This document shows positions 1 through 64,000 of a stretch of DNA of 64,000 nucleotides, piece by piece. The notes under the pieces are model-generated. The model ran no database searches. It was not told the origin of the DNA and saw only the letters and a program-made list of their open reading frames with translations. The translations under genes were made by a program, and so were the position numbers. Positions within the stretch are counted from its first letter, which is position 1. Each line of letters opens with the position of its first letter. Source of the DNA: Nocardioides ginsengisegetis (GTDB taxonomy: Bacteria; Actinomycetota; Actinomycetes; Propionibacteriales; Nocardioidaceae); assembly GCF_014138045.1 (NCBI RefSeq), contig NZ_JACGXA010000001.1, forward strand, positions 2,837,001 through 2,901,000, given 5' to 3'.

Positions 1-1574
1 GGAGAGGAATCGCACGGTCTCCGCCCCGGTGTTGTTGAGGAAGCCGGACGCGATGTCCATGACGTAGCGGCCACCCGCGGGGATGACGGTGCCGGCCGGG
101 ATCTGCTTGGGCGCCCCGCCGCCACCGGCGACGTCGTCGATGTAGAAGCCGCTGACGTCCACGGGCGCGGTGAGCGGGTTGTAGAGCTCGACCCACTCGG
201 TGCCCGTGCCCGAGGGGGCCATGAGGAACTCGTTGACCTTGACCTGGGTCGGGTCGCCGTTGGTGCCGGTGCCCGCGCCGGTGACGTAGCTGCGGGTACC
301 GGTGTCGTAGGTGACGGTGTAGCCCGAGCCGTTGGTGCCCGTCGTGACCAGGTGGATGGTGCCGCCGTGGTTGAACGTGCCCGAGTAGTCGATGGCCGCG
401 CCGGTCGTGTCCGTGGTGTCGCAGGGGTTGTTCATCATGTAGATGTCGGCCGCGATCGCCCGGTAGGTGTTGAGGGTGCGGTTGCCCGGGTGGCCGAACG
501 AGTTGGTGCCGCACGAGATCACGGTCATCTGCGGGTCCAGCGCGTTGACGTAGTTGGCCGACGAGGAGTGCGCCGAGCCGTGGTGGTTGGCGCGGAGGGT
601 CTCGACCTTGCCCATCTTGGTCAAGAGCTGCGACTCGACGTCGTTGTAGGTGTAGCCGTTGACCGACGAGGAGTACTCGCCGTCGCTGTCGCCGGCGGTC
701 GCGTAGTTGTAGGCGCCGTAGGTGAACTTCACGCCGATCGAGTAGTCGTTCTCGCTCGGCGGGTTGGCGTCGGTGGAGTGGTTGCCGCTGACCGGCGTGG
801 TGCCGTCGGCCTGCATCACGCCCTTGGCGTTGGCCTCCTCGATGGTGCCGGTGGCGCCGCCGAGGTCGATGCCCGGCCAGGTGCCGGTGTTGGTCAGGGT
901 GACGACCTTGCCCTCGATGTTGGCCCGGTCGGCCTGGCCGGCGGGTCCGTAGAGCCAGCAGATGAAGCGCTGGCCGGTCATGCTCGTGGTGCCGACGTTG
1001 TGCCAGGCCACCTCCGGCTCGGGGGCCGTCGAGGTGCCGGTGTCGCACTTCCCGTTGGAGTTCGCATCGGTCCAGGTGCCGCCGTCGTGGTCGATCAGGC
1101 TGCCGACGGTGAAGCCGAGGCCGCCGATGCTCGTCGGCGTCAGCAGCTGGTAGAGCCCGTTGCTGTAGGCCTGCGTGTCACCGGGGTTGCCGGCGTAGCC
1201 GATGTGGTCGAGGTGGTGGTGGCTGGCCATCACGTAGTCGAGGTGCACCGGGTTGGCGCCGGTGCCGCAGATCCCGCGGATCTGGGTGGCCACCGCGGTG
1301 GCGTTCGTGTTGACGCCCTTGGTGTTGTAGGCGTTCTCGCCCAGGTCGATGAGCATCGTCTTCCCGGTCGGGCCGACGAGGAGCTGGCTGTCGCCCTGGT
1401 CGACGTCGAACCAGTAGATGTTGAGCTGGCCCGGCGTCCACGTGCCCGAGGTCGAGCAGGCGGCCGCGTTGGGCACGGCCGCGTCCGCGGTGGAGGTGGG
1501 CACGAGGAGGGCGAGGAAGCCCAGAGCGAGGCTCAGGGCAAGCGTGATCGACACGCGCTGTGCACGAGGCATGG
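1..1574 (-). CDS. Secreted metallo-beta-lactamase-fold hydrolase with lamin-tail domain (3' end off the window)
   Basis: The visible 524 residues begin with a Sec signal peptide (about residues 1-31, cleavage after ADA). A metallo-beta-lactamase-fold domain like the soluble part of ComEC follows: the zinc motif HHHLDH is at residues 118-123 and a later NHHGSAHS segment is typical of this family. From about residue 440 the protein turns into a lamin-tail (LTD) immunoglobulin-like domain, recognisable by VNEFLMAPSGTGTEWVELYN. LTD is common on extracellular nucleases and hydrolases of actinobacteria. The start ATG follows a GGGAG ribosome site. The C-terminus is cut by the window edge. Extracellular phosphodiesterase or nuclease activity is inferred; the substrate is unknown. 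Confidence 0.85.
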
Positions 1575-1697
1575 GGATCTCCCGAGAGATGGCGCGGCGC
1601 GGGGGTACACCGGCGAGCCAGATCGTGGCGCATGCAGGGGGTCGTCGTACAGGGGTTGGGCGGTGCGAATTCGTGAACTTCGTGTGACGCGCGTGGG

Positions 1698-2405
1698 TCA
1701 GCGGCCGATCGCGATGACCGGGACCCGGGCCGGGTCGAGCCGGGCCATCAGCCTCCGGATGAAGGGGCGGGGCGCGCTCACGCAGCCGCCGGTCGCGCCG
1801 GAGCCGTTGACGTGCAGGAAGATCCCGGCGCCACGGTGCCGGACCTGGCGGTGGTTGAAGCTGGTGACGATCGACCACTCGTACTGCCGGGGGTAGTCCG
1901 TGAGCCGCTCGGAGGAGTTCGCGTCGCTGGCCGGGAGCCGCCAGCGGAAGCCGCCCTGCTCCTGGTTGCGGTAGCGGTTGTAGAAGTCCGAGGCGTTGTC
2001 CTGCACCCAGAAGTCGCCCCGGTGGATCCGCCGGTAGTCGATCTTCCAGACGTCCTTGGCCGCGTGTCGTCCGAACGCCCACGGGAGCCGGTAGGTGCCG
2101 AGCGGCGTGGTGCCGGTGCCCTGCCGGCGCTCGCGGCCGGGCACCAGCCCGCCGTACCCGATCCGGCCGTCGGTGGCGCGCATCCGCACCTGCCAGCCGT
2201 CCCTGTTCTTGACCCAGTAGGTGACCCGGGCGTGGTAGCCCCTCGTCCGGTTGACCGTGACGACCTGGCGGGTGCCGGGCCTCAGGGACACCTCGACGCC
2301 GTCGAGGCGTCGGGTCCGGGTGGCCGCGTCCGCCGGCGGTGCCGCCGTCAGGATCGGGAGCAGGGTGAGCAGCAGCGTGGTGGCCAGCAGGCCGATCCGG
2401 GTCAT
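1698..2405 (-). CDS. Secreted L,D-transpeptidase (YkuD-like) family protein
   Basis: This 235-residue protein has an N-terminal signal sequence ending near ADAATRT at about residue 28. The C-terminal third carries HVNGSGATGGCVSAP, with His198 and Cys208. It resembles the His...(S/T)xGC active site of L,D-transpeptidases, which form 3-3 peptidoglycan cross-links or anchor proteins to peptidoglycan in the cell wall. The serine position before GGC is Thr-Gly rather than the usual Ser-His, so it belongs to a divergent YkuD subgroup. Its ATG overlaps the stop of the upstream DNA ligase gene (ATGA), which implies translational coupling. That pairing of a DNA ligase with a wall enzyme is odd and may reflect compaction only. 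Confidence 0.8.
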   Translation of the reverse strand: MTRIGLLATTLLLTLLPILTAAPPADAATRTRRLDGVEVSLRPGTRQVVTVNRTRGYHARVTYWVKNRDGWQVRMRATDGRIGYGGLVPGRERRQGTGTTPLGTYRLPWAFGRHAAKDVWKIDYRRIHRGDFWVQDNASDFYNRYRNQEQGGFRWRLPASDANSSERLTDYPRQYEWSIVTSFNHRQVRHRGAGIFLHVNGSGATGGCVSAPRPFIRRLMARLDPARVPVIAIGR

Positions 2406-3328
2406 GCGTCCTCCGCGAGGTCCTCGGGCGTCAGATCGGCCCGGAGCCCGCGGAAGGAGGGCTGCCGCAGCCGCTGCTGCGACGAGAGGCCGAGGGCCTC
2501 CACGTCGACGACCAGCACCGGCTCGACCCACCGGGTCCCGAGGGCGTCCAGCCGCGGCACCTCGTCGACGAAGGGCGAGTCGGCGCGGGCGAGCGGCTCG
2601 AGCAGCTCCCGCAGGACCGGACCCTTCGCGCCGGCGATGCCGCTGCCGACCCGGCCACGGTAGACCAGCCCCTGGCTCGTCGGCTCCCCCACCAGCAGCG
2701 CGCCGAGACGGTGGGCCGAGTCGGTCTCCGGCCGCCAGCCGCCCACGACGTACGACGCGCGCCGCCGGTGCGGGAACTTCAGCCAGTGCGGGCTGCGCTG
2801 ACCGAACTCGTAGCGGGAGGCGAGCCGCTTGCTGACGATGCCCTCGAGACCCTGCTCGCGAGTGGCCTCGAAGAGCATGTCGCCGTCGTCGTACGTGCCG
2901 GGCACCTGCCAGTGCACGTCGGCGAGGCCCAGGCCCAGCAGGGCCTCGCGACGGACCGACAACGGCTCGCGGGACAGGTCGCGGCCGTCGAGACGGACCA
3001 GGTCGAAGACGAGATAGGTCACCGGACGGCGTTGGACCAGCTTGGCCGCCCGCGTCGGGCTCTTCACGTGCATCCGGTCGGCGAGCGCGCCGAAGCTCGG
3101 CCGGCCCTCGTCGAAGGCGACGACCTCGCCGTCGAGCAGGAGGTCGCGGCCGGCCAGGCCGTGCAGCTCGGGGAAGGTGACGGTCACGTCGTTCTCGTTG
3201 CGCGAGGTGAGGCGGACCCCGCGCGGGGACGCGTCGGCGAGGATGCGCATGCCGTCCCACTTCACCTCGTGCGTCCAGCTCTCCCCCGTGGGGACGTGGA
3301 CACCGCGAGTGGCGAGCATGGGGCGCAT
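2402..3328 (-). CDS. ligC: ATP-dependent DNA ligase, LigC/LigD ligase-domain type
   Basis: This 308-residue single-module ligase has the adenylated lysine motif KWDG (Lys23), LDGEVV (motif III) and EGIVSKR (motif IV), and a C-terminal OB-fold region. Proteins of this size match the stand-alone ligase domain of LigD. The gene lies back to back with ku, only 31 bp between start codons, so the two form a divergent non-homologous end-joining pair that may share a control region. No polymerase or nuclease domain of full LigD is present here. The start was chosen as ATG at 3328 (MRPMLATRG); ATG 3319 is the alternative. Its stop overlaps the start of the L,D-transpeptidase gene. Confidence 0.9.
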   Translation of the reverse strand: MRPMLATRGVHVPTGESWTHEVKWDGMRILADASPRGVRLTSRNENDVTVTFPELHGLAGRDLLLDGEVVAFDEGRPSFGALADRMHVKSPTRAAKLVQRRPVTYLVFDLVRLDGRDLSREPLSVRREALLGLGLADVHWQVPGTYDDGDMLFEATREQGLEGIVSKRLASRYEFGQRSPHWLKFPHRRRASYVVGGWRPETDSAHRLGALLVGEPTSQGLVYRGRVGSGIAGAKGPVLRELLEPLARADSPFVDEVPRLDALGTRWVEPVLVVDVEALGLSSQQRLRQPSFRGLRADLTPEDLAEDA

Positions 3329-3359
3329 GGGGCCATCCTGCCGTGACAAACTGTTCGGC

Positions 3360-4256
3360 ATGCGAGCGATCTGGAAGGGCGCCGTCAGCTTCGGGCTGGT
3401 GAGTGTTCCCGTGAAGCTGTACTCCGCGACCGAGTCGCACGACGTGTCGTTCCGGCAGGTCCACGCCAAGGACGGCGGCCGCATCAAGTACCAGCGCATC
3501 TGCTCCATCGACGGCGAGGAGGTGGCCTACGCCGACATCGCCAAGGGCTACGAGACCGAGGACGGCGAGATGGTCATCCTCACCGACGACGACATGGCCG
3601 AGCTGCCGTCGACGTCGTCGCGCGAGATCGCCGTCGAGAAGTTCGTGCCGAGCGACCAGATCGACCCGATGCTCTTCGAGAAGTCCTACTACCTCGAGCC
3701 CGAGAAGACCGGCGCCAAGCCCTACGCCCTGCTCCGCCAGGCGCTCCTCGACGCCGATCGGATGGCCGTGGTGACCGTGGCGCTGCGCCAGCGCACGACC
3801 GTGGCGGTGCTCCGCGTCCGCGAGGACGTGATCGTGCTCCAGACCATGATGTGGCCCGACGAGATCCGGCAGCCCGACTTCAGCATCGACATCGGAGAGG
3901 TCAAGGACGCCGAGGTCGCGATGGCCAACATGCTGGTCGAGACGCTGGCCGGCGACTTCGACCCCAGCGAGTTCGAGGACGACTACGCCGAGGCCGTCGA
4001 ATCGCTGGTGAAGGCCAAGATCGAGGGCGGCGAGGTCAAGAAGACCCCGACGTCGACGAAGTCCTCCGGCGAGGTGGTCGACCTGCTCGCCGCGCTGCAG
4101 CGCTCCGTCGAGGCCGCCAAGACCGCGCGGGGCGAGGCGACCGACGAAACATCCGACGACGACTCGAAGCCGGCCGCGAAGAAGTCCACGACCAAGAAGA
4201 CCGCCGCCAAGAAGACCGCCGCCAAGAAGACCGCCGCCAAGAAGAAGGCCAGCTGA
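3360..4256 (+). CDS. ku: Non-homologous end-joining protein Ku
   Basis: This 298-residue bacterial Ku begins MRAIWKGAVSFGLVSVPVKL, which is diagnostic. Bacterial Ku forms a ring-shaped homodimer that binds DNA double-strand ends and recruits ligase. The Ku core covers about residues 1-250. The tail from about residue 265 is a low-complexity lysine/alanine extension (AAKKT repeats), which in actinobacterial Ku proteins helps DNA binding and bridging. It is divergent from the adjacent ligase gene. Its stop codon overlaps the ATG of the following VOC gene (TGATG), so the two are probably co-translated. Confidence 0.97.
   Translation: MRAIWKGAVSFGLVSVPVKLYSATESHDVSFRQVHAKDGGRIKYQRICSIDGEEVAYADIAKGYETEDGEMVILTDDDMAELPSTSSREIAVEKFVPSDQIDPMLFEKSYYLEPEKTGAKPYALLRQALLDADRMAVVTVALRQRTTVAVLRVREDVIVLQTMMWPDEIRQPDFSIDIGEVKDAEVAMANMLVETLAGDFDPSEFEDDYAEAVESLVKAKIEGGEVKKTPTSTKSSGEVVDLLAALQRSVEAAKTARGEATDETSDDDSKPAAKKSTTKKTAAKKTAAKKTAAKKKAS
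4194..4244 (+). repeat. 15-bp tandem repeats in the Ku tail
   Basis: Three perfect copies of AAGAAGACCGCCGCC (4194-4238) plus a partial copy encode the KKTAA repeats of the Ku C-terminal tail. Such in-frame repeats can expand or contract by slippage, so tail length may vary between strains. Confidence 0.85.
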
Positions 4257-5023
4257 TGGAGCACACCGTCGTCCCCGGAGAGCCCTGCTGGATCGAGCTG
4301 TTCACGCCCGACTCCGACGCCGCAGCAGACTTCTACGGCGCCCTCTTCGGCTGGACCGCGACTCCGGCCCAGGAGGAGTTCGGCGGCTACCGCATGTTCC
4401 TGCGCGGCGACCAGCCGATCGCGGGCCTGATGGCCAACGACGGCAGCGCCGGCAGCCCGAGCGCCTGGTCGGTCTACCTCGCCAGCGACGACGTCTCTTC
4501 GACCGCCGACAAGGCGCGCGCGGCCGGCGGCACCGTCGTGGCCGAGCCGATGCCGGTGGGCGACCTCGGCCACATGGTGGTGCTCCTGGACCCGGCCGGC
4601 GCCCTGATCGGCGGCTGGCAGCCCGGCACGTTCCCCGGCTTCATCACCCGCAACGAGGTCGGCGCACCGGCGTGGTTCGAGACGCTGAGCAAGCAGTACG
4701 ACGCGGTCGTGCCGTTCTACCGCGACGTGTTCGGGTGGGACACCCACACGATGAGCGACGTGCCGGAGTTCCGCTACACCACGCTGGGCCAGGACGAGAA
4801 CGCCCGGGCCGGGATCATGGACGGGACGACGTTCCTGGGCGACCAGCCCTCGCGCTGGCAGTTCTACATCCAGGTCGAGGACACCGACGCGACCACCGCC
4901 CAGGCCGTGGAGCTCGGCGCGACGCTGCTCCAGCCGGTCGACGACACGCCGTACGGCCGTCTGGGCATGCTGCAGGACCCGGCCGGCGTGCTGTTCCTGC
5001 TGATGGGGCCGACGAAGGACTAA
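4256..5023 (+). CDS. VOC family protein with two glyoxalase-like domains
   Basis: This 255-residue protein contains two tandem vicinal-oxygen-chelate modules. The first (about residues 5-125) starts PCWIELFTPDSDAAADFYGALFGW and the second (about 130-252) starts APAWFETLSKQYDAVVPFYRDVFGW when read across its two halves. This architecture matches actinobacterial proteins often named glyoxalase/bleomycin-resistance or 27-kDa antigen. Metal-dependent chemistry is possible, but the substrate is not predictable. The ATG overlaps the ku stop. The 3' end overlaps the convergent SDR gene by 4 bp. Confidence 0.85.
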   Translation: MEHTVVPGEPCWIELFTPDSDAAADFYGALFGWTATPAQEEFGGYRMFLRGDQPIAGLMANDGSAGSPSAWSVYLASDDVSSTADKARAAGGTVVAEPMPVGDLGHMVVLLDPAGALIGGWQPGTFPGFITRNEVGAPAWFETLSKQYDAVVPFYRDVFGWDTHTMSDVPEFRYTTLGQDENARAGIMDGTTFLGDQPSRWQFYIQVEDTDATTAQAVELGATLLQPVDDTPYGRLGMLQDPAGVLFLLMGPTKD

Positions 5024-5844
5024 CGCGTGCCGCGGGCCGCGGCGGTGTCCGGCGTACGCCGGTGCAGCCGGTTCATCCCGGCGTCGCTCAGCCGCGGCGC
5101 GAGCACCGTGAGGAGCTCGCCGGGCGTGCCGAGCGGGTGGTTGACCGTGACCGGCCGCTCCCGGAGGGCCCGCTCGACCAGGGCGGCTGCCTCGTCGACG
5201 TCGAGCTGACGGCGGTCCTCGGCGCCGCCGGTCGGCACCAGCATCGGGGTGCGGACCGCGCCGAGACGCATGTTGGTGAAGGTGACCCCGTCGGCCAGCG
5301 TCTCCCGGGCCGCGACCCGGGACCACGTGTCGAGCGCGGACTTGGAGGCGAGGTAGGCCGAGAACTTCGGCGCGCGCAGCTGGACGCCCCACGAGAGCAC
5401 GTTGACGACGTGGCCGAAGCCCCGCTCCCGCATCCCCGGGAGCAGCGCCAGGGTGAGCCGCACGGGTGCGAAGAAGTTGATCGCCATCGTCCGTTCCACG
5501 TCGTGGAAGCGGTCGGTCGAGAGGGCGAGCGAGCGCCGGATCGAGCGGCCGGCGTTGTTGACCAGGAAGTCGACGCCCCCGTGGTCGGCGGTCACCCGCG
5601 CGACCAGGTCGGCGACCGCGTCGGCGTCGGTGAGGTCGGCCGGGTGGACGTGCGCGTGCTCGAGCCCGGCGGCCGCGGCCTCGAGCTGGTCGGCACGACG
5701 GGCGACCAGGATCGTGGTCGCGCCAGCGGCCGAGACCCGGCGGGCCGTCGCCGCACCGATGCCCGACGACGCGCCGGTCACGAGGACCGTCCGGCCGGCC
5801 AGCTCCACCGGCCGTCGGCGGCCGGCGAGGCGGTAGCGGGTCAC
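5020..5844 (-). CDS. Short-chain dehydrogenase/reductase (SDR)
   Basis: This 274-residue classical SDR has the NAD(P)-binding TGASSGIG motif at residues 23-30, NNAG at 96-99, and the catalytic Ser151 and Tyr164-x3-Lys168 (YLASK). Substrates are usually alcohols, ketones or fatty-acyl chains; the sequence does not decide which. The GTG start overlaps the stop of the upstream amidase gene (GTGA), so the two are translationally coupled. The long C-terminal tail after residue 200 resembles SDRs of mycolata and other actinobacteria that act on lipids, but this is inference. Confidence 0.88.
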   Translation of the reverse strand: MTRYRLAGRRRPVELAGRTVLVTGASSGIGAATARRVSAAGATTILVARRADQLEAAAAGLEHAHVHPADLTDADAVADLVARVTADHGGVDFLVNNAGRSIRRSLALSTDRFHDVERTMAINFFAPVRLTLALLPGMRERGFGHVVNVLSWGVQLRAPKFSAYLASKSALDTWSRVAARETLADGVTFTNMRLGAVRTPMLVPTGGAEDRRQLDVDEAAALVERALRERPVTVNHPLGTPGELLTVLAPRLSDAGMNRLHRRTPDTAAARGTR

Positions 5845-7241
5845 GCCTCGTCGCCGGCCACGAGCGGCCAGGGTCGGGCCTGCTCGATCTGGGCGGCCAG
5901 GCTGAACAGGGTGGCCTCGTCGTCCGTGCGGCCGACGAGCTGGACGCTCAGCGGGAGGCCGTCGGGGCCGGTGCCGCACGGGACGGCCGCGGCCGGGTTG
6001 CCGGCGACGTTCCAGAGCGCGGCGTAGGCGATCGCGGGCATCGCACGGAGCGAGGCCAGGACCGTGCCGACGCCGTCCAGGCGGCCGACCACCGGCGGGC
6101 GGTGCGCGATCGTCGGGGTGAGCAGGACGTCGATGTCCTCGAAGACCCGGTTGGCCTTGGCCGAGACCTTCTCGGTCTCCTTCAGCGCCCAGTCGATGAC
6201 GCCCTGGCGGACCCACGTGCCGAGCCGGTAGGTCTCGCGGGTGCGGCGCTCGAGCCGCTCGTAGTGCTCCACCGCGTCGGCCTCGGTGCGGATGCCGGCG
6301 AAGAACTGCGGCACGAACGCGGCTGTCGGGTCGGGATAACGCGGGTCGACCTCGCGGACGTCGTGGCCCGCGTCGGCCAGCAGTCGCGCCATGTCCGCGA
6401 CCGCCTGGACGTGGAGCGGGTCGGGCTTCACGCCGAGCGTGACGGGCTTGGTCGTCCAGCCGATCCGCAGCCGGCCGGGCCCGCGCTGCGCGGCCGCCAC
6501 GAACGGCTCGTCTCCCCCGGCCCGGTAGAGGTCGGTCGGGACGTTGCCCCGGATGGCGTCGTAGACGATCGCGCTGTCGAGGACCGTGCGGGTCAGCGGG
6601 CCGGCGGTGCCGAGCGCCCACCACAGGTGCGGCTGGGGTGCGGTGGTGACGCGGCCGCGCTGGGGCTTGAGGCCGAACAGGCCGCAGCAGGCGCTGGGGA
6701 TCCGGATCGAGCCGCCCCCGTCGCCGCCGATCGCGACCGGGACCAGACCGGCCGAGACCGCAGCCGCCGTGCCGCCGCTGGAGCCGCCGGGCGTGCGGGT
6801 GCGGTCCCACGGGTTGCGGGTGATGCCGCGCGACGCGGACTCGGTGTAGGGGAACGCCCCGAACTCCGGCATCGTGGTCTTGCCGACGATCACGGCACCG
6901 GCGGCGCGGAGGCGTCGTACGAGCTCGGCGTCGGCGGACGCCGGCGTCGTGTTGGCCTCGCCTCCGAACGTCGTCACCGTGCCGGCGACGTCGATCTCCT
7001 CCTTGATGGCGATCGGTACGCCGTGCAGCGGGCCGGGCGTCGCGCCGCCCGCCACGGCCGCGTCGCGCTCGGTCGCCTCGGCGCGCGCCTGCTCACCCAG
7101 CACGACCGAGAACGCGTTGAGCGCCGGGTCGCGTTCGGTGATCCGGGCCAACGCCTCCTCGACCACCACCCGGGCGGTCAGGTCACCGGAGGCGGTGAGG
7201 CGGGCGGTCTCGGCGGCGCTGGTGCGGGACAGGTCGGTCAC
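5841..7241 (-). CDS. Amidase (amidase signature family)
   Basis: This 466-residue enzyme carries the full amidase-signature triad: Lys80 in PIAIKEEID, the cis-serine in GGSSGG (152-157), and the nucleophile Ser178 in GDGGGSIRIP. It hydrolyses amide bonds in small molecules, but family members range from GatA-like proteins to nylon-oligomer and acylamide hydrolases. No gatB or gatC lies nearby, so a GatA role is unlikely. It is translationally coupled to the SDR gene downstream and separated by 16 bp from the ABC transporter genes upstream, so all four may form one transcript. Confidence 0.92.
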   Translation of the reverse strand: MTDLSRTSAAETARLTASGDLTARVVVEEALARITERDPALNAFSVVLGEQARAEATERDAAVAGGATPGPLHGVPIAIKEEIDVAGTVTTFGGEANTTPASADAELVRRLRAAGAVIVGKTTMPEFGAFPYTESASRGITRNPWDRTRTPGGSSGGTAAAVSAGLVPVAIGGDGGGSIRIPSACCGLFGLKPQRGRVTTAPQPHLWWALGTAGPLTRTVLDSAIVYDAIRGNVPTDLYRAGGDEPFVAAAQRGPGRLRIGWTTKPVTLGVKPDPLHVQAVADMARLLADAGHDVREVDPRYPDPTAAFVPQFFAGIRTEADAVEHYERLERRTRETYRLGTWVRQGVIDWALKETEKVSAKANRVFEDIDVLLTPTIAHRPPVVGRLDGVGTVLASLRAMPAIAYAALWNVAGNPAAAVPCGTGPDGLPLSVQLVGRTDDEATLFSLAAQIEQARPWPLVAGDEA

Positions 7242-7257
7242 TCGGGCAGCGTAGCGA

Positions 7258-9111
7258 TCACGCGAGCGAGTCGAGCCAGGCCTGGTGCAAGTCCGAGAAG
7301 CGGCCCTCGCCGCCGGCGATGAGATCGGCCGGCGTGCCGTCCTCGACGATCCGGCCGTGCTCCATGACGAGCACCCGATCCGCGATCTCGACGGTGGAGA
7401 GCCGGTGGGCGATGATCACGGCGGTCCGGCCGGCCAGGACGGTGCGTAGCGCGTGCTGAACCAGCCGCTCGGAGGGCACGTCGAGCGAGGAGGTGGCCTC
7501 GTCGAGGATGAGGACGGCCGGGTCGGCGAGGAACGCCCGCGCGAAGGCGACGAGCTGGCGCTGGCCGGCGGACAGCCGGCCGCCGCGGTTGGCGACGTCG
7601 GTGTCGTAGCCGTGCGGGAGCGCGGCGATGAAGTCGTGGGCACCGATCGCGCGCGCGGCCTCCTCCACCTGCTCCATCGTGGCGTCGGGGCGGCCGAAGC
7701 GGATGTTGTCGGCCACGGTGCCGGAGAAGAGGTAGTTCTCCTGGGTGACCATCACGACCGCGTCGCGCAGGGTGTCCGAGGCCAGGTGGCGTACGTCGAT
7801 CCCGTCCAGCAGCACGCGGCCACGGACCGGGTCGTAGAACCGGGTCGCCAGCTTGGCCAGCGTGGTCTTGCCCGCGCCGGTCGTGCCGACCAGGGCCAGC
7901 GTCTGTCCCGCGGGCACCGTCAGGTCGAGGTCGGGCAGGACGGGGATGTCGTCGACGTAGGAGAACGACACGTGGTCGAAGCGCACCTCGCCGCGCGCCC
8001 CCTCGAGCGGGACCGGGTCCGTGGGCTCGGGCACCCCGGGCTCCTCCTCGAGCACGCCGGAGAGCTTCTCCAGGGCGGCCGAGGCGGACTGGAAGGTGTT
8101 GTAGAACTGCGAGATCTCCATCATCGGCTCGAAGAACTGGCGCAGGTAGAGCAGGAACGCCGCGAGCACGCCGACGGTGACCTCGCCGTGGTAGGCCCGG
8201 AAGGCGCCGTAGAGGAGCACGACGCCGATCGTGACGTTGCCGATCAGCTTGATGCCCGGCATGAACCACGCGACGAGCCGGAAGGCGTCGAGGTTGGCGA
8301 GGCGGTACTGGTCGTTGACGTCGTCGAAGATCTCCTGGTTGCGACCCTCGCGACGGAAGGCCTGCACCGCGCGGATGCCGCCCATCGACTCCACGAAGTG
8401 CACGATCACCAGCGCGACCTTCTCGCGGGTGACGCGGTAGCTGCGCGCGGACTCCTTGCGGAACCAGTTGGTCAGCCAGGCCAGGAACGGGCCGCACACC
8501 AGCGCGACCAGGCCGAGCCGGACGTCGAGGAAGAGGAGCAGCCCGGCGGTGCCGACCAGGGTCAGCGCGGCCGTGACGAGGCCGTCGAACCCGGTCTCGA
8601 GCATCTCGTAGATCGCGTCGACGTCGGAGGTCTGCCGCGAGATCACCCGGCCCGAGGTGTAGCTGTCGTGGAAGGCGGGGCTCAGCGCCTGGAACTGGCG
8701 GAACACCCGCCGCCGGATCTCGAAGAGGATGTCCTGGCCGATCTGGCCCGACCGCACGAGGAAGAGGTTGCGGGCGACCGCCTGGGTCAGCGTCGCCACC
8801 AGCATGATGCCGACGATGACGAGCAGCGGCCCGGTGTCCCCGGTCGCCCGGATCGGCCCGATGCCGGTGTCGATGCCCTCCTTGACGAGGTAGGGGATCG
8901 AGAGGCGCGCGGCGTTCTCGACCACGACGATGACCACGAGCAGCTGGATCGCGCGCTTGTAGGGCGCGAGCATGTCGCGCAGCAGCCGCCGCGACCGGCC
9001 GGCGAGCCGGACCGTCGTCTCCTGGGTCAGCTCCTCGGTGATGTCGTCGGCCGCCACCCCGCGCCACTCCTGGGGCTTCTGGTCCTGCTGCTGGTCCTGC
9101 ACCTGCGTCAT
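7258..9111 (-). CDS. ABC exporter subunit (TMD-NBD half transporter) with the catalytic NBD
   Basis: This 617-residue half-transporter has an N-terminal six-helix membrane domain (about residues 55-345) and a C-terminal nucleotide-binding domain. Walker A is GTTGAGKTT, and Walker B ends LILDEATSSLD with the catalytic glutamate present. The signature is LSAGQ instead of LSGGQ, and the H-loop is IIAHRLS. Together with its upstream partner this fits a heterodimeric multidrug or lipid exporter of the type with one degenerate ATP site. The ATG overlaps the stop of the partner gene (ATGA). The substrate cannot be deduced. Confidence 0.93.
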   Translation of the reverse strand: MTQVQDQQQDQKPQEWRGVAADDITEELTQETTVRLAGRSRRLLRDMLAPYKRAIQLLVVIVVVENAARLSIPYLVKEGIDTGIGPIRATGDTGPLLVIVGIMLVATLTQAVARNLFLVRSGQIGQDILFEIRRRVFRQFQALSPAFHDSYTSGRVISRQTSDVDAIYEMLETGFDGLVTAALTLVGTAGLLLFLDVRLGLVALVCGPFLAWLTNWFRKESARSYRVTREKVALVIVHFVESMGGIRAVQAFRREGRNQEIFDDVNDQYRLANLDAFRLVAWFMPGIKLIGNVTIGVVLLYGAFRAYHGEVTVGVLAAFLLYLRQFFEPMMEISQFYNTFQSASAALEKLSGVLEEEPGVPEPTDPVPLEGARGEVRFDHVSFSYVDDIPVLPDLDLTVPAGQTLALVGTTGAGKTTLAKLATRFYDPVRGRVLLDGIDVRHLASDTLRDAVVMVTQENYLFSGTVADNIRFGRPDATMEQVEEAARAIGAHDFIAALPHGYDTDVANRGGRLSAGQRQLVAFARAFLADPAVLILDEATSSLDVPSERLVQHALRTVLAGRTAVIIAHRLSTVEIADRVLVMEHGRIVEDGTPADLIAGGEGRFSDLHQAWLDSLA

Positions 9112-10871
9112 GCCGACACCGCCTCGGACTCGGCGGAGAGCAGCTCGCGGTAGGCCGGCACGGTGTCCAGCAGCTCGCGGTGGTCCCCGACGTGGGTGAT
9201 CGTGCCGTCCTGGAGCAGCGCGACGCGGTCGGCGAGCAGCACCGTCGACGCCCGGTGGGCGACGATCAGGCCGGTCGTGTCGGCCAGGACGCGGCCGAGA
9301 GCCTCCTCGACGAGCCGCTCGGTGTGCACGTCGAGCGCCGACAGGGTGTCGTCGAGGACGAGCACCTGGGGCTGGGCGAGCACGGCGCGGGCCAGGGCGA
9401 GCCGCTGGCGCTGGCCGCCGGACAGGGCCATGCCCTGCTCGCCGATGCGGGTGTCCAGGCCCCACGGCAGGTCGTGGACGAAGCCGGCCTGGCTGACGGC
9501 CAGGGCGGACTCGATCTCCTCCTCGGTGGCGTCGGCACGGCCGAGGGTGAGGTTCTCCCGGGCGCTCATCGAGAACAGCGTGGGCTCCTCGAACGCGGTC
9601 GCGACCAGCTGGCGCAGGTGCGGCAGCTGGAGGTCGCGCACGTCGATCCCGTCGATCGTGACCCGGCCGCCGGTGACGTCGTACAGCCGCGGCACCAACG
9701 CCGTCAGGACGGTCTTGCCGGAGCCGGTCGCCCCCACCAGCGCGACGGTCTCGCCGGGAGCCAGGTCGAGGTTGACGTCGCGCAGCACCAGCTCGTCGGG
9801 CGCGTCGGGGAAGGCGAAGTCGACGTGTTCGAACCGCAGGTGTCCCCGCGGCCGGACCACCACGGCGGTGCCGGACACGATCGTCGGCTCGGTGTCGAAG
9901 ATCTCGAGGATGCGTGCGGCGGCGGTCATCGCCTCCTGGGCCATCGCGAGGATGACGCCGAGGGAGGAGACCGGCCAGACCAGGCTGAGCATCAGGGTGA
10001 TGAAGGCGACCAGCTCACCCGGCGTGAGGTAGCCCTTGCCGACCCCGATCGCGCCGAGCAGCAGCACCACCACGACGGCGAAGTTGGGGATCACCTCGAG
10101 GAAGGTCCAGAACTTCGCAGCCAGCCGGACCTTGTCCATGCTCGTGCCGTGCAGCGTGCGGGCGGCCGACTCGTACTGCTGGGAGACGTGGTCGCTGCGG
10201 CCGAAGGACTTGATGACGCGGATGCCGACCGCGCCCTCCTCGGCGCGGGTGGCGAGGTCGCCCTGCTCGTCCTGCACGCGGCGCGAGATGACGACGTAGG
10301 CCTTCTCGAAGCGCATGCTCAGCCACACGATCGGCGCGGACGTCGCGGCCACCACCAGCCCGAGCGGCCAGTACATGTTGAGCAGCACCCCGGTCACCAC
10401 CGTGACCTGGAGGATGTTGATCACCAGGAACAGCAGCCCGAAGCCGCTGAACCGCCGGATCGCCGACAGGTCGGTGGTCGCGCGCGAGAGCAGCTGCCCG
10501 GACTGCCACCGGGAGTGGAACTCCATCGGCAGCTCCTGGAGCCGCGCGTAGAGGTCGTGCCGCATCGCGGTCTCGAGCCCCAGCACCGCGCTGGACTGGA
10601 CCCAGCGCCGGATCCAGATCAGCAGCGCCTCGACGATGCCGAGCGCCAGCGCGAGCAGGCCCAGCGGCAGCACCGGCCCGATCTCGCGGTCGGTGATGGG
10701 ACCGTCGATGAGTGCCTTGGTCACCAGCGGGATGGCGATGGTGAGCCCGACCCCCGCGACCGAGGCCGCGGCCATGATCGAGAGCGCGACGGCATGGGGA
10801 CGCAGGTAGCCCCGGAGCCGCCAGAGCGAGTGCACGCCGGCGGGCGGGTCCGAGAGAGGATTGGTTGACAT
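9108..10871 (-). CDS. ABC exporter subunit (TMD-NBD half transporter) with a degenerate Walker B
   Basis: This 587-residue half-transporter has a membrane domain at about residues 20-320 and an NBD with Walker A GATGSGKT, an intact LSGGQRQR signature, and Walker B LVLDDTLSALD. The catalytic Glu is replaced by Asp, which marks the degenerate site of heterodimeric exporters. ATG 10871 was chosen because an AGGG ribosome site lies 9 nt upstream and a TAGGGT -10-like box would place the transcript start at or near it. ATG 10877 and TTG 10880 are in-frame alternatives. It is the first gene of the exporter pair and is preceded by a palindrome that overlaps the start. Confidence 0.92.
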   Translation of the reverse strand: MSTNPLSDPPAGVHSLWRLRGYLRPHAVALSIMAAASVAGVGLTIAIPLVTKALIDGPITDREIGPVLPLGLLALALGIVEALLIWIRRWVQSSAVLGLETAMRHDLYARLQELPMEFHSRWQSGQLLSRATTDLSAIRRFSGFGLLFLVINILQVTVVTGVLLNMYWPLGLVVAATSAPIVWLSMRFEKAYVVISRRVQDEQGDLATRAEEGAVGIRVIKSFGRSDHVSQQYESAARTLHGTSMDKVRLAAKFWTFLEVIPNFAVVVVLLLGAIGVGKGYLTPGELVAFITLMLSLVWPVSSLGVILAMAQEAMTAAARILEIFDTEPTIVSGTAVVVRPRGHLRFEHVDFAFPDAPDELVLRDVNLDLAPGETVALVGATGSGKTVLTALVPRLYDVTGGRVTIDGIDVRDLQLPHLRQLVATAFEEPTLFSMSARENLTLGRADATEEEIESALAVSQAGFVHDLPWGLDTRIGEQGMALSGGQRQRLALARAVLAQPQVLVLDDTLSALDVHTERLVEEALGRVLADTTGLIVAHRASTVLLADRVALLQDGTITHVGDHRELLDTVPAYRELLSAESEAVSA

Positions 10872-10882
10872 TGTCATCAACC
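10863..10882. promoter_or_regulatory. Palindromic operator candidate over the ABC exporter start
   Basis: GGTTGA (10863-10868) and TCAACC (10877-10882) form perfect inverted arms, and TGACA-T-TGTCA (10866-10876) is nested within. The element overlaps the start codons and sits just after a TAGGGT -10-like box on the minus strand (10885-10880). Position and shape suit a MarR- or TetR-type repressor of the exporter, but no such regulator gene is adjacent. Confidence 0.45.
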
Positions 10883-11005
10883 CTATGACGGGCCGCCGAC
10901 AATCCGTAACAGGTTTTCGACGTTGCGGTGCTTACGTGTCATGGAGGGCACGGCGGCGGTGTCGCGGGCAGGACGGGTGCGCCGCGTAGCCGATCGCGTC
11001 TCGCC

Positions 11006-11050
11006 GTCAAGGAGCTTCGCCCGCTTCGCGGCGCCTTCGGCGTCCTTGAC
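11006..11050. repeat. Inverted repeat with GTCAAGGA arms
   Basis: GTCAAGGA (11006-11013) pairs perfectly with TCCTTGAC (11043-11050) around a 29-nt GC-rich loop. A related element with 9-bp arms lies at 11359-11413, so the two look like copies of one dispersed repeat family. Confidence 0.6.
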
Positions 11051-11151
11051 GCCGAGCCTCGCGCGATCGGCTGCAGGCGGCGGTCGGGGCGGACAGCCCT
11101 CGCTGCGCTCGGTCCGCCGCCCCGCCCCAGGCGCACCCCCGAACGGCCCCA

Positions 11152-11265
11152 GCGGTGAGCCATGAACCAAACCCGACCTGGAAACGGTTCACCAGCCACC
11201 GCCCGGTCGACCCGGCGGTGAGCCATGAACCGAACCGGACAGGGAAACGGTTCACAGCTCACCGC
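11152..11265. repeat. Two copies of a 63-bp-period palindromic repeat
   Basis: GCGGTGAGCCATGAACC occurs at 11152 and again at 11215, each followed by GAAACGGTTCA. In copy 2 the arms 11215-11231 and 11249-11265 pair over 17 positions with only a central CA/CA mismatch. The arms read GCGGTGAGC..TGAACC and GGTTCA..GCTCACCGC. The ATG in the repeat is not a supported start. Confidence 0.6.
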
Positions 11266-11358
11266 TCCACCCACGACTCCAGGGCGCCCGCGCATGCGGG
11301 CGGCGCGGCGAAGCCGTGCCGACAAGCGCGCCGCTCAGCCGACCGTCAGGGTCCCGGA

Positions 11359-11413
11359 GTCAAGGACGGCGAAGCCGCCGCGCAGCGGACCGAGCGAAGC
11401 GAGGGTCCTTGAC
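11359..11413. repeat. Inverted repeat with GTCAAGGAC arms
   Basis: GTCAAGGAC (11359-11367) pairs perfectly with GTCCTTGAC (11405-11413). It is related to the 11006-11050 element in the same gap. Confidence 0.6.
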
Positions 11414-11428
11414 GCCGGGAGACGGTCG

Positions 11429-11453
11429 GCCACGCGCGCGGGCGCCACAGTCA
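11429..11453. repeat. 25-bp dispersed repeat, copy 1
   Basis: A 25-bp stretch beginning GCCACGCGCGCGGGCGCCAC and ending AGTCA is identical to 20262-20286. Both copies lie in gene-free repeat-rich gaps about 8.8 kb apart, which points to a dispersed short repeat of this genome. Confidence 0.7.
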
Positions 11454-11462
11454 CCACCGCCC

Positions 11463-11582
11463 GAGTCGCACGAAGTGCCCTCTCGGCCCGCGGAGAGCCG
11501 CACGAAGTGCCCTCTCGGCCCCCGGAGAGCCGCACGAAGTGCCCTCTCGCCCCCCGGAGAGCCGCACGAAGTGCCCTCTCGC
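11463..11582. repeat. Four tandem 32-bp hairpin units at the end of gdh
   Basis: The core GCACGAAGTGCCCTCTCG starts at 11468, 11500, 11532 and 11564, an exact 32-bp period. Each unit folds as GAGAG-CC-GCAC-GAA-GTGC-C-CTCTC; the first unit is slightly degenerate. The array ends one base from the gdh stop codon, so on the minus strand the gdh transcript would run straight into four hairpins. Termination or 3'-end protection is a reasonable inference. There are no unique spacers, so it is not a CRISPR array. Confidence 0.75.
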
Positions 11583-14500
11583 TCAGCCGGTCGCCAGCAA
11601 CCCGCGCACGACGCGCAGCCCCACCGACATCCGGGCCAGGTCGGCGGAGTCGTCCTTGCAGATCTCCTCGAGCGTGGAGGCGGCCCGGGTGACGACGACT
11701 GTGTCGGCGTCCTCCCACGCAGCGATCCGCGCGGTGGCGGAGTCGTCCGGCGAGGTCGCCGACAGCACCTGCGCGGTCAGCTGCGTGTGCACGCCGTGCA
11801 GGTCGTCGCGCAGCGCCGCACGTGCCATCGTCTGCCAGCGGTCCTCGCGCGGGAGCGCCAGGATCCGGTTGACCAGCGCGGGCAGGCCGAGCCGCTCGCC
11901 GAGGGCGAAGTGCAGGCGGGTGACCTCGATCGGGTCGAAGCCCTCGCGCCGGGCGATGTCGATGATGCCCATCAGCGTGTACGCCGGCGGCAGGACCGCG
12001 ACGCGCGTGGCGAGCTCCTCGGGGACCGCCTTGGCGACCAGGTCGTCGCGGCGCTCGTGGAAGGCCGTCAGCTCGCGGCCGGTCATCAGGTCGGGCAGCT
12101 CGGCCATGACCCGCTGGACGTCCGCGGCGAAGAAGTCCACGAGGCCCTGGCTGTCCAGCGGCGGCCGCCGGTTGGAGACCAGCCAGCGCGAGGCCCGCTC
12201 GACGAGGGTGCGCATCTCGACCCGCATGTGGGTCTGCACGCCGGCCGAGAGCACGTTGTCGTAGCTCTTCAGCTCGTCGCGCAGCGGCAGCGACGCGAAG
12301 ATCTCGCGCGCCACGAAGTTGGCCCGGGTGAGCTCGGCCGCGGTCGAGCCGGTCTCCCCCGCCAGCCGCGGCCAGTAGGTCATGCCGGCGCCGTTGACCA
12401 GGTCGTTGACGACCTGGGTCACGATGATCTCGCGACGCAGCGGGTGGTCGGCGATCTGGCTCTCGAAGCCCTCGCGCATGGCCTGCGGGAAGTAGTTCCG
12501 CAGGTCGATGTCGAGGTAGGGGTCGTCGGGCAGGTCGGAGGCCAGCAGCTCCTCGGCGAGCACGATCTTGGTCCACGCGAGCAGCACCGAGAGCTCGGGC
12601 AGGGTGAGGCCGTCACCGCGCTCGAGGCGCCGCTTGACCTGCCGCGAGCTGGGCAGCCCCTCGAGGTCGCGGTTGAGGACGCCGTCGCCCTCGAGCCGCT
12701 TCATCCAGTCCTCGTGCACGTGCAGCAGCGACGGCGCGTGCGCGTCGGCGTTGGCGAGCGCGAGGTTCTGCTCGTAGTTGTCGCGCAGCACCAGGTGGCC
12801 GACCTCGTCGGTCATCTGGGCGAGCAGCTTGTTGCGCTGCTTCTCGGTGAGGTCGCCGTCCTTGACCACGCGGTCGAGCAGGATCTTGATGTTGACCTCG
12901 TGGTCGGAGGTGTCCACCCCGGCGGAGTTGTCGATGAAGTCGGTGTTCATCCGGCCACCGCGCTGGGCGTACTCGATCCGGCCCAGCTGGGTGAACCCGA
13001 GGTTGCCACCCTCGCCGACGCACTTGGCCCGCAGGTCGCGGCCGTTGATCCGGATGGCGTCGTTGGCCTTGTCGCCGGCGTCGCCGTGGGTCTCGTCGGC
13101 GGCCTTGACGTAGGTGCCGATGCCGCCGTTCCAGAGCAGGTCGACCGGCGCCTGCAGGATCGCCTTCATCAGCTCGGCGGGCGTCATCGCGGTCACGCCG
13201 TCGTCGAGGCCGAGCGCCTTGCGGACCGAGGCGGCGATCGGGATCGACTTCAGCGACCGCGGGAAGACGCCGCCGCCCTCGGAGATCAGCGCCTTGTCGT
13301 AGTCCTGCCACGAGGAGCGCGGGAGGTCGAAGAGCCGGCGACGCTCGGCGTACGACGCCGCGGCGTCGGGCGTCGGGTCCAGGAAGATGTCGCGGTGGTC
13401 GAAGGCCGCGACGAGGCGGGTGTGCTCCGAGCACAGCAGCCCGTTGCCGAAGACGTCACCGGACATGTCGCCGATGCCGACGGCGGTGAAGTCCTCGGTC
13501 TGGCAGTCGATCCCGCGCTCGCGGAAGTGCCGCTGGACCGAGACCCACGCGCCGCGGGCGGTGATGCCCATGGCCTTGTGGTCGTAGCCGACGGAGCCGC
13601 CGGAGGCGAAGGCGTCGCCCAGCCAGAAGCCGTAGTCGTTCGAGACGCCGTTGGCGATGTCGGAGAACGTCGCGGTGCCCTTGTCGGCGGCGACGACGAG
13701 GTAGGAGTCGTCCCCGTCGTGGCGTACGACGGACCGTGGCGGCACCGTGACGCCGTCGACGAGGTTGTCGGTGATGTCGAGCAGGCCGGAGATGAAGGTC
13801 TGGTAGCAGGCGATGCCCTCGGCGAGCCACGCGTCCCGGTCGCTCGGGTCGGGCAGCTGCTTGCAGAAGAACCCGCCCTTGGCGCCGACCGGCACGATCA
13901 CGGTGTTCTTGACCATCTGCGCCTTGACCAGGCCCAGCACCTCGGTGCGGAAGTCGTCGCGGCGGTCGGACCAGCGCAGGCCACCGCGGGCGACCGCGCC
14001 GAAGCGCAGGTGCACGCCCTCGACGCGCGGGCTGTAGACGAAGATCTCGTAGCGCGGGCGCGGCTCGGGCAGGTCCGGGATCGCGGACGGCTCGAGCTTG
14101 AAGGACATGTAGGGACGGACGCCGACCCCGTCGGCCGGCGGCTGGAAGAAGTTGGTGCGCAGCGTCGCCTTGATGTGGGTCAGGTAGGACCGCAGGATCC
14201 GGTCGTGGTCCAGGCTCGCGACGTCATCGAGGGCGCGGCCGATCCGCTCCTCGATCTCGGCCACCTTGGCCACCCGCGCCTCGGCGTCGGCGGCCAGCCC
14301 GTTGACGCCCGGGGTGAACCGGGCCTCGAAGAGCTGCACCAGCATCCGCGTGATGTCGACGTTGTTGCGCAGCGCGTCCTCGATGTAGTCGAGGGCGAAG
14401 GGCGAGTTGCCCTGCTTCATGTACTTCGCGTAGGCGCGCAGCACCGTCGCCTGGCGCCAGGTCAGCCCGGCCCCGAGGACGAGCGCGTTGAAGCCGTCGA

Positions 14501-16472
14501 TCTCGTTGTAGCCGTCCCACACGGCGCGCAGCGCGTCCTGGAACAGCTCGCGCGCGTGGGCCGGCATCGCGTGGCCGTAGCGCAGCCCGAACTCGTAGAT
14601 GTAGGTCGGCTGGTCGAGGCCGTCGAGCTCGTAGGGACGCTCGTCGACCACCTCGACGCCCATCGAGGAGAGCATCGGCAGGATCTGCGAGAGGGACAGA
14701 GCCGGGCCCCGGCGGAACACCTTGAGCCGGGCCTCGCCGCGGCCCGCGTCCACCTGCTCGTAGAGGGACAGGTCGATCCCGCCGCCGTCGGCGTCCTCGG
14801 CCCGGATCGCCTCGAGGCGGCCCAGGTCGACCGAGCCGGTCCGCGGCGCGTAGTCCTCCTTGTAGGCCTCCGGGAACGAGTCGAGGTAGCGACGCCCCAG
14901 CCGGGCGCCGACCTCCTCGCCGTACTCGGCGATGACGGCGGTCATGAAGTCGTCGCGCCACGAGCGGGACGCATCGGTCAGCCTGCGCTCGAGGTCGGCG
15001 GTGTCGACCTCGGGCAGCAGCACGCCCTTGGGCGGGTGCACGACGAAGTGGACGCGCGCGGTCGTCGACTCGTTGACGCTGACGTTGAACTCGACCGACT
15101 CGCCGGACAACCGCTCCTTGAGGATCTCGGAGAAGCGCTCGCGGACGCTGGTGTTGTAGCGGTCCCGCGGGAGGTAGACGAGGACCGAGACGTAGCGGCC
15201 GTAGGTGTCGCGGCGGATGAACATCCGGACCTGGCGGCGCTCGCGGGCGTGCATGGCGGCCTCGGCCATCGGCGCCAGCTCGTCGACGGGCGTGTGGAAC
15301 AGCTCGTCGCGCGGGTAGGTCTCGAGGGTGTCCATGAGGGCCTTGCCGGCGTGGCTGCGCGGGTCGTAGCCGCTGCGCTTGAGCACGGCCGTGGCCTTCT
15401 CGCGCAGCAGCGGGATGCGCATCAGCGACTCGGTGTAGGCGGCGCTGGAGAAGAGCCCGAGGAAGCGGCGCTCGCCGACGACCTCGCCGTTCTCGAACTT
15501 CTTGACCCCGACGTAGTCGAGGTACGCCGGCCGGTGGACTGTCGCCCGCGAGTTGGCCTTGGCGAGCACGAGCAGGGTCTTCTCGCGGGCCTTGGCCTTG
15601 ACCATCGCGGGCAGCTTGCCGAAGGAGGCCGACATGTCCTGGTCGGAGCGCAGGATGCCGAAGCCGGTGCCGGGCACGGCCCGGAGCAGCTCGTCGTCGC
15701 CGTCGCGCTCGAGCTTGTACTCGCGGTAGCCGAGGAAGGTGAAGTGGTTCTCGGCCAGCCAGGTCAGCAGCTCGCGGCCCTGGCGGATCTCGTCGGCGTC
15801 GAGCGGCGGCGGGGACGTCTCGAGCTCGTCGACGATCGCGAGGACCTGGGCGTGCATCTTGTCCCAGTCCTCGACCGACTCGCGGACGTCGCGCAGCACC
15901 CGCTGCACGGCCTCCTCGATCTCGGCCGGGTCGTCGGCGCGGTCGCCCTCGCGGATCCGGTGGATCTCGACGTGCATCCACGACTCGCGGACCGCGCCCC
16001 CCTCGGGCTCCAGCGAGCCGTCGGCGACGGGGTGGACGCTCTGCAGGGTGCCGGTGATGTCGCGGACGACGTCGAAGTGCGGGTGGATGACCACGTGCAC
16101 GTCACGCAGCTGGCGCGAGAGCTCCATGGTCAGGGAGTCCACGAGGAAGGGCATGTCGTCGGTGACGACCTCCACGACGGAGTGCCCGCCCGCGGACCAG
16201 CCGTGCTCGGCCAGGCTCGGCGTGAACGCGCGGACCGAGGCCGTGCCCTGCGGCCGGTTGGCCGCGAGCTTGTAGTGCGAGGCCAGGGCGCCGTAGATGT
16301 CGACGTCGGCGCGGTCCACGAGGTCCTCGGGCGCCACGTGCCGGTAGTAGGCCTTGATCAGGGCCCCGACCGCATCGTGCGGAGGGCCTCCCGCGCCCTT
16401 GCGAGCCATGGCCAGGTCGGTGGCCTTGGCGAGGAGATCGGACTTCTCGGAATCCAGCGTCGTCGTTGACAC
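11583..16472 (-). CDS. gdh: NAD-specific glutamate dehydrogenase, large (180-kDa) type
   Basis: This 1629-residue protein matches the giant GDH class known from Streptomyces, Mycobacterium and Pseudomonas. It oxidatively deaminates glutamate to 2-oxoglutarate and ammonia with NAD. The N-terminal half holds ACT-like regulatory regions. The catalytic core in the second half shows PVGAKGGFFCKQLP with the substrate lysine, and GDMSGDVFGNGLL in the nucleotide-binding part. In mycobacteria this enzyme is controlled by GarA, which links it to nitrogen status. The start ATG at 16472 opens MSTTTLDSEKSDLL. The stop directly abuts the hairpin array at 11463-11582. With pruA and kynA nearby it suggests an amino-acid catabolic neighbourhood. 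Confidence 0.97.
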   Translation of the reverse strand: MSTTTLDSEKSDLLAKATDLAMARKGAGGPPHDAVGALIKAYYRHVAPEDLVDRADVDIYGALASHYKLAANRPQGTASVRAFTPSLAEHGWSAGGHSVVEVVTDDMPFLVDSLTMELSRQLRDVHVVIHPHFDVVRDITGTLQSVHPVADGSLEPEGGAVRESWMHVEIHRIREGDRADDPAEIEEAVQRVLRDVRESVEDWDKMHAQVLAIVDELETSPPPLDADEIRQGRELLTWLAENHFTFLGYREYKLERDGDDELLRAVPGTGFGILRSDQDMSASFGKLPAMVKAKAREKTLLVLAKANSRATVHRPAYLDYVGVKKFENGEVVGERRFLGLFSSAAYTESLMRIPLLREKATAVLKRSGYDPRSHAGKALMDTLETYPRDELFHTPVDELAPMAEAAMHARERRQVRMFIRRDTYGRYVSVLVYLPRDRYNTSVRERFSEILKERLSGESVEFNVSVNESTTARVHFVVHPPKGVLLPEVDTADLERRLTDASRSWRDDFMTAVIAEYGEEVGARLGRRYLDSFPEAYKEDYAPRTGSVDLGRLEAIRAEDADGGGIDLSLYEQVDAGRGEARLKVFRRGPALSLSQILPMLSSMGVEVVDERPYELDGLDQPTYIYEFGLRYGHAMPAHARELFQDALRAVWDGYNEIDGFNALVLGAGLTWRQATVLRAYAKYMKQGNSPFALDYIEDALRNNVDITRMLVQLFEARFTPGVNGLAADAEARVAKVAEIEERIGRALDDVASLDHDRILRSYLTHIKATLRTNFFQPPADGVGVRPYMSFKLEPSAIPDLPEPRPRYEIFVYSPRVEGVHLRFGAVARGGLRWSDRRDDFRTEVLGLVKAQMVKNTVIVPVGAKGGFFCKQLPDPSDRDAWLAEGIACYQTFISGLLDITDNLVDGVTVPPRSVVRHDGDDSYLVVAADKGTATFSDIANGVSNDYGFWLGDAFASGGSVGYDHKAMGITARGAWVSVQRHFRERGIDCQTEDFTAVGIGDMSGDVFGNGLLCSEHTRLVAAFDHRDIFLDPTPDAAASYAERRRLFDLPRSSWQDYDKALISEGGGVFPRSLKSIPIAASVRKALGLDDGVTAMTPAELMKAILQAPVDLLWNGGIGTYVKAADETHGDAGDKANDAIRINGRDLRAKCVGEGGNLGFTQLGRIEYAQRGGRMNTDFIDNSAGVDTSDHEVNIKILLDRVVKDGDLTEKQRNKLLAQMTDEVGHLVLRDNYEQNLALANADAHAPSLLHVHEDWMKRLEGDGVLNRDLEGLPSSRQVKRRLERGDGLTLPELSVLLAWTKIVLAEELLASDLPDDPYLDIDLRNYFPQAMREGFESQIADHPLRREIIVTQVVNDLVNGAGMTYWPRLAGETGSTAAELTRANFVAREIFASLPLRDELKSYDNVLSAGVQTHMRVEMRTLVERASRWLVSNRRPPLDSQGLVDFFAADVQRVMAELPDLMTGRELTAFHERRDDLVAKAVPEELATRVAVLPPAYTLMGIIDIARREGFDPIEVTRLHFALGERLGLPALVNRILALPREDRWQTMARAALRDDLHGVHTQLTAQVLSATSPDDSATARIAAWEDADTVVVTRAASTLEEICKDDSADLARMSVGLRVVRGLLATG

Positions 16473-16550
16473 ACCACGACCCTAGGACTCCGGGGTGACC
16501 TCCACAACATGGGGCCCCTGTGACTGGTGGGCCATCGCCCAGAAGCCGGA

Positions 16551-17342
16551 TCAGAGCTCCGAGCGGAGCTCCCACAGCAGGGGGTAGTACTGCATCGGGA
16601 GCCGCGAGCGCAGGTAGCCCGCGCCGCTGGACCCGCCGGTGCCGGACTTGGCGCCGATCATCCGCTCGACCATCACCACGTGGCGCGCGCGCCAGCTCGC
16701 GGCGAGCTCGTCGTGCTGCAGGAGGGCCTCGCCGAGCGCCCACACGGCGGCGTACTGGGAGCGGTCGTGGGCGACGGTCCGCAGGGACGCCGAGATGCCC
16801 TCGTCGCTGTCGGCGTCGAGGCCGGCGGAGCGGAGCACGTCGACGAAGGCGTCCCAGAGGGTCGGCTCGTCGAGGCGGGCACCGAGGCGGTCCTGCTCCT
16901 CGGCGGTCAGGCCCCGGAAGCGCTCGACGTACGACGGGTCCTTGGCGCCGCTGAGGAACTCCAGCTCGCGGAACTGCACCGACTGGAAGCCGCTGGCCGG
17001 CGCGAGCCGCTGGCGGAACTCCAGGAAGTCCTGCGGGGTCATCGTCTCCAGGACGTCGACCTGCTGGACCAGGACGCGCTCGATCACGTGCACGCGGGCG
17101 AGCAGGTGCTGGGCCCACCACAGGCGGCCCTCGGTCATCGCGTCGCGCGCGGCCTGGACCTCGTGGAGGAGCTGCTTGAACCAGAGCTCGTAGACCTGGT
17201 GGATGGTGATGAACAGCAGCTCGTCGTGGGCCGGCGGGTCGGACTCGAGGTGCTGGGAGTCGAGCAGCTGGGGCAGCCGCAGGTAGCTGCCGTAGGTCAG
17301 CTGGGCACCCTGCTCACCGAAGGACACGAAGGTCTCGCTCAT
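16551..17342 (-). CDS. kynA: Tryptophan 2,3-dioxygenase
   Basis: This 263-residue haem enzyme has the family signatures LTYGSYLRLPQLLDSQ, HDELLFITIHQVYELWFKQ and RFRGLTAEEQ. It opens the indole ring of L-tryptophan to N-formylkynurenine, the first step of the kynurenine pathway, in the cytoplasm. ATG 17342 (MSETFVSFGEQG) was chosen; an upstream in-frame codon at 17363 would add seven unlikely residues. No other kynurenine-pathway gene is in the window. It precedes gdh on the same strand with a 78-bp gap. Confidence 0.96.
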   Translation of the reverse strand: MSETFVSFGEQGAQLTYGSYLRLPQLLDSQHLESDPPAHDELLFITIHQVYELWFKQLLHEVQAARDAMTEGRLWWAQHLLARVHVIERVLVQQVDVLETMTPQDFLEFRQRLAPASGFQSVQFRELEFLSGAKDPSYVERFRGLTAEEQDRLGARLDEPTLWDAFVDVLRSAGLDADSDEGISASLRTVAHDRSQYAAVWALGEALLQHDELAASWRARHVVMVERMIGAKSGTGGSSGAGYLRSRLPMQYYPLLWELRSEL

Positions 17343-17416
17343 GACTGGACCGTATCGCTGCACCGATCTGTGCCCGGGGCTCCCCCGCCGCCCACCCCTC
17401 CGCCATGATGAGCGCC

Positions 17417-17899
17417 ATGAAGTTCCGACACGAGCTGTCCTACGACGCCAGTCCGGACCAGGTCTTCGCGATGCTGGCCGACCCGGCGTTCCGCGAGGCC
17501 GCCTGCGCCGCCCAGGACGTCATCTCCGCCGAGGCCACCGTCGAGCGCTCCGGCGCCGGCTTCACGATGACCGTCGACCAGCTCCAGAACACCGACGACC
17601 TGCCGTCGTTCGCACAGAAGTTCGCCGGCTCGTCGACCCGGGCGATCCAGCACGAGGTCTGGGCAGACTCCACCGGCGGGACGCTGCGGATCGACGCGCC
17701 GGGCAAGCCGTCGGAGATCGCCGGCACCATCACGCTGCGCCCCGAGGGCAGCGGCACCGTCGAGATCGTGGAGCTCGACGTCAAGATCAAGGTCCCCCTG
17801 ATCGGCGGCAAGCTCGAGAAGCTGCTCGCCGACAAGGTGCGGGCGGGCATGGACGCCGAGCACGGCGTCGGCATCGAGTGGCTGAAGGGGAACCGATGA
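17417..17899 (+). CDS. DUF2505 domain protein (first of a tandem pair)
   Basis: This 160-residue protein begins MKFRHELSYDASPDQVFAMLADPAFREAAC when read across its first segments, typical of DUF2505, an SRPBCC/START-like fold with a hydrophobic cavity. No catalytic residues can be assigned; ligand binding is inferred from the fold class. ATG codons at 17405 and 17408 are in-frame alternatives and none has a strong ribosome site. It is divergent from kynA. Its stop overlaps the next ATG. Confidence 0.8.
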   Translation: MKFRHELSYDASPDQVFAMLADPAFREAACAAQDVISAEATVERSGAGFTMTVDQLQNTDDLPSFAQKFAGSSTRAIQHEVWADSTGGTLRIDAPGKPSEIAGTITLRPEGSGTVEIVELDVKIKVPLIGGKLEKLLADKVRAGMDAEHGVGIEWLKGNR

Positions 17900-18375
17900 C
17901 CAAGCGACTGACCCACGACCTGACCTACGACGCCCCGCTGGCCGACGTGGCCGCGATGCTGGTCGACCCCGCCTTCCGCGAGGAGGTCTGCGCCTACCAG
18001 GGCGTGGTCCGGTCGAACGTCACCGTGCACCCCAACGGCGCCGGCACCGAGGTCGTCATCGACCAGGTCCAGGCCGCCCAGGGCATCCCGTCGTTCGCGA
18101 AGAAGTTCGTCGGCGACGAGATCAACATCGTCCAGAGCGAGAGCTGGGCCGGCGACGAGGCGCGGATCCACGTGACGATCCCGGGCAAGCCCGGCGAGAT
18201 GAGCGGCACCGCCACGCTGCGCGAGTCGGGCGGGCGCACGACCGAGACGGTGAGCCTGGACATCAAGGTCAACATCCCGCTCGTGGGCGGCAAGATCGAG
18301 GGCCTGATCTCCGACCTGCTGCTCAAGGCGCTCAGGGCCGAGAACAAGGTCGGGAACGACTACCTGTCGCGCTGA
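17896..18375 (+). CDS. DUF2505 domain protein (second of a tandem pair)
   Basis: This 159-residue paralogue of the preceding protein shares the LTYDAPLADVAAMLVDPAFRE opening in spaced form, the PSFAKKFVGDE segment and the IPLVGGKIEG C-terminal motif. GAAGGGGAACCG precedes the ATG, which overlaps the previous stop (ATGA). The pair looks like a local duplication kept as one operon, perhaps forming a heterodimer; that is inference. The end overlaps a small convergent membrane-protein gene by 16 bp. Confidence 0.8.
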   Translation: MTKRLTHDLTYDAPLADVAAMLVDPAFREEVCAYQGVVRSNVTVHPNGAGTEVVIDQVQAAQGIPSFAKKFVGDEINIVQSESWAGDEARIHVTIPGKPGEMSGTATLRESGGRTTETVSLDIKVNIPLVGGKIEGLISDLLLKALRAENKVGNDYLSR

Positions 18376-18554
18376 CCCTCCGCCCGGGCCTCCTGCTCGC
18401 CCGCCTCGCGCGCATCCTGCCTGCGACGTACGGCGACCACAGCCCCGAGCACCACGAAGGGACCGAACGCGAGGGCGAGGGTCAACGCCTTCTCGTGCGG
18501 GTGCAGCGCGCCCATGTGGAGGGCCGTCACGAGGGTGATCAGGAGGTCGTTCAT
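18360..18554 (-). CDS. Small two-helix membrane protein
   Basis: This 64-residue frame starts MNDLLITLVTALHMGALHPH and contains a second hydrophobic stretch (ALTLALAFGPFVVLGAVVAV). A charged, Arg/Glu-rich tail follows. The composition is plausible for a small inner-membrane protein with two helices and a cytoplasmic tail. No family is recognised. It overlaps the convergent DUF2505 gene by 16 bp. Support rests on length, hydrophobic pattern and the otherwise empty strand. Confidence 0.5.
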   Translation of the reverse strand: MNDLLITLVTALHMGALHPHEKALTLALAFGPFVVLGAVVAVRRRQDAREAGEQEARAEGQRDR

Positions 18555-18688
18555 CGCGCCCCCAGTCTGCCCGACGGGCTCCCGGTCCAGACCGCCGCGG
18601 GTGCCCGCGTGACGCCGCTCACGGTCGCTCGTTCAGGCGATCGGACCCGGCAATTCGGACCGGGTCACGACTCGGAAGGTCCACCACC

Positions 18689-18838
18689 ATGAAGCGCATC
18701 GCCGCCCTCGTCGTCCTCACCGCTGCCGCCTCCCTGGTCAGCCTCGCGCCGGCCCAGGCCGACCCGAGCGTCTGCTTCACCTACAACATCAGCGTCAACG
18801 GACAGGGCCAGGCCGGCACCCAGTGCCTCCCCGCCTGA
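18689..18838 (+). CDS. Tiny secreted peptide (49 residues, two cysteines)
   Basis: A GGAAGG ribosome site precedes an ATG that opens a typical Sec signal peptide (MKRIAALVVLTAAASLVSLA, cleavage after AQA at residue 24). The mature part is only 25 residues, starting DPSVCF and ending GTQCLPA, with Cys29 and Cys46 able to form one disulfide. A perfect 15-bp terminator hairpin follows 15 bp after the stop, so the gene is its own transcription unit. It looks like one of the short secreted peptides seen in actinobacteria; the function is unknown. Confidence 0.75.
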   Translation: MKRIAALVVLTAAASLVSLAPAQADPSVCFTYNISVNGQGQAGTQCLPA

Positions 18839-18853
18839 CCTGACCACCCACGT

Positions 18854-18888
18854 CACAGGGCCCGGACCGACTCGGTCCGGGCCCTGTG
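18854..18888 (+). terminator. Perfect 15-bp stem-loop terminator
   Basis: CACAGGGCCCGGACC (18854-18868) and GGTCCGGGCCCTGTG (18874-18888) pair without mismatch around the loop GACTC. There is no T-run, as usual in high-GC actinobacteria. It ends the tiny secreted-peptide gene. Confidence 0.85.
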
Positions 18889-18982
18889 CGCTTCCTCACC
18901 GCCCGAGCAGGAACAGCCGGGGGGACGCAGGAGGTTCTTACAAGGTTCAACGAACTGCCCCCGTCCCACGAGGAGAACCCGC

Positions 18983-20053
18983 ATGGCTGACCTGTTCGAA
19001 GACCTCCAGACCCCCGCCTGGCGCCTGCGCAACCGCCTCGTCATGGCTCCCCTGACCCGCAACCGGGCCGACGCGGGCGGCGTGCCCGGCGACCTCGCGG
19101 TCGAGTACTACGGCCAGCGCGCCACCGCCGGCCTGATCGTCACCGAGGGCACGCAGCCCTCCGCCGTCGGCCAGGGCTACCCCAACACTCCCGGCCTGCA
19201 CTCCGCCGAGCAGGTCGCCGGCTGGAGCCGCGTCGCCGAGGCCGTGCACGACCGCGGTGGGCGCATCGTGGCCCAGCTGATGCACGCCGGCCGCGTCTCG
19301 CACCCCGACAACACCGGCGGCCTGGGCAGCATCGCCCCGAGCGCGCTCGCCGCACCCGGTGAGATGTTCACCCCCACCGGACCGAAGCCGCACCCGGTCC
19401 CCCGCGCCTTGGAGACCGACGAGATCGCCGGCGTCGTCGAGGAGTTCGTGCAGGCCGCGCGCAACGCGGTCGAGGCCGGTCTCGACGGTGTCGAGGTGCA
19501 CGCCGCCAACGGCTACCTGATCCACCAGTTCCTCGCGCCCGGCTCCAACGAGCGGACCGACCAGTACGGCGGCTCGCCCGAGGGCCGTGCCCGCTTCGCC
19601 ATCGAGGTGACCCGCGCGGTCGCCGAGGCGATCGGCCCGGACCGCGTCGGTATCCGGATCTCCCCCGCGCACAACATCCAGGGCGCCACCGAGGAGGACC
19701 CCGCCGACGTCGAGGCGACGTACGGCGCCCTCGTCGAGGCCATCGCGCCGCTCGGCCTGGCCTACCTCAGCGTGCTCGCCGACCCGCGCCAGGACCTGGT
19801 GCAGCGGCTGCGCAAGGACTTCGGCGGCGTCTTCGTCGTCAACGACGGCTTCGGCAGCATCACCACGCGCGAGGACGCCCAGGCGATCCTCGATGACGAC
19901 CTCGGCGACGCCGTGGCCGTGGGCCGGCTGTTCCTGGCCAACCCCGACCTGCCGCGTCGCTGGGAGACCGGCGCCGAGCTGAACGAGCCCAACCCGGCCA
20001 CGTTCTACGGCGGCGGCGCCGAGGGCTACACGGACTACCCGACCCTCGACTGA
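18983..20053 (+). CDS. Old Yellow Enzyme family ene-reductase (NADH:flavin oxidoreductase)
   Basis: This 356-residue TIM-barrel flavoprotein is close to NemA/XenB-type alkene reductases. It shows MAPLTRNRAD near the N-terminus, the substrate-binding HAAN motif in GVEVHAANGYLIHQFL, and NDGF and VGRLFLANPDLPRR phosphate-binding segments near the C-terminus. Such enzymes use FMN and NAD(P)H to reduce activated C=C bonds or nitro groups of electrophiles. A GAGGAG ribosome site precedes the ATG. A short GTTC-AAC-GAAC palindrome lies just upstream near 18944. A strong terminator follows. Confidence 0.95.
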   Translation: MADLFEDLQTPAWRLRNRLVMAPLTRNRADAGGVPGDLAVEYYGQRATAGLIVTEGTQPSAVGQGYPNTPGLHSAEQVAGWSRVAEAVHDRGGRIVAQLMHAGRVSHPDNTGGLGSIAPSALAAPGEMFTPTGPKPHPVPRALETDEIAGVVEEFVQAARNAVEAGLDGVEVHAANGYLIHQFLAPGSNERTDQYGGSPEGRARFAIEVTRAVAEAIGPDRVGIRISPAHNIQGATEEDPADVEATYGALVEAIAPLGLAYLSVLADPRQDLVQRLRKDFGGVFVVNDGFGSITTREDAQAILDDDLGDAVAVGRLFLANPDLPRRWETGAELNEPNPATFYGGGAEGYTDYPTLD

Positions 20054-20064
20054 GCTCGCACGAC

Positions 20065-20107
20065 ACGACGAAGCCCCCACCGGCACAGCCGGCGGGGGCT
20101 TCGTCGT
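20065..20107 (+). terminator. Stem-loop terminator after the ene-reductase gene
   Basis: ACGACGAAGCCCCC and GGGGGCTTCGTCGT pair over 14 bp, extended inward by CCGGC/GCCGG, around ACA. The same sequence recurs at 20319-20358. Confidence 0.88.
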
Positions 20108-20318
20108 CCAGACGGGGTCGGCTGGCGGGCGCCGCGTAGCCGCGAACGTCGGAACCACCGGTTAACCGGCGATTCCGCCAGCGAGAGTGCGCAGGATCAT
20201 CACCGGGCGCCCCGAAATGATGATGCTGCGCACACAGCAGCCCAGTTCCCCGTCCAGGGGCGCCACGCGCGCGGGCGCCACAGTCAGCCTCAGGAAGTTG
20301 CCCCGACTCGACGAGCAG
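20108..20318. repeat. Inverted-repeat cluster between two terminators, with 25-bp repeat copy 2
   Basis: No gene is visible. The stretch holds GCTGGCGG (20121-20128) paired with CCGCCAGC (20175-20182), the palindrome CCGGTTAACCGG (20158-20169), and a stem-loop. The stem-loop arms 20188-20202 (TGCGCAGGATCATCA) and 20218-20232 match at 14 of 15 positions. The second copy of the 25-bp repeat follows (20262-20286). GCGCCGCGTAGCCG (20129-20142) is shared with 10979-10992. It looks like a landing zone for small dispersed repeats. Confidence 0.65.
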
Positions 20319-20358
20319 AACGAAGCCCCCACCGGCACAGCCGGCGGGGGCTTCGTCG
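20319..20358 (-). terminator. Stem-loop terminator after pruA
   Basis: ACGAAGCCCCCACCGGC pairs with GCCGGCGGGGGCTTCGT (one internal A/C mismatch), 15 bp past the pruA stop on the minus strand. It is sequence-identical over its stem to the terminator at 20065-20107. Confidence 0.85.
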
Positions 20359-20372
20359 TACGTCAGGAACGC

Positions 20373-22013
<1,641 letters not shown>

Positions 22014-22052
22014 AGCGACCTCACGGGGGCAACGCCGAGTCGAGGAAAGGGG

Positions 22053-22466
22053 CTACAGCAGGTCGCGGATCTCCTGGGTGGCGAACCACGCGAGCTCGGC
22101 GTCCTCGTCGGGACCCTCCGGTCCCCAGTCGCTCGTGTCGACGTGGGCGGAGGCGACGTTCTTCCACGGCACGTCCGCCGCGACGTCGACCAGCGTCGGG
22201 TCGTCGCCGGGCACGGGCACCACCGACGGCACGTCGGCGGCGAGCACGAAACGCCGCGGCAGGTCACCGCTCCCCCGCAGCCCGGCCGAGGTGCCGCCGG
22301 CGGCCATCAGCGCGGCGTACTCCCAGCCCTCGTCGTCGCCCTCGGGCCACTCGGCGCGCAGCGCGTCGGTGACGGCGTGCGCGCGCAGCGGCCCGTCGAG
22401 ACGGCCGTCGGCGACCAGCGCCGCGAGCGAGGTCGAGGTCAGGGGCACGTAGACGCGGACGCTCAT
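22053..22466 (-). CDS. Conserved actinobacterial hypothetical protein (DUF6912-like)
   Basis: This 137-residue acidic protein starts MSVRVYVPLTSTSLAALVADG. That opening is typical of a conserved actinobacterial family of unknown function. No catalytic motif, signal peptide or membrane segment is visible. The ATG overlaps the stop of the WS/DGAT gene (ATGA), so it is translated with the acyltransferase. Whether it works with that enzyme is unknown. Confidence 0.7.
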   Translation of the reverse strand: MSVRVYVPLTSTSLAALVADGRLDGPLRAHAVTDALRAEWPEGDDEGWEYAALMAAGGTSAGLRGSGDLPRRFVLAADVPSVVPVPGDDPTLVDVAADVPWKNVASAHVDTSDWGPEGPDEDAELAWFATQEIRDLL

Positions 22467-23920
22467 GGGGCCGGGGTCGCCTTCCTGGGGGCCTTCTTCT
22501 TCCGGCCGCGCGGGACCCGCGGGCGTGCGCCGGTCGCCGTGTCGAGCAGCTCGTCCAGCGCCTCACGCAGGCAGGTCGCCAGGAGCTCCGCGTCGGGCAG
22601 CAGGTCCCGGTCGGCGGTGAGTCCGTAGTAGACGCCGCCGTCGTACGACGTCACCCCGATCGCCAGCGGGTGCCCGGGCAGCAGCGGGTGGACGGGGTAG
22701 GTCGCGACCATGCGTGCGCCTGCGGCGTAGAGCGGCGACTGCGGGCCGGGCACGTTGGTGACGCTGAGCTGGTAGCCGCGGCGCAGCTCGGCCGCCGCCA
22801 CCCTGGCCCCGATCGCGTGGAACGTCGTCGGCGCGAAGCCGGCGATGCCCGCGAGCCGGTTGGCGGCGACGGCGCGGCCGGTGTCCTTGTGGGCCTGGAA
22901 GGAGTAGGACACCTGGTGGAGGCGGACCACCGGGCTGGACTCCCCGATGGGCAGGTCCACGAAGTGCGCGGCGATCTGGCTGCCGAGAGACGTTGCCTCG
23001 AGCTCCTGGTCGATCACCGAGATCGGCACCACGGCGTGCACCTGGCGCATGCCGTGCATCGACTCGCTGCGGGTCATCAGCCAGCTGCGGAGCGCCCCGG
23101 TGATGGTGGCCAGGATGACGTCGTTCACCGTGCCGCCGTGGGCGTTGCGGACGGTGCGGTAGTCGGCCAGCTCGGTGCGGACGGCGACCACGCGGCGCTG
23201 CAGCGACAGCGGCCCGGTCACCGGGTAGGGGCGCGACGGGCGCCGGCCGGTCAGGGCGTTGACCACGCCGCTCGCCCGCTGCGCCGCGGCGTCGGTGCCG
23301 CGCAGCACGGCACCGGTCCGGCTGCGGATCGTGGCCGCGACGGTGCGCGGCTGGGTCAGCGAGTCGCGCACGGCATCGGCGAGCAGTCCGCCCTGGGTGA
23401 CGCGCGGGCCGGGCCGCCACTCGTCGCCCCCGAGCTCCTTGGGGGTCTCCCCGACGTCGAGCAGGACCTGGCCGAGGTCGACGGTGTCGACGCCGTCGAC
23501 CAGGACCTCGTGGGACTTCGACAGCAGCGCGACCTGGCCGCCCTCGAGGCCCTCGACGAAGTACATCTCCCACAGCGGCCGGGACCGGTCAAGGGGCCGC
23601 GACACGATCCGGCCGACCAGCTCGAGCAGCTGCTCGAGGGTGCCCGGGCGCGGCAGCGCGGAGCGGCGTACGTGGTAGCCGAGGTCGAAGTTCTCGTCGT
23701 CGACCCAGACCGGGTTGGCCAGTCGTCCGGGGATCGACTGGATCCGCTGGCGGTAGCGCGGCACGAAGGAGATGCGGTCCCGGATCAGCTCCACGAGCCG
23801 GTCGTGGTCGAAGCCCGAGTCGCCCGGGTCGAAGATCTCGACCGTGGCGTTGTGCATCGGCGTCGCGGCGGACTCTGCCGCCAGCAACGCCAGGTCGCGC
23901 GGCCGGAGCCGCTCGGTCAT
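22463..23920 (-). CDS. Wax ester synthase/diacylglycerol acyltransferase (WS/DGAT) with altered active-site motif
   Basis: This 485-residue protein aligns with bacterial WS/DGAT enzymes, which join acyl-CoA to diacylglycerol or fatty alcohol for storage lipid. It has RPLWEMYFVEGL and a C-terminal NVPGPQSPLYAAG motif. The canonical HHxxxDG reads HEVLVDG here (His137, Glu138, Asp142, Gly143), so the second, catalytic histidine is Glu. The enzyme may be inactive or have another acyl-transfer role. The tail is rich in Lys/Arg/Pro. AAAGGG precedes the ATG. It is coupled to a DUF6912-like gene downstream. Confidence 0.88.
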   Translation of the reverse strand: MTERLRPRDLALLAAESAATPMHNATVEIFDPGDSGFDHDRLVELIRDRISFVPRYRQRIQSIPGRLANPVWVDDENFDLGYHVRRSALPRPGTLEQLLELVGRIVSRPLDRSRPLWEMYFVEGLEGGQVALLSKSHEVLVDGVDTVDLGQVLLDVGETPKELGGDEWRPGPRVTQGGLLADAVRDSLTQPRTVAATIRSRTGAVLRGTDAAAQRASGVVNALTGRRPSRPYPVTGPLSLQRRVVAVRTELADYRTVRNAHGGTVNDVILATITGALRSWLMTRSESMHGMRQVHAVVPISVIDQELEATSLGSQIAAHFVDLPIGESSPVVRLHQVSYSFQAHKDTGRAVAANRLAGIAGFAPTTFHAIGARVAAAELRRGYQLSVTNVPGPQSPLYAAGARMVATYPVHPLLPGHPLAIGVTSYDGGVYYGLTADRDLLPDAELLATCLREALDELLDTATGARPRVPRGRKKKAPRKATPAP

Positions 23921-24080
23921 CTGGAAGCCCTTTCCTCGGTGCGCGTCGGCGTCTCGCCGGGGTCCCCGGCGTGACGGCTTGCTCAACGTGGGATTCTGGC
24001 AGAGGTGACGCCCCGAGCGGGCTCCAGTCCCACGTGCAGCCGCGTGCCGTCGAGCACGTCCCGACCCTGTTAGGAACCCG

Positions 24081-24437
24081 ATGCGCCGGATCCTCGCCAC
24101 CGTGGCGGTCCTCCTCGCCCTGCCCGTCCTCGTCTCCTGCGGCGGGGGCGACTCCTCGTCGGGCGACGCCCCGACGAAGACGATCGAGGTCACCATCAAC
24201 GGCGACTCGGTGACGCCCAACGGCGACCGCATCGTGATCGACCACGGCCAGACGGTCGAGCTGGTCGTCAAGGCCGACAAGCCGGGCGAGATCCACGTGC
24301 ACTCGACGCCGGAGCAGGAGTTCGAGTACGGCGCCGGCACCACCACCCTGACCGTGAAGAACCTCGACAAGCCCGGCATCGTCGACATCGAGTCGCACTC
24401 GCTGGAGAAGACGATCGTCCAGCTCGAGATCCGCTGA
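24081..24437 (+). CDS. Cupredoxin-like lipoprotein
   Basis: This 118-residue protein has a lipoprotein signal peptide with lipobox LVSC (Cys20), then a glycine/serine linker and a small beta-sandwich domain of EfeO/cupredoxin type. HVHSTPEQEFEYGAG and a final HSLEKTIVQLEIR are visible. Histidines are present but no clear Cys-Met copper ligand set, so metal binding is uncertain. An AGGA ribosome site precedes the ATG. The next gene starts one base after the stop, so they form a pair; this is presumably the extracytoplasmic partner of that membrane protein. Confidence 0.8.
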   Translation: MRRILATVAVLLALPVLVSCGGGDSSSGDAPTKTIEVTINGDSVTPNGDRIVIDHGQTVELVVKADKPGEIHVHSTPEQEFEYGAGTTTLTVKNLDKPGIVDIESHSLEKTIVQLEIR

Positions 24438-24438
24438 C

Positions 24439-25788
24439 GTGCCGTCCGGGGTGTTCGCCTCCCACGCGGACAAGCTGACCTTCGCCCACGGCATCGGCGG
24501 GGCCAAGGACCTGCCGGTCTCGCCCGAGCTGGCCATCGCCGGCGCGGTCGCCGCGCTCACCGTCTCGTTCACCGTCCTCGCGGTCGCCTGGCGCAACCCG
24601 CGCTACGACGAGGCGACGAGCGGCCGTCCGGCGCCGTCGTGGCTGTCGGCCGTCGTGGACTCCGCCGCCTGGCGCGTCGGCCTGCGGGTGCTGGGCTTCG
24701 TGGTCTTCCTCTACGCCGCGATGGCGGCCGTCCTCGGCAAGGACCTCCTCACCAACCCGTTCTTCGGCATGTACTACGTCTGGTGGTGGGTCGGGCTGGT
24801 CCCGGCGTCCTTCCTCCTCGGCCCGGTCTGGAAGGCGATCAGCCCGGTTCGCACGATCAACCTGGCCTTCGCCCGGCTCTCGGGCAGCGACCCCGACGAG
24901 GGCGTCTTCACCTACCCCGAACGGCTCGGCCACTGGCCCGCCGCGGTCGGCCTCTTCGCCTTCGTGTGGATGGAGCTGGTCTACCCCTTCAGCACCGAGC
25001 TCGGCCCGGTGCGGCTGTGGAGCGCCGTCTACGTGGCGGTCATGCTCATCGGCGGTGCACTGTTCGGCTCGACCTTCTACGAGCGGGCGGACCCCTTCGA
25101 GGTCTACTCCTCGCTGGTCGGGAAGATGTCGGTCTTCGGGCGGCGCGGGCAGCAGCTGGTGCTGCGCAGCCCGCTGGCCAACCTCGACACCGTGGTCGTC
25201 CGGCCGGGCCTCGTCGCGGTCGTGGCGGTGCTCTTCGGCAGCACGGCCTTCGACTCGTTCAAGGACTCCTCGCCGTGGGTCCGCTTCGTTCAGTCGACCG
25301 ACCAGTCGACGTACCTGTTGAACAACCTGGCCCTGCTGGTGTTCTGCGTGGGGGTCGGGCTCGTCTTCTCGCTCGGCTGCGTGCTCACCGGGATCGGCGA
25401 CGACCTGCGGCACCGCGAGCTGCCCAACCGGTTCGCCCACTCGGTGGTGCCGATCGTGGTCGGCTACGTCGTGGCGCACTACCTGACCTACCTCGTCGAG
25501 GTCGGCCAGCAGACGCTGATCCAGGCGAGCGACCCGTTCAGCGACGGCAGCAACTACCTCGGCACCGCCGACCTCACCGTCAACTACGGGCTGTCCTACC
25601 ACCCGACGTTCCTGGCCACCACGAAGGTGCTGGCCGTCGTGCTGGGCCACGTGCTGGGCGTCGTCGCGGCCCACGACCGCGCCGTGCGGGTGCTGCCCAA
25701 GCGGCACCAGCTGACCGGTCAGCTGCCGCTGCTGGTGGCGATGGTGGCCTTCACCGTCGGAGGGCTCTACCTGCTGTTCGCGGCCTGA
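24439..25788 (+). CDS. Polytopic membrane protein partner of the cupredoxin lipoprotein
   Basis: This 449-residue protein has about nine or ten hydrophobic segments, for example AIAGAVAALTVSFTVLAVAW and VVPIVVGYVVAHYLTYLVEV. It contains conserved-looking MYYVWWWVGLVPASF and GPVWKAISPVRTIN motifs in loops near the membrane face. It starts with GTG one base after the lipoprotein stop. The N-terminal FAHGIGG segment is characteristic of an uncharacterised actinobacterial membrane family. Transport or electron transfer with the cupredoxin is inference. It overlaps the convergent CpaE-like gene by 38 bp. Confidence 0.75.
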   Translation: MPSGVFASHADKLTFAHGIGGAKDLPVSPELAIAGAVAALTVSFTVLAVAWRNPRYDEATSGRPAPSWLSAVVDSAAWRVGLRVLGFVVFLYAAMAAVLGKDLLTNPFFGMYYVWWWVGLVPASFLLGPVWKAISPVRTINLAFARLSGSDPDEGVFTYPERLGHWPAAVGLFAFVWMELVYPFSTELGPVRLWSAVYVAVMLIGGALFGSTFYERADPFEVYSSLVGKMSVFGRRGQQLVLRSPLANLDTVVVRPGLVAVVAVLFGSTAFDSFKDSSPWVRFVQSTDQSTYLLNNLALLVFCVGVGLVFSLGCVLTGIGDDLRHRELPNRFAHSVVPIVVGYVVAHYLTYLVEVGQQTLIQASDPFSDGSNYLGTADLTVNYGLSYHPTFLATTKVLAVVLGHVLGVVAAHDRAVRVLPKRHQLTGQLPLLVAMVAFTVGGLYLLFAA

Positions 25789-27007
25789 CGGCCCCGGCTC
25801 CGGCCGGGACCCCGAGCACGGCGTCGACGACGCCCGCGACCGCGCGGGCCAGTGGGGAGTCACCGACCTCGGCGAGGGTCCGGCCCGCGACGAGCGCGCG
25901 GTCGGCGGTGGCGCGGTCCTCCGGGAGGAAGTGCAGGGCGGCCGAGCGGGTGAAGCCGGAGACCATCCCGGCGATGTCCTTCTGCGACCAGCCGAGGCTG
26001 GCCCGCATCCGGTTGACCACGACGTGGGGTGTCGCGTCGGTCAGCTCGCGGAGCTCGACGAGGCCGCGGGCCAGACGAGAGAGCCCGACCGGGTCGGCGT
26101 TGCCGACGACCAGCACCTCGTCCGCGACGGCCAGCGCACCCAGCGTCATCTGGTTGCGGCCCGGGCGGGAGCCGAACTCCGAGGCCGGGTCGTCCTCGAG
26201 GCTGAAGCCGGTGTCCACGACGACCTGGCCGTGGTCGCGGGCCACCTCGAGGAGGTGCTCGACCGCGCCGGCCCGGACCTCGACCCAGCGGTCGGGACGG
26301 GGCAGGCCGGTGACCACGCTCAGGTGGGCGTCGAGCCCGCGCTGGACGGAGGCGAACCGCTCCGCCAGCTGACCCGCCGTGGCGAGCCGGGCGGCCGAGA
26401 GCAGACCGGAGACCTCGTCGAGGATGCCGAGCGCCTGCGCGACGGAGCCGCCCCAGGGATCGGCGTCGACCAGCACGGTGCGCAGCCGCCGCCGGCCGAG
26501 CTCGGACGCGATCGCCGTGGCGAGGGTCGTCCGTCCCGGCGCACCGGCGGGACCCCAGACGGCCAGCACACGGCCCTCGGACGGCACGGCATCGCCGGGG
26601 TCGGGCAGCGGGACGGCCGGCCCGTCGGGGCGGGCCCGGGTCCCGTCGGGGTCCTCGGGCACCGCGGTCACGGCCTCGGGCAGCGCGTCGAGCCGGTCCT
26701 CGGCGACCAGCCAGGGGATGCCGATCCGGGAGGCGCGCAGGCGGCCGGCGTCGTCCACCCCGGCCGGCACGATCGCGACGGGCCGGACGCCGTGCTTGCG
26801 GAGGTGGTCGGTGGCGGCCAGGTCGAGGCCGGGAGCGTCCAGGCCCAGCACGGCGACGTCGGCCTGGCCCGCGGTCGCGGCCGCGAGCAGGTCGGCGACG
26901 TCGACGCAGCGCTTGAGCACCACGATGCCGGGGCTCTCCCCCAGCAGCCGCAGGGCCGGGGACTCCCAGGCGGCACCGGCCGCGACGACGAGCACGACGA
27001 CGGGCAC
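25751..27007 (-). CDS. CpaE-like ParA/MinD-family ATPase
   Basis: This 418-residue protein has an N-terminal receiver-like region without clear phospho-acceptor residues (about 1-110) and a proline-rich linker. A MinD/ParA domain follows, with a Walker A-like WGPAGAPGRTTLA motif, DADPWGGSVAQ, and VVVDTG. This matches CpaE/TadZ proteins, which position Flp/Tad pilus machinery. It follows the SAF-domain gene by 3 bp. No cpaF, tadB, tadC or pilin gene is in the window, so the pair may act in another envelope or secretion role. The start is GTG. Confidence 0.8.
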   Translation of the reverse strand: MPVVVLVVAAGAAWESPALRLLGESPGIVVLKRCVDVADLLAAATAGQADVAVLGLDAPGLDLAATDHLRKHGVRPVAIVPAGVDDAGRLRASRIGIPWLVAEDRLDALPEAVTAVPEDPDGTRARPDGPAVPLPDPGDAVPSEGRVLAVWGPAGAPGRTTLATAIASELGRRRLRTVLVDADPWGGSVAQALGILDEVSGLLSAARLATAGQLAERFASVQRGLDAHLSVVTGLPRPDRWVEVRAGAVEHLLEVARDHGQVVVDTGFSLEDDPASEFGSRPGRNQMTLGALAVADEVLVVGNADPVGLSRLARGLVELRELTDATPHVVVNRMRASLGWSQKDIAGMVSGFTRSAALHFLPEDRATADRALVAGRTLAEVGDSPLARAVAGVVDAVLGVPAGAGAVRPRTAGRALRR

Positions 27008-27010
27008 GGG

Positions 27011-27670
27011 TCAGCTCCGTCGTACGACGGTGACGACGGGGTCCTCCAGCGAGCCGAGCAGCGCGAAGAACGCCGCGGCGTCCTCCTGCGCGACGGCCAG
27101 CACCAGCTGGCGCTTGCCGGTCGTGCTGAAGCCCTCGTCGACGGGCGGGGCGTCGACGACGGTGACGCCGGACAGCGCGGGTCCATCGTTGGCGTGCCTG
27201 GCCCGGGACGCGGCGGGGACCAACCACACGTCGACCACGGAGCCCGCGTCGACCGACCCGGGCACCTGCTCGGCGTCGACCGCGACCGGCAGCTCCACGG
27301 AGTCGCTCTCCCCGGCCGTGCCGACGGCCGCGCGCGGCAGGAGCTCGCCGGCGCCCACGCCCCGGGTCAGCTCGAGGTCGGCGGGCAGCTCCTCGTCGAC
27401 GGTGAAGTAGCCCGCGAGGTCGGCGTCGTCGACGAACCGGACCCGCGTGGCGACGAGGTCGTCGGCCCGCAGGCGGTCGCCCGCACCCATGTCGGAGGCG
27501 GCCGACCAGACCTGCACGCTGTCGTCGGCGGCGGCCATCAACCTCGACCCGGCGACGACCGAGGCGGCCACGATGACGATGCCGACCCACATGCGCGGGT
27601 CACGCCAGCCGGGCGTGGCCGCGCGGGTGGCGGCGGGCGGTTCCCCGAGATCCCTGGACACGGGAGACAT
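27011..27670 (-). CDS. SAF-domain protein, CpaB-like
   Basis: This 219-residue protein has one membrane segment near the N-terminus (MWVGIVIVAASVVAGSRLM). An extracytoplasmic SAF domain follows (about residues 50-120) and then an Rcp C-like region. CpaB proteins of this type belong to Flp/Tad pilus assembly. It is adjacent to the CpaE-like gene on the same strand. ATG 27670 and ATG 27673 are both possible starts; neither has a strong ribosome site. Confidence 0.78.
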   Translation of the reverse strand: MSPVSRDLGEPPAATRAATPGWRDPRMWVGIVIVAASVVAGSRLMAAADDSVQVWSAASDMGAGDRLRADDLVATRVRFVDDADLAGYFTVDEELPADLELTRGVGAGELLPRAAVGTAGESDSVELPVAVDAEQVPGSVDAGSVVDVWLVPAASRARHANDGPALSGVTVVDAPPVDEGFSTTGKRQLVLAVAQEDAAAFFALLGSLEDPVVTVVRRS

Positions 27671-27760
27671 CATGCTCAGCGACGGCCGATCGGAAACCCC
27701 GTCCTCCACAGGCTGGGGTGGGGGCCGCCGCGCCGGGGTCCGGGATGCGACCATGGGCGC

Positions 27761-28003
27761 ATGTCCGGCACGCCCCGCTTCCTCACCCTCGCCGACGTCG
27801 CCGAGGTGCTCAACACCTCCAGCGCCCAGGTCTACGCGCTGGTGCGACGCGGTGACCTGCCGGCGATCAAGATCGGCGGCCGGGGCCAGTGGCGGGTCGA
27901 GGCGGCCCAGCTCGAGGACTTCATCCAGCGGATGTACGCCGAGACCCGGACGTTCGTCGACGAGCACCCCTACGTCGAGGCGGGCGAGCGCCCCGAGGCC
28001 TGA
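27761..28003 (+). CDS. Excisionase-family helix-turn-helix protein
   Basis: This 80-residue protein starts MSGTPRFLTLADVAEVLNTS and carries a MerR/excisionase-type winged helix (AEVLNTSSAQVYALVRRGDL, then IKIGGRGQWRV as the wing). Such small regulators bind DNA as dimers or cooperative filaments. It is divergent from the CpaB-like gene with about 90 bp between starts, so it may control that operon. No integrase or att site is near, so excision activity is unlikely. Confidence 0.88.
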   Translation: MSGTPRFLTLADVAEVLNTSSAQVYALVRRGDLPAIKIGGRGQWRVEAAQLEDFIQRMYAETRTFVDEHPYVEAGERPEA

Positions 28004-28009
28004 GGGTCC

Positions 28010-29299
28010 TCAGCCCACCTCGGAGCCGAGCTTCACCTCGATCGTGCGCTCCTTGCCGTCCCGGACGACGGTGAAGCGCAGCCGCTCGCCGGGCTGGTGG
28101 GACCGGATGGAGACGATCAGCGCGATGCCGTCGCTGACCCGCTCCCCGTTGACCGCGGTGATGAGGTCGCCCTTCTCCAGCCCGCTCTTGTCGGCAGGCG
28201 TGCCGGAGAGGACCTCGTCGATGACGGCGCCCTTGCCCTCGTCCTGGCCTCCGGTCTGGACCTTCGCCCCGATGACGGGGTAGCGGGCCTCGCCGGTGCG
28301 CAGGATCTGGTCGGCGGTCACCTTGACCTGCTCGATCGGGATCGCGAAGCCGACGCCGATGTTGCCCGACTCGCCACTGGTGCTGCTCCCGGTGGTGGCG
28401 ATCGCGGAGTTGACGCCCACGACCTGTCCCCGCAGGTTGACCAGCGGCCCGCCGGAGTTGCCGGGGTTGATGGCCGCGTCGGTCTGCACCGCGTTGATGT
28501 ACGACGAGTCGTTGGCCGAGTCGCCGGTCGTCACCGGCCGGTGGAGTGCCGACACGATGCCGGCCGTGACCGTGGAGCTCAGGCCGAGCGGCGAGCCGAA
28601 GGCGACGACCCCCTCGCCGACGCGCAGCTGCTGGGAGGAGCCCAGCGAGGCCGGCTTGAGGCCCTTGGCGCCCGCGGCGTACAGGACGGCGAGGTCGTAG
28701 ACCGGGCTGCGGCCCACCAGGGTGGCCTCGTAGCGGTTGCCGTCCTGGTCGACGATCTCGATCGGGCCGTCGTCGGAGGCCGCCGAGGCCACGACGTGGT
28801 TGTTGGTGATGACGTGCCCCTGGCGGTCCAGCACGAAGCCGGATCCGGTGGCGCCGCCCTTCTCGCCGTCGTACTCGGCGGAGATCTGGACGGTGCTGGG
28901 CAGCAGCTCCTGGGCGACCGCGGCGACCGAGCCGTTGTCGGCCGCCAGGGGCGGGGCGTTGACGGTGTCGACGCCGGCCAGGCCGCTGGAGACGGTGCCG
29001 ACGTTGTCGGTGCGGAAGTGCTCGTAGGCCACCCCGCCGACGGCACCGCCGACGACGCCGACCACGAGGGCGAGGACGGCCACGACCGGCCAGATCCACC
29101 CGGGCACCCGGCCGCGGGGCGGCGCGGGCCGGGCAGGCGCGACGGGCAGCGCCTGCGTGCCCGGCGGCGGGAACGACGCCCACTGGCCCGGCGGCGGCTG
29201 GGAGGTCGGCGGCATCCAGGAGAGCGGCCGGGTGGGCTCGCCGTCGGTGCCGTCCGCGGGCTGGGGACCGGGTGCGCGACCCGGTTCGTCCTCGTTCAC
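28010..29299 (-). CDS. htrA: HtrA/DegP-type membrane-anchored serine protease with PDZ domain
   Basis: This 429-residue protein has a proline-rich cytoplasmic region, one membrane helix (about residues 68-92), and a trypsin-like domain with His168 (NNHVV), Asp202 (YDLAVL) and Ser282 (GNSGGP). A C-terminal PDZ domain spans about 330-425. It degrades or chaperones misfolded envelope proteins. It is downstream of rseA and sigE, the same order as Rv1221-Rv1223 in M. tuberculosis, which supports a role in the SigE envelope-stress response. The GTG start sits immediately after a G-rich stretch; no alternative is better. Confidence 0.93.
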   Translation of the reverse strand: MNEDEPGRAPGPQPADGTDGEPTRPLSWMPPTSQPPPGQWASFPPPGTQALPVAPARPAPPRGRVPGWIWPVVAVLALVVGVVGGAVGGVAYEHFRTDNVGTVSSGLAGVDTVNAPPLAADNGSVAAVAQELLPSTVQISAEYDGEKGGATGSGFVLDRQGHVITNNHVVASAASDDGPIEIVDQDGNRYEATLVGRSPVYDLAVLYAAGAKGLKPASLGSSQQLRVGEGVVAFGSPLGLSSTVTAGIVSALHRPVTTGDSANDSSYINAVQTDAAINPGNSGGPLVNLRGQVVGVNSAIATTGSSTSGESGNIGVGFAIPIEQVKVTADQILRTGEARYPVIGAKVQTGGQDEGKGAVIDEVLSGTPADKSGLEKGDLITAVNGERVSDGIALIVSIRSHQPGERLRFTVVRDGKERTIEVKLGSEVG

Positions 29300-29334
29300 C
29301 CCCCTATCTTCACCCCGGGGGCGAAATCAGGGTG

Positions 29335-29826
29335 TCAACGGGTGCGGTGCAACCGCGCCGCGCGGTGGCCGGCGAGGTCCGCGGTGGGGCTGGGCGTGGA
29401 CGCGCCGAAGGAGTCGGTCGGTCGGACCAGGTTGGTCACCGGCGCCCGCCGGTCACCGGCCGGGGCGTCGGCCGGGGCCAGGCCGAGGGCCAGCACGCCC
29501 ATCACGGCGGCCCCCACCGCGCCGCCGCCGATGGCGACCAGCCCGGTGTTGATCCGGGAGCGCTGGTCGCCCTGGCGGGCGTGCGCGAGGTAGACGTCGC
29601 CGGGGGGCATGCCGGGGCTGCCCAGGAGCGACCCCTTGAGGTGGTCGGAGGCGCCGGTGCTGCCGAAGGAGAGGCCGGCGAGGCGGGTCTTGACCCAGCC
29701 CTCGCGCTCGACCTGGTCGCGGCAGGCGTGACAGGTGTGGACGTGCGCCCAGGCACGCTCGGCCTCGTCGGGCGGGAGCTGGCCGTCGAGGAGCGCGCTG
29801 ACGCGGGAGCCGAGGTGTCCGATCAC
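29335..29826 (-). CDS. rseA: Anti-sigma factor with zinc-binding ZAS motif (RseA-like)
   Basis: This 163-residue protein has the zinc-associated anti-sigma motif His28-x3-Cys32-x2-Cys35 (HVHTCHAC) and one membrane helix at about residues 93-117. The topology places the sigma-binding domain in the cytoplasm. It presumably holds SigE inactive until envelope or redox stress. Its GTG overlaps the sigE stop (GTGA), the usual coupling for sigma/anti-sigma pairs, and htrA follows. Confidence 0.9.
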
Positions 29827-30425
29827 GGGCGCATCACCGGGCCTCGTGCGGTCACGGTGGGGCCGGAGTATCGGACCCGGCCGTCGGTGGGAGCGCGGTG
29901 CGCGAGCGCGGAGCGCAGCATCGCGCGGCCGCGGTGGATGCGGGAGCGGACGGTGCCGAGCTTGGCATCGAGGATCTCGGAGATCTCCTCGTAGGAGAGC
30001 CCCTCGACGTCGCAGAGGACGACCGCGGCGCGGAAGTCCGGCGGCAGGGTCGCGAGGGCGCGCTCGATGTCGTCGTCGAAGGTCTGGTCGGCGTACGCCG
30101 CGTCGGGGGTCGGCGTGGTGCTGGTCAGGCGGTCCGCGCGCTCGTCGGAGAGGGCGTCGAAGCGGATCCGCTGCTTGCGGCGGGCCTGGTCGAGGAAGAG
30201 GTTGGTGGTGATCCGGTGCAGCCAGCCCTCGAAGGTGCCGGGCGTGTAGGTCGACAGGCTCCGGAAGACGCGGACGAAGACCTCCTGGGTCAGGTCCTCG
30301 GCGTCGTGGCGGTTGCCGGTGAGGCGGTAGGCCAGGCGGTAGACGCGGTCGGAGTGGCGTTCGACGATCTCGTCCCAGGTGGGGACGCCCGTCTCGCCCG
30401 ACTGGTCGGCCTGGATGGCGTCCAC
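29823..30425 (-). CDS. sigE: ECF RNA polymerase sigma factor SigE
   Basis: The 200-residue product has region 2 ([20 protein letters not shown], then [13 protein letters not shown]) and region 4 ([20 protein letters not shown]). It closely resembles mycobacterial SigE. GTG 30425 was chosen because AAGGAG lies six bases upstream and because the predicted promoter (30498-30526) would start transcription near 30490. That rules out farther upstream starts such as 30548 or 30695 for that transcript. An intermediate GTG at 30489 (VREVRTLFG) is possible. It is followed by rseA and htrA in an overlapping operon. Confidence 0.92.
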
Positions 30426-30497
30426 CGGTGTCTCCTTGCCGCGCGAGGACCGCGCCTGTGATCCGAACAGCGTCCTGACCTCTCTCACGCTAGGAAC

Positions 30498-30526
30498 TGA
30501 GACTGAGAGGACCCTGTGAGGGTTCC
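30498..30526 (-). promoter_or_regulatory. Candidate ECF-type promoter upstream of sigE
   Basis: On the minus strand GGAACC (30526-30521) is followed after 17 nt by GTCTCA (30503-30498). This matches the GGAAC-N16/17-GTC layout of ECF sigma promoters, so SigE probably activates its own operon. The assignment is from pattern only. Confidence 0.5.
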
Positions 30527-30678
30527 CTCCGCCGACCTGAGAACTCATCAGCCCCAACGACCCGGGGCCTCCCGGTGTTCCCGGGTTGTGCCGCTTCTTC
30601 CCCGGGCCGGGACACGCTTCACGATACGGTGGGGCCGCGCCCGGCTCCGGCGGTCGGCGCCCGAACCAGGAGGCCACC

Positions 30679-31329
30679 ATCACCACCCCGATCAAGCCCG
30701 CGAGTTGGTCCTACGCCGAAGGGTTCGTCGCCGAGGACGAGGTCCTCGCCGCGGCGCGTGCGCGCGCCGAGGAGGTCGGCGTCGTCGCGATCGGCTCCGG
30801 GGGCGGCGCGGCCCTCCGGTTCCTGGCCGCCGTCCTGGACGCGCGCGCCGTCGTCGAGATCGGCACCGGCACCGGTGTCTCCGGCCTCTGGCTGCTGCGC
30901 GGCATGCGCTCCGACGGCGTCCTCACGACCGTCGACATCGAGGCCGAGCACCAGCGGCTGGCCCGTCAGTCCTTCAGCGAGGCCGGCATCCCGGCCAACC
31001 GCGCGCGCACGATCTCGGGCGCGGCGCTCGATGTGCTCCCCCGCCTGACCGACGGCCACTACGACCTGGTCTTCTGCGACGGCGACAAGGCGGAGTACTC
31101 CGCCTACCTCAAGGAGGCCCTGCGCCTGCTGCGCCCCGGCGGCGTCGTGGCCTTCGACAACGCGCTGTGGCACGACAAGGTGGCCGACCCGGCCCAGCGC
31201 GACGAGGACACCGTCTCCATCCGCGAGCTCGGCAACGAGATCGCCGAGCACCCCTCGCTGGTCGCCGCGCTCCTGCCGGTCGGTGACGGGCTGCTCGTCG
31301 CCAAGAAGGAGTGGTCCCCCGAGGGCTGA
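30679..31329 (+). CDS. SAM-dependent O-methyltransferase, apparent AUC start codon
   Basis: This 216-residue class I methyltransferase of the catechol/caffeoyl-CoA O-methyltransferase group has [16 protein letters not shown] (SAM site) and [14 protein letters not shown] (metal and substrate region). It is divergent from sigE, the same arrangement as Rv1220c/Rv1221. A perfect AGGAGG (30668-30673) lies five bases before ATC ACC ACC CCG, where relatives would begin MTTP. The only upstream in-frame start is TTG 30586, which lies before the likely -10 box TACGGT (30625-30630). ATC at 30679 is therefore the best start. The substrate is unknown. Confidence 0.88.
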
Positions 31330-31345
31330 CGCCCCGGGGAGTCGC

Positions 31346-31684
31346 TCAGAAGCGCGGGGCGGCGGTGAAGCCGTCCCAGCCCTCGGCGACGGCGACGACG
31401 TCGCACGCCTCGATGAGGATCGGCGCGCTGCCGATCAGCTGCGAGCCCGGCGCCTCGGCGGCGCCGGCCGTGAACGTCTCCTGGAAGGCCGCGCGGGCCT
31501 CGTCGGTGGAGAAGACGTAGCAGCCCTCGAACCACTCGCCCGCGCGCATCCGCCACGTCTTGAAGTGCAGCCCGGCCAGGCCGGTGAACTTCGCGTGGGA
31601 GGTGCCCTCGACGTACGACGCCAGCTCCTCCTCGATGCCCGCGGGGGCGTCGACGAGGGACCAGCGGACGGTCAGGCCCTTCAC
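31346..31684 (-). CDS. YdhR-type mono-oxygenase-like protein
   Basis: This 112-residue protein begins VKGLTVRWSLVDAPAGIEEE and has HAKFTGLAGLHFKTWRM and GCYVFSTDEARAAFQETF. These fit the dimeric ferredoxin-like alpha/beta barrel of YdhR putative mono-oxygenases. No cofactor site is evident and the substrate is unknown. Its GTG overlaps the stop of the aminopeptidase gene (GTGA), so it is the last gene of that operon. Confidence 0.75.
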   Translation of the reverse strand: MKGLTVRWSLVDAPAGIEEELASYVEGTSHAKFTGLAGLHFKTWRMRAGEWFEGCYVFSTDEARAAFQETFTAGAAEAPGSQLIGSAPILIEACDVVAVAEGWDGFTAAPRF

Positions 31685-33252
31685 GAGATGGCCCCGGTGG
31701 GGTCTTCGCTGCGCAGCCACTGGAGCAGCAGGCGGGCACCGAAGCCGGTGGGGCCGGTGGTCCACTCGTGCCACTCCGACGGCGAGTCGCCGACCGAGGC
31801 CAGGTCGAGGTGGGCCCACGGGGTGGACCCGACGAAGTGCTGGAGGAACAGGGCGGCGATGATCGCGCCGGGTCCGCCGGGAGCGTTGTCGGCGTCGGCG
31901 ACCTTGGAGGCGAGCTTCTCCTCGTAGGCCTCGGCCAGCGGGAAGCGCCACACGGGCTCCCCGGCGGCGGCGCCCGCCTCGTCGACGATCCGCGCGAGGG
32001 CCTCGTTGTTGGCGAAGAAGCCGCCGGTGCGCTGGCCCAGCGCGACCTTCATCGCGCCGGTGAGCGTGGCGACGTCGACGATCACGTCGGGCTCGATCGT
32101 GTCCACCGCGTAGGCGAGCGCGTCGGCCATGACCAGGCGGCCCTCGGCGTCGGTGTTGGTGACCTCGCTGGTGCGCCCGCCGTAGTGGCGGACCACGTCG
32201 CTGGGACGCAGCGAGTTGCCGCTGACGGCGTTCTCCGCGGCGGCCACGAGGCCGACGACGCGCACCGGGCAGCCGACCGCGGCGAGCGCGGCCATGACCG
32301 CGATGACCACGGCGCCACCGCTCATGTCGCGCTTCATGTTGACCATGGCCTCACCGGGCTTGATCGAGAGACCGCCGGTGTCGAAGGTGATGCCCTTGCC
32401 CACGAGGACCACGGTCGGGGTCTTGCGGCCGGCCTTGACCGGCGCGTAGTCCATCCGGATCAGCCGCGGCGGCGTGGCGGAGGCCTGACCGACCCCCACG
32501 ATGCCGCCGAAGCCCTCGGCGACGAGTCGCTGCTCGTCCCAGACGGTGACCTCGAGACCCGACTCGGCGCCGGCGAGGCGGGCCTGCTCGGCCAGCCACT
32601 CCGGGCTCTTGAGGTTGGACGGCACCGTCGCGAGCAGGCGTGCGCGCCAGCCGGCGCCGCCGACCGCGAGGGCGCGGTCCAGGGCCGGGGCGAGCTCGTC
32701 GGCGTCGGGGAGCCCCGTGAGGACCACGCGGCCGACGGGCGGCTTCTCGGGAGCCTCGGAGCGCCAGTGGAACTGGAACGACCCCAGCATCAGGCCGACG
32801 ACGAACGCCTCGAGCCCGGCCTCGTCGGTCAGGCTCGCGATCGAGGTGGCGACGCTGGCCCGGCCGGCGACCGCGCGACCGAGTGCCGCACCCGCACGAC
32901 GGAGGTCCTCCGGACGCTGCTCACCGACCCCGACGAGGAGCACCCAGCGCAGGGCCTCGTTGTGCGGGGCCCCCTGCGGGACGGGGTAGGACGTGACCTC
33001 CCCGACCTTGCCGGTGGCCTCGTGCATCTCCAGCACGGCGAGCAGGTCGACCACGAGGTCGGCCCCGAGCTCGTCGGCCCCGGGGCCAAGCAGCACCGAG
33101 TTGTCCGGTCCGTCGGGCGCCGGCAGCACCGGCAGGGCCACCACCTCGGCCCCCACGATGGCGTGCGCGCGCAGGTCACTGAGCGCGAACTCCGGGGGTG
33201 ATGCCTGGGTGGGAAGGGACAGAGTCTGGGGCGACGTCACCGTGTGTGTCAC
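31681..33252 (-). CDS. pepA: Leucyl aminopeptidase (M17)
   Basis: This 523-residue enzyme has the M17 signature NTDAEGRLVMADAL, the zinc-binding GKGITFDTGGLSIKPG, and DMSGGA. It removes N-terminal residues from peptides with two metal ions, usually as a hexamer in the cytoplasm. The GTG at 33252 opens VTHTVTSPQTLS; a second GTG at 33240 is possible, and neither has a ribosome site. It lies 17 bp after the DUF3117 gene and overlaps the YdhR-like gene. Confidence 0.95.
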   Translation of the reverse strand: MTHTVTSPQTLSLPTQASPPEFALSDLRAHAIVGAEVVALPVLPAPDGPDNSVLLGPGADELGADLVVDLLAVLEMHEATGKVGEVTSYPVPQGAPHNEALRWVLLVGVGEQRPEDLRRAGAALGRAVAGRASVATSIASLTDEAGLEAFVVGLMLGSFQFHWRSEAPEKPPVGRVVLTGLPDADELAPALDRALAVGGAGWRARLLATVPSNLKSPEWLAEQARLAGAESGLEVTVWDEQRLVAEGFGGIVGVGQASATPPRLIRMDYAPVKAGRKTPTVVLVGKGITFDTGGLSIKPGEAMVNMKRDMSGGAVVIAVMAALAAVGCPVRVVGLVAAAENAVSGNSLRPSDVVRHYGGRTSEVTNTDAEGRLVMADALAYAVDTIEPDVIVDVATLTGAMKVALGQRTGGFFANNEALARIVDEAGAAAGEPVWRFPLAEAYEEKLASKVADADNAPGGPGAIIAALFLQHFVGSTPWAHLDLASVGDSPSEWHEWTTGPTGFGARLLLQWLRSEDPTGAIS

Positions 33253-33269
33253 TGCGAAGCGGGTCGGCG

Positions 33270-33437
33270 TCAGCCGACGACGGCCTTGAGGGCGTCGCCG
33301 AGAGAGCCGGCCTCCTCGGCGTTGAGCTCCACCACGAGGCGTCCCCCGCCTTCGAGCGGGACGCGCATCACGATGCCGCGCCCCTCCTTGGTGACCTCCA
33401 GCGGACCGTCCCCAGTCCGCGGCTTCATGGCCGCCAT
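33270..33437 (-). CDS. DUF3117 small conserved protein
   Basis: This 55-residue protein starts MAAMKPRTGDGPLEVTKEGR and ends in GSLGDALKAVVG. DUF3117 is a small, highly conserved actinobacterial family (Rv1211 in M. tuberculosis) of unknown function. The ATG at 33437 has AGAGG seven bases upstream; ATG 33428 (MKPRTG) is in frame. It is first in an operon with pepA. Confidence 0.88.
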   Translation of the reverse strand: MAAMKPRTGDGPLEVTKEGRGIVMRVPLEGGGRLVVELNAEEAGSLGDALKAVVG

Positions 33438-33559
33438 CCGCGCACCTCTTCCTTGTGCAGTTCCAGAGGCGAGCCGCTCCGAGCGAGCAGGCACGCCGTA
33501 CGCAGCGTCCATTATCCCCCATGAACCCGGCGCCCCCGACCACGGCACTCCCGAGGGCC

Positions 33560-33570
33560 TGTTCCGAACA
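33560..33570. promoter_or_regulatory. Palindrome TGTTCCGAACA upstream of the PaaX-type gene
   Basis: An 11-bp perfect palindrome lies 42 bp before the PaaX-like start, a plausible autoregulatory operator. There is no second copy in the nearby intergenic DNA to confirm it. Confidence 0.3.
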
Positions 33571-33611
33571 ACTCGCGAGCGGACGTCGGAGGCTGCTGGC
33601 ATCATCGCTGC

Positions 33612-34388
33612 ATGCATGCACGGTCGGCGTTGTTCGACGTCTACGGCGACCACCTGAGGGCCCGCGGCAGCCAGGCCCCAGTGGCGGCCGTCGTGCGCCT
33701 GCTCGATCCGGTCGGCATCGCGGCGCCCGCCGTGCGCACCGCCATCTCGCGGATGGTCGGCGAGGGCTGGCTGGAGCCCGTCGCCCTGCCGGCCGGCCGC
33801 GGCTACCGCACGACCGACCGAGCCAACCGGCGGCTCGACGAGGCCGCCGACCGCATCTACCGCCGCACCGAGCCCGTGTGGGACGGCAGCTGGCACCTCG
33901 CGTTCGTGGCGCCGCCGCCGGGCCGCAGCGCCCGCACCCGCCTGCGCGCCGACCTCGGGTTCGTCGGCTACGCCGAGCTCGCCGACAACGTCTGGGTGAG
34001 TCCCTTCCACCGCAGCGAGCTCGACGAGGTGCTCGAGCGGGCCGGCGCCCTGGTGCGCACCGCCCGGGCGACCGACATCGACCCGCCGCCCACCGGCGCC
34101 TGGGACCTGGAGTCCCTCGAGCGGGCCTACGTCGAGTGGCTGGCCACCGCCGACGACCTCATCGCCCAGCAGCTCGACGCCCACCGCGACGAGGACGAGG
34201 CGGCCTTCGCGGCGCGCTTCCACCTCGTCCACGAGTGGCGCAAGTTCCTCTTCGCCGACCCCGGCCTGCCCTCCTCGCTGCTGCCCGACGACTGGCCGGG
34301 GCGGGCCGCGGGCGAGCTGTTCGCCAGCGAGGCCACGCGGCTCAAGCCGGGCGCCGACCGGTTCGTGGCGAGGTGCCTCGACGTCTGA
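33612..34388 (+). CDS. PaaX-family transcriptional regulator
   Basis: This 258-residue protein has an N-terminal winged helix (VAAVVRLLDPVGIAAPAVRT, then SRMVGEGWL) and the PaaX central and C-terminal domains (WDGSWHLAFVAPP and LVHEWRKFLFADPGLP). PaaX regulators respond to phenylacetyl-CoA or other acyl-CoA thioesters. It is followed 26 bp later by an enoyl-CoA hydratase gene on the same strand, so it probably senses an acyl-CoA of that pathway. The ATG at 33612 opens MHARSALFDVYG. Confidence 0.92.
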   Translation: MHARSALFDVYGDHLRARGSQAPVAAVVRLLDPVGIAAPAVRTAISRMVGEGWLEPVALPAGRGYRTTDRANRRLDEAADRIYRRTEPVWDGSWHLAFVAPPPGRSARTRLRADLGFVGYAELADNVWVSPFHRSELDEVLERAGALVRTARATDIDPPPTGAWDLESLERAYVEWLATADDLIAQQLDAHRDEDEAAFAARFHLVHEWRKFLFADPGLPSSLLPDDWPGRAAGELFASEATRLKPGADRFVARCLDV

Positions 34389-34414
34389 GACACGGGCTGG
34401 GCAGACTGCAGCCC

Positions 34415-35239
34415 ATGACCGACTCCTCCTCCACACCCCCCGGGTCCCCCGACAGTGCTGTGCTGCTCGACGTCACCGACGGCGTCGCGACCATCACGCT
34501 CAACCGCCCCGACGCGATGAACAGCCTCGACATCGCCACGAAGGTGCTGCTGCTCGAGACGGTGCGCACCGTGGCCGACGACCCCGCCGTGCGGTGCGTG
34601 GTGCTGACCGGCACCGGTCGCGCCTTCTGCACGGGCCAGGACCTCAAGGAGCACGTCCAGCTGCTCGAGAGCGGCGGCAGCGACCAGCTGTTCAGCACTG
34701 TCGACGAGCACTACAACCCGATCGTCACGGCCCTCGCCGGGATGGCCAAGCCGGTCATCGCCGCCGTCAACGGCGTGGCCGCGGGCGCCGGCGCCAGCCT
34801 GGCCTTCGCGTGCGACCTGCGGGTCGTGGCCGACACGGCGGGCTTCAACCTCGCCTTCGCCAACGTGGCCCTGTCCTGCGACACCGGCGCGAGCTACCAC
34901 CTCCAGCAGCTCGTCGGCCGGGCCCGCGCCATCGAGCTGCTCTACTTCCCGCGCACGATCAAGGCCGATGAGGCACTCGAGCTCGGGCTCGCGACGAGCG
35001 TCGTGCCCGCCGACGGGCTGGCCGCCGAGGTGGGCGCCCTGGCAGCGCGGCTGGCCGCCGGCCCGACCGTGGCCCTGGGCGCGATGCGGCGCTCGGTCGC
35101 CTACTCCGCGGGGCACTCCTTCGAGGAGTCCCTGGCGTTCGAGAGCTCGATGATGACGCTCACCGGCGCGACCTCCGACCACCGCGAGGCGGTCGCGGCG
35201 TTCGTGAACAAGCAGAAGCCGACCTTCGAGGGACGCTGA
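34415..35239 (+). CDS. Enoyl-CoA hydratase/isomerase
   Basis: This 274-residue crotonase-fold enzyme has the oxyanion-hole segments GRAFCTGQDLKEH and NGVAAGAGASLAFACDL. In the second, the usual catalytic glutamate region reads NVALSCDTGASYHL and shows Asp/Ser rather than the paired glutamates of classical hydratases. It is closest in pattern to PaaB/PaaG-type isomerases of phenylacetate degradation. The upstream PaaX-type regulator supports a phenylacetate-like or fatty acyl-CoA substrate. No other paa genes are in the window. Confidence 0.9.
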   Translation: MTDSSSTPPGSPDSAVLLDVTDGVATITLNRPDAMNSLDIATKVLLLETVRTVADDPAVRCVVLTGTGRAFCTGQDLKEHVQLLESGGSDQLFSTVDEHYNPIVTALAGMAKPVIAAVNGVAAGAGASLAFACDLRVVADTAGFNLAFANVALSCDTGASYHLQQLVGRARAIELLYFPRTIKADEALELGLATSVVPADGLAAEVGALAARLAAGPTVALGAMRRSVAYSAGHSFEESLAFESSMMTLTGATSDHREAVAAFVNKQKPTFEGR

Positions 35240-35245
35240 GCAGGG

Positions 35246-36025
35246 CTACTGCTCGAAGTCGTACTCGCCCCGCCAGGCGCCGAAGATCGACAGGACCTGG
35301 CGGGGTGCGACCTGCCGCATGCGCGTGCGCGGCGGGTGGGCGCCGTACTCGACCGTGAGGGCGTTGCCCCGGAAGTTGTGGTTGAACCAGCCGGTCATCG
35401 TGCCGTGGCAGACGCCGCCGCACGTGAAGGACTTGGCTGGAAGGTCCAGCGCCTTGGCGACGCGCGTGGCGAACTTCGGCCGCTTGGTGTCGGTGTCGAC
35501 GCCGTGGAGCGGCTGGTGGAAGCTCAGGATCCACTGCGGCCGGACCTTGCCGAGGAACTTCATCATCGCCCGGGTCTCGGGCTCCGAGGCCGGCTTGCTG
35601 CCGGACTCGTAGTTGCCGTCGAGGTCGGCCCAGTGGAAGGGGTAGTTGCGGTTGAGGTCGACGCCGTGGGCGTTGCGACGGGTGCCGGCGGCGAGGCCGT
35701 CGGGGTTGTACGTCGGCACGACCCACAGGTCGACGCCGAGGATGGGGTCGCCGTCGCGCAGCGCGCGCAGGATCTGGGCGGGGGCGCTCTCGTTGCCGTG
35801 CATGGTGGCGATCAGCACGACCTTGGCGGTGTGCGGGCGGCCCTGCTCGCCGAGGTGCCAGGCCACGATGGGCCGGCCCTGCACGGACTTGCCGATGACC
35901 CGCTTCTCCACGACCGCGCGATGGGCAGTCGTGGCGGCCTGTGCGGGCGCGACGGTCTGGCCGGAGACGGCGCTGCCGGCCAGCAGGGTGAGTGCGGTGA
36001 GGACGGTCCCGAGGCGTCGACGCAC
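35246..36025 (-). CDS. Secreted M14 zinc carboxypeptidase
   Basis: This 259-residue protein has a signal peptide (cleavage near AQA, residue 30) and the M14 zinc ligands His76-x2-Glu79 (MHGNES). It also has GVDLNRNYPFHW (substrate arginine), a later His in ILSFHQPLHG, and the catalytic Glu in LTVEYGAH. It probably trims peptides or cell-wall stem peptides outside the cell, like the MpaA/murein-tripeptide group. The start is GTG. It is convergent with the enoyl-CoA hydratase gene, 6 bp apart. Confidence 0.9.
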   Translation of the reverse strand: MRRRLGTVLTALTLLAGSAVSGQTVAPAQAATTAHRAVVEKRVIGKSVQGRPIVAWHLGEQGRPHTAKVVLIATMHGNESAPAQILRALRDGDPILGVDLWVVPTYNPDGLAAGTRRNAHGVDLNRNYPFHWADLDGNYESGSKPASEPETRAMMKFLGKVRPQWILSFHQPLHGVDTDTKRPKFATRVAKALDLPAKSFTCGGVCHGTMTGWFNHNFRGNALTVEYGAHPPRTRMRQVAPRQVLSIFGAWRGEYDFEQ

Positions 36026-36031
36026 GAGTCG

Positions 36032-36466
36032 CTACACCGCCGCCGTGAGGTAGGCCCAGGTGAAGACGCAGACGCCGACGAGCATGCCGACATGGGCCAG
36101 GACGGAGAGGCCGGGGCCCTCGGACCAGGTGTCCTCGGAGCCGGTCGACGCGTGCCGGCCGTGGCTGGGCATCCAGCGCACCAGGATCAGCAGGCCGGCG
36201 ACGACCACGACCCACCAGAAGGCCAGCGCGACGATGCCCGTCGCGGCACCGCCGAGCGCGGAGCTCTCGTCGGCGACGAGGTAGACGAGCCACGTCACGA
36301 GCGCGAGCGCGCCCGCACCGGTGTGGAGGTTGAGGAGCCCGTTGCCGACCTGGAACCTCCCGGCGCCACCGTCGTCGTTGCCCAGGCGGAGCCTGGTCAG
36401 GACGATGACGACGGCCGCGAGGGCGGTCAGCACGTAGACGATCACCTGGGTCGACACGCCGAGCAT
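36032..36466 (-). CDS. Four-helix membrane protein of unknown function
   Basis: This 144-residue protein has four hydrophobic stretches: VIVYVLTALAAVVIVL, GALALVTWLVYLVA, TGIVALAFWWVVVVAGLLIL and VLAHVGMLVGVCVFTWAYL. A charged loop with HGRHASTGSEDTW lies before the last helix. No family is recognised. It sits between the DivIVA-domain gene (6 bp upstream) and the carboxypeptidase gene (6 bp downstream), so it is part of that run of genes. Confidence 0.75.
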   Translation of the reverse strand: MLGVSTQVIVYVLTALAAVVIVLTRLRLGNDDGGAGRFQVGNGLLNLHTGAGALALVTWLVYLVADESSALGGAATGIVALAFWWVVVVAGLLILVRWMPSHGRHASTGSEDTWSEGPGLSVLAHVGMLVGVCVFTWAYLTAAV

Positions 36467-36472
36467 CCTGCC

Positions 36473-36781
36473 CTACGCCGGGGGTTGGTCGCCACGACCC
36501 TCCGGGTTCGTGGACCGTTCATCGGCGGCCCCGGGATCGGGGCGCGACTCGATCTGGGTGGCCAGCCGGTCGAGCAGCGCGTCCACCTCGGACATCCGGT
36601 AGCCGCGGAAGGCCAGCGAGAACCGCACGCGCCGCAGGTCGTCGGACGCGAGCGGCCCCGAGGCGGGCAGGCCGAGGTCCGGGCGGTCGCCGTACTCCTC
36701 GGCGAGGGGGGTGCCGCGGCCCGCGGCGAGCGCGGCGATCCCGCCCATGGCGAGCACGATCAGGATCGCGAAGAGCCACAT
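36473..36781 (-). CDS. Membrane-anchored DivIVA-domain protein
   Basis: This 102-residue protein has an N-terminal membrane helix (MWLFAILIVLAMGGIAALAA). A short DivIVA-type motif follows, VRFSLAFRGYRMSEVDALLD, which in DivIVA/Wag31 mediates membrane and coiled-coil interaction. An acidic tail ends the protein. The ATG overlaps the stop of the LOG gene (TGATG); GTG 36784 is the alternative. The LOG/DivIVA adjacency is conserved with M. tuberculosis (Rv1205-Rv1209 region). A polar growth or septation link is inference. Confidence 0.85.
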   Translation of the reverse strand: MWLFAILIVLAMGGIAALAAGRGTPLAEEYGDRPDLGLPASGPLASDDLRRVRFSLAFRGYRMSEVDALLDRLATQIESRPDPGAADERSTNPEGRGDQPPA

Positions 36782-37515
36782 CACGACAGGTCGCCGTTCC
36801 TGGCGGCCACCATCAGGGCCACCGCCTCGTCGACGTCATCGGTCAGCGTGAGGAAGTCGAGGTCCCGCTGGCTGATCGTGCCCTCGGCCAGCTGGGTGTC
36901 GCGCATCCAGTCGAGCAGGCCCTGCCAGTACGTCGTGCCGAGCAGGACGATCGGGAACCGGGTCACCTTGACCGTCTGCACCAGGGTCAGCGCCTCGAAC
37001 AGCTCGTCGAGGGTGCCGACGCCGCCGGGGAGCACGACGTAGCCCTGGGAGTACTTGATGAACATGGTCTTGCGGGCGAAGAAGTAACGGAAGTTGATGC
37101 CCTTGTCGACCCACTGGTTGAGGCCGGACTCGAAGGGCAGCTCGATGCCGAGGCCGACGCTCACGCCGCCGGCCTGGCTGGCGCCCTTGTTGGCGGCCTC
37201 CATCGAGCCGGGGCCGCCGCCCGTGATGACCGCGAAGTTCGCCTCGGCGAGCTTGCGGCCGACCTCCTCGGCCAGGGCGTACGTCGGGTGGTCGGCCGCC
37301 GTGCGCGCCGAGCCGAAGACGGAGATCGCCGGCCCGAGCTCGGCGAGGGCCCCGAACCCCTCGATGAACTCGGCCTGGATGCGTAGCACCCGCCAGGGAT
37401 CGGTGTGCACCCAGTCGGTCGGGCCGCGGCTGTCGAGGAGGCGCTGGTCGGTGGTCTCGGTCTCCTCGGCCTGGTGGCGACGCTTGAGGACCGGGCCGGT
37501 GTAGCGGTCCTTCAC
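36781..37515 (-). CDS. LOG-family protein (cytokinin riboside 5'-monophosphate phosphoribohydrolase type)
   Basis: This 244-residue Rossmann-like protein shows AVITGGGPGSMEAANKGA and the LOG signature PGGVGTLDELFEALT. LOG enzymes release free cytokinin base or ribose 5-phosphate from nucleoside monophosphates; in bacteria many act on AMP. The GTG start overlaps the dapE stop (GTGA), so it is translated with dapE. The mycobacterial counterpart Rv1205 lies near dapE too. Confidence 0.92.
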   Translation of the reverse strand: MKDRYTGPVLKRRHQAEETETTDQRLLDSRGPTDWVHTDPWRVLRIQAEFIEGFGALAELGPAISVFGSARTAADHPTYALAEEVGRKLAEANFAVITGGGPGSMEAANKGASQAGGVSVGLGIELPFESGLNQWVDKGINFRYFFARKTMFIKYSQGYVVLPGGVGTLDELFEALTLVQTVKVTRFPIVLLGTTYWQGLLDWMRDTQLAEGTISQRDLDFLTLTDDVDEAVALMVAARNGDLS

Positions 37516-38579
37516 GACCCGGCTCCCAGCCAGGTGCGCAGCAGCCGCTCGCAACGCTCGATGTGCTCGACCGGCACGTGCTCCTCCTGCTTGTGCGCCA
37601 GCATCGGGTCGCCGGGGCCGAAGTTGACCGCCGGGACGCCGAGGCCGGTGAAGCGGGCAACGTCGGTCCAGCCGAACTTCGGGTTGACCTCGCCGCCGAC
37701 CGCCTCGACGAACGCCTTGGCCGCGGGCACGTCGAGACCCGGCAGGGCTCCGGGCGCGCTGTCGGTGAGGGTGACGTCGTAGCCGTCGAAGAAGTCGCGG
37801 ACGAACTGCTCGGCCTCGGCCTCGCTGCGGTCCGGCGCGAAGCGGAAGTTGACCTCGACCACGCACTCGTCGGGGAGCACGTTGCCGGCGACGCCGCCGC
37901 GGATGAACACGGCGTTGAGGCCCTCGTGGTACTCCAGCCCGTCGATGACCGGCCGGCGGGCGTCGTACTGCTCGAGCCGGGCGAGGATGCCGGAGGCCTT
38001 GTGGATGGCGTTGACGCCCTTCCAGCTGCGGGCGCTGTGGGCGCGCTCGCCGGTGGTGCGGACGTCGACGCGCAGGGTGCCCTGGCAGCCCGCCTCGACG
38101 ACGGCGTTGGAGGGCTCCATGAGGATCGCGAAGTCGCCGGTCATCAGCTCGGGGTTGCTGGCGGAGAGCTTGGTGAGGCCGTTGAACTCCGCGTCGATCT
38201 CCTCGGCCTCGTAGAGAATGAACGTGACGTCGCGGTTGGGCTCGGTGACGTGCTTGGCGAGCCGCAGGATGACCGCGTCGCCGCCCTTCATGTCGCAGGT
38301 GCCGAGTCCGTGCAGGAGGTCGCCCTCGCGGCGCGCGGGCAGGTTGTCGTTGACCGGCACGGTGTCGAGGTGGCCGGCGATGACGACGCGCTCGCCGCGG
38401 CCGAGGTCCGTGCGGGCCACGACGGTGTGGCCGTGGCGGGTGACCGTGAGGTGGTCCAGCGGGCGCAGCGCCGCCTCGACGGCGTCGGCGATCGCCCGCT
38501 CGTCCTGGCTGACCGACTCGATGTTGACCAGCTGCTCGGTGAGGGTGACGGCGTCGAGGTCGAGGTCCAGATGAGGCAT
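37512..38579 (-). CDS. dapE: Succinyl-diaminopimelate desuccinylase
   Basis: This 355-residue M20 metallohydrolase has GHLDTVPVND (first zinc ligands), GTCDMKGGDA, and YEAEEID with the catalytic glutamates. GPGDPMLAHKQEE near the end holds the last metal ligand. It cleaves N-succinyl-LL-diaminopimelate in the lysine and peptidoglycan pathway. dapD (45512) and dapC (52645) are also in the window, so three of the succinylase-branch genes lie within 16 kb. The ATG at 38579 opens MPHLDLDLDAV. It is divergent from the LLM oxidoreductase gene. Confidence 0.95.
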   Translation of the reverse strand: MPHLDLDLDAVTLTEQLVNIESVSQDERAIADAVEAALRPLDHLTVTRHGHTVVARTDLGRGERVVIAGHLDTVPVNDNLPARREGDLLHGLGTCDMKGGDAVILRLAKHVTEPNRDVTFILYEAEEIDAEFNGLTKLSASNPELMTGDFAILMEPSNAVVEAGCQGTLRVDVRTTGERAHSARSWKGVNAIHKASGILARLEQYDARRPVIDGLEYHEGLNAVFIRGGVAGNVLPDECVVEVNFRFAPDRSEAEAEQFVRDFFDGYDVTLTDSAPGALPGLDVPAAKAFVEAVGGEVNPKFGWTDVARFTGLGVPAVNFGPGDPMLAHKQEEHVPVEHIERCERLLRTWLGAGS

Positions 38580-38595
38580 GGGGTCATCCAACCAG

Positions 38596-38624
38596 TTCCC
38601 AGAAACTGGAACAGGTTCTAGTAT
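38596..38624 (+). promoter_or_regulatory. Leaderless promoter with a KstR-like operator
   Basis: TTCCCA (38596-38601), a 17-bp spacer and TAGTAT (38619-38624) would start transcription at or next to the ATG at 38631. The spacer and -10 contain TGGAACAGGTTCTA (38607-38620), an exact match to the published KstR consensus TnnAACnnGTTnnA. A repressor bound there would block polymerase. The dapE start on the other strand is 17 bp away. Confidence 0.55.
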
Positions 38625-38630
38625 CCCCTC

Positions 38631-39485
38631 ATGCGCCACGGCATCGTCCTGTTCACCTCCGACCGCGGGATCACCCCCGCGGCAGCCGCGCGGGCGGCCG
38701 AGGAGCGCGGGTTCGACACGTTCTACGTCCCCGAGCACACCCACATCCCGGTCAAGCGCGAGGCGGCCCACCCCCGCACCGGCGACGAGACGCTCCCCGA
38801 CGACCGCTACACCCGGACGCTGGACCCGTGGGTGTCGCTGGCCACGGCGGCCGCGGTCACCTCCCGGATCCGGCTCTCGACCGCCGTCGCGCTGCCCGTC
38901 GAGTCGGACCCGATCACGCTCGCGAAGCAGATCGCCACGCTCGACCACCTGTCCGGCGGGCGGGTCACGCTCGGCGCCGGCTTCGGGTGGAACACCGACG
39001 AGCTCGCCGACCACCACGTCCCGGCCGGGAGGCGCCGTGCGGTCCTGAAGGAGTACGTCGAGGCGATGCGCGCCCTGTGGACGCAGGAGGAGGCGTCGTA
39101 CGAGGGCGAGTTCGTGTCGTTCGGCGCCTCGTGGGCCTGGCCCAAGCCCGTGCAGGCGCACGTGCCGCTGCTGATCGGCGCCGGCGGCGGACCGAAGACC
39201 TTCCGCTGGATCGCCGAGCACGCCGACGGCTGGATGACCACACCGGTCGAGCAGGACATCACCGGCAAGGCCGACGCCCTCCGGGCTGCCTGGGCCGAAG
39301 CGGGGCGGTCCGGCTCACCGGACCTCCACGTCCTCGTCGCCAGCCGCCCCTCCCCCGACGACCTCGCGTCCTGGGCGGCCGCGGGCGCGACCGAGCTGAT
39401 CTGGGGCGTGCCGGACGCCGGCCCGGAGGTCGTCGAGGCCTACCTCGACAAGCTCGCGGGCCGGCTCGGGGTCACGCCCGGCTGA
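38631..39485 (+). CDS. LLM-class F420-dependent oxidoreductase
   Basis: This 284-residue luciferase-like TIM-barrel protein shows [45 protein letters not shown] and [17 protein letters not shown], the pattern of F420-dependent members in mycobacteria. The substrate is unknown. The KstR-like operator over its promoter hints at steroid or cholesterol metabolism, which is inference. The gene appears leaderless. Its end overlaps ileS by 14 bp, convergent. Confidence 0.9.
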
Positions 39486-42400
39486 CGGCGACCGTCGCCT
39501 TCTCGTTGTCGCCGACGGTCACGGCCGTGCCGTCGCCGTTGGCCTCGCCGACGGCGAACGACGACGCGAGGGTCTCGCTCGAGATCAGCGACTCATGGGT
39601 GCGGGCGGCCGCCTGCACGGCGGGCGAGCCGCCGATCGTCAGCGCGATCCGGTCGGAGACCTCGAGGCCGGCGTCGCGACGGGCCTGCTGGACGGCGCGG
39701 ACCAGGTCGCGGGCCAGGCCCTCGGCGGCCAGCTCGGGCGTGACGGCCGTGTCGAGCACGACGAAGCCGCCGCGCGGCAACATGCCCGTCACCGACGCGT
39801 CGTCGGCGGACCCGGCGACGGTCTCGAGGGTGTACTCCCCCTCGACCAGTGCGAGCCCGCCCGCGGTCACGGTGCCGTCGTCGGCCACCGACCAGTCGCC
39901 GGACTTAGAGCCCTTGATGGCGGTCTGCACGTCCTTGCCCAGGCGGGGGCCGGCCGCGCGGGCGTTGACGGTCAGCTTCTGCGAGACGCCGTACGCCGCG
40001 GCCTCGGGCGCGTCGTCGGCCAGCAGCCGCACGGCCTTGACGTTGAGCTCGTCGGAGATGATCCCCTCGAAGCCGGCGAGCGCGGCCGGGTCGGCCACGA
40101 CGACGGAGAGCAGCGAGAGCGGCAGCCGGTTGCGCAGGTTGCCGGCCTTGCGCAGCGCGGAGGTCGCCGAGCAGATGTCACGGACCTGGTCCATCGCGGC
40201 CACGAGCGCGTCGTCACCGGGCAGCTCGTCGACGGTCGGCCAGTCGGTCAGGTGGACCGAGCGCCCGCCGGTCAGGCCGCGCCAGATCTCCTCGGTCGTC
40301 AGCGGCAGCAGGGGTGCCGTCACCCGGCACACGACCTCGAGCACGGTGTAGAGGGTGTCGAACGCCTCGGCGTTGTCGCCCCAGAACCGGTCGCGCGAGC
40401 GGCGGATGTACCAGTTGGTGAGCACGTCGAGGAACGACCGCGTCGAGTCGCACGCGTTGGCCACGTCGTAGTTGTCGAGCTGGTCGGTCATCTGCGCGAC
40501 GTACTGGCGGCACTTCGCGAGGAGGTAGCGGTCGAGCGGGTCCTGCGACGCGGTCGACGCCTGGGCGTCGTACCCCTCACCGGCGGCGTTGGCGTAGAGC
40601 TGGAAGAAGTACCAGCTGTTCCACAGCGGGATCAGCACCTGCCGCACCGAGTCGCGGATGCCCTGCTCGGTGACGACCAAGTTGCCGCCGCGCAGAATCG
40701 GTGAGGACATCAGGAACCAGCGCATCGCGTCGGCGCCGTCGCGGTCGAAGACCTCGCGCACGTCGGGGTAGTTGCGCAGCGACTTCGACATCTTGTTGCC
40801 GTCGGAGCCGAGCACGATCCCGTGGCTGACGCAGGTCTCGAACGCCGGCCGGTCGAAGATCGCCGTCGCCAGGATGTGCAGCGTGTAGAACCAGCCGCGG
40901 GTCTGGCCGATGTACTCCACGATGAAGTCCGCCGGGAAGTGGTGCTCGAACCAGTCGGAGTTCTCGAACGGCACGTGCACCTGCGCGAAGCTCATCGAGC
41001 CGCTGTCGAACCACACGTCGAGCACGTCCGGGACGCGACGCATCATCGACTTGCCCGTCGGGTCGTCCGGGTTCGGGCGCACCAGGTCGTCGACGTACGG
41101 GCGGTGCAGGTCCTTCACCTCGACGCCGAAGTCCCGCTCCAGCTGCTCGAAGGAGCCGTAGACGTCGATGCGCGGGTAGGCCTCGTCGTCGCTCTTCCAC
41201 ACCGGCACCGGGGAGCCCCAGAAGCGGTTGCGGGTGATCGACCAGTCGCGGGCGTTCTCCAGCCACTTGCCGAACTGGCCCTGCTTGATGTGGTCGGGCA
41301 CCCAGCGGATCTGCTCGTTGAGCTCGAGCATCCGCTCCTTGATCGCGGTGACCTCGACGAACCACGACGAGACGCCCTTGTAGATCAAGGGCTCGCGGCA
41401 GCGCCAGCAGTGCGGGTAGGAGTGCTCGTAGGACTCGCGGCGCAGCAGGATCGTGCCCGGGCTGACGGCGCCCTGGGTCTCGGCAGGCTCGACCGACGAG
41501 TAGTTGCGGGTCGCGGCCTTGAGGTGGTCGATGACGTGGGGGTTGGCGTCGAAGACCAGCATGCCGGCGTAGTCGTCGACGGGGTGGGTGAAGCGGCCGT
41601 CCTTGCCGACCGGCATGACCGCCTCGATGCCCTCGCGGTCGGTCACCTCCTTGTCGACCTCACCGAACGCGCCGGCGGTGTGGACCACGCCGGTGCCGTC
41701 CGTGGTGGTGACCGCGTCGTCGGCGGCGACCACGCGGAAGGCCCGGTCGTGCCCGGCGTAGTAGGTGAACGGCGGCGTGTAGGTGCGGCCGACCAAGTCG
41801 GCGCCGCGGTAGCGACCGAGCACGACGGGCTCGCCGTCGGGGCCCGCGAGCTCGCGGGCGTACGACGCCAGCCGCGCCTCGGCCAGCAGGTAGCGCGCGG
41901 TGCGGTCGGTGCCGGGGACGGCCGCCTCGACGACGACGTACTCGATGTCGGAGCCGACCATGACCGCCAGGTTGGACGGCAGGGTCCACGGGGTCGTCGT
42001 CCAGATGAGGATGTGGGCGCCGTCGAGGACCTCGTCCTCGCCGGTCGCGTCGAGCGGGTAGCCGACCGTGACCGCCGGGTCGTTGCGGTTCTGGTAGACG
42101 TCGTCGTCCATCCGCAGCTCGTGGTTGGACAGCGGCGTCTCGTCGTTCCAGCAGTAGGGCAGGACGCGGAAGCCCTCGTAGACCAGGCCCTTGTCGTAGA
42201 GCTGCTGGAAGGCCCAGATGACCGACTCCATGTACTCGGGGTTCATGGTCCGGTAGTCGTTGTCGAAGTCGACCCAGCGCGCCTGGCGGGTGACGTACTC
42301 GCGCCAGTCACCGGTGTACTTCATGACGGACTCGCGGCAGGCCGCGTTGAACTTCTCGATGCCCATCTCGACGATCTCGTCGGTGGTCTTGATGCCGAGC

Positions 42401-42735
42401 TGGCGCATGGCCTCGAGCTCGGCGGGCAGCCCGTGGGTGTCCCAGCCGAAGCGGCGCTCGACGCGCTTGCCGCGCATCGTCTGGTAGCGCGGGATCAGGT
42501 CCTTGACGTAGCCGGTGAGCAGGTGGCCGTAGTGCGGCAGGCCGTTGGCGAACGGGGGGCCGTCGTAGAAGACGAACTCGTTGGCGCCGTTCTCCCCCGC
42601 GTCGCGCTGGTCGACGCTGGCCTGGAAGGTGTCGTCGGCCTCCCAGTAGGCGAGGACGCGCTCCTCGATCTCGGGGAAGCGGGGGCTCGACGGGACGCCA
42701 CCCTCGGCGTTGGTGGAGACCTTGGGGTAGGTCAT
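39472..42735 (-). CDS. ileS: Isoleucyl-tRNA synthetase, IleS2-like (eukaryote-type) form
   Basis: This 1087-residue class I synthetase has the HIGH-equivalent HYGH in [21 protein letters not shown] in [13 protein letters not shown], and an editing domain with [12 protein letters not shown]. It also has a C-terminal anticodon region and zinc-like CWRC. Sequence pattern and length fit the IleS2 type common in actinobacteria, a group often less sensitive to mupirocin. AGGAG precedes the ATG by five bases. A T-box leader lies directly upstream. Confidence 0.97.
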
Positions 42736-42754
42736 CGGCTCTCCTGCGGTTCGT

Positions 42755-42985
42755 CGTCGGTCTCGGTGATCGAGCTTGTCGAGATCACGAGGACGACGCT
42801 CCCAGTTCGGGATGCCGCGGTACCACCTCGCTTGCCGCGCCCCCGTGCTGCCTGGGGACATGACCGCTTCGTTCACGGCTGTGACGGGCCTACCCGTCCG
42901 GTTCTACTGGGTCTCGGTGCTTGTCGGGACCGTTCTTCCGGAGGCTCGCCGCTGATGACGGCTCGAACGCCTGTGGGGCACAGCG
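42755..42985 (-). promoter_or_regulatory. T-box riboswitch of ileS
   Basis: On the minus strand the T-box core GAGGTGGTACCGCGG (42829-42815) matches the consensus; TGGT would pair with the ACCA end of uncharged tRNA-Ile. ATC at 42956-42954 is a candidate specifier codon in a short stem I. Downstream, GCGAGG before the T-box can pair with CCTCGT (antisequestrator). A competing hairpin from CGTCGTC to GACGACG ends six bases before the AGGAG of ileS. No T-run follows, so control is most likely at translation initiation, as in other actinobacterial ileS leaders. Confidence 0.85.
42767..42787. repeat. Dispersed short repeat inside the ileS T-box leader
   Basis: On the minus strand the segment reads GATCTCGACAAGCTCGATCA plus one flanking T, an imperfect palindrome. 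A 20-of-21 match lies inside the GNAT gene at 54724-54744. It forms the apical part of the leader's final hairpin, so a repeat seems to have been recruited into the expression platform. Confidence 0.6.
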
Positions 42986-43127
42986 TACGGCGCCCCCTCG
43001 GCCGGTGCGAATCAGTTGCAGAGGTTCGCGGGATAGTCCCCACCACAGTTGTCCCGAAATCGGTCTGTGACAGCAACTGTGGTGGGGACTATCGCGATTC
43101 TGCCCTCGGAGACGCGACCCGTGGGCC
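42986..43127. other. Interval between the ileS leader and the DUF559-like gene
   Basis: Apart from the hairpin at 43032-43093, nothing recognisable lies here. The ileS promoter should be near 42990-43030 on the minus strand, but I see no convincing -35/-10 pair. Confidence 0.4.
43032..43093. repeat. Long hairpin, copy 1 (perfect 20-bp arms)
   Basis: GATAGTCCCCACCACAGTTG (43032-43051) pairs perfectly with 43074-43093 around a 22-nt loop. It lies 35 bp past the stop of the DUF559-like gene. It aligns in the same orientation with the hairpin at 44231-44307, including parts of the loop (GACAG before the right arm). Confidence 0.9.
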
Positions 43128-44174
43128 CTAGACGACGCGCCGGTGACGCAGCCAAAGACGGCGCTGTTCGACGTCGAGGGCTCGACGTTGCTCGACGGTG
43201 TGGGTGGGGACCCACCAGTGCGGGAGCTCGAGCGTCCACTCCCTCTTTGCCGCGGGCACATGGCGCGCCCGCCGGTAGGCGTCGTCGAGTCGATGTACGA
43301 AGAACGACGAGTCACCCAGGTCGCTGCCCACCATCGTGACGGGCTCCAGCCCGACCCGACGGAAGTCCGCCTCGCGACGCAGGTCGACGGCACGCTGCTG
43401 CCCTTCGAGGTGCAGCTCGCCGGCGTACTCACCGGTGACTCCGGCCTCCGGATCGATCAGGTCCGGGGTCCCGATGTGTCGACCCTCGCGATCGAACACC
43501 GGGACGTTGAAGAGCGGGCGTGGGTGGCCCGCGTCCAACTGCCACGCCAACCCCATGAGGACCTCGGGTGGAGACCAGGCGTTCTCCACGGCGTGGCCGA
43601 GCGCCCAGCGGCACCGCGGGATTCCCGTCCAGCCGCTGTGCGCAGCGGCATACGCGGCCATCTCCGCGATGCTGACCAGATCGGAGTACGCCGCCATGGA
43701 GAGCACCACGGCTGCAGCCCGGTCGCTGGGCGCGTAGCGCATCTCGAAGCAGGCGGATCGCACCGCGGTCGTCACCCTGAGACCGTCGACGCACACGACG
43801 TCGCGCGGATCCAGGCGCTCCTCGGAGATTGCGATCCCGGGCCGCTCGCGCACGGTACGGCCGGCGGTCGCAACCACGACAGGGCGCCGGCCATTGACCC
43901 CGCGGCTCCCGTCGAACCACGCCCCACCCAACCAGTGGAGCGCTGCCCACCCGGTGACAGCACCGTCGTGCGGTGCGAGCACCGAAGCCTCGAGGATCCG
44001 TTGGTTCGGGTCGTCCGCGGCGACTCCGGCAGGCACGTAGAAGCCCCGGGAGATCTTGCGCCACGCCTTGCCCCGCGCCTGCCCGACCGTGGGGCCGTTC
44101 TCGCCCGTCCGGTCGAGACGCACCGGCGCGACCAGCTCAGGTCGCGAGGGGTGGAAGGGAGGCAGTTCGTGCAC
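43128..44174 (-). CDS. DUF559/AbiEi-like protein with a possible Vsr-type nuclease fold
   Basis: This 348-residue protein has an N-terminal winged-helix-like region (GQARGKAWRKISRGFYVPAG) as in AbiEi-type antitoxin domains. Its C-terminal region shows GTPDLIDPEAGVTGEYAGEL and an HLEGQQRAVDLRREADFR segment. In related proteins this reads PDLLD...GEYDG..H and is compared with Vsr/DUF559 PD-(D/E)xK nucleases. Here the Asp of EYDG is Ala, so catalysis is uncertain. The GTG start has only a weak ribosome site. The gene is bracketed by two homologous hairpins (43032-43093 and 44231-44307), which suggests insertion as a unit. No partner toxin gene is adjacent. Confidence 0.75.
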   Translation of the reverse strand: MHELPPFHPSRPELVAPVRLDRTGENGPTVGQARGKAWRKISRGFYVPAGVAADDPNQRILEASVLAPHDGAVTGWAALHWLGGAWFDGSRGVNGRRPVVVATAGRTVRERPGIAISEERLDPRDVVCVDGLRVTTAVRSACFEMRYAPSDRAAAVVLSMAAYSDLVSIAEMAAYAAAHSGWTGIPRCRWALGHAVENAWSPPEVLMGLAWQLDAGHPRPLFNVPVFDREGRHIGTPDLIDPEAGVTGEYAGELHLEGQQRAVDLRREADFRRVGLEPVTMVGSDLGDSSFFVHRLDDAYRRARHVPAAKREWTLELPHWWVPTHTVEQRRALDVEQRRLWLRHRRVV

Positions 44175-44208
44175 GCCTTCATGCTCGGCGGGACCGCCGA
44201 CGTGGGCG

Positions 44209-44222
44209 TGTGGTTATCCACA
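44209..44222. promoter_or_regulatory. TGTGG-TTAT-CCACA palindrome upstream of the DUF559-like gene
   Basis: Perfect 5-bp arms flank TTAT, 34 bp before the GTG start. The second half, TTATCCACA, equals a DnaA box, but a lone box here does not indicate an origin. An operator or repeat remnant is more likely. Confidence 0.3.
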
Positions 44223-44230
44223 GGCGCCGA

Positions 44231-44307
44231 TTGTCGGGATAGTCCCCACCGCTGTTGTCGTGATTTCGCCCCTGGGACAGCAACTGTGGTGGGGACTATC
44301 CCGACAA
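44231..44307. repeat. Long hairpin, copy 2 (27-bp arms, two mismatches)
   Basis: Arms 44231-44257 and 44281-44307 pair at 25 of 27 positions around a 23-nt loop. The outer part TTGTCGGGATAGTCCCCACC is perfect. The right arm holds the last codons and the TAG stop (44298-44296) of the kinase-like gene, so that gene ends inside the element. On the minus strand it would also act as a strong terminator before the DUF559-like gene. Confidence 0.9.
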
Positions 44308-44892
44308 GCCGTCCAGCCAGGCCAGCACCCGGGTCGCGACCTCGTCCGGGGTGAGGTGGGTGTTGTCGAGGCGCAGGTGGGGCATCCCCGCGAGCACCGC
44401 GTCGGCCGCCGCCGGGCGCTCGGGGTCGGTGTTCATCCGGTAGGATTCCTCGAGCTCACGCACGTGCGCGTCGGACCAGGCGAGGTCGCGCTTGGAGCGC
44501 TTGTGGTCGATCCGGTCGGCGTGCCGGTTGCGGTCGAGCCGGACCGGGAGGTCGGCGTACAGCTCGAGGCACGAGACCCGCAGCCCTGCGTCGGCGTAGG
44601 GCGCGATGAGCCGGCGCACGTAGTCGGCGTCCTCGGGCAGCTCGACGTTCCAGACGAACGAGAAGATCAGCCGGGTGTCGTTGGCGACGGCCTCCTCGAC
44701 CACCCGCCGGCGGAACTCGGCGTTGAGGACGCGGAAGGCGGGCGAGTCGAAGCCGAAGATCTCCAGCAGCGGCTCGATCGTGTGGTGGTTGTGGAAGAGC
44801 CGGAAGTCCGAGGCGGCACACACGGCCCGCCCGACCGTCATCTTGCCGACGGCCGGCGGTCCAGTGATGAGCAGCAGCTCCCCCGATGACAT
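44296..44892 (-). CDS. P-loop kinase-like ATPase
   Basis: This 198-residue protein has Walker A GPPAVGKMT near the N-terminus (MSSGELLLITGPPAVGKMTV). The hhLxLxxxxxhhxxR-type lid region shows LDRNRHADRIDHKRSKRD. It resembles small AAA/shikimate-kinase-like proteins and chloramphenicol phosphotransferase-like kinases; the substrate is unknown. The last three residues and stop lie inside the hairpin element at 44231-44307, so the original C-terminus may have been altered. It is divergent from the DinB gene with 54 bp between starts. Confidence 0.82.
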   Translation of the reverse strand: MSSGELLLITGPPAVGKMTVGRAVCAASDFRLFHNHHTIEPLLEIFGFDSPAFRVLNAEFRRRVVEEAVANDTRLIFSFVWNVELPEDADYVRRLIAPYADAGLRVSCLELYADLPVRLDRNRHADRIDHKRSKRDLAWSDAHVRELEESYRMNTDPERPAAADAVLAGMPHLRLDNTHLTPDEVATRVLAWLDGLSG

Positions 44893-44946
44893 GCGCCGGA
44901 CGATATGCGGTTGCCGCGCAACGGCGCGACCCGATTGGCTTGCCCC

Positions 44947-45477
44947 ATGAGCGACATGTGGCTGCCGGCCGACCAGGACCCCCGGATGCAGGCCGGGCCG
45001 ACCCGGGGCGAGCGCGACTGCCTCGTGGGCTACCTCGAGCACTACCGCACCACTCTCGAGCTCAAGTGCGACGGCCTCACCCCCGCGCAGCTCGCGACCC
45101 GATCGGTGCCGCCGTCGTCGATGTCGCTGCTGGGCATGGTGCGACACATGGCCCGGGTCGAGCAGAGCTGGTTCCGGCGGGTGATCGACGGACACCTGGA
45201 GATCACCCGACTGTTCCAGGAGGACGACGGCGGGTTCGACTTCGACGCGGCGGCCGTCGACGAGGCGTTCGTGGCCGACACGTGGCGGCTCTGGCGCGAC
45301 GAGGTGGCCCACGCTCGCGAGGTGCTCGCGCGCACCGACCTCAACGCGGTCGTCGACGTGCACGGCGAGCCCAGCGAGGTGCGCGACATCATCGTGCACA
45401 TGATCGAGGAGTACGCCCGCCACCTCGGCCACGCCGACCTGCTCCGCGAGTGCATCGACGGCCGCACCGGCCAGTGA
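44947..45477 (+). CDS. DinB/DUF664 family protein
   Basis: This 176-residue four-helix-bundle protein shows SLLGMVRHMARVEQSWFRRV and IIVHMIEEYARHLGHADLLRE. The histidines of these two segments typically form the DinB metal site. Members of this superfamily include thiol (mycothiol or bacillithiol) transferases, so a mycothiol-linked role is possible but unproven. ATG 44947 (MSDMWLPADQD) was chosen; an upstream ATG at 44905 adds 14 unlikely residues. Confidence 0.88.
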   Translation: MSDMWLPADQDPRMQAGPTRGERDCLVGYLEHYRTTLELKCDGLTPAQLATRSVPPSSMSLLGMVRHMARVEQSWFRRVIDGHLEITRLFQEDDGGFDFDAAAVDEAFVADTWRLWRDEVAHAREVLARTDLNAVVDVHGEPSEVRDIIVHMIEEYARHLGHADLLRECIDGRTGQ

Positions 45478-45499
45478 GGCTGTGACTCGGCCCATTCCC

Positions 45500-45505
45500 T
45501 AGGCT
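45500..45505 (+). promoter_or_regulatory. -10 box TAGGCT for a leaderless dapD transcript
   Basis: TAGGCT ends six bases before the dapD GTG, the same spacing as TAGTAT before the starts at 38631 and 54145. No clear -35 box is visible. Confidence 0.4.
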
Positions 45506-45511
45506 GGGGGC

Positions 45512-46453
45512 GTGACGAACGCAGCCTGGGGCCACGGCCTCGCCACCCTCGACAGCACCGGATCCGTCCTCGACGTCTGGTTCCCCTCCCCTGCCCTGGG
45601 CTCGGCGCCGGCCGACGCGGCCGCACCCGCCGAGCTCACCGCGCTGGAGGGCAGCGACGAGGCCCGCGGCACCACCCGGGAGGTCCGGCTCGTCGAGATC
45701 GCCGACCTCGCCGAGGCGCCGACCTCCACCGAGGACGTCTGGCTCCGCCTGCACCTGCTCTCCACCCGCCTCGTCGCCCCCCACGGCCAGTCGCTCGAGG
45801 GGATCTTCGGCTTCCTCGCCAACGTCGTGTGGACCTCCGCCGGCCCGTGCGCGGTCGAGGGCTTCGAGCTCACCCGCGCCCGGCTCCGCGCCACCGGCCA
45901 GCACGTCACGGTGTACGGCGTCGACAAGTTCCCGCGGATGGTCGACTACGTCGTGCCCAGCGGCGTCCGGATCGCCGACGCCGACCGCGTCCGCCTCGGC
46001 GCCCACCTCGCGTCCGGCACGACCGTCATGCACGAGGGCTTCGTGAACTTCAACGCCGGCACGCTCGGCGCCTCCATGGTCGAGGGCCGCATCTCGGCGG
46101 GCGTCGTGGTCGGCGACGGCTCCGACGTCGGCGGCGGGTCGTCGATCATGGGCACCCTCTCGGGTGGCGGCAAGGAGGTCATCTCCGTGGGCGAGCGCTG
46201 CCTGCTGGGCGCCAACGCCGGCATCGGCATCTCGCTCGGCAACGACTGCGTCGTCGAGGCCGGTTGCTACGTCACCGCCGGCACCAAGGTCACCATCACC
46301 GACATGGACTCCAAGCCCAAGGTCATCAAGGCCGCGGAGCTCTCGGGAGCCAACAACGTGCTGTTCCGCCGCAACTCCGTCACGGGGACCATCGAGGCCG
46401 TGCCGTGGAAGGGCGACGGCATCGAGCTCAACGCCGCCCTCCACGCCAACTAG
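45512..46453 (+). CDS. dapD: Tetrahydrodipicolinate N-succinyltransferase
   Basis: This 313-residue protein belongs to the actinobacterial DapD group (Rv1201c-like). The C-terminal half is a left-handed beta-helix with hexapeptide repeats ([55 protein letters not shown]). It transfers succinyl from succinyl-CoA to tetrahydrodipicolinate in lysine and meso-diaminopimelate synthesis. The start is GTG and the transcript is probably leaderless. The next gene begins 27 bp after the stop. Confidence 0.95.
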
Positions 46454-46480
46454 GCGGCGAGCGGCCGTGAGAGACCGCTC

Positions 46481-47353
46481 ATGAGGATCCGGACCTTCGT
46501 CGCCCTGGCCGTCGTCGGCGTCGCGGGCATCGCCGTGGCCACGGGGTACGGCGTGCTGCACCACGTCCCCGACCTGCTGAGCCCCGACGAGTGCCGCGCC
46601 AGTGTCGCCGGCCACGAGGTCACCCTGGCGACCGAGCAGGCCGAGAACGCTGCCCTGATCTCGGCGATCTCGGTCCAGCGCGGCATGCCCGCACGGGCGG
46701 CCTCGATCGCACTGGCGACCGGATTCCAGGAGTCCAAGCTCTACAACCTGGAGTCCGGGGACCGCGACTCGGTCGGCCTCTTCCAACAGCGGCCGAGCCA
46801 GGGCTGGGGGACGCGGGAGCAGATCCTCAACCCCTACTACTCGATCAACGCCTTCTACGACGCCCTCGAGAAGGTCGACGGCTACGAGACGATGCGCATC
46901 ACCGAGGCCGCCCAGGAGGTGCAGCGCTCCGGCTACCCCGAGGCGTACGCCGACCACGAGGCCGACGCCCGGGTCCTCGCCTCGGCGCTCACCGGCGAGT
47001 CCGCACACGTGTTCAGCTGCAGCGTCGACGAGCAGGGCAGCGCCTCGAAGAAGGTCGGCAGCAACGGCCTGACCCACCGCGCCGAGACCGTGCGCCGCGA
47101 CATCGAGGCGGCGTTCGGCGACCAGACCGCCACTCCCGTCGGCGACGGGGGCCGGGCCTTCGAGGTCACGATCGACCAGGTCGGCCACGGCTGGGCGATG
47201 GCGCAGTACCTCGTCGCGATGGCCGACCGGCTCTCGATCTCCGACGTCACCTACGACGGCCATATCTGGTCGTCGGGCTCGTCGTCGAAGGACGGCTGGA
47301 CGACGGCGTCGGGCGCCGGGTCGGCGCGACTGCGCGTCAGCGTCCACCGCTGA
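46481..47353 (+). CDS. Secreted/anchored lytic-transglycosylase-like protein
   Basis: This 290-residue protein has an N-terminal membrane anchor or signal (TFVALAVVGVAGIAVATGYG). A lysozyme-like region follows, with ATGFQESKLYNLESGDRDSV and GLFQQRPSQGWGTREQI, the pattern of soluble lytic transglycosylases (Glu in QES, then GLFQ). Homologues in Streptomyces often carry misleading transporter names. Peptidoglycan cleavage is inferred. A terminator follows 6 bp after the stop. Confidence 0.78.
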   Translation: MRIRTFVALAVVGVAGIAVATGYGVLHHVPDLLSPDECRASVAGHEVTLATEQAENAALISAISVQRGMPARAASIALATGFQESKLYNLESGDRDSVGLFQQRPSQGWGTREQILNPYYSINAFYDALEKVDGYETMRITEAAQEVQRSGYPEAYADHEADARVLASALTGESAHVFSCSVDEQGSASKKVGSNGLTHRAETVRRDIEAAFGDQTATPVGDGGRAFEVTIDQVGHGWAMAQYLVAMADRLSISDVTYDGHIWSSGSSSKDGWTTASGAGSARLRVSVHR

Positions 47354-47359
47354 ACATGC

Positions 47360-47388
47360 GGAAGGCCCGGCGCAGTGCCGGGCCTTCC
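47360..47388 (+). terminator. Perfect 12-bp stem-loop terminator
   Basis: GGAAGGCCCGGC (47360-47371) and GCCGGGCCTTCC (47377-47388) pair around GCAGT, just after the lytic-transglycosylase-like gene. Confidence 0.85.
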
Positions 47389-47392
47389 CTGC

Positions 47393-47424
47393 GGGTCCGA
47401 CCTGTCCCCTGACGGGTCGGACCC
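47393..47424. terminator. Second stem-loop after the terminator
   Basis: GGGTCCGACC (47393-47402) pairs with GGTCGGACCC (47415-47424) around a 12-nt loop. It may back up the terminator at 47360 or lie in the 5' region of the next gene. Confidence 0.55.
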
Positions 47425-47605
47425 CTTGCCGTCCGGACCGCGGCCCCCGATACGTCGTCCACACACCCCCGTGGGTGCGGACGACCGGACTGCGCTTCCA
47501 TCGGGCACCTTCATGGTGACTGCCGACCGGGGCCGAAAAGCGTTTGTTGCACGATCACATCAATGTGGGACAAAGGGTGGGAATCACCGGCTCCCGCGGG
47601 CCCGG

Positions 47606-49129
47606 ATGACCGAGGATGGGCGCGTGCCCAAGGTCTCCCCCGCCGCCGACGACAGGACGCCACTGGCCGGCTCCCGCATCGACATCCCGGTGCGCATCGG
47701 CTGGCTGCTGCGGACCCACCGGATGGTGGCCGGGCTGTCCCTGCGCGAGATGTCGCTCGAGCTGACCGAGCGCGGCGTGGGCCTGTCGGCGTCCACGCTG
47801 AGCAGGATCGAGACCGAGGGTCATCGCTCGCCCGCGGCCCTGGACGGTTATGCCAGCGTCCTGGGGCTGCCCGACGGGGTGTTGAGGGGCACCATCGGTC
47901 TGCTCTGCCGCACCTTCCGCTACGCACCACCAGAGTCCCGGGAAGTGGGAGAACCCGGGAGGCCGAGCCTCGAACGGTTCAGCGCGGCATGCGACGGGAT
48001 CGACGTGGAGGCCCCCTCGGGCGGCGCGTGGATGCGCTTCGCGCGCGCGCACTCCCACACCAGCGGCTTCGGGTTGCCGGTCCGCCTCATGGAGCCGCAC
48101 CTCGTCCGCATCAACGCCGAGCTGGGACTTGCCGTCGGCACTGCGATGATCACGCGGCACGAGGCCCTGTCCTCGCTCCGCATCGGCCCGTACGGCGACC
48201 TGCTCGAGGACGTCACCCGGCACGAGATCCTCGTCCCCGGCCACCCCGCCGTCGACCGACTGTTCGGCCCCCTGTCGGACCGCCCCACTCCCTCGCTGCT
48301 GCACTGGCTCAACGACCTCCTGAGCCACGAGCGTGTAGAGCTCTGCCGGAGCGCGACGTACGCCCTCCAGAGCATGCTCCTGAGTGGCGACCTCGACGCC
48401 CGCGAGTGGGCGACCCTCGTCCCGGCGCTGGTCGAGGCGTGGTCCGACCCGGACCCGGGACGGCGCTCGGCCCTCGCGCAGCTCGCGACCGCGCTACCGC
48501 CCGAGCTGCAGCGCGAGGTACGGCGGTCCTGCGACGTCGACGCCGCGCTCCCGGCACCACCGCCGGACTGGTCACGGAGCCGCCGCAACCGCCACTACGA
48601 GAGGGCGCGGGAGCTCGGGCGGGCCGTGTGCGCTCGCCTGGGACACCCCGAGGAGCCGCTGCTCGACCGACTCGTCTTCGAGAGCCTCTTCGAGATCCGG
48701 GGCGTGCGGATGGCCCACGCACTGATGCTCCTGCGCGCCTCGGCGTTCCGGGATCCGTTCGCGGAGGTCCTGCTGAACGAGCTCCCCCGAACCCGCGACG
48801 AGGACTCGCGCACCGCCATGCGGAGGGCGCTGGTGAGCATGCACCAGGGCCGCCCGCTCCCGGAGGGAGCCGGGCTCCTGGAGTCCGAGGACGACGCGGA
48901 CTTCGTCACCGGGGTGCGACTGATCGGGTCGGGTGGCGGCGTGCTGCCGGACGCCGCCGTCGAGCGAGGGCTGGGCGGGGACGAGGAGGCTCGACGCCAC
49001 ACGGTGACCGCCCTGGGCCAGGCCAATGACCCGCGGCTGCGTGCGCTGCGGGAGCGGGCCGGACTCTCGCGAGAACTCCGCGACTCGGCCGTCTGGTGGT
49101 CCGACCGCAGTGGTCGAATCCTGATCTGA
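47606..49129 (+). CDS. Large XRE-type helix-turn-helix regulator
   Basis: This 507-residue protein has an N-terminal XRE DNA-binding domain (about residues 30-90: IGWLLRTHRMVAGLSLREMS, then LSASTLSRIETEGHRSPAAL). The long remainder is rich in Arg, Leu and Ala helices. The C-terminal third (ALVSMHQGRPLPEGAGLL, then DAAVERGLGGDEEARRHTVT) hints at HEAT-like repeats. No ligand or enzyme motif is visible. The start may be ATG 47606 or GTG 47624 (VPKVSPAADD). It is convergent with the GAF-kinase/P450 unit and may regulate it; that is inference. Confidence 0.75.
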   Translation: MTEDGRVPKVSPAADDRTPLAGSRIDIPVRIGWLLRTHRMVAGLSLREMSLELTERGVGLSASTLSRIETEGHRSPAALDGYASVLGLPDGVLRGTIGLLCRTFRYAPPESREVGEPGRPSLERFSAACDGIDVEAPSGGAWMRFARAHSHTSGFGLPVRLMEPHLVRINAELGLAVGTAMITRHEALSSLRIGPYGDLLEDVTRHEILVPGHPAVDRLFGPLSDRPTPSLLHWLNDLLSHERVELCRSATYALQSMLLSGDLDAREWATLVPALVEAWSDPDPGRRSALAQLATALPPELQREVRRSCDVDAALPAPPPDWSRSRRNRHYERARELGRAVCARLGHPEEPLLDRLVFESLFEIRGVRMAHALMLLRASAFRDPFAEVLLNELPRTRDEDSRTAMRRALVSMHQGRPLPEGAGLLESEDDADFVTGVRLIGSGGGVLPDAAVERGLGGDEEARRHTVTALGQANDPRLRALRERAGLSRELRDSAVWWSDRSGRILI

Positions 49130-49262
49130 GCCTGAGTGAAGGAGGTGGGATGGCCGCTTGACCCCCGTGCATGCGGCCACCCCACCAAGCCCCGGCCCCA
49201 CTCCAGGGCGGCCATGTTGTCCGGCCTGGGGAAAATCTAGGGGAGCGTTGGACAGCGCATCG

Positions 49263-49296
49263 CTTTGTCCCGGAACGGCGCTTTTCCGGGACAAAG
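49263..49296. terminator. Perfect 13-bp stem-loop between convergent genes
   Basis: CTTTGTCCCGGAA (49263-49275) and TTCCGGGACAAAG (49284-49296) pair around 8 nt. Position between the regulator and kinase 3' ends suits a bidirectional terminator. GGGACAAAGG also occurs at 47567-47576 before the regulator gene. Confidence 0.7.
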
Positions 49297-49343
49297 GCTC
49301 GAGGGTGCCGTGGCACGTGTATCCGCCGTGCCGCGGACGACGG

Positions 49344-50726
49344 TCACTCCTGGGGACGGACCACAGCGGGAAGATCGACCCAGAAGGCAGCACCCTCGCC
49401 CGGCGTTGACTCCACCCCCATGAGTCCCCCGTCGCGCTCGACGATGGAGCGCGACAGGGCGAGGCCCAGGCCCGTCCCACGGACCTCGGGGTCGGCGAAG
49501 CGCACGAAGGGCTTGAACACGTCGGCCTGCTGCTCCGGGCTCAGGCCGGGGCCCGTGTCGTGGACGGTGATGCGCACGTGCGCGATCCCCTGGTCGTCGG
49601 ACGACGCGGATGTCACCACACTGACCCGCCCCCCGGGGTGGTTGTAGGCGATCGCGTTGCCGACCAGGTTCGCGAGCACCTGCCGCAGCCCGGACGGCGT
49701 GGTCAGGACGCACTCGGTGATGTCCGGGGAGAAGGAGACCGTCACTCCGGCGGTGAGTGCGGGCGCCCGCAACCAGTGGACGACGTCACTCACGGCCTCC
49801 GCGACGCTGACCGCCTGGCGGGGCGTACCGCCGCCCAGCTCCTGCCCCGTCTCCAGGAGGGAGTCGATGACCGCGAGCAGCTGCTCAGCGGCGCTGAGCA
49901 CCACCCCCGAGTCCTTGACGACGCCGGTGGCGAATCCCGCGACCGTGTCCCGGTCGGGCCCCTCCTGGTCCGACTGCTCGACCAGGTCCGCTGCCTCGTC
50001 GGCCAGGAGCTCGGCGGTGCCGATGATGGCGCTGATCGGGGTGCGCAGCTCGTGGCCGAGCGCCGCGAAGAAGTGCTGCTGGCTCTCCCTGGCCTGGTCA
50101 CCTCGGGCGATGGCATCGGCCAGGGACACCCGCGCCCGCTCCGCGGCCATGCGTGAGGCCAGGGCGGCAGTGAGCACCTGCACCGCGGCCAGGGTCTCCG
50201 CCGGCCACGGGCCGGGCTCGGCACGGGCCACGCCGATGCTGCCGTAGCTCGTGCCGTCGCAGAGCATGCTGCTGCCCACGGCGGCGTAGGAACCGCCGGC
50301 CTCGATCTCGGTGCGATCGCCCTCCGCCTCCCCGTCGAGCAGGCCGGTGTCGGTGATGCCCACGACCCCGTGCTCGCGGACCTGCTGGGAGAACCACGGA
50401 AGCGACAGGGCGCGGCCCGCACCGGCGTCGGCGCCCACATGGGCCGTGGGGATCACGCCCTCGGCGACGCGCTCCATCAGCCAGGCGCGGTCCCCGAGTC
50501 GGATCCAGCCCTGCTCCTGGTCGGGGCGCAGCGTGGTCGACACCACCGACAGGCGTGACGCGGTCGGGTTGACCGATGCGAGGGCGTCCACCGTGACCGT
50601 GAAGGCCTCGGTCAGGCTGAGCCCACCGGTCAGGATCCTGGTCACCGCCGCCTGCACCTCGGGCGGGATCGGGGCGGGCGTCGCGAACACGAGGGCCCGC
50701 TCGGGTCCGAGCACGTCGTCAGCCAC
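49344..50726 (-). CDS. Soluble GAF-domain sensor histidine kinase
   Basis: This 460-residue protein has a GAF-like domain at about residues 25-195 and then the dimerisation/phospho-acceptor helix with His225 in ALGHELRTPISAIIG. A HATPase domain follows with LVGNAIAYNHPGG (N-box), DTGPGLSPEQ and GTGLGLALSRS (G-boxes). No membrane segment is present, so it senses an intracellular ligand. The GTG start overlaps the P450 stop by 8 nt, so translation is coupled. A receiver-only protein is encoded three genes upstream, the likely partner. Confidence 0.88.
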   Translation of the reverse strand: MADDVLGPERALVFATPAPIPPEVQAAVTRILTGGLSLTEAFTVTVDALASVNPTASRLSVVSTTLRPDQEQGWIRLGDRAWLMERVAEGVIPTAHVGADAGAGRALSLPWFSQQVREHGVVGITDTGLLDGEAEGDRTEIEAGGSYAAVGSSMLCDGTSYGSIGVARAEPGPWPAETLAAVQVLTAALASRMAAERARVSLADAIARGDQARESQQHFFAALGHELRTPISAIIGTAELLADEAADLVEQSDQEGPDRDTVAGFATGVVKDSGVVLSAAEQLLAVIDSLLETGQELGGGTPRQAVSVAEAVSDVVHWLRAPALTAGVTVSFSPDITECVLTTPSGLRQVLANLVGNAIAYNHPGGRVSVVTSASSDDQGIAHVRITVHDTGPGLSPEQQADVFKPFVRFADPEVRGTGLGLALSRSIVERDGGLMGVESTPGEGAAFWVDLPAVVRPQE

Positions 50727-51852
50727 CGAGGACCACCCTCGCCGGCGAGGGCCGCAGGCCACGGCTGGCGTCGATGCGCACCGGGCCGGACGCCCGGAGC
50801 CGCTGCTCGACGCCTCGCTCCACCAGGTGCACCAGCTGCGCGAGGGCCAGGTTGCGGCCGGGGCACGCGTGGGGGCCGGCGCCGAACGGGAGCCAGGCAC
50901 CCGGCCGTGCCGTGTCGTCGCACCAGCGGGTCGGGTCGAAGTCCGTCAGCGGCTTGAAGCCGGACTCCGGGCCGGGCGCCACCTCGCCGAGCTGGCCGAG
51001 CGCGCGGGGGCTCACGACGAGGGGCGTGTACGCCGGCAGGGTCACGCCGCCGATCACCGACTCGTCGACAGAGATCCGCGGGAGCAGCCAGGTCGGCGGG
51101 TAGAGACGCAGGGTCTCCCAGACGATCGCGGTCCGCAGCCGCGGATCGGCGCCGGCCGCCGCAGCTACGTCCGGATGGGCTGCGAGCTGCTGGAGCACCC
51201 AGGCACCGGCCGCGATCGGCACCTGGACTCCGGCCGCCAGGGCAGTCGCCATCGCGCTGGACGCGGAGACACCGACCTCGGCGAGGGCGGCACGCAGGTC
51301 GCGGAGCGCCCGCTGCTCGCGCCGACGGTCAACGGACCACCGACGAGGCGGTCGTGCCGCGCTGATCACCGGCGCCAGCGCGTCGACCCACGTCAACGTC
51401 AGCATCGCGATGTGGTCTCGGGTTGCCTGACCCGCAGCCGGCACCAGCGCTGCGGTCGTCGACCGGCTCACGGGCGTCCGGAGCAGGTCGAGGGGGTGGA
51501 CGGTGATCTCGTCGAGGCCAAGGGGCGCGTCGGGCCAGACGGCGGCGAGCTCGGCGACGAAGACGCCCCGTCCCACGGCGACGGCATCGGACGTGAGGGC
51601 TGGAGTGTGCTTGTCCGGACGCCCTTCCGGTTGATCTGCACCCATGCCCGCGAGTGGGCGTCGGCTCGCGTCGAAGGGGATCGGGAAGCGACGTACGTCC
51701 TTGAGGACGGCGCGGGCGTCGGCCAGCGTCGGGACGAGCACCGGGCCGCGCGGGTTGAGCCAGACCGGGGTCGGTGACCCGACCGCGGAAGCAACGGCAC
51801 CGAGGATCCCGTCGGGATCCCCGGTGCCGTCATCGGGTGTCGCCAACGACAT
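50719..51852 (-). CDS. Cytochrome P450 with atypical I-helix, coupled to a short peptide gene
   Basis: This 377-residue P450 has the ExxR motif (Glu246-Thr-Leu-Arg249) and the haem loop FGAGPHACPG with ligand Cys330. The I-helix, normally AGxETT, reads AAGVQVP at residues 206-212. The acid-alcohol pair used for oxygen activation is thus missing, a trait of some P450s with unusual substrates. No ribosome site precedes the ATG; it overlaps the stop of the 28-residue peptide gene (TGATG). This suggests the P450 acts on that peptide, as in known P450-modified RiPPs such as biarylitides and tryptorubin-type peptides; that role is inference. Confidence 0.9.
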   Translation of the reverse strand: MSLATPDDGTGDPDGILGAVASAVGSPTPVWLNPRGPVLVPTLADARAVLKDVRRFPIPFDASRRPLAGMGADQPEGRPDKHTPALTSDAVAVGRGVFVAELAAVWPDAPLGLDEITVHPLDLLRTPVSRSTTAALVPAAGQATRDHIAMLTLTWVDALAPVISAARPPRRWSVDRRREQRALRDLRAALAEVGVSASSAMATALAAGVQVPIAAGAWVLQQLAAHPDVAAAAGADPRLRTAIVWETLRLYPPTWLLPRISVDESVIGGVTLPAYTPLVVSPRALGQLGEVAPGPESGFKPLTDFDPTRWCDDTARPGAWLPFGAGPHACPGRNLALAQLVHLVERGVEQRLRASGPVRIDASRGLRPSPARVVLGG

Positions 51853-51938
51853 CAGTGCGTCGGGACCCACGGGTAAACGCCGCGCAGAGCGCGCAGGGCG
51901 CGCGAGGTCGCGCGGCGCTGCTTGATCTTCGAGATCAC
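51852..51938 (-). CDS. Short peptide gene, candidate RiPP precursor for the P450
   Basis: A strong ribosome site AAAGGAG lies five bases before a GTG that opens a 28-residue frame. The first 19 residues form a basic, helical leader (MISKIKQRR, later ALRALR). The last nine, GVYPWVPTH, concentrate the only aromatic residues: Tyr22, Trp24 and His28. Tyr and Trp are spaced i,i+2, as in the three-residue cross-links made by P450s in biarylitides. The stop overlaps the P450 ATG by one base. The position, length, codon integrity and ribosome site argue for a real gene. The final product and cleavage site are unknown. Confidence 0.72.
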   Translation of the reverse strand: MISKIKQRRATSRALRALRGVYPWVPTH

Positions 51939-52030
51939 CGAGGCTCCTTTCCTGGGGGTGGATCCGTGCCCCGAGTGCCCGGATGAGGGCGGACCGCTCC
52001 GTCGAGAGCTTCAGGCGTGTCCCCATGGGC

Positions 52031-52483
52031 TCAGCTGAGGCCATCGAGGAGGTCGGCCAGTTCTTGACGGCGAATCGGCTTGGGCAGGAAGAGACTAATG
52101 CCCAGCTCGTTGAGAATGGGGCGTTCATCGCGAGCCGACGCGCTGACGATCACGACGTTCATGTCCCGGGCGTGTTCGGGGTGGGCATTGAGCCAGCGGG
52201 CGACGTCGATGCCGGACATCCGCGGCATGGACAGGTCGAGGAGCAACAGGTCGTAGTTCCCCGCGGAAACCGCCTCGACAGCCTCCTGCCCGTCGGTCAC
52301 CTCGTCGACGACGTGGCCGAGCTTCTCGAGCATCCGGCGGAGCAGCTCGCGCACGATGTCGACGTCGTCGGCGACGAGCACCCGCAACACGCGAGCGGTC
52401 TGGACCGCGTCCGCTGTGTGGACAGCCGCGTCCGGATGCGGGACAGGCGTCCCCGCGTCGACTGCGTTGTCACTGTCGGTCAT
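52031..52483 (-). CDS. Receiver-only response regulator
   Basis: This 150-residue protein has a variable 30-residue N-terminus and one CheY-like receiver domain: acidic pair Asp39-Asp40, phospho-acceptor Asp83 in LLLLDLSMPRMSG, and Lys135 in FLPKPI. There is no DNA-binding output domain, so it must signal by protein contact. GAGGG precedes the ATG. It is the first gene of the unit that continues with the short peptide, P450 and GAF histidine kinase. Confidence 0.9.
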   Translation of the reverse strand: MTDSDNAVDAGTPVPHPDAAVHTADAVQTARVLRVLVADDVDIVRELLRRMLEKLGHVVDEVTDGQEAVEAVSAGNYDLLLLDLSMPRMSGIDVARWLNAHPEHARDMNVVIVSASARDERPILNELGISLFLPKPIRRQELADLLDGLS

Positions 52484-52644
52484 GCGGTTCCCTCGTCGGT
52501 CACGTACGTCGCGACGCGGACCCCCACCCACGACCGACGTTCCTTGCTGGCTTGACCCCCGGGTTCTGCTGGTGCCTATCTTGCCCGGTCCTGGCCCGCT
52601 CGCGTGCCATGTCCGCCGAACCCGGACAGCGAAACCCGGCCGGA

Positions 52645-53745
52645 TCAGCCTGCGAGCCGGGCGACGGCGGCGTCGATGCGCTCGTCGGTGGCGGTGAAGG
52701 CGATCCGAACGTGGCGGTTGCCGGCGACGCCGTAGAACGACCCCGGTGCCGCGAGGATGCCGCGCTCGGCCAGCCAGGCCACCGTGGCCCAGCAGTCCTC
52801 GTCACGGGTGCTCCAGAGGTAGAGCGAGGCCTCGGAGTGGTCGATGCGGAAGCCCGCGTGCTCGAGGGCCTCGCGCAGCCGGGCCCGGCGCGCGGCGTAC
52901 CGGGCGTGCTGGTCGGCCACGTGGGCGTCGTCGTCGAGGGCCGCGATCATCGCGGCCTGCTGCGGTGACGGCATCTGCAGGCCGAGGTTCTTGCGGACGG
53001 CCAGCAGCTCGCCGACCAGGGCGGGGTCGCCCGCCACGAAGGCACAGCGGTAGCCGGCGAGGTTGGACCGTTTGGAGAGCGAGTGGACCGAGAGGATGCC
53101 CTCGGCGGAGCCCCCGCTGACCGACGGGTGCAGCACCGAGACGGGCGAGGCCTCCCAGGCGCACTCGAGGTAGCACTCGTCGGAGACCAGGATCGTGCCG
53201 CGCTCACGGCACCAGTCCACGACCTTCTTGAGGTGCTCGACGGGCAGCACCCGACCGGTCGGGTTGGAGGGGCTGTTGAGCCAGAGCAGCGCCGGGGTCT
53301 CGGGGCCGAGCGAGGTGAGCGAGTCGGTGGCCACCGCGCGGGCGCCGCACAGCGCGGCGCCGACCTCGTAGGTCGGGTAGGCCAGCGCCGGATAGGCGAT
53401 CAGGTCGCCCGCCCCGATGCCGAGGTGGGCGGCCATCGAGCCGATCAGCTCCTTGGAGCCGATCACCGGCAGCACGGCGTCCAGACCAAGGCCGGTGACG
53501 CCGTGGCTGCGCTCGAGCCAGTCCAGGCAGGCCTGGCGGGTCTCGACGCGCCCGATCGTCGTCGGGTAGCCCGGCGAGTCCGCGGCAGCGCGCAGCGCGT
53601 CCTGCACGACGGCAGGGGTCGGGTCGACGGGAGTGCCGACCGAGAGGTCGACGATCCCGTCGGGGTGCGCGCGCGCCGTGGCGGCGTACGACGTCAGGTG
53701 GTCCCAGGGGAAGTCCGGGAGCCGCGTGGAGACGAGTGGCCTCAC
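52645..53745 (-). CDS. dapC: Succinyldiaminopimelate transaminase
   Basis: This 366-residue class I/II aminotransferase matches the actinobacterial DapC group. It has GYPTTIGRVETRQA, NSPSNPTGRVLP, and the PLP lysine in SVHSLSKRSNLAGYR. It converts succinyl-amino-ketopimelate to succinyl-diaminopimelate between the DapD and DapE steps. The GTG start overlaps the ferredoxin stop (GTGA), the same fdxC-dapC arrangement as Rv1177-Rv1178. Confidence 0.93.
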   Translation of the reverse strand: MRPLVSTRLPDFPWDHLTSYAATARAHPDGIVDLSVGTPVDPTPAVVQDALRAAADSPGYPTTIGRVETRQACLDWLERSHGVTGLGLDAVLPVIGSKELIGSMAAHLGIGAGDLIAYPALAYPTYEVGAALCGARAVATDSLTSLGPETPALLWLNSPSNPTGRVLPVEHLKKVVDWCRERGTILVSDECYLECAWEASPVSVLHPSVSGGSAEGILSVHSLSKRSNLAGYRCAFVAGDPALVGELLAVRKNLGLQMPSPQQAAMIAALDDDAHVADQHARYAARRARLREALEHAGFRIDHSEASLYLWSTRDEDCWATVAWLAERGILAAPGSFYGVAGNRHVRIAFTATDERIDAAVARLAG

Positions 53746-54068
53746 TCGTCGTGCGGCTGCGGCGGGAGCGCCTCGACGATCGGGTGGTCCTTGTCGATCT
53801 CACCCATCTTGGCGGCACCGCCGGGCGAGCCGAGGTCCTCGAAGAACCCGACGTTGGCGGTGTAGAAGTCCTTCCACTGCTCCGGGGTGTCGTCCTCGTA
53901 GAAGATCGCCTCGACCGGGCAGACCGGCTCGCACGCACCGCAGTCGACGCACTCGTCGGGGTGGATGTAGAGCATCCGCTTGCCCTCGTAGATGCAGTCG
54001 ACAGGGCACTCGTCGACGCACGCACGATCCTTCAGGTCGACGCACGGCTGGGCGATGACGTAGGTCAC
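53742..54068 (-). CDS. fdxC: Seven-iron ferredoxin
   Basis: This 108-residue ferredoxin has Cys9-x7-Cys17-x3-Cys21-x3-Cys25 and the second set at Cys40, Cys43, Cys46 and Cys50 (DECVDCGACEPVCPVEAIF), the 3Fe-4S plus 4Fe-4S type. It carries electrons for redox enzymes such as P450s or oxidoreductases. AGGAGG lies five bases before the GTG at 54068, which decides the start against an upstream GTG at 54128. It is coupled to dapC. Confidence 0.95.
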   Translation of the reverse strand: MTYVIAQPCVDLKDRACVDECPVDCIYEGKRMLYIHPDECVDCGACEPVCPVEAIFYEDDTPEQWKDFYTANVGFFEDLGSPGGAAKMGEIDKDHPIVEALPPQPHDE

Positions 54069-54132
54069 CAGTTCCTCCTGAGGGAGCACGTTGCACAACG
54101 GACAGACCACCCTGGAGCGGTCGGGCACAGCC

Positions 54133-54138
54133 TAGTAT
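54133..54138 (+). promoter_or_regulatory. -10 box TAGTAT of a leaderless GNAT transcript
   Basis: TAGTAT ends six bases before the GTG start at 54145, the same box and spacing as before the LLM oxidoreductase start. No ribosome site is present, which fits a leaderless mRNA. Confidence 0.5.
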
Positions 54139-54144
54139 CCCGTC

Positions 54145-55053
54145 GTGCCTGTCCCCCCGGAAGCCCACGGTCTGGGCCCGCACGTGGTCGGCCAGCGCGT
54201 CGTCGTACGTCGCATCCTGCCCGGCGAGACCGGCCCCTCGGGCGGCCCCGCGATGACGGACCTTCTCGGCATCTGTCTGGCCTGGGGCGACGGCTCCTGC
54301 GTCGTGGCTCCCGAGCACGGCGACCCCGTGACCATCCGGCTCGCCGACATCGTGTCCGGCAAGCCCGTGCCTCCGCGGCCCTCGCCGCGGCTGCGGGTCA
54401 GCCCCCTCGAGGCCCAGACGCGGGCGCTCGCGCTCTGGCCGGACCTGGAGACCGAACACCATGGCGCGTGGCTGCTGCGGCACTCGCCCACCTCGACGGC
54501 GCGGCGCGCCAACTCGGTGCTCGCGTTCGGACCCTCCGGCGTCCACGACGACCTCGACGCCGTCGTGCAGTGGTACGCCGGCCGCACCGGGCGACCGATC
54601 GCGGCGGTCATCACTGGGTCGCCGGAGCACGCGTTCTTCCGCGACCTCGGGTGGGGCGCGGAGAGCAACGACGACGACACGCTCTTCCAGCTCGCGTCGG
54701 TGGCGAGTGCTCGGCGTGGGCTGGGATCTCGACAGGCTCGATCAACGAAGCCGGCCGTGCTCGAGGAGGACGGCGACCTCGTGGTGGCGCGCATCGGCGA
54801 CCTCGCCTCCGGCGTGGCGGCGTACGCCGACGACTGGGTCGGATTCCGCAGCATCGAGGTGGCCGAGTCCGCACGCCGGCAGGGGCTGGGCCTGCAGGTG
54901 ATGGCCGCCCTGCTGGAGTGGGGCGCGGAGCGGGGTGCGCGCACGGCGTACCTCCAGGTGCTGGGCGACAACGCGCCCGCGCTGGCGCTCTATGCCGGGT
55001 TGGGGTTCGTGACCCACCACGCCTACCGCTACCTGGCGCCGCCCACCGCCTAG
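54145..55053 (+). CDS. GNAT-family N-acetyltransferase with N-terminal SH3-like domain
   Basis: This 302-residue protein has an N-terminal small beta domain (GQRVVVRRILPGE, then DPVTIRLADIVSGK) and a C-terminal GNAT fold. The acetyl-CoA loop is AESARRQGLGLQVM and the motif B region is LGDNAPALALYAGLGFV. The layout resembles Rv0428c-type acetyltransferases. Residues 192-203 (GLGSRQARSTKP) are encoded by a dispersed repeat, apparently inserted in frame in a loop before the catalytic fold. The substrate is unknown. It is divergent from fdxC. Confidence 0.85.
   Translation: MPVPPEAHGLGPHVVGQRVVVRRILPGETGPSGGPAMTDLLGICLAWGDGSCVVAPEHGDPVTIRLADIVSGKPVPPRPSPRLRVSPLEAQTRALALWPDLETEHHGAWLLRHSPTSTARRANSVLAFGPSGVHDDLDAVVQWYAGRTGRPIAAVITGSPEHAFFRDLGWGAESNDDDTLFQLASVASARRGLGSRQARSTKPAVLEEDGDLVVARIGDLASGVAAYADDWVGFRSIEVAESARRQGLGLQVMAALLEWGAERGARTAYLQVLGDNAPALALYAGLGFVTHHAYRYLAPPTA
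54724..54744. repeat. Dispersed short repeat inside the GNAT gene
   Basis: GATCTCGACAGGCTCGATCA plus one flanking G matches the repeat in the ileS leader at 20 of 21 positions. It is translated in frame within the GNAT protein. Confidence 0.6.
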
Positions 55054-56027
55054 GTGCGCCGGCGCCCGCTCCACCCGGGCAGACGCTCGGAGCCGGCGGT
55101 GATGGCCGGCCAGGCGACCTTCATCACCGCGAGCACCAGGACGCCCGAGACGAGCATGCCGGCCACGTTGGCGCCGAGCTGCTCGAGCGAGCCGACGATC
55201 TCCTGCCGCTGCCACAGGGCGATGCCGAGGGCGAGGTTGCCGGCGGCAGGCACGGTCGTGACGCTGATGAAGACGCCGACCATGACGTTGGCGCGGTCGA
55301 TCGCGAGGGCGAGCACCCCGGCCGCGCCGGCGATCAGCGCCACCACGAAGGACCAGATGTCCGGTTTCCAGATGAAGCCGGTGTTGGGTCGCGGCCGGGT
55401 GATCATGTCGGGCGTGACCGCCCCCGAGAGGTGGGCACCGACCGCCAGCACCGCGACGACGAGGATCGCGAAGACGAAGCTGAAGAGCAGCAGCCGCAGG
55501 CTGCGGTAGACCAGCGACCAGCTGCCCAGCACCACGCCGGCACTGGCCGCGGCGATCGCGCTGAACTCCGGGCCGACGACCATCGCGCCGACCACCAGGA
55601 TCGCGGAGTCGGTGACCACGGCGATCGCGGCGAGCGCCACCGCGAGCACCAGGAAGACGTGGAAGGACACGGTCGGCTGGGCGCCGTCCGCCGCCTTGGC
55701 CTCGACGCCCTCCCAGATGACGGCGTCGTCGGGGTGGCCCGGGGCGAGTGCCTCGATCTCCTCGGCGCGCTCGAACGGCGTGCCGGTGGGTGTACTGACG
55801 ACGATGCCGCCGCGGCGGTCGAGGCCCGCCTCGTTGAGGCAGTGCAGCAGCACCCCGGCCTTCTCGCGGGCCACGTCGCACTCGATCAGGTCACCCTCGG
55901 GATCGAGGCAGGCCCCGCGCTGGACGGTGACGTTGGTGGTCCACCTCCGCTCGCGCAGGAGGTCGAGGACCTCACCGGAGAGGTCGGAGGGCGTGGTCAA
56001 ACGGAAGTGAACGAGCACGCGCGACAC
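55050..56027 (-). CDS. DUF389 membrane protein
   Basis: This 325-residue protein has a cytoplasmic ferredoxin-like N-terminal domain (MSRVLVHFRLTTPSDLSGEV). About six membrane segments follow, including VTDSAILVVGAMVVGPEFSA with the family's GAMVVGPE motif. DUF389 proteins are widespread and uncharacterised. The GTG start is near the edge of the divergent aspS promoter. It overlaps the GNAT gene by 4 bp, convergent. Confidence 0.88.
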   Translation of the reverse strand: MSRVLVHFRLTTPSDLSGEVLDLLRERRWTTNVTVQRGACLDPEGDLIECDVAREKAGVLLHCLNEAGLDRRGGIVVSTPTGTPFERAEEIEALAPGHPDDAVIWEGVEAKAADGAQPTVSFHVFLVLAVALAAIAVVTDSAILVVGAMVVGPEFSAIAAASAGVVLGSWSLVYRSLRLLLFSFVFAILVVAVLAVGAHLSGAVTPDMITRPRPNTGFIWKPDIWSFVVALIAGAAGVLALAIDRANVMVGVFISVTTVPAAGNLALGIALWQRQEIVGSLEQLGANVAGMLVSGVLVLAVMKVAWPAITAGSERLPGWSGRRRT

Positions 56028-56035
56028 AGTAGGCT
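56007..56035 (+). promoter_or_regulatory. Candidate promoter of the aspS leader
   Basis: GTGAAC (56007-56012), 17 bp and TAGGCT (56030-56035) would start the transcript near 56042, right at the beginning of the T-box leader. Confidence 0.45.
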
Positions 56036-56040
56036 GTGCC

Positions 56041-56199
56041 CGTCCTCCGTGAGGCCTGACAACCCTCGCGACGCGGGGGTCCGTGCGTCCGGCGTCACCG
56101 ACGAGAGGCCGACGACGAGTCGGCGAAGGTGTGGTGGCACCGCGACTTTGCCCCCGCCCACACCTCCAGGGCTTTCGTGCCTATCTGGAGGTGAATCGC
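56041..56199 (+). promoter_or_regulatory. Translational T-box riboswitch of aspS
   Basis: The T-box core GGTGGCACCGCG (56133-56144) is framed by AAG (56126) and CTT (56146). TGGC fits the GCCA end of tRNA-Asp or tRNA-Asn, both of which carry discriminator G. CACCTCCAG (56161-56169) pairs perfectly with CTGGAGGTG (56185-56193), masking the GGAGG ribosome site (sequestrator). Alternatively AGGTGTGG (56127-56134) pairs perfectly with CCACACCT (56158-56165), freeing it (antisequestrator). Candidate specifiers are GAC 56058-56060, AAC 56061-56063 or GAC 56070-56072. Confidence 0.75.
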
Positions 56200-57522
56200 A
56201 TGTCCCATGGTTTCGAGACGCTCGCTGGCGCTCGCTCCTCAACCACCGAGCGCACCCTGTGTGCAGACCTTTCCTCGGCCACGCCCGGACAGACCGTCCG
56301 GTTGCAGGGCTGGGTGCACCGCCGCCGCGAGCTCGCGGCCCTGACCTTCCTCGTCGTGCGGGACCGCACGGGCCTCGCGCAGGTCGTGGTCAAGGACGTC
56401 GACCTGGCCGTCCCGCCCGAGGAGACCGCGGTGACCGTGACCGGGCTCGCGACCGCCAACCCGCAGGCGCCGGGCGGGATCGAGGTCACGTCACCCGTGA
56501 TCGAGGCGCTCGGCGACCCGGCCGACACCCCGCCGGTCGAGCTGTGGCGACCCACCCTGACCGCCGGGCTGCCGACCCTGCTCGACCAGGCGGCCACGAC
56601 GTGGCGGCACCCCGCCCAGCGGGCCAAGTGGGAGCTGGCCGCGGCGAGCCTGCACGGCTTCCGGTCGACGCTCGACGCCACCGGCTTCACCGAGGTGCAC
56701 TCCCCCAAGCTCGTGGAGTCCGCGACCGAGTCGGGCGCCAACGTCTTCGAGGTCGACTACTTCGGACGCAAGGCCTACCTCGCGCAGTCGCCGCAGTTCT
56801 ACAAGCAGGTGCTGGTCGGCGTCTTCGAGCGGGTCTACGAGGTCGGCCCCGTCTTCCGGGCCGAGCCGCACGACACGGTGCGGCACCTCGCGCAGTACAC
56901 CTCCCTCGACGTGGAGCTCGGCTTCATCGAGGACCACCGCGAGGTCGTGGCCTGCCTGCGCGACGTCGTCGCGGGGATGGTCGCGGCGATCCACGAGCGG
57001 GCCGCGTCAGCGGTCGAGCGGCTCGCGATCGACGTGCCGGTCGTGCCGGACGAGTTCCCGGTGCTGCACTTCCGCGAGGCGCTGGAGATCGCCGGCGCAC
57101 CCGCCGACGAGCCCGACCTGGCGCCGGCGCACGAGCGGGCGCTCGGGGCGTGGGCCAAGGAGGAGCACGGCAGCGACTTCGTCGTCGTCGAGGGCTACCC
57201 CACGGCCAACCGGGCGTTCTACAGCCACCCGGACCCCGAGGACCCGCACTGGTCGCGCTCCTTCGACCTGATCTTCCGCGGCACCGAGCTGGTCAGCGGG
57301 GCCCAGCGGCTGCACCGGTACGACGACTACGTGGCGACGCTGGCGGAGCGGGGCTATCCGCTCGAGCCCTACGCGTCGTACGTCGACGCCTTCCGCCGCG
57401 GCATCCCGCCGCACGGCGGCTTCGCGATCGGACTCGAGCGGTGGACGTCGCGGCTGACCGGCAGCGCCAACGTGCGCGAGGTGACGCTCTTCCCGCGCGA
57501 CCTGCACCGGCTCGCGCCGTAG
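56200..57522 (+). CDS. aspS: Aspartyl-tRNA synthetase, archaeal/non-discriminating type
   Basis: This 440-residue class II synthetase lacks the GAD insertion of the usual 590-residue bacterial AspRS. It has an OB-fold (VRLQGWVHRRRELAALTFLV), motif 2 (VYEVGPVFRAEPHDTVRHL) and motif 3 (GGFAIGLERWTSRL). This short type often charges both tRNA-Asp and tRNA-Asn and works with GatCAB. The first ~17 residues come from a dispersed repeat (56209-56247). GGAGG lies upstream of the ATG and is controlled by the T-box leader. The normal bacterial aspS is expected elsewhere. Confidence 0.93.
   Translation: MSHGFETLAGARSSTTERTLCADLSSATPGQTVRLQGWVHRRRELAALTFLVVRDRTGLAQVVVKDVDLAVPPEETAVTVTGLATANPQAPGGIEVTSPVIEALGDPADTPPVELWRPTLTAGLPTLLDQAATTWRHPAQRAKWELAAASLHGFRSTLDATGFTEVHSPKLVESATESGANVFEVDYFGRKAYLAQSPQFYKQVLVGVFERVYEVGPVFRAEPHDTVRHLAQYTSLDVELGFIEDHREVVACLRDVVAGMVAAIHERAASAVERLAIDVPVVPDEFPVLHFREALEIAGAPADEPDLAPAHERALGAWAKEEHGSDFVVVEGYPTANRAFYSHPDPEDPHWSRSFDLIFRGTELVSGAQRLHRYDDYVATLAERGYPLEPYASYVDAFRRGIPPHGGFAIGLERWTSRLTGSANVREVTLFPRDLHRLAP
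56209..56247. repeat. Dispersed imperfect palindrome at the 5' end of aspS
   Basis: The 39-bp segment starts GGTTTCGAGACGCTCGCTGG and ends GCTCGCTCCTCAACCACC. Its ends GGTT and AACC and the inner CGCTCGC/GCGCTCG parts are symmetrical. It encodes residues 4-16 of AspRS (GFETLAGARSSTT), absent from the conserved family core. I recognise this type of element as repetitive in Nocardioides-like genomes from memory only. Confidence 0.6.
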
Positions 57523-57532
57523 GAGGTGTGGC

Positions 57533-58684
57533 TCAGCCCGCGGGCGTCCCCGTCCGCGGGCCGGGCCACGGCGTGGTGCGCCCCATGTCGAGCGCGCGCT
57601 GGGCCACGAACGGGTCGGCCTGGTTGTGCAGCCACGGCCGGCCGAACCAGACGAAGCCGTCGACCAGGGCGTCCGCGAGGTGCCGCACGTCCCGGGGCAT
57701 CCCGTAGCGGGCGGCGCCCGGCTGGGCGGTCGGCGGGATGCCGAGGGTGACGCACCGGCGCATCTTCTGCGTCGAGCAGGTGCGGGCGTCGTTCTTGAGG
57801 CCGCCCGGCGTGGACGGGATGACCTCGCCCCACGTCATGGGCCGGCCGTTCTGGGCGGTGTCGACGATGAAGTGCTTCGAGCCGAAGCCGTCGCGCTTGA
57901 GGATGCGCACGATCGCGGCACCGTGGCGGATGTTGCTGCTCGCGCTGTTGTAGTGGGTGGAGTCCAGTGCGAAGCCGCGGGCGTGGCGGATGCCGGTGCG
58001 CTTGAGGATCGCGGCGCAGCGCTCGGGGTCGTGCCCCTTCTCGTTCTCGCACCAGTCGGCCGCGCCGGCGTCGATGTAGACGCTGGTGCGTTTGAGGGCC
58101 GAGAGGGTCTTCGTGGCGAAGGTCAGCAGCTTGGCCGTCACCGTCCTGTTGGGCGCGCACCACAGGAACGGCCCGTCGGGCTGCATCACGACCAGCGTCG
58201 GGGTTTCCGCGATGCCGCGGGCCAGGCCCTTGATCCACGCGCGGTAGCTGGTCCGCTCGGCCTGGCTCGGCGGTCGGTTGCAGGCCTCGTGCTCCCACGG
58301 CGCCATCCGGAAGACCGCGAGCTGCACGAGCTTGCTCGGGTCGCCGTCCTGCGAGGCGGCGATGTAGCTGCGGACCGTGTCCTCGATGAGGGCGTCGGGC
58401 ACGAACGAGCCATACCACTTCGTCCGCGGTCGGAGTGCGACCTTGCCGATGAGGTGCTTCGTGGTGCCCGACGCGGAGAGGTACGGCGCCCACACCTGGT
58501 CCTGGGGCCCGTCGTAGACGCCCCAGAGCCGGTTCGCCAGCGGGTTGTGCGGGTTGGCCCTGGCCGGCTTCTCCGGCACCTGCCAGACCTCCCAGCGGGG
58601 TGTCGAGCGGGCCGCGGCCGCCGGCTCAGCGGCGAGGGCGCCGATCATCAGGACGGCGAAGAGCAGGGCTGCGAGCTTGTTCAT
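57533..58684 (-). CDS. Secreted glycoside hydrolase family 6 (endoglucanase/cellobiohydrolase-like)
   Basis: This 383-residue protein has a signal peptide (cleavage near AAAA, residue 25) and GH6 landmarks: TSVYIDAGAADW (YIDAG motif), ARGFALDSTHYN, and FIVDTAQNGRP before GLKNDARTCS. GH6 enzymes cleave beta-1,4-glucan with inversion. No carbohydrate-binding module is visible, so it may act on soluble or cell-associated glucans. It is convergent with aspS, 10 bp apart. Confidence 0.88.
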   Translation of the reverse strand: MNKLAALLFAVLMIGALAAEPAAAARSTPRWEVWQVPEKPARANPHNPLANRLWGVYDGPQDQVWAPYLSASGTTKHLIGKVALRPRTKWYGSFVPDALIEDTVRSYIAASQDGDPSKLVQLAVFRMAPWEHEACNRPPSQAERTSYRAWIKGLARGIAETPTLVVMQPDGPFLWCAPNRTVTAKLLTFATKTLSALKRTSVYIDAGAADWCENEKGHDPERCAAILKRTGIRHARGFALDSTHYNSASSNIRHGAAIVRILKRDGFGSKHFIVDTAQNGRPMTWGEVIPSTPGGLKNDARTCSTQKMRRCVTLGIPPTAQPGAARYGMPRDVRHLADALVDGFVWFGRPWLHNQADPFVAQRALDMGRTTPWPGPRTGTPAG

Positions 58685-58813
58685 GGTGCTGTCCCGCGCG
58701 GGGGGTCGCGGGCTCCTTCCGAGGGCGGCAGTCTCGCAGCGCCCCTCGCGCCGTGTCCGACGAACAGGTCACGAGAAGGACACGGCGCGTCAATTCGCTT
58801 ATCAACACTTGCT

Positions 58814-58819
58814 TAGTAT
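58814..58819 (+). promoter_or_regulatory. -10 box TAGTAT upstream of the molybdopterin oxidase
   Basis: TAGTAT ends nine bases before the ATG, giving a leader of only a few bases. Direct repeats of GCTTA (58797-58801 and 58811-58815) lie around the -10 and could be regulatory. Confidence 0.45.
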
Positions 58820-58828
58820 GGTTACCGC

Positions 58829-59938
58829 ATGTTGCGCGACCGATGGGACCGTCCGGTGGACGGCGGAAGCTGGTTCGTCCACCACGGCGAGGACTCGTTC
58901 GGCGACGCCGAGAGCCGCTGGGAGGCCGACGTCCCGCGGGTGACCCCCAACGACCGGTTCTTCGTCCGCAACCACACCCGTCCCCCGGTGATCGACGAGG
59001 GCGCGTGGCGGCTGCTGGTCAGCGGCGACGGCGTGGTCGGCGACACGACGTACTCCCTGGCGGACCTGAAGGCCTTCACCAGCACCACCTACGAGCGCGC
59101 GGTGGAGTGCACGGGCAACGGACGCAGCCTCTTCGGCACCCAACAGGGCACGCCCACCCCCGGCACCCCGTGGGAGCTCGGCGCCATCGGCGTGGCCCGC
59201 TGGACCGGCGTCCCGCTGCGCACCGTGCTGCGGCACGCAGGCCTGCGCGGCGACGCGGTGCAGGTGATGCCGGTCGGGCTGGACGCTCCCTATGTCGAGG
59301 ACGGCATCAACCACGGACGCGTACGACGCCCGCTGCCCATCGGCAAGGCGCTGGACGACACGATCATCGCGTGGGAGATGAACGGCGAGCCGCTGCCGCC
59401 CGACCACGGCTTCCCCGCCCGGCTGGTCGTGCCCGGCTGGGTCGGCATCGCGAGCATCAAGTGGCTCGGCGAGCTGCGGGTCACGACGTCAGTGGTGGAC
59501 TCGCCGTGGAACACGCGGTGGTACCGCATGCACGGCGACGACTGGTCCGGCGACCACGCCGTGCTGGACCGAATGCCTCCCAAGAGCGTGGTCGACGTGA
59601 CCGGCGAGCCGAGCGTGGGGCACCTGACCCTGCTGCGCGGCCGCGCGTGGTCGGGCGAGGCGTCGATCCGGATGGTCGAGGTCAGCACCGACGGCGGCGA
59701 GTCGTGGGACGAGGCGCACCTGACCGGCCCCAACGAGCCGTCGAGCTGGGTCGAGTGGGAGCACCCGTGGACCCCGACCGGCGTCGGCCCCGCCACCCTG
59801 ATGACCCGGGCGACCGACAGCCTCGGCCGCGTGCAGCCGCTGGAGGCGCCGCTCAACGACGACGGCTACCTCTTCGGCGCCGTCGTACGCCGCGTGGTGA
59901 CAGTCACTTCAGAGGTCAGACGCCGCACGCCGGCGTGA
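58829..59938 (+). CDS. Sulfite-oxidase-family molybdopterin oxidoreductase
   Basis: This 369-residue protein has the oxidoreductase molybdopterin-binding domain with the molybdenum-ligand cysteine in ERAVECTGNGRSLF and GVPLRTVLRHAGL. GWVGIASIKWLGEL follows. A C-terminal Mo-co dimerisation domain (about residues 260-360, SGEASIRMVEVSTDGGESWD) completes the family layout. No signal peptide or haem domain is visible, so it is probably cytoplasmic; the substrate (sulfite or another S- or N-oxide) is unknown. The end overlaps the convergent lipase gene by 23 bp. Confidence 0.9.
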   Translation: MLRDRWDRPVDGGSWFVHHGEDSFGDAESRWEADVPRVTPNDRFFVRNHTRPPVIDEGAWRLLVSGDGVVGDTTYSLADLKAFTSTTYERAVECTGNGRSLFGTQQGTPTPGTPWELGAIGVARWTGVPLRTVLRHAGLRGDAVQVMPVGLDAPYVEDGINHGRVRRPLPIGKALDDTIIAWEMNGEPLPPDHGFPARLVVPGWVGIASIKWLGELRVTTSVVDSPWNTRWYRMHGDDWSGDHAVLDRMPPKSVVDVTGEPSVGHLTLLRGRAWSGEASIRMVEVSTDGGESWDEAHLTGPNEPSSWVEWEHPWTPTGVGPATLMTRATDSLGRVQPLEAPLNDDGYLFGAVVRRVVTVTSEVRRRTPA

Positions 59939-60749
59939 ACCGCGGGTCGGCCGGCCCGTCGTGGGTGAGCGCGTCGAGGGTCCAGGAGATCGCGGCGGTG
60001 CTCATCGGGATGCGGACGTGCTCGGCCAGGTCGGTCGGACAGGCGTCCTGCAGCGTGATGTTGGTGGTGCGCGGCCCCGCGGCGAGGTAGGCCGAGGTGT
60101 AGGGCACGACGACCTCGTCGTAGCGGGTGGTGATCTGGGTGTAGCTGACCTGGCCGGGCGTCTCGTCACCGGCGTTGAGCCGGCGCAGGAAGGGCGAACC
60201 GGCTGACTGCTGGTCGCAGGCGACGCAGAAACCGCCCGTGCCGGAGCCACCGCCCGAGCCCGAGCCGCCCGGGACCACGGTCGACCCGTGGTTGGACGGG
60301 GAGAGCCCGACCAGGTCATCCACGACGGCGTCACCGCCGAGGAACTTGATGTAGTAGCGCGGCATCATGCCGCCCTGGGAGTGCCCGACCATCGAGACCT
60401 TGCTGGCCCCGGTCGCGTCGAGCACCTTCTGCGTGAAGCGCTTGAGCTGGCGTGCGGAGTCGGCGATCGGGCCGGTGCCGCGGTTGCCGTAGTCGAGGGA
60501 GAAGACGCAGAAGCCCCGGTCGACCATGGCGGCCGAGAGGTCGTCGAGGAGGCTCTTCCGGTCGCCGAACGTCCCGTGCACGATGATCACCGGCTCCGGC
60601 CGCTGCGTCGTCGGTCGGCAGGACCAGTCGTTGGCGCCGGTCGGCTCGCCGAAGGGGTTGGTCGGGTAGGCCGGGTCGGCCACGCTCATGAGGGGCAGCA
60701 CGATCACGATCAGGATGGCCAGTCCGAGAGCTGCGATCCACGTCCTCAT
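59916..60749 (-). CDS. Secreted class-2-type lipase/esterase
   Basis: This 277-residue alpha/beta-hydrolase has an N-terminal signal or anchor (TWIAALGLAILIVIVLPLM). The oxyanion segment is VIIVHGTFGDRKS and the nucleophile elbow is GHSQGG in KVSMVGHSQGGMM. Cysteines in GGFCVACDQQ and the final TPACGV suggest disulfides. It resembles LipA-like triacylglycerol lipases of actinobacteria. ATG 60749 was chosen; GTG 60767 is possible. Confidence 0.88.
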   Translation of the reverse strand: MRTWIAALGLAILIVIVLPLMSVADPAYPTNPFGEPTGANDWSCRPTTQRPEPVIIVHGTFGDRKSLLDDLSAAMVDRGFCVFSLDYGNRGTGPIADSARQLKRFTQKVLDATGASKVSMVGHSQGGMMPRYYIKFLGGDAVVDDLVGLSPSNHGSTVVPGGSGSGGGSGTGGFCVACDQQSAGSPFLRRLNAGDETPGQVSYTQITTRYDEVVVPYTSAYLAAGPRTTNITLQDACPTDLAEHVRIPMSTAAISWTLDALTHDGPADPRFTPACGV

Positions 60750-60786
60750 GCGGGCCCAACGAGCCACGCGGGTCCCGGGTCACGGG

Positions 60787-62499
60787 CTACTTGCAGATCA
60801 CCGTGTCGCTGGGGATGTAGTGGGTGTGGAAGGTCTCCTGGTGGTCGAGCGCGGACTGGCCGACCTTCCGGAAGTAGCGGACGACGTCGATGTCGAAGCC
60901 GTCGTAGCCCTCGTTGGGGTAGCAGTCCTTCGTGTGCAGGGTGCGGGTCTTCGGCGGCACGAAGTGGTAGCGGTCGCCGGTGGTCGTGGTGATGTCCCAG
61001 ACCTTGGTGGACCACATGCTGACGGTCACGACGCCCTGGCTGGTGGGGGTGCTCGGCGTGACGTGGGCGCTGATGAGGACGCCGTACGGCGTGTCGTTGG
61101 TGAACCGCAGGTCGACCGAGCCCCAGGCGACGGTGGCCTCCCGGCCGACCGGGTAGCGGTCGATGTAGAAGGAGTGCGGCTTGTGCTCGACGTCCTTGAG
61201 CCCGGCGAAGAACATCGCGTTGAACGTCGTGGTGGCCATCTGGGAGACGCCGCCGCCGAGATCCTCGGCGAAGATGCCGTTGCTGATGATGAAGCCCTCG
61301 GTGAAGCCGTTGGCGCGGGTCCGCTCCCCCACGGTCTTGTTGAGGGAGAACGTCTGGCCGGGCTTGAGGACGGTGCCGTCGACGAGCTCGGCGGCGCGGC
61401 CGATGTTGACGTTGCGGTACTCCGCGTAGGGGTAGTAGGTCGTGAACGTCGAGATCTGCTGCTTGATCCCGAGCTTGCGGGCGTCCTTCGTGGTGAAGGC
61501 GGCCCGGGCGACGGTGGCCTTCACCTTCATCTCGCGCTTGCCGTCGGGCCGGGTGACCAGGGAGAGGAAGGCGTCGGTGACGTCGGAGGGGTGGAACGTG
61601 ACGCCGGGCTTGTCGGGGATGACCCGCGGCCTGCCGTTGACCAGCGCGACGGTCGCGGGGACGGGGGCGCCGTGGTCGCTGATGGCCCGGTCGACGAGCT
61701 TGATCAGCTTCTTCTCGTCGACGGTCGGCTCGAGCCTGCCGTCGTGGGGCTCCAGGGCGAGCGCGTCGGCGTAGTCGCGCGGCTGCAGCCGGATGCTGGC
61801 GTCGCCGAAGTCGAGGGTGACGGCGCTGGAGAGGGCCGGGTTGGCGAAGCTGTCGAGCGCCTTCTGGACATCGGCGTTGTCGACGTCGGGCTGCACCTGG
61901 TGGAGCGCCACCTCGACACCCTCGTCGGCCAGCTCGGTGAGGTAGGCGTCCTCGACCTGCTGCGCTGCCTCCTGCGGGTCGATCGCGAGGCCGGGGCGGG
62001 CGGAGGTCGTGACGATCTTGCCGTCCTTGAACGAGACCGTGCCGTCGACGGGGTGGTGGCCGGTCGTCGCGGCCAGGTTGGTCATCGCCTGGGTCAGGGC
62101 GGCGGTGTCGACGGCCAGTTCCGGCGCGTGGTCGCCGCCGGCGGTGTAGTAGTCCCACAGGTGGGAGGGGCGCCAGCTCCGCTCGCCGCCGGCCGCTGCG
62201 ACGCTGGCGGCGTAGTCGACCCCGAGGCCGATCTGGCTCGGCACGAGCTCGACGGGCTGGCCCCCGACGGTGACCGTGATCGGCGCGTCGACGCGGTCGG
62301 CGAGGCCGTCGCGGAGCGTCTGCTCGGCGACCACGGGCCGCAGCCCGCCGACGCGGACACCGGCGATCTCGGCGCCCTGGGGCAGCTTGTTGCCGGCGAA
62401 GGCGTACGCCGCGGCGTACCCTCCCGCGACCAACAGGACGAGGACCAGCAGCATGACCAGGACGACCTTGCCGCCCTCGCTCTCGCGCTCCTGGTCCAT
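60787..62499 (-). CDS. VanW-family membrane-anchored protein
   Basis: This 570-residue protein has one N-terminal membrane helix (VVLVMLLVLVLLVAGGYAAA), then two peptidoglycan-binding-like (PG_binding_4) regions (about 60-330). A VanW domain follows, with AELVDGTVLKPGQTFSLNKT and FAEDLGGGVSQMATTTFNA. VanW proteins are linked to the cell wall and glycopeptide clusters, but their reaction is unknown. No vancomycin-resistance genes are nearby. A housekeeping wall role is more likely. Confidence 0.9.
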   Translation of the reverse strand: MDQERESEGGKVVLVMLLVLVLLVAGGYAAAYAFAGNKLPQGAEIAGVRVGGLRPVVAEQTLRDGLADRVDAPITVTVGGQPVELVPSQIGLGVDYAASVAAAGGERSWRPSHLWDYYTAGGDHAPELAVDTAALTQAMTNLAATTGHHPVDGTVSFKDGKIVTTSARPGLAIDPQEAAQQVEDAYLTELADEGVEVALHQVQPDVDNADVQKALDSFANPALSSAVTLDFGDASIRLQPRDYADALALEPHDGRLEPTVDEKKLIKLVDRAISDHGAPVPATVALVNGRPRVIPDKPGVTFHPSDVTDAFLSLVTRPDGKREMKVKATVARAAFTTKDARKLGIKQQISTFTTYYPYAEYRNVNIGRAAELVDGTVLKPGQTFSLNKTVGERTRANGFTEGFIISNGIFAEDLGGGVSQMATTTFNAMFFAGLKDVEHKPHSFYIDRYPVGREATVAWGSVDLRFTNDTPYGVLISAHVTPSTPTSQGVVTVSMWSTKVWDITTTTGDRYHFVPPKTRTLHTKDCYPNEGYDGFDIDVVRYFRKVGQSALDHQETFHTHYIPSDTVICK

Positions 62500-62508
62500 G
62501 CCGCAATC

Positions 62509-62859
62509 CTAGGGAGCGGGGTCGTCCGCGACCGGGCGCACGCGCCGGGGGCCGCGGGTCGTGGCGAGGCCGACGAGCAGGACGAAGAGGGCGAACCCGA
62601 TGACGACGTACCCCTGGGTGTCGGTGCCGATCGCGTAGTCACCCTCGGGCCGCTGCGGGACCAGGTAGGCCACCATCAGCGCGAAGCCGACCGCGAACGC
62701 GAGGCGGCGCCACCAGCCGGGCGGCAGTGCCGCGAGGGCCGCCAGCGTGGCCGCGACGGCGAGCCCGAGGCCCCACCACAGCTCGTGGAGGGCGACCGCG
62801 CACAGGCCGGTGGCCGCGCCGACGGCCAGGAGGCCGACCGCGACCGGGAGCTTGACCAT
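62509..62859 (-). CDS. Small membrane protein next to mshB (DUF6113-like)
   Basis: This 116-residue protein has about four hydrophobic segments: VAVGLLAVGAATGLCAVAL, GLGLAVAATLAALAAL, LAFAVGFALMVAYLV and YVVIGFALFVLLVGLA. The charged end is RGPRRVRPVADDPAP. Its ATG overlaps the mshB stop (TGATG). A membrane protein follows mshB in mycobacteria too (Rv1171). The function is unknown. Confidence 0.82.
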   Translation of the reverse strand: MVKLPVAVGLLAVGAATGLCAVALHELWWGLGLAVAATLAALAALPPGWWRRLAFAVGFALMVAYLVPQRPEGDYAIGTDTQGYVVIGFALFVLLVGLATTRGPRRVRPVADDPAP

Positions 62860-63767
62860 CACACCCCGGCGAAGAGGTCCGTCTCGAGGCCGTCCTCGCC
62901 GACCGGGCCGGGCGTGCCCTTGGCGATCCGGTAGAACTCGATGCCCCAGGCGGTCGTGCCGACGTTGTTGGAGAGCGCGAAGAACGGCCCGTCGACGGCG
63001 ATCTGGGTGGCGTGGGCGGCGAGGGCGGCCATCTTGCGGTCGACGTACTCCTGGGCGTCGACGGCGGCCGAGAGGTCCTCGTCGGGGATCACGAAGAACG
63101 GCATCGGGCCGTCGGGGTCCATGCCCTCGAAGCTCGTGGTGTCGCCGGCGGCGCGGATGGCGCGCAGGCCCTCGCGCATCCGGGACTCCGACATGGCGCC
63201 CCAGTAGATCTTGGCGATGTCCCAGGGCGCGCCGAGGTCCTTGCGGTAGGACGGGATGGCGGCCAGCTGCGCGGCGTACATCGCGACGCGGTGGGCCTGG
63301 ATGTGGTCGGGGTGGCCGTAGCCGCCGAACTGGTCGTAGGTCACCAGCACCTGCGGGCGGACCTCGCGGATCACCGTGACGAGGTGGTCGGCGGCCTCGG
63401 TGAGGTCGGCATGCCAGAAGGCGTTGTCGTGGACGTCGTCGGCAGCGACCGCGTGGCCGTCCTCGTGCCACTTCATGCCGGAGTCGCGGTAGGTGCCGAA
63501 GCCGCCCAGGAAGCGGTGGTCGGTGACGCCGAGCTCCTTCATCGCCGCCTCGAGCTCGCCGCGACGGTGCTCACCGAGCCCGTCCTCCTTGTCGGCGGCG
63601 AGGTGCTCGAGCTCGGGCACGAGGATCTCGCCCATCTCGCCCGCCGTGCAGGTCACGAGCGTCACGTCGCGGCCCTCGGCGACGTACTTCGCCATCGTCG
63701 CGCCCTGGCCGATCGACTCGTCGTCGGGGTGGGCGTGCACGAGCAGGAGGCGGTGGTCGGCGGTCAT
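62859..63767 (-). CDS. mshB: GlcNAc-inositol deacetylase of mycothiol synthesis
   Basis: This 302-residue LmbE-type zinc deacetylase has the AHPDDE motif in [14 protein letters not shown] and the third zinc ligand in [14 protein letters not shown]. It removes acetyl from N-acetylglucosaminyl-inositol, the second enzymatic step of mycothiol synthesis. Mca is the close paralogue; the length and adjacent small membrane gene favour MshB. The ATG at 63767 opens [13 protein letters not shown]. Confidence 0.92.
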
Positions 63768-63790
63768 GGTCGCCAGCCTAATGGGCGCGT

Positions 63791-64000
63791 TCAGGGCCGC
63801 TTGATCCGCTTGGGGGCGGTCGGCAGGACCAGCGGGGGCGCCGGCGGGGTGGCCGGGTCGTGGTCGGGGTGGTCGAGCCACCCGTCGTACTCGTCGATCA
63901 GCACGTCGAGGACCAGCTCCGGAGCGTCCGTCGTGACCGCCCACGGGTGGTCCTCGTCGTCGTCCTCGCCCGCCAGCCGTTCGCGGGCGAGGTCGGCCTG
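63791..64000 (-). CDS. C-terminal fragment of an unidentified protein (5' part off the window)
   Basis: An open frame enters from the right edge and stops at 63791. The visible 69 residues include an acidic stretch ([16 protein letters not shown]), [17 protein letters not shown], and a proline-rich end followed by PKRIKRP. Composition and continuity support coding. No family is recognised from the fragment. The stop lies 24 bp before the mshB start on the same strand. Confidence 0.65.

What the first reader, a model, noticed from the sequence alone, without database searches (positions are those of the whole stretch)
51852..51938. Undescribed 28-residue RiPP-like precursor translationally coupled to a P450
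Seen: AAAGGAG five bases before a GTG, 28 codons, C-terminal GVYPWVPTH with Tyr22, Trp24 and His28 as the only aromatics, and a stop that overlaps the ATG of a P450 lacking its own ribosome site. Known: P450s cross-link aromatic side chains in biarylitides, cittilins and tryptorubin-type peptides, whose precursors are short and sit directly upstream of the P450. Inference: the P450 forms a Tyr-Trp or Trp-His cross-link in this peptide.
Basis: partly seen in the sequence, partly recalled or inferred. Interest (0 to 1): 0.88.

Follow-up and report, generated by a model that had tools for sequence, protein, structure and literature searches.

The report
P450-linked peptide in a signalling operon
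A 28-residue peptide gene next to a cytochrome P450 is real and conserved in about a quarter of the Nocardioides genomes searched, always inside a four-gene unit with a two-component signalling pair; the enzyme most likely ties the peptide's Tyr to its Trp, possibly to make a signal that the neighbouring kinase reads.

Summary
The short ORF is real (minus strand, 51938 to 51852) and belongs to a conserved family. Of 215 genomes of the window's genus (Nocardioides by record titles), 58 carry an orthologue of this P450, and in all 58 an ORF of 24-31 codons ending in Y-x-W plus 4-7 residues lies just upstream. A stricter test with a ribosome site gives 57 of 58, against 0 of 50 distant P450 loci and 0 of 923 random stretches. 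Tyr and Trp are invariant in 60 of 60 peptides; the positions just before and between them vary most. dN/dS is 0.55 for the peptide, 0.22 for the YxWRP core, 1.1 and 1.8 in the wrong frames. His28 is not conserved, so Tyr-Trp, not Trp-His, is the supported link. Best reading: a P450-modified ribosomal peptide (Tyr-x-Trp cross-link, inferred) working with a dedicated two-component system (inferred). Biarylitides and aminopyruvatide are the nearest known kinds. No chemistry was tested.

The parts
51852..51938 (-). Peptide gene, 28 codons, GTG start; leader residues 1-21, invariant Tyr22-x-Trp24, tail VPTH
51944..51950 (-). AAAGGAG ribosome-binding site of the peptide gene, five bases before the GTG
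   Evidence: a Shine-Dalgarno-like site in 57 of 58 orthologous loci
51867..51875 (-). Codons of Tyr22-Pro23-Trp24, the predicted cross-link site
   Evidence: Tyr and Trp in 60 of 60 peptides; core dN/dS 0.22
50719..51852 (-). Cytochrome P450, 377 aa; Cys330 haem ligand, E246xxR249, I-helix AAGVQVP (Gln and Val where most P450s have acid and Thr; that consensus is recalled)
   Evidence: Pfam p450 1.2e-18 over residues 241-340; 58-locus alignment; AlphaFold2 pLDDT 88
49344..50726 (-). Histidine kinase, 460 aa, no consistent membrane span: N-terminal sensor region, HisKA, HATPase; its GTG overlaps the P450 stop by 8 bases
   Evidence: present in all 58 module genomes
52031..52483 (-). Stand-alone response regulator (receiver domain only), first gene of the unit; start codon uncertain (ATG 52483 or a GTG further upstream)
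   Evidence: upstream in 57 of 58 loci; for the 58th found on the facing contig
49264..49295 (.). Perfect 12-base inverted repeat TTTGTCCCGGAA / TTCCGGGACAAA just after the kinase, candidate operon end
   Evidence: read directly; not tested further

Best explanation
The ORF is the precursor of a ribosomally made, P450-modified peptide (a RiPP). The basic leader brings it to the dedicated P450, which joins the side chains of Tyr22 and Trp24 (i to i+2, loss of 2 H). The operon RR-peptide-P450-kinase makes the peptide, its maturase and a two-component pair together, so the modified peptide (or the P450-peptide reaction) most likely sets the activity of the co-encoded kinase. Shown: the conserved peptide, its selection pattern, the fixed gene order and the co-occurrence. 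Inferred: that the P450 acts on the peptide, the Tyr-Trp bond, any proteolytic release, and the signalling role.
For: All 58 dereplicated P450 loci have the peptide. Tyr and Trp are 60 of 60, Arg after Trp 58 of 60, Pro next 52 of 60, while positions -1 and +1 have the highest entropies of the alignment, 3.0 and 2.8 bits, the pattern of a bridged core. dN/dS 0.55 (bootstrap 0.39-0.72) against 1.10 and 1.78 out of frame; leader 0.77, core 0.22. Peptide, P450 and kinase occur in the same 58 of 215 genus genomes; the one extra kinase genome has it at a contig edge and the one extra peptide hit has E=0.006. One genome (G134) carries a tandem array of the peptide gene, three copies on the P450 contig and more on the facing contig; multiple precursors are known in RiPP classes (PMC13417212, section 6 part 1 read). 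P450 and kinase overlap by 4 bases in 40 of 58 loci. The best-scoring curated NCBI model for the P450 is the RiPP cross-linker ApyO (61.5 bits, far below its cut-off of 525). Tyr-x-Trp linking by P450s has precedent: P450Blt with altered substrates (PMC12352619, passages) and ApyO, among whose related precursors are two with YLW (PMC13192836, passages).
Against: Apart from regulator, P450 and kinase no ORF of 90 residues or more is shared by all ten wide loci, so no dedicated protease or exporter is evident. The P450 is distant from the named RiPP P450s: ApyO is only somewhat ahead of terpene oxidase models (61.5 against 50.5 bits), and P450Blt is Foldseek rank 17 among many near-tied P450s at 19-21% identity. 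Invariant Tyr and Trp could also be a binding motif. The search that found the peptides required YxW, although no locus failed it. Nothing biochemical was tested.
Confidence: 0.62

Rival explanations
1. The peptide is a small regulatory protein that binds the P450 or the kinase and is never covalently modified; Tyr and Trp are contact residues.
For: Fixed co-occurrence with a kinase; a basic leader (mean net charge of the peptides +6.3); in Streptomyces conservons, P450-type and GAF-type accessory proteins are proposed to modulate a kinase (PMC13343842, passages).
Against: The residues between and just before Tyr and Trp vary freely while the two aromatics never do; the leader is weakly constrained (dN/dS 0.77), whereas a binding helix should be conserved; tandem copies in one genome.
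Confidence: 0.18
2. The peptide is the P450 substrate but the chemistry is not a Tyr-Trp bond: for example hydroxylation, a Trp-Arg or Trp-backbone link, or formation of a redox cofactor.
For: Arg follows Trp in 58 of 60 peptides; 25 of 60 peptides have further aromatic residues; P450s of this kind are plastic, ApyO giving C-C, C-N or C-O links with small changes (PMC13192836, passages).
Against: The window itself has Val in place of that Arg, as has L146, so Arg can hardly be needed for the bond; only Tyr and Trp are universal.
Confidence: 0.12
3. An ordinary exported natural product, with the two-component pair only regulating its production and not sensing it.
For: Two-component pairs near biosynthetic genes are common (general knowledge).
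Against: The window's regulator has no DNA-binding output domain, only a receiver, and most relatives are of similar length; no exporter is among the genes shared by the ten wide loci. Both are indirect.
Confidence: 0.25
4. A translated leader whose only role is to load ribosomes on the P450 message, or a chance ORF.
For: TGATG overlap in the window.
Against: Amino-acid selection and the frame test; many loci have a gap, and all three frame relations between peptide stop and P450 occur; 0 of 50 and 0 of 923 in controls.
Confidence: 0.02

Closest known systems
Biarylitides (bytA/bytO, P450Blt, myxarylin)
   Same: Minimal peptide-P450 pair; aromatic-x-aromatic spacing; MKYLW/MKYIW precursors reported and Tyr-x-Trp made by P450Blt from altered substrates (PMC13417212 section 6 part 1; PMC12352619 passages).
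   Different: Precursor 24-31 aa instead of 5-8, Y-x-W not at the C-terminus but followed by 4-7 residues; P450 not close to P450Blt in sequence or fold ranking; dedicated two-component pair.
Aminopyruvatides (ApyA/ApyO)
   Same: Best-scoring curated P450 model; Y-x-Y, W-x-Y or YLW motif near the C-terminus of a longer precursor; an Arg is needed for ApyO to act (PMC13192836 passages).
   Different: Far below the ApyO cut-off; no third enzyme among the genes shared by ten wide loci (an MNIO gene was not searched for by name); no C-terminal Asp; the most conserved Arg lies after Trp, not five residues before Tyr.
Atropopeptides (tryptorubin type)
   Same: Precursor with leader and core beside its P450; the window has RALR and three relatives RSLR six to three residues before Tyr, recalling the KSLK anchor.
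   Different: None of the six KSLK-type motifs named in PMC11450843 in any of 60 peptides; linked residues would be i,i+2 rather than WxxW/WxxY.
Conservons (AGPS; CvnE P450, CvnF GAF accessories)
   Same: Actinobacterial operon joining a kinase with a P450 of unknown role (PMC13343842 passages).
   Different: The small GTPase, roadblock and CvnC genes are not among the genes shared by the ten wide loci; here a receiver protein and a peptide gene.

Membership tests
P450-modified RiPP (general) | Short precursor gene directly beside a P450 gene, conserved as a pair | tested here: met
   58 of 58 loci; stricter test 57 of 58, controls 0 of 50 and 0 of 923
P450-modified RiPP (general) | Conserved aromatic residues in a variable core | tested here: met
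   Tyr and Trp 60 of 60, flanks variable; core dN/dS 0.22
P450-modified RiPP (general) | Covalent modification of the peptide by the P450 | not testable with these tools
   needs mass spectrometry
Functional cytochrome P450 | Haem-ligand Cys motif and ExxR | tested here: met
   Cys330 58 of 58, E246 and R249 58 of 58; P450 fold predicted
Functional cytochrome P450 | Acid-alcohol pair in the I-helix (as in most monooxygenases; recalled) | tested here: not met
   Gln210 58 of 58 and Val211 57 of 58; RufO is also described with a more non-polar distal pocket (PMC12186263, passages)
Biarylitide | Precursor of 5-8 residues with aromatics at positions 3 and 5 | tested here: not met
   24-31 residues in 60 peptides; search rule from PMC13417212 section 6 part 1
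Biarylitide | BytO/P450Blt-type P450 | tested here: inconclusive
   P450Blt is only one of many near-tied fold matches, 19-21% identity
Atropopeptide | KSLK-type leader motif | tested here: not met
   0 of 60 peptides for the six motifs named; definition from PMC11450843, passages
Aminopyruvatide | P450 above the ApyO model cut-off | tested here: not met
   61.5 bits against 525
Two-component system | Histidine kinase with HisKA and HATPase, and a receiver protein | tested here: met
   Pfam; His225 invariant in the 31 kinases aligned of 58; receiver upstream in 57 of 58 loci, the 58th on the facing contig

The most novel reading that the evidence does not exclude
One operon encodes a whole peptide-signal circuit: the ribosomal precursor, a P450 that matures it by an oxygen-dependent Tyr-Trp cross-link, a soluble histidine kinase that reads the cross-linked peptide inside the cell, and a receiver protein that passes the phosphate on. 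It would be a P450-made peptide hormone or an oxygen/redox-gated peptide signal, a role not met with for P450-modified RiPPs in the passages I saw.
Probability: 0.33. Interest if true: 0.9.

Novelty: new variant of a known kind. Interest (0 to 1): 0.72.

Why it matters
What P450-cross-linked ribosomal peptides do for their makers is often unclear: myxarylin's discoverers raise the biological function of the biarylitides as a question (PMC8708641, passages). A family in which precursor and P450 were always found with a particular kinase gives a direct handle on what such a peptide is for. It also adds a P450 group with an unusual, nearly invariant I-helix (AAGxQVP), which matches the one RiPP P450 model it hits (ApyO) only far below cut-off, and 57 distinct candidate substrate sequences for enzyme work.

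Tried and rejected
Trp-His cross-link: rejected, His not conserved.

Chance ORF and ribosome-loading leader: rejected by codon-level selection and controls.

CTG start of the P450: in 14 of 58 loci no ATG, GTG or TTG lies in the P450 frame between the peptide stop and the conserved P450 N-terminus, and in all 14 a CTG overlaps the peptide stop (CTGA) in the right frame. I tested whether the stretch behind that CTG evolves as coding sequence (pairs from 15 of the 36 loci in that frame, most of them start-less): pN/pS 0.89 in frame, 0.91 and 1.43 out of frame, so inconclusive. A GTG or TTG inside the peptide gene could serve in ten of the 14; four (L124, L131, L135, L144) have none within the eight codons checked.

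GAF sensor in the kinase: sub-threshold Pfam hits in two of three members, none in the window's own; the fold searches are filled by catalytic cores, so the sensor region stays untested.

P450Blt is not among the 50 rows that VIA-align shows, which excludes nothing.

Relatives outside the genus: 40 of 391 genomes of the order at 1e-40, all in one of 40 genera; in the class, outside the genus, only partial and mostly C-terminal P450 matches between 1e-20 and 1e-24. These are samples of genomes, and in the family, genus, order and class searches only the best few candidates per genome (5, 7 or 37) were scored, so absence elsewhere is not proven.

Literature: ten searches of an open-access library listed no paper that I could recognise as on this unit. 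Subscription papers on P450 RiPP mining were not seen.

Full report
The feature. The ORF lies on the minus strand, 51938 to 51852, and reads VISKIKQRRATSRALRALRGVYPWVPTH. It has AAAGGAG five bases before its GTG, and its TGA overlaps by one base the ATG of a 377-residue P450 (50719-51852, minus). Pfam matches only residues 241-340 of the P450. Upstream lies a response regulator made of a receiver domain alone; downstream a histidine kinase overlaps the P450 stop by 8 bases. The unit is RR - peptide - P450 - kinase, with a perfect inverted repeat after the kinase.

Conservation. The P450 was sought in 341 genomes of the family: 58 have a full-length orthologue (E at or below 1e-50), all in the window's genus, which counts 215 genomes. 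The genus is Nocardioides by the titles of the named records. Of 94 locus sequences, 58 remained after dereplication. All 58 carry a short ORF ending in Y-x-W plus a few residues directly upstream of the P450. With a Shine-Dalgarno-like site and 22-36 codons also required, 57 of 58 pass, against 0 of 50 distant P450 loci (53 considered, 3 dropped because no P450 frame could be placed) and 0 of 923 random stretches of the same loci. The failing locus, L139, has tandem copies that overlap one another at a contig end.

Selection. In the 60 peptides of the 58 loci, Tyr and Trp never change, Arg follows Trp in 58 (Val in the window and in L146) and Pro follows in 52, while the residues before Tyr and between Tyr and Trp are the most variable. 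Since YxW was used to find the ORFs, the invariance counts only because no locus lacked it. Over 24 independent pairs (P450 identity above 60%) dN/dS is 0.55 (bootstrap 0.39-0.72); read out of frame the same bases give 1.10 and 1.78; leader alone 0.77, core YxWRP 0.22; the P450 gives 0.29. Constraint thus sits on the aromatic pair and its tail, as expected of a modified core with a loosely specified leader. His28 is not conserved (3 of 60 peptides end in His).

The company it keeps. The regulator is upstream in 57 of 58 loci; for the 58th, G134, a regulator lies on the facing contig, next to more peptide copies, the two contig ends sharing 88 bases. A crude motif for the phospho-acceptor Asp matched 47 of 57 regulator translations, at least five rows being fragments of a wrongly chosen match. 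The kinase follows in 58 of 58, overlapping the P450 stop by four bases in 40 and starting within 13 bases of it in 55 (first candidate start taken). Searched independently, the kinase is in 59 of 215 genus genomes, the same 58 plus G277, where it ends at a contig edge; the peptide model hits 59, the same 58 plus a weak chance-like hit in G135 (E 0.006). In ten wide loci (about 8-10 kb each side, ORFs of 90 residues or more) only regulator, P450 and kinase are shared by all; five closely related loci share further neighbours. The unit thus stands in differing surroundings, with no dedicated protease or exporter evident; individual flanking genes were not annotated. Of 58 kinases only 6 reach a 19-residue mean hydropathy of 1.6, at differing places, so the kinase is probably soluble; a GAF-like sensor region is hinted in two relatives.

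Mechanism. Shown: a selected, precursor-like peptide gene tied to a P450 and a two-component pair. Inferred, about 0.62: the P450 cross-links Tyr22 and Trp24. Precedent: P450Blt makes Tyr-x-Trp tripeptides, and aminopyruvatide-type precursors include two with YLW (PMC12352619 and PMC13192836, passages). Inferred, about one in three: the mature peptide is the kinase's input. The receiver-only regulator and the lack of an evident exporter fit an intracellular relay but do not prove it.

Known or new. It works like the minimal P450 RiPPs, yet fails the biarylitide length rule and the atropopeptide leader rule, and scores far below the ApyO model. None of ten literature searches listed a paper recognisable as on this unit (calls given in Tried and rejected); paid-access work was not seen. 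I rate it a new variant of a known kind.

Noticed in passing
L139:12-276 and L172 (G134): Tandem array of the peptide gene broken by a contig edge: three copies overlapping by ATGA before the P450 and more on the facing contig behind a regulator.
   Followed up: partly
58 P450 loci, e.g. L144, L124, L131, L135: In 14 of 58 loci the P450 frame has no ATG, GTG or TTG after the peptide stop; all 14 have CTGA at that stop in the P450 frame, suggesting a CTG start by re-initiation or an unrecognised start.
   Followed up: partly
L169:5940-7406 (G180) and L171:6511-7650 (G147): Second copies of the kinase: in G180 a copy behind a thiolase gene with no P450, regulator or peptide match in the 13.5 kb fetched, in G147 a tandem copy after the first, with a weak P450-like fragment at L171:6316-6699.
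   Followed up: partly
P450 residues 206-212 (window 50719-51852): Nearly invariant AAGxQVP in the I-helix in place of the usual acid-Thr pair across the family.
   Followed up: partly
window 49264-49295: Perfect 12-base inverted repeat with an 8-base loop just after the kinase stop, possibly the operon terminator.
   Followed up: no
window 57533-58684 (minus): Family 6 glycosyl hydrolase gene, not part of the unit.
   Followed up: no
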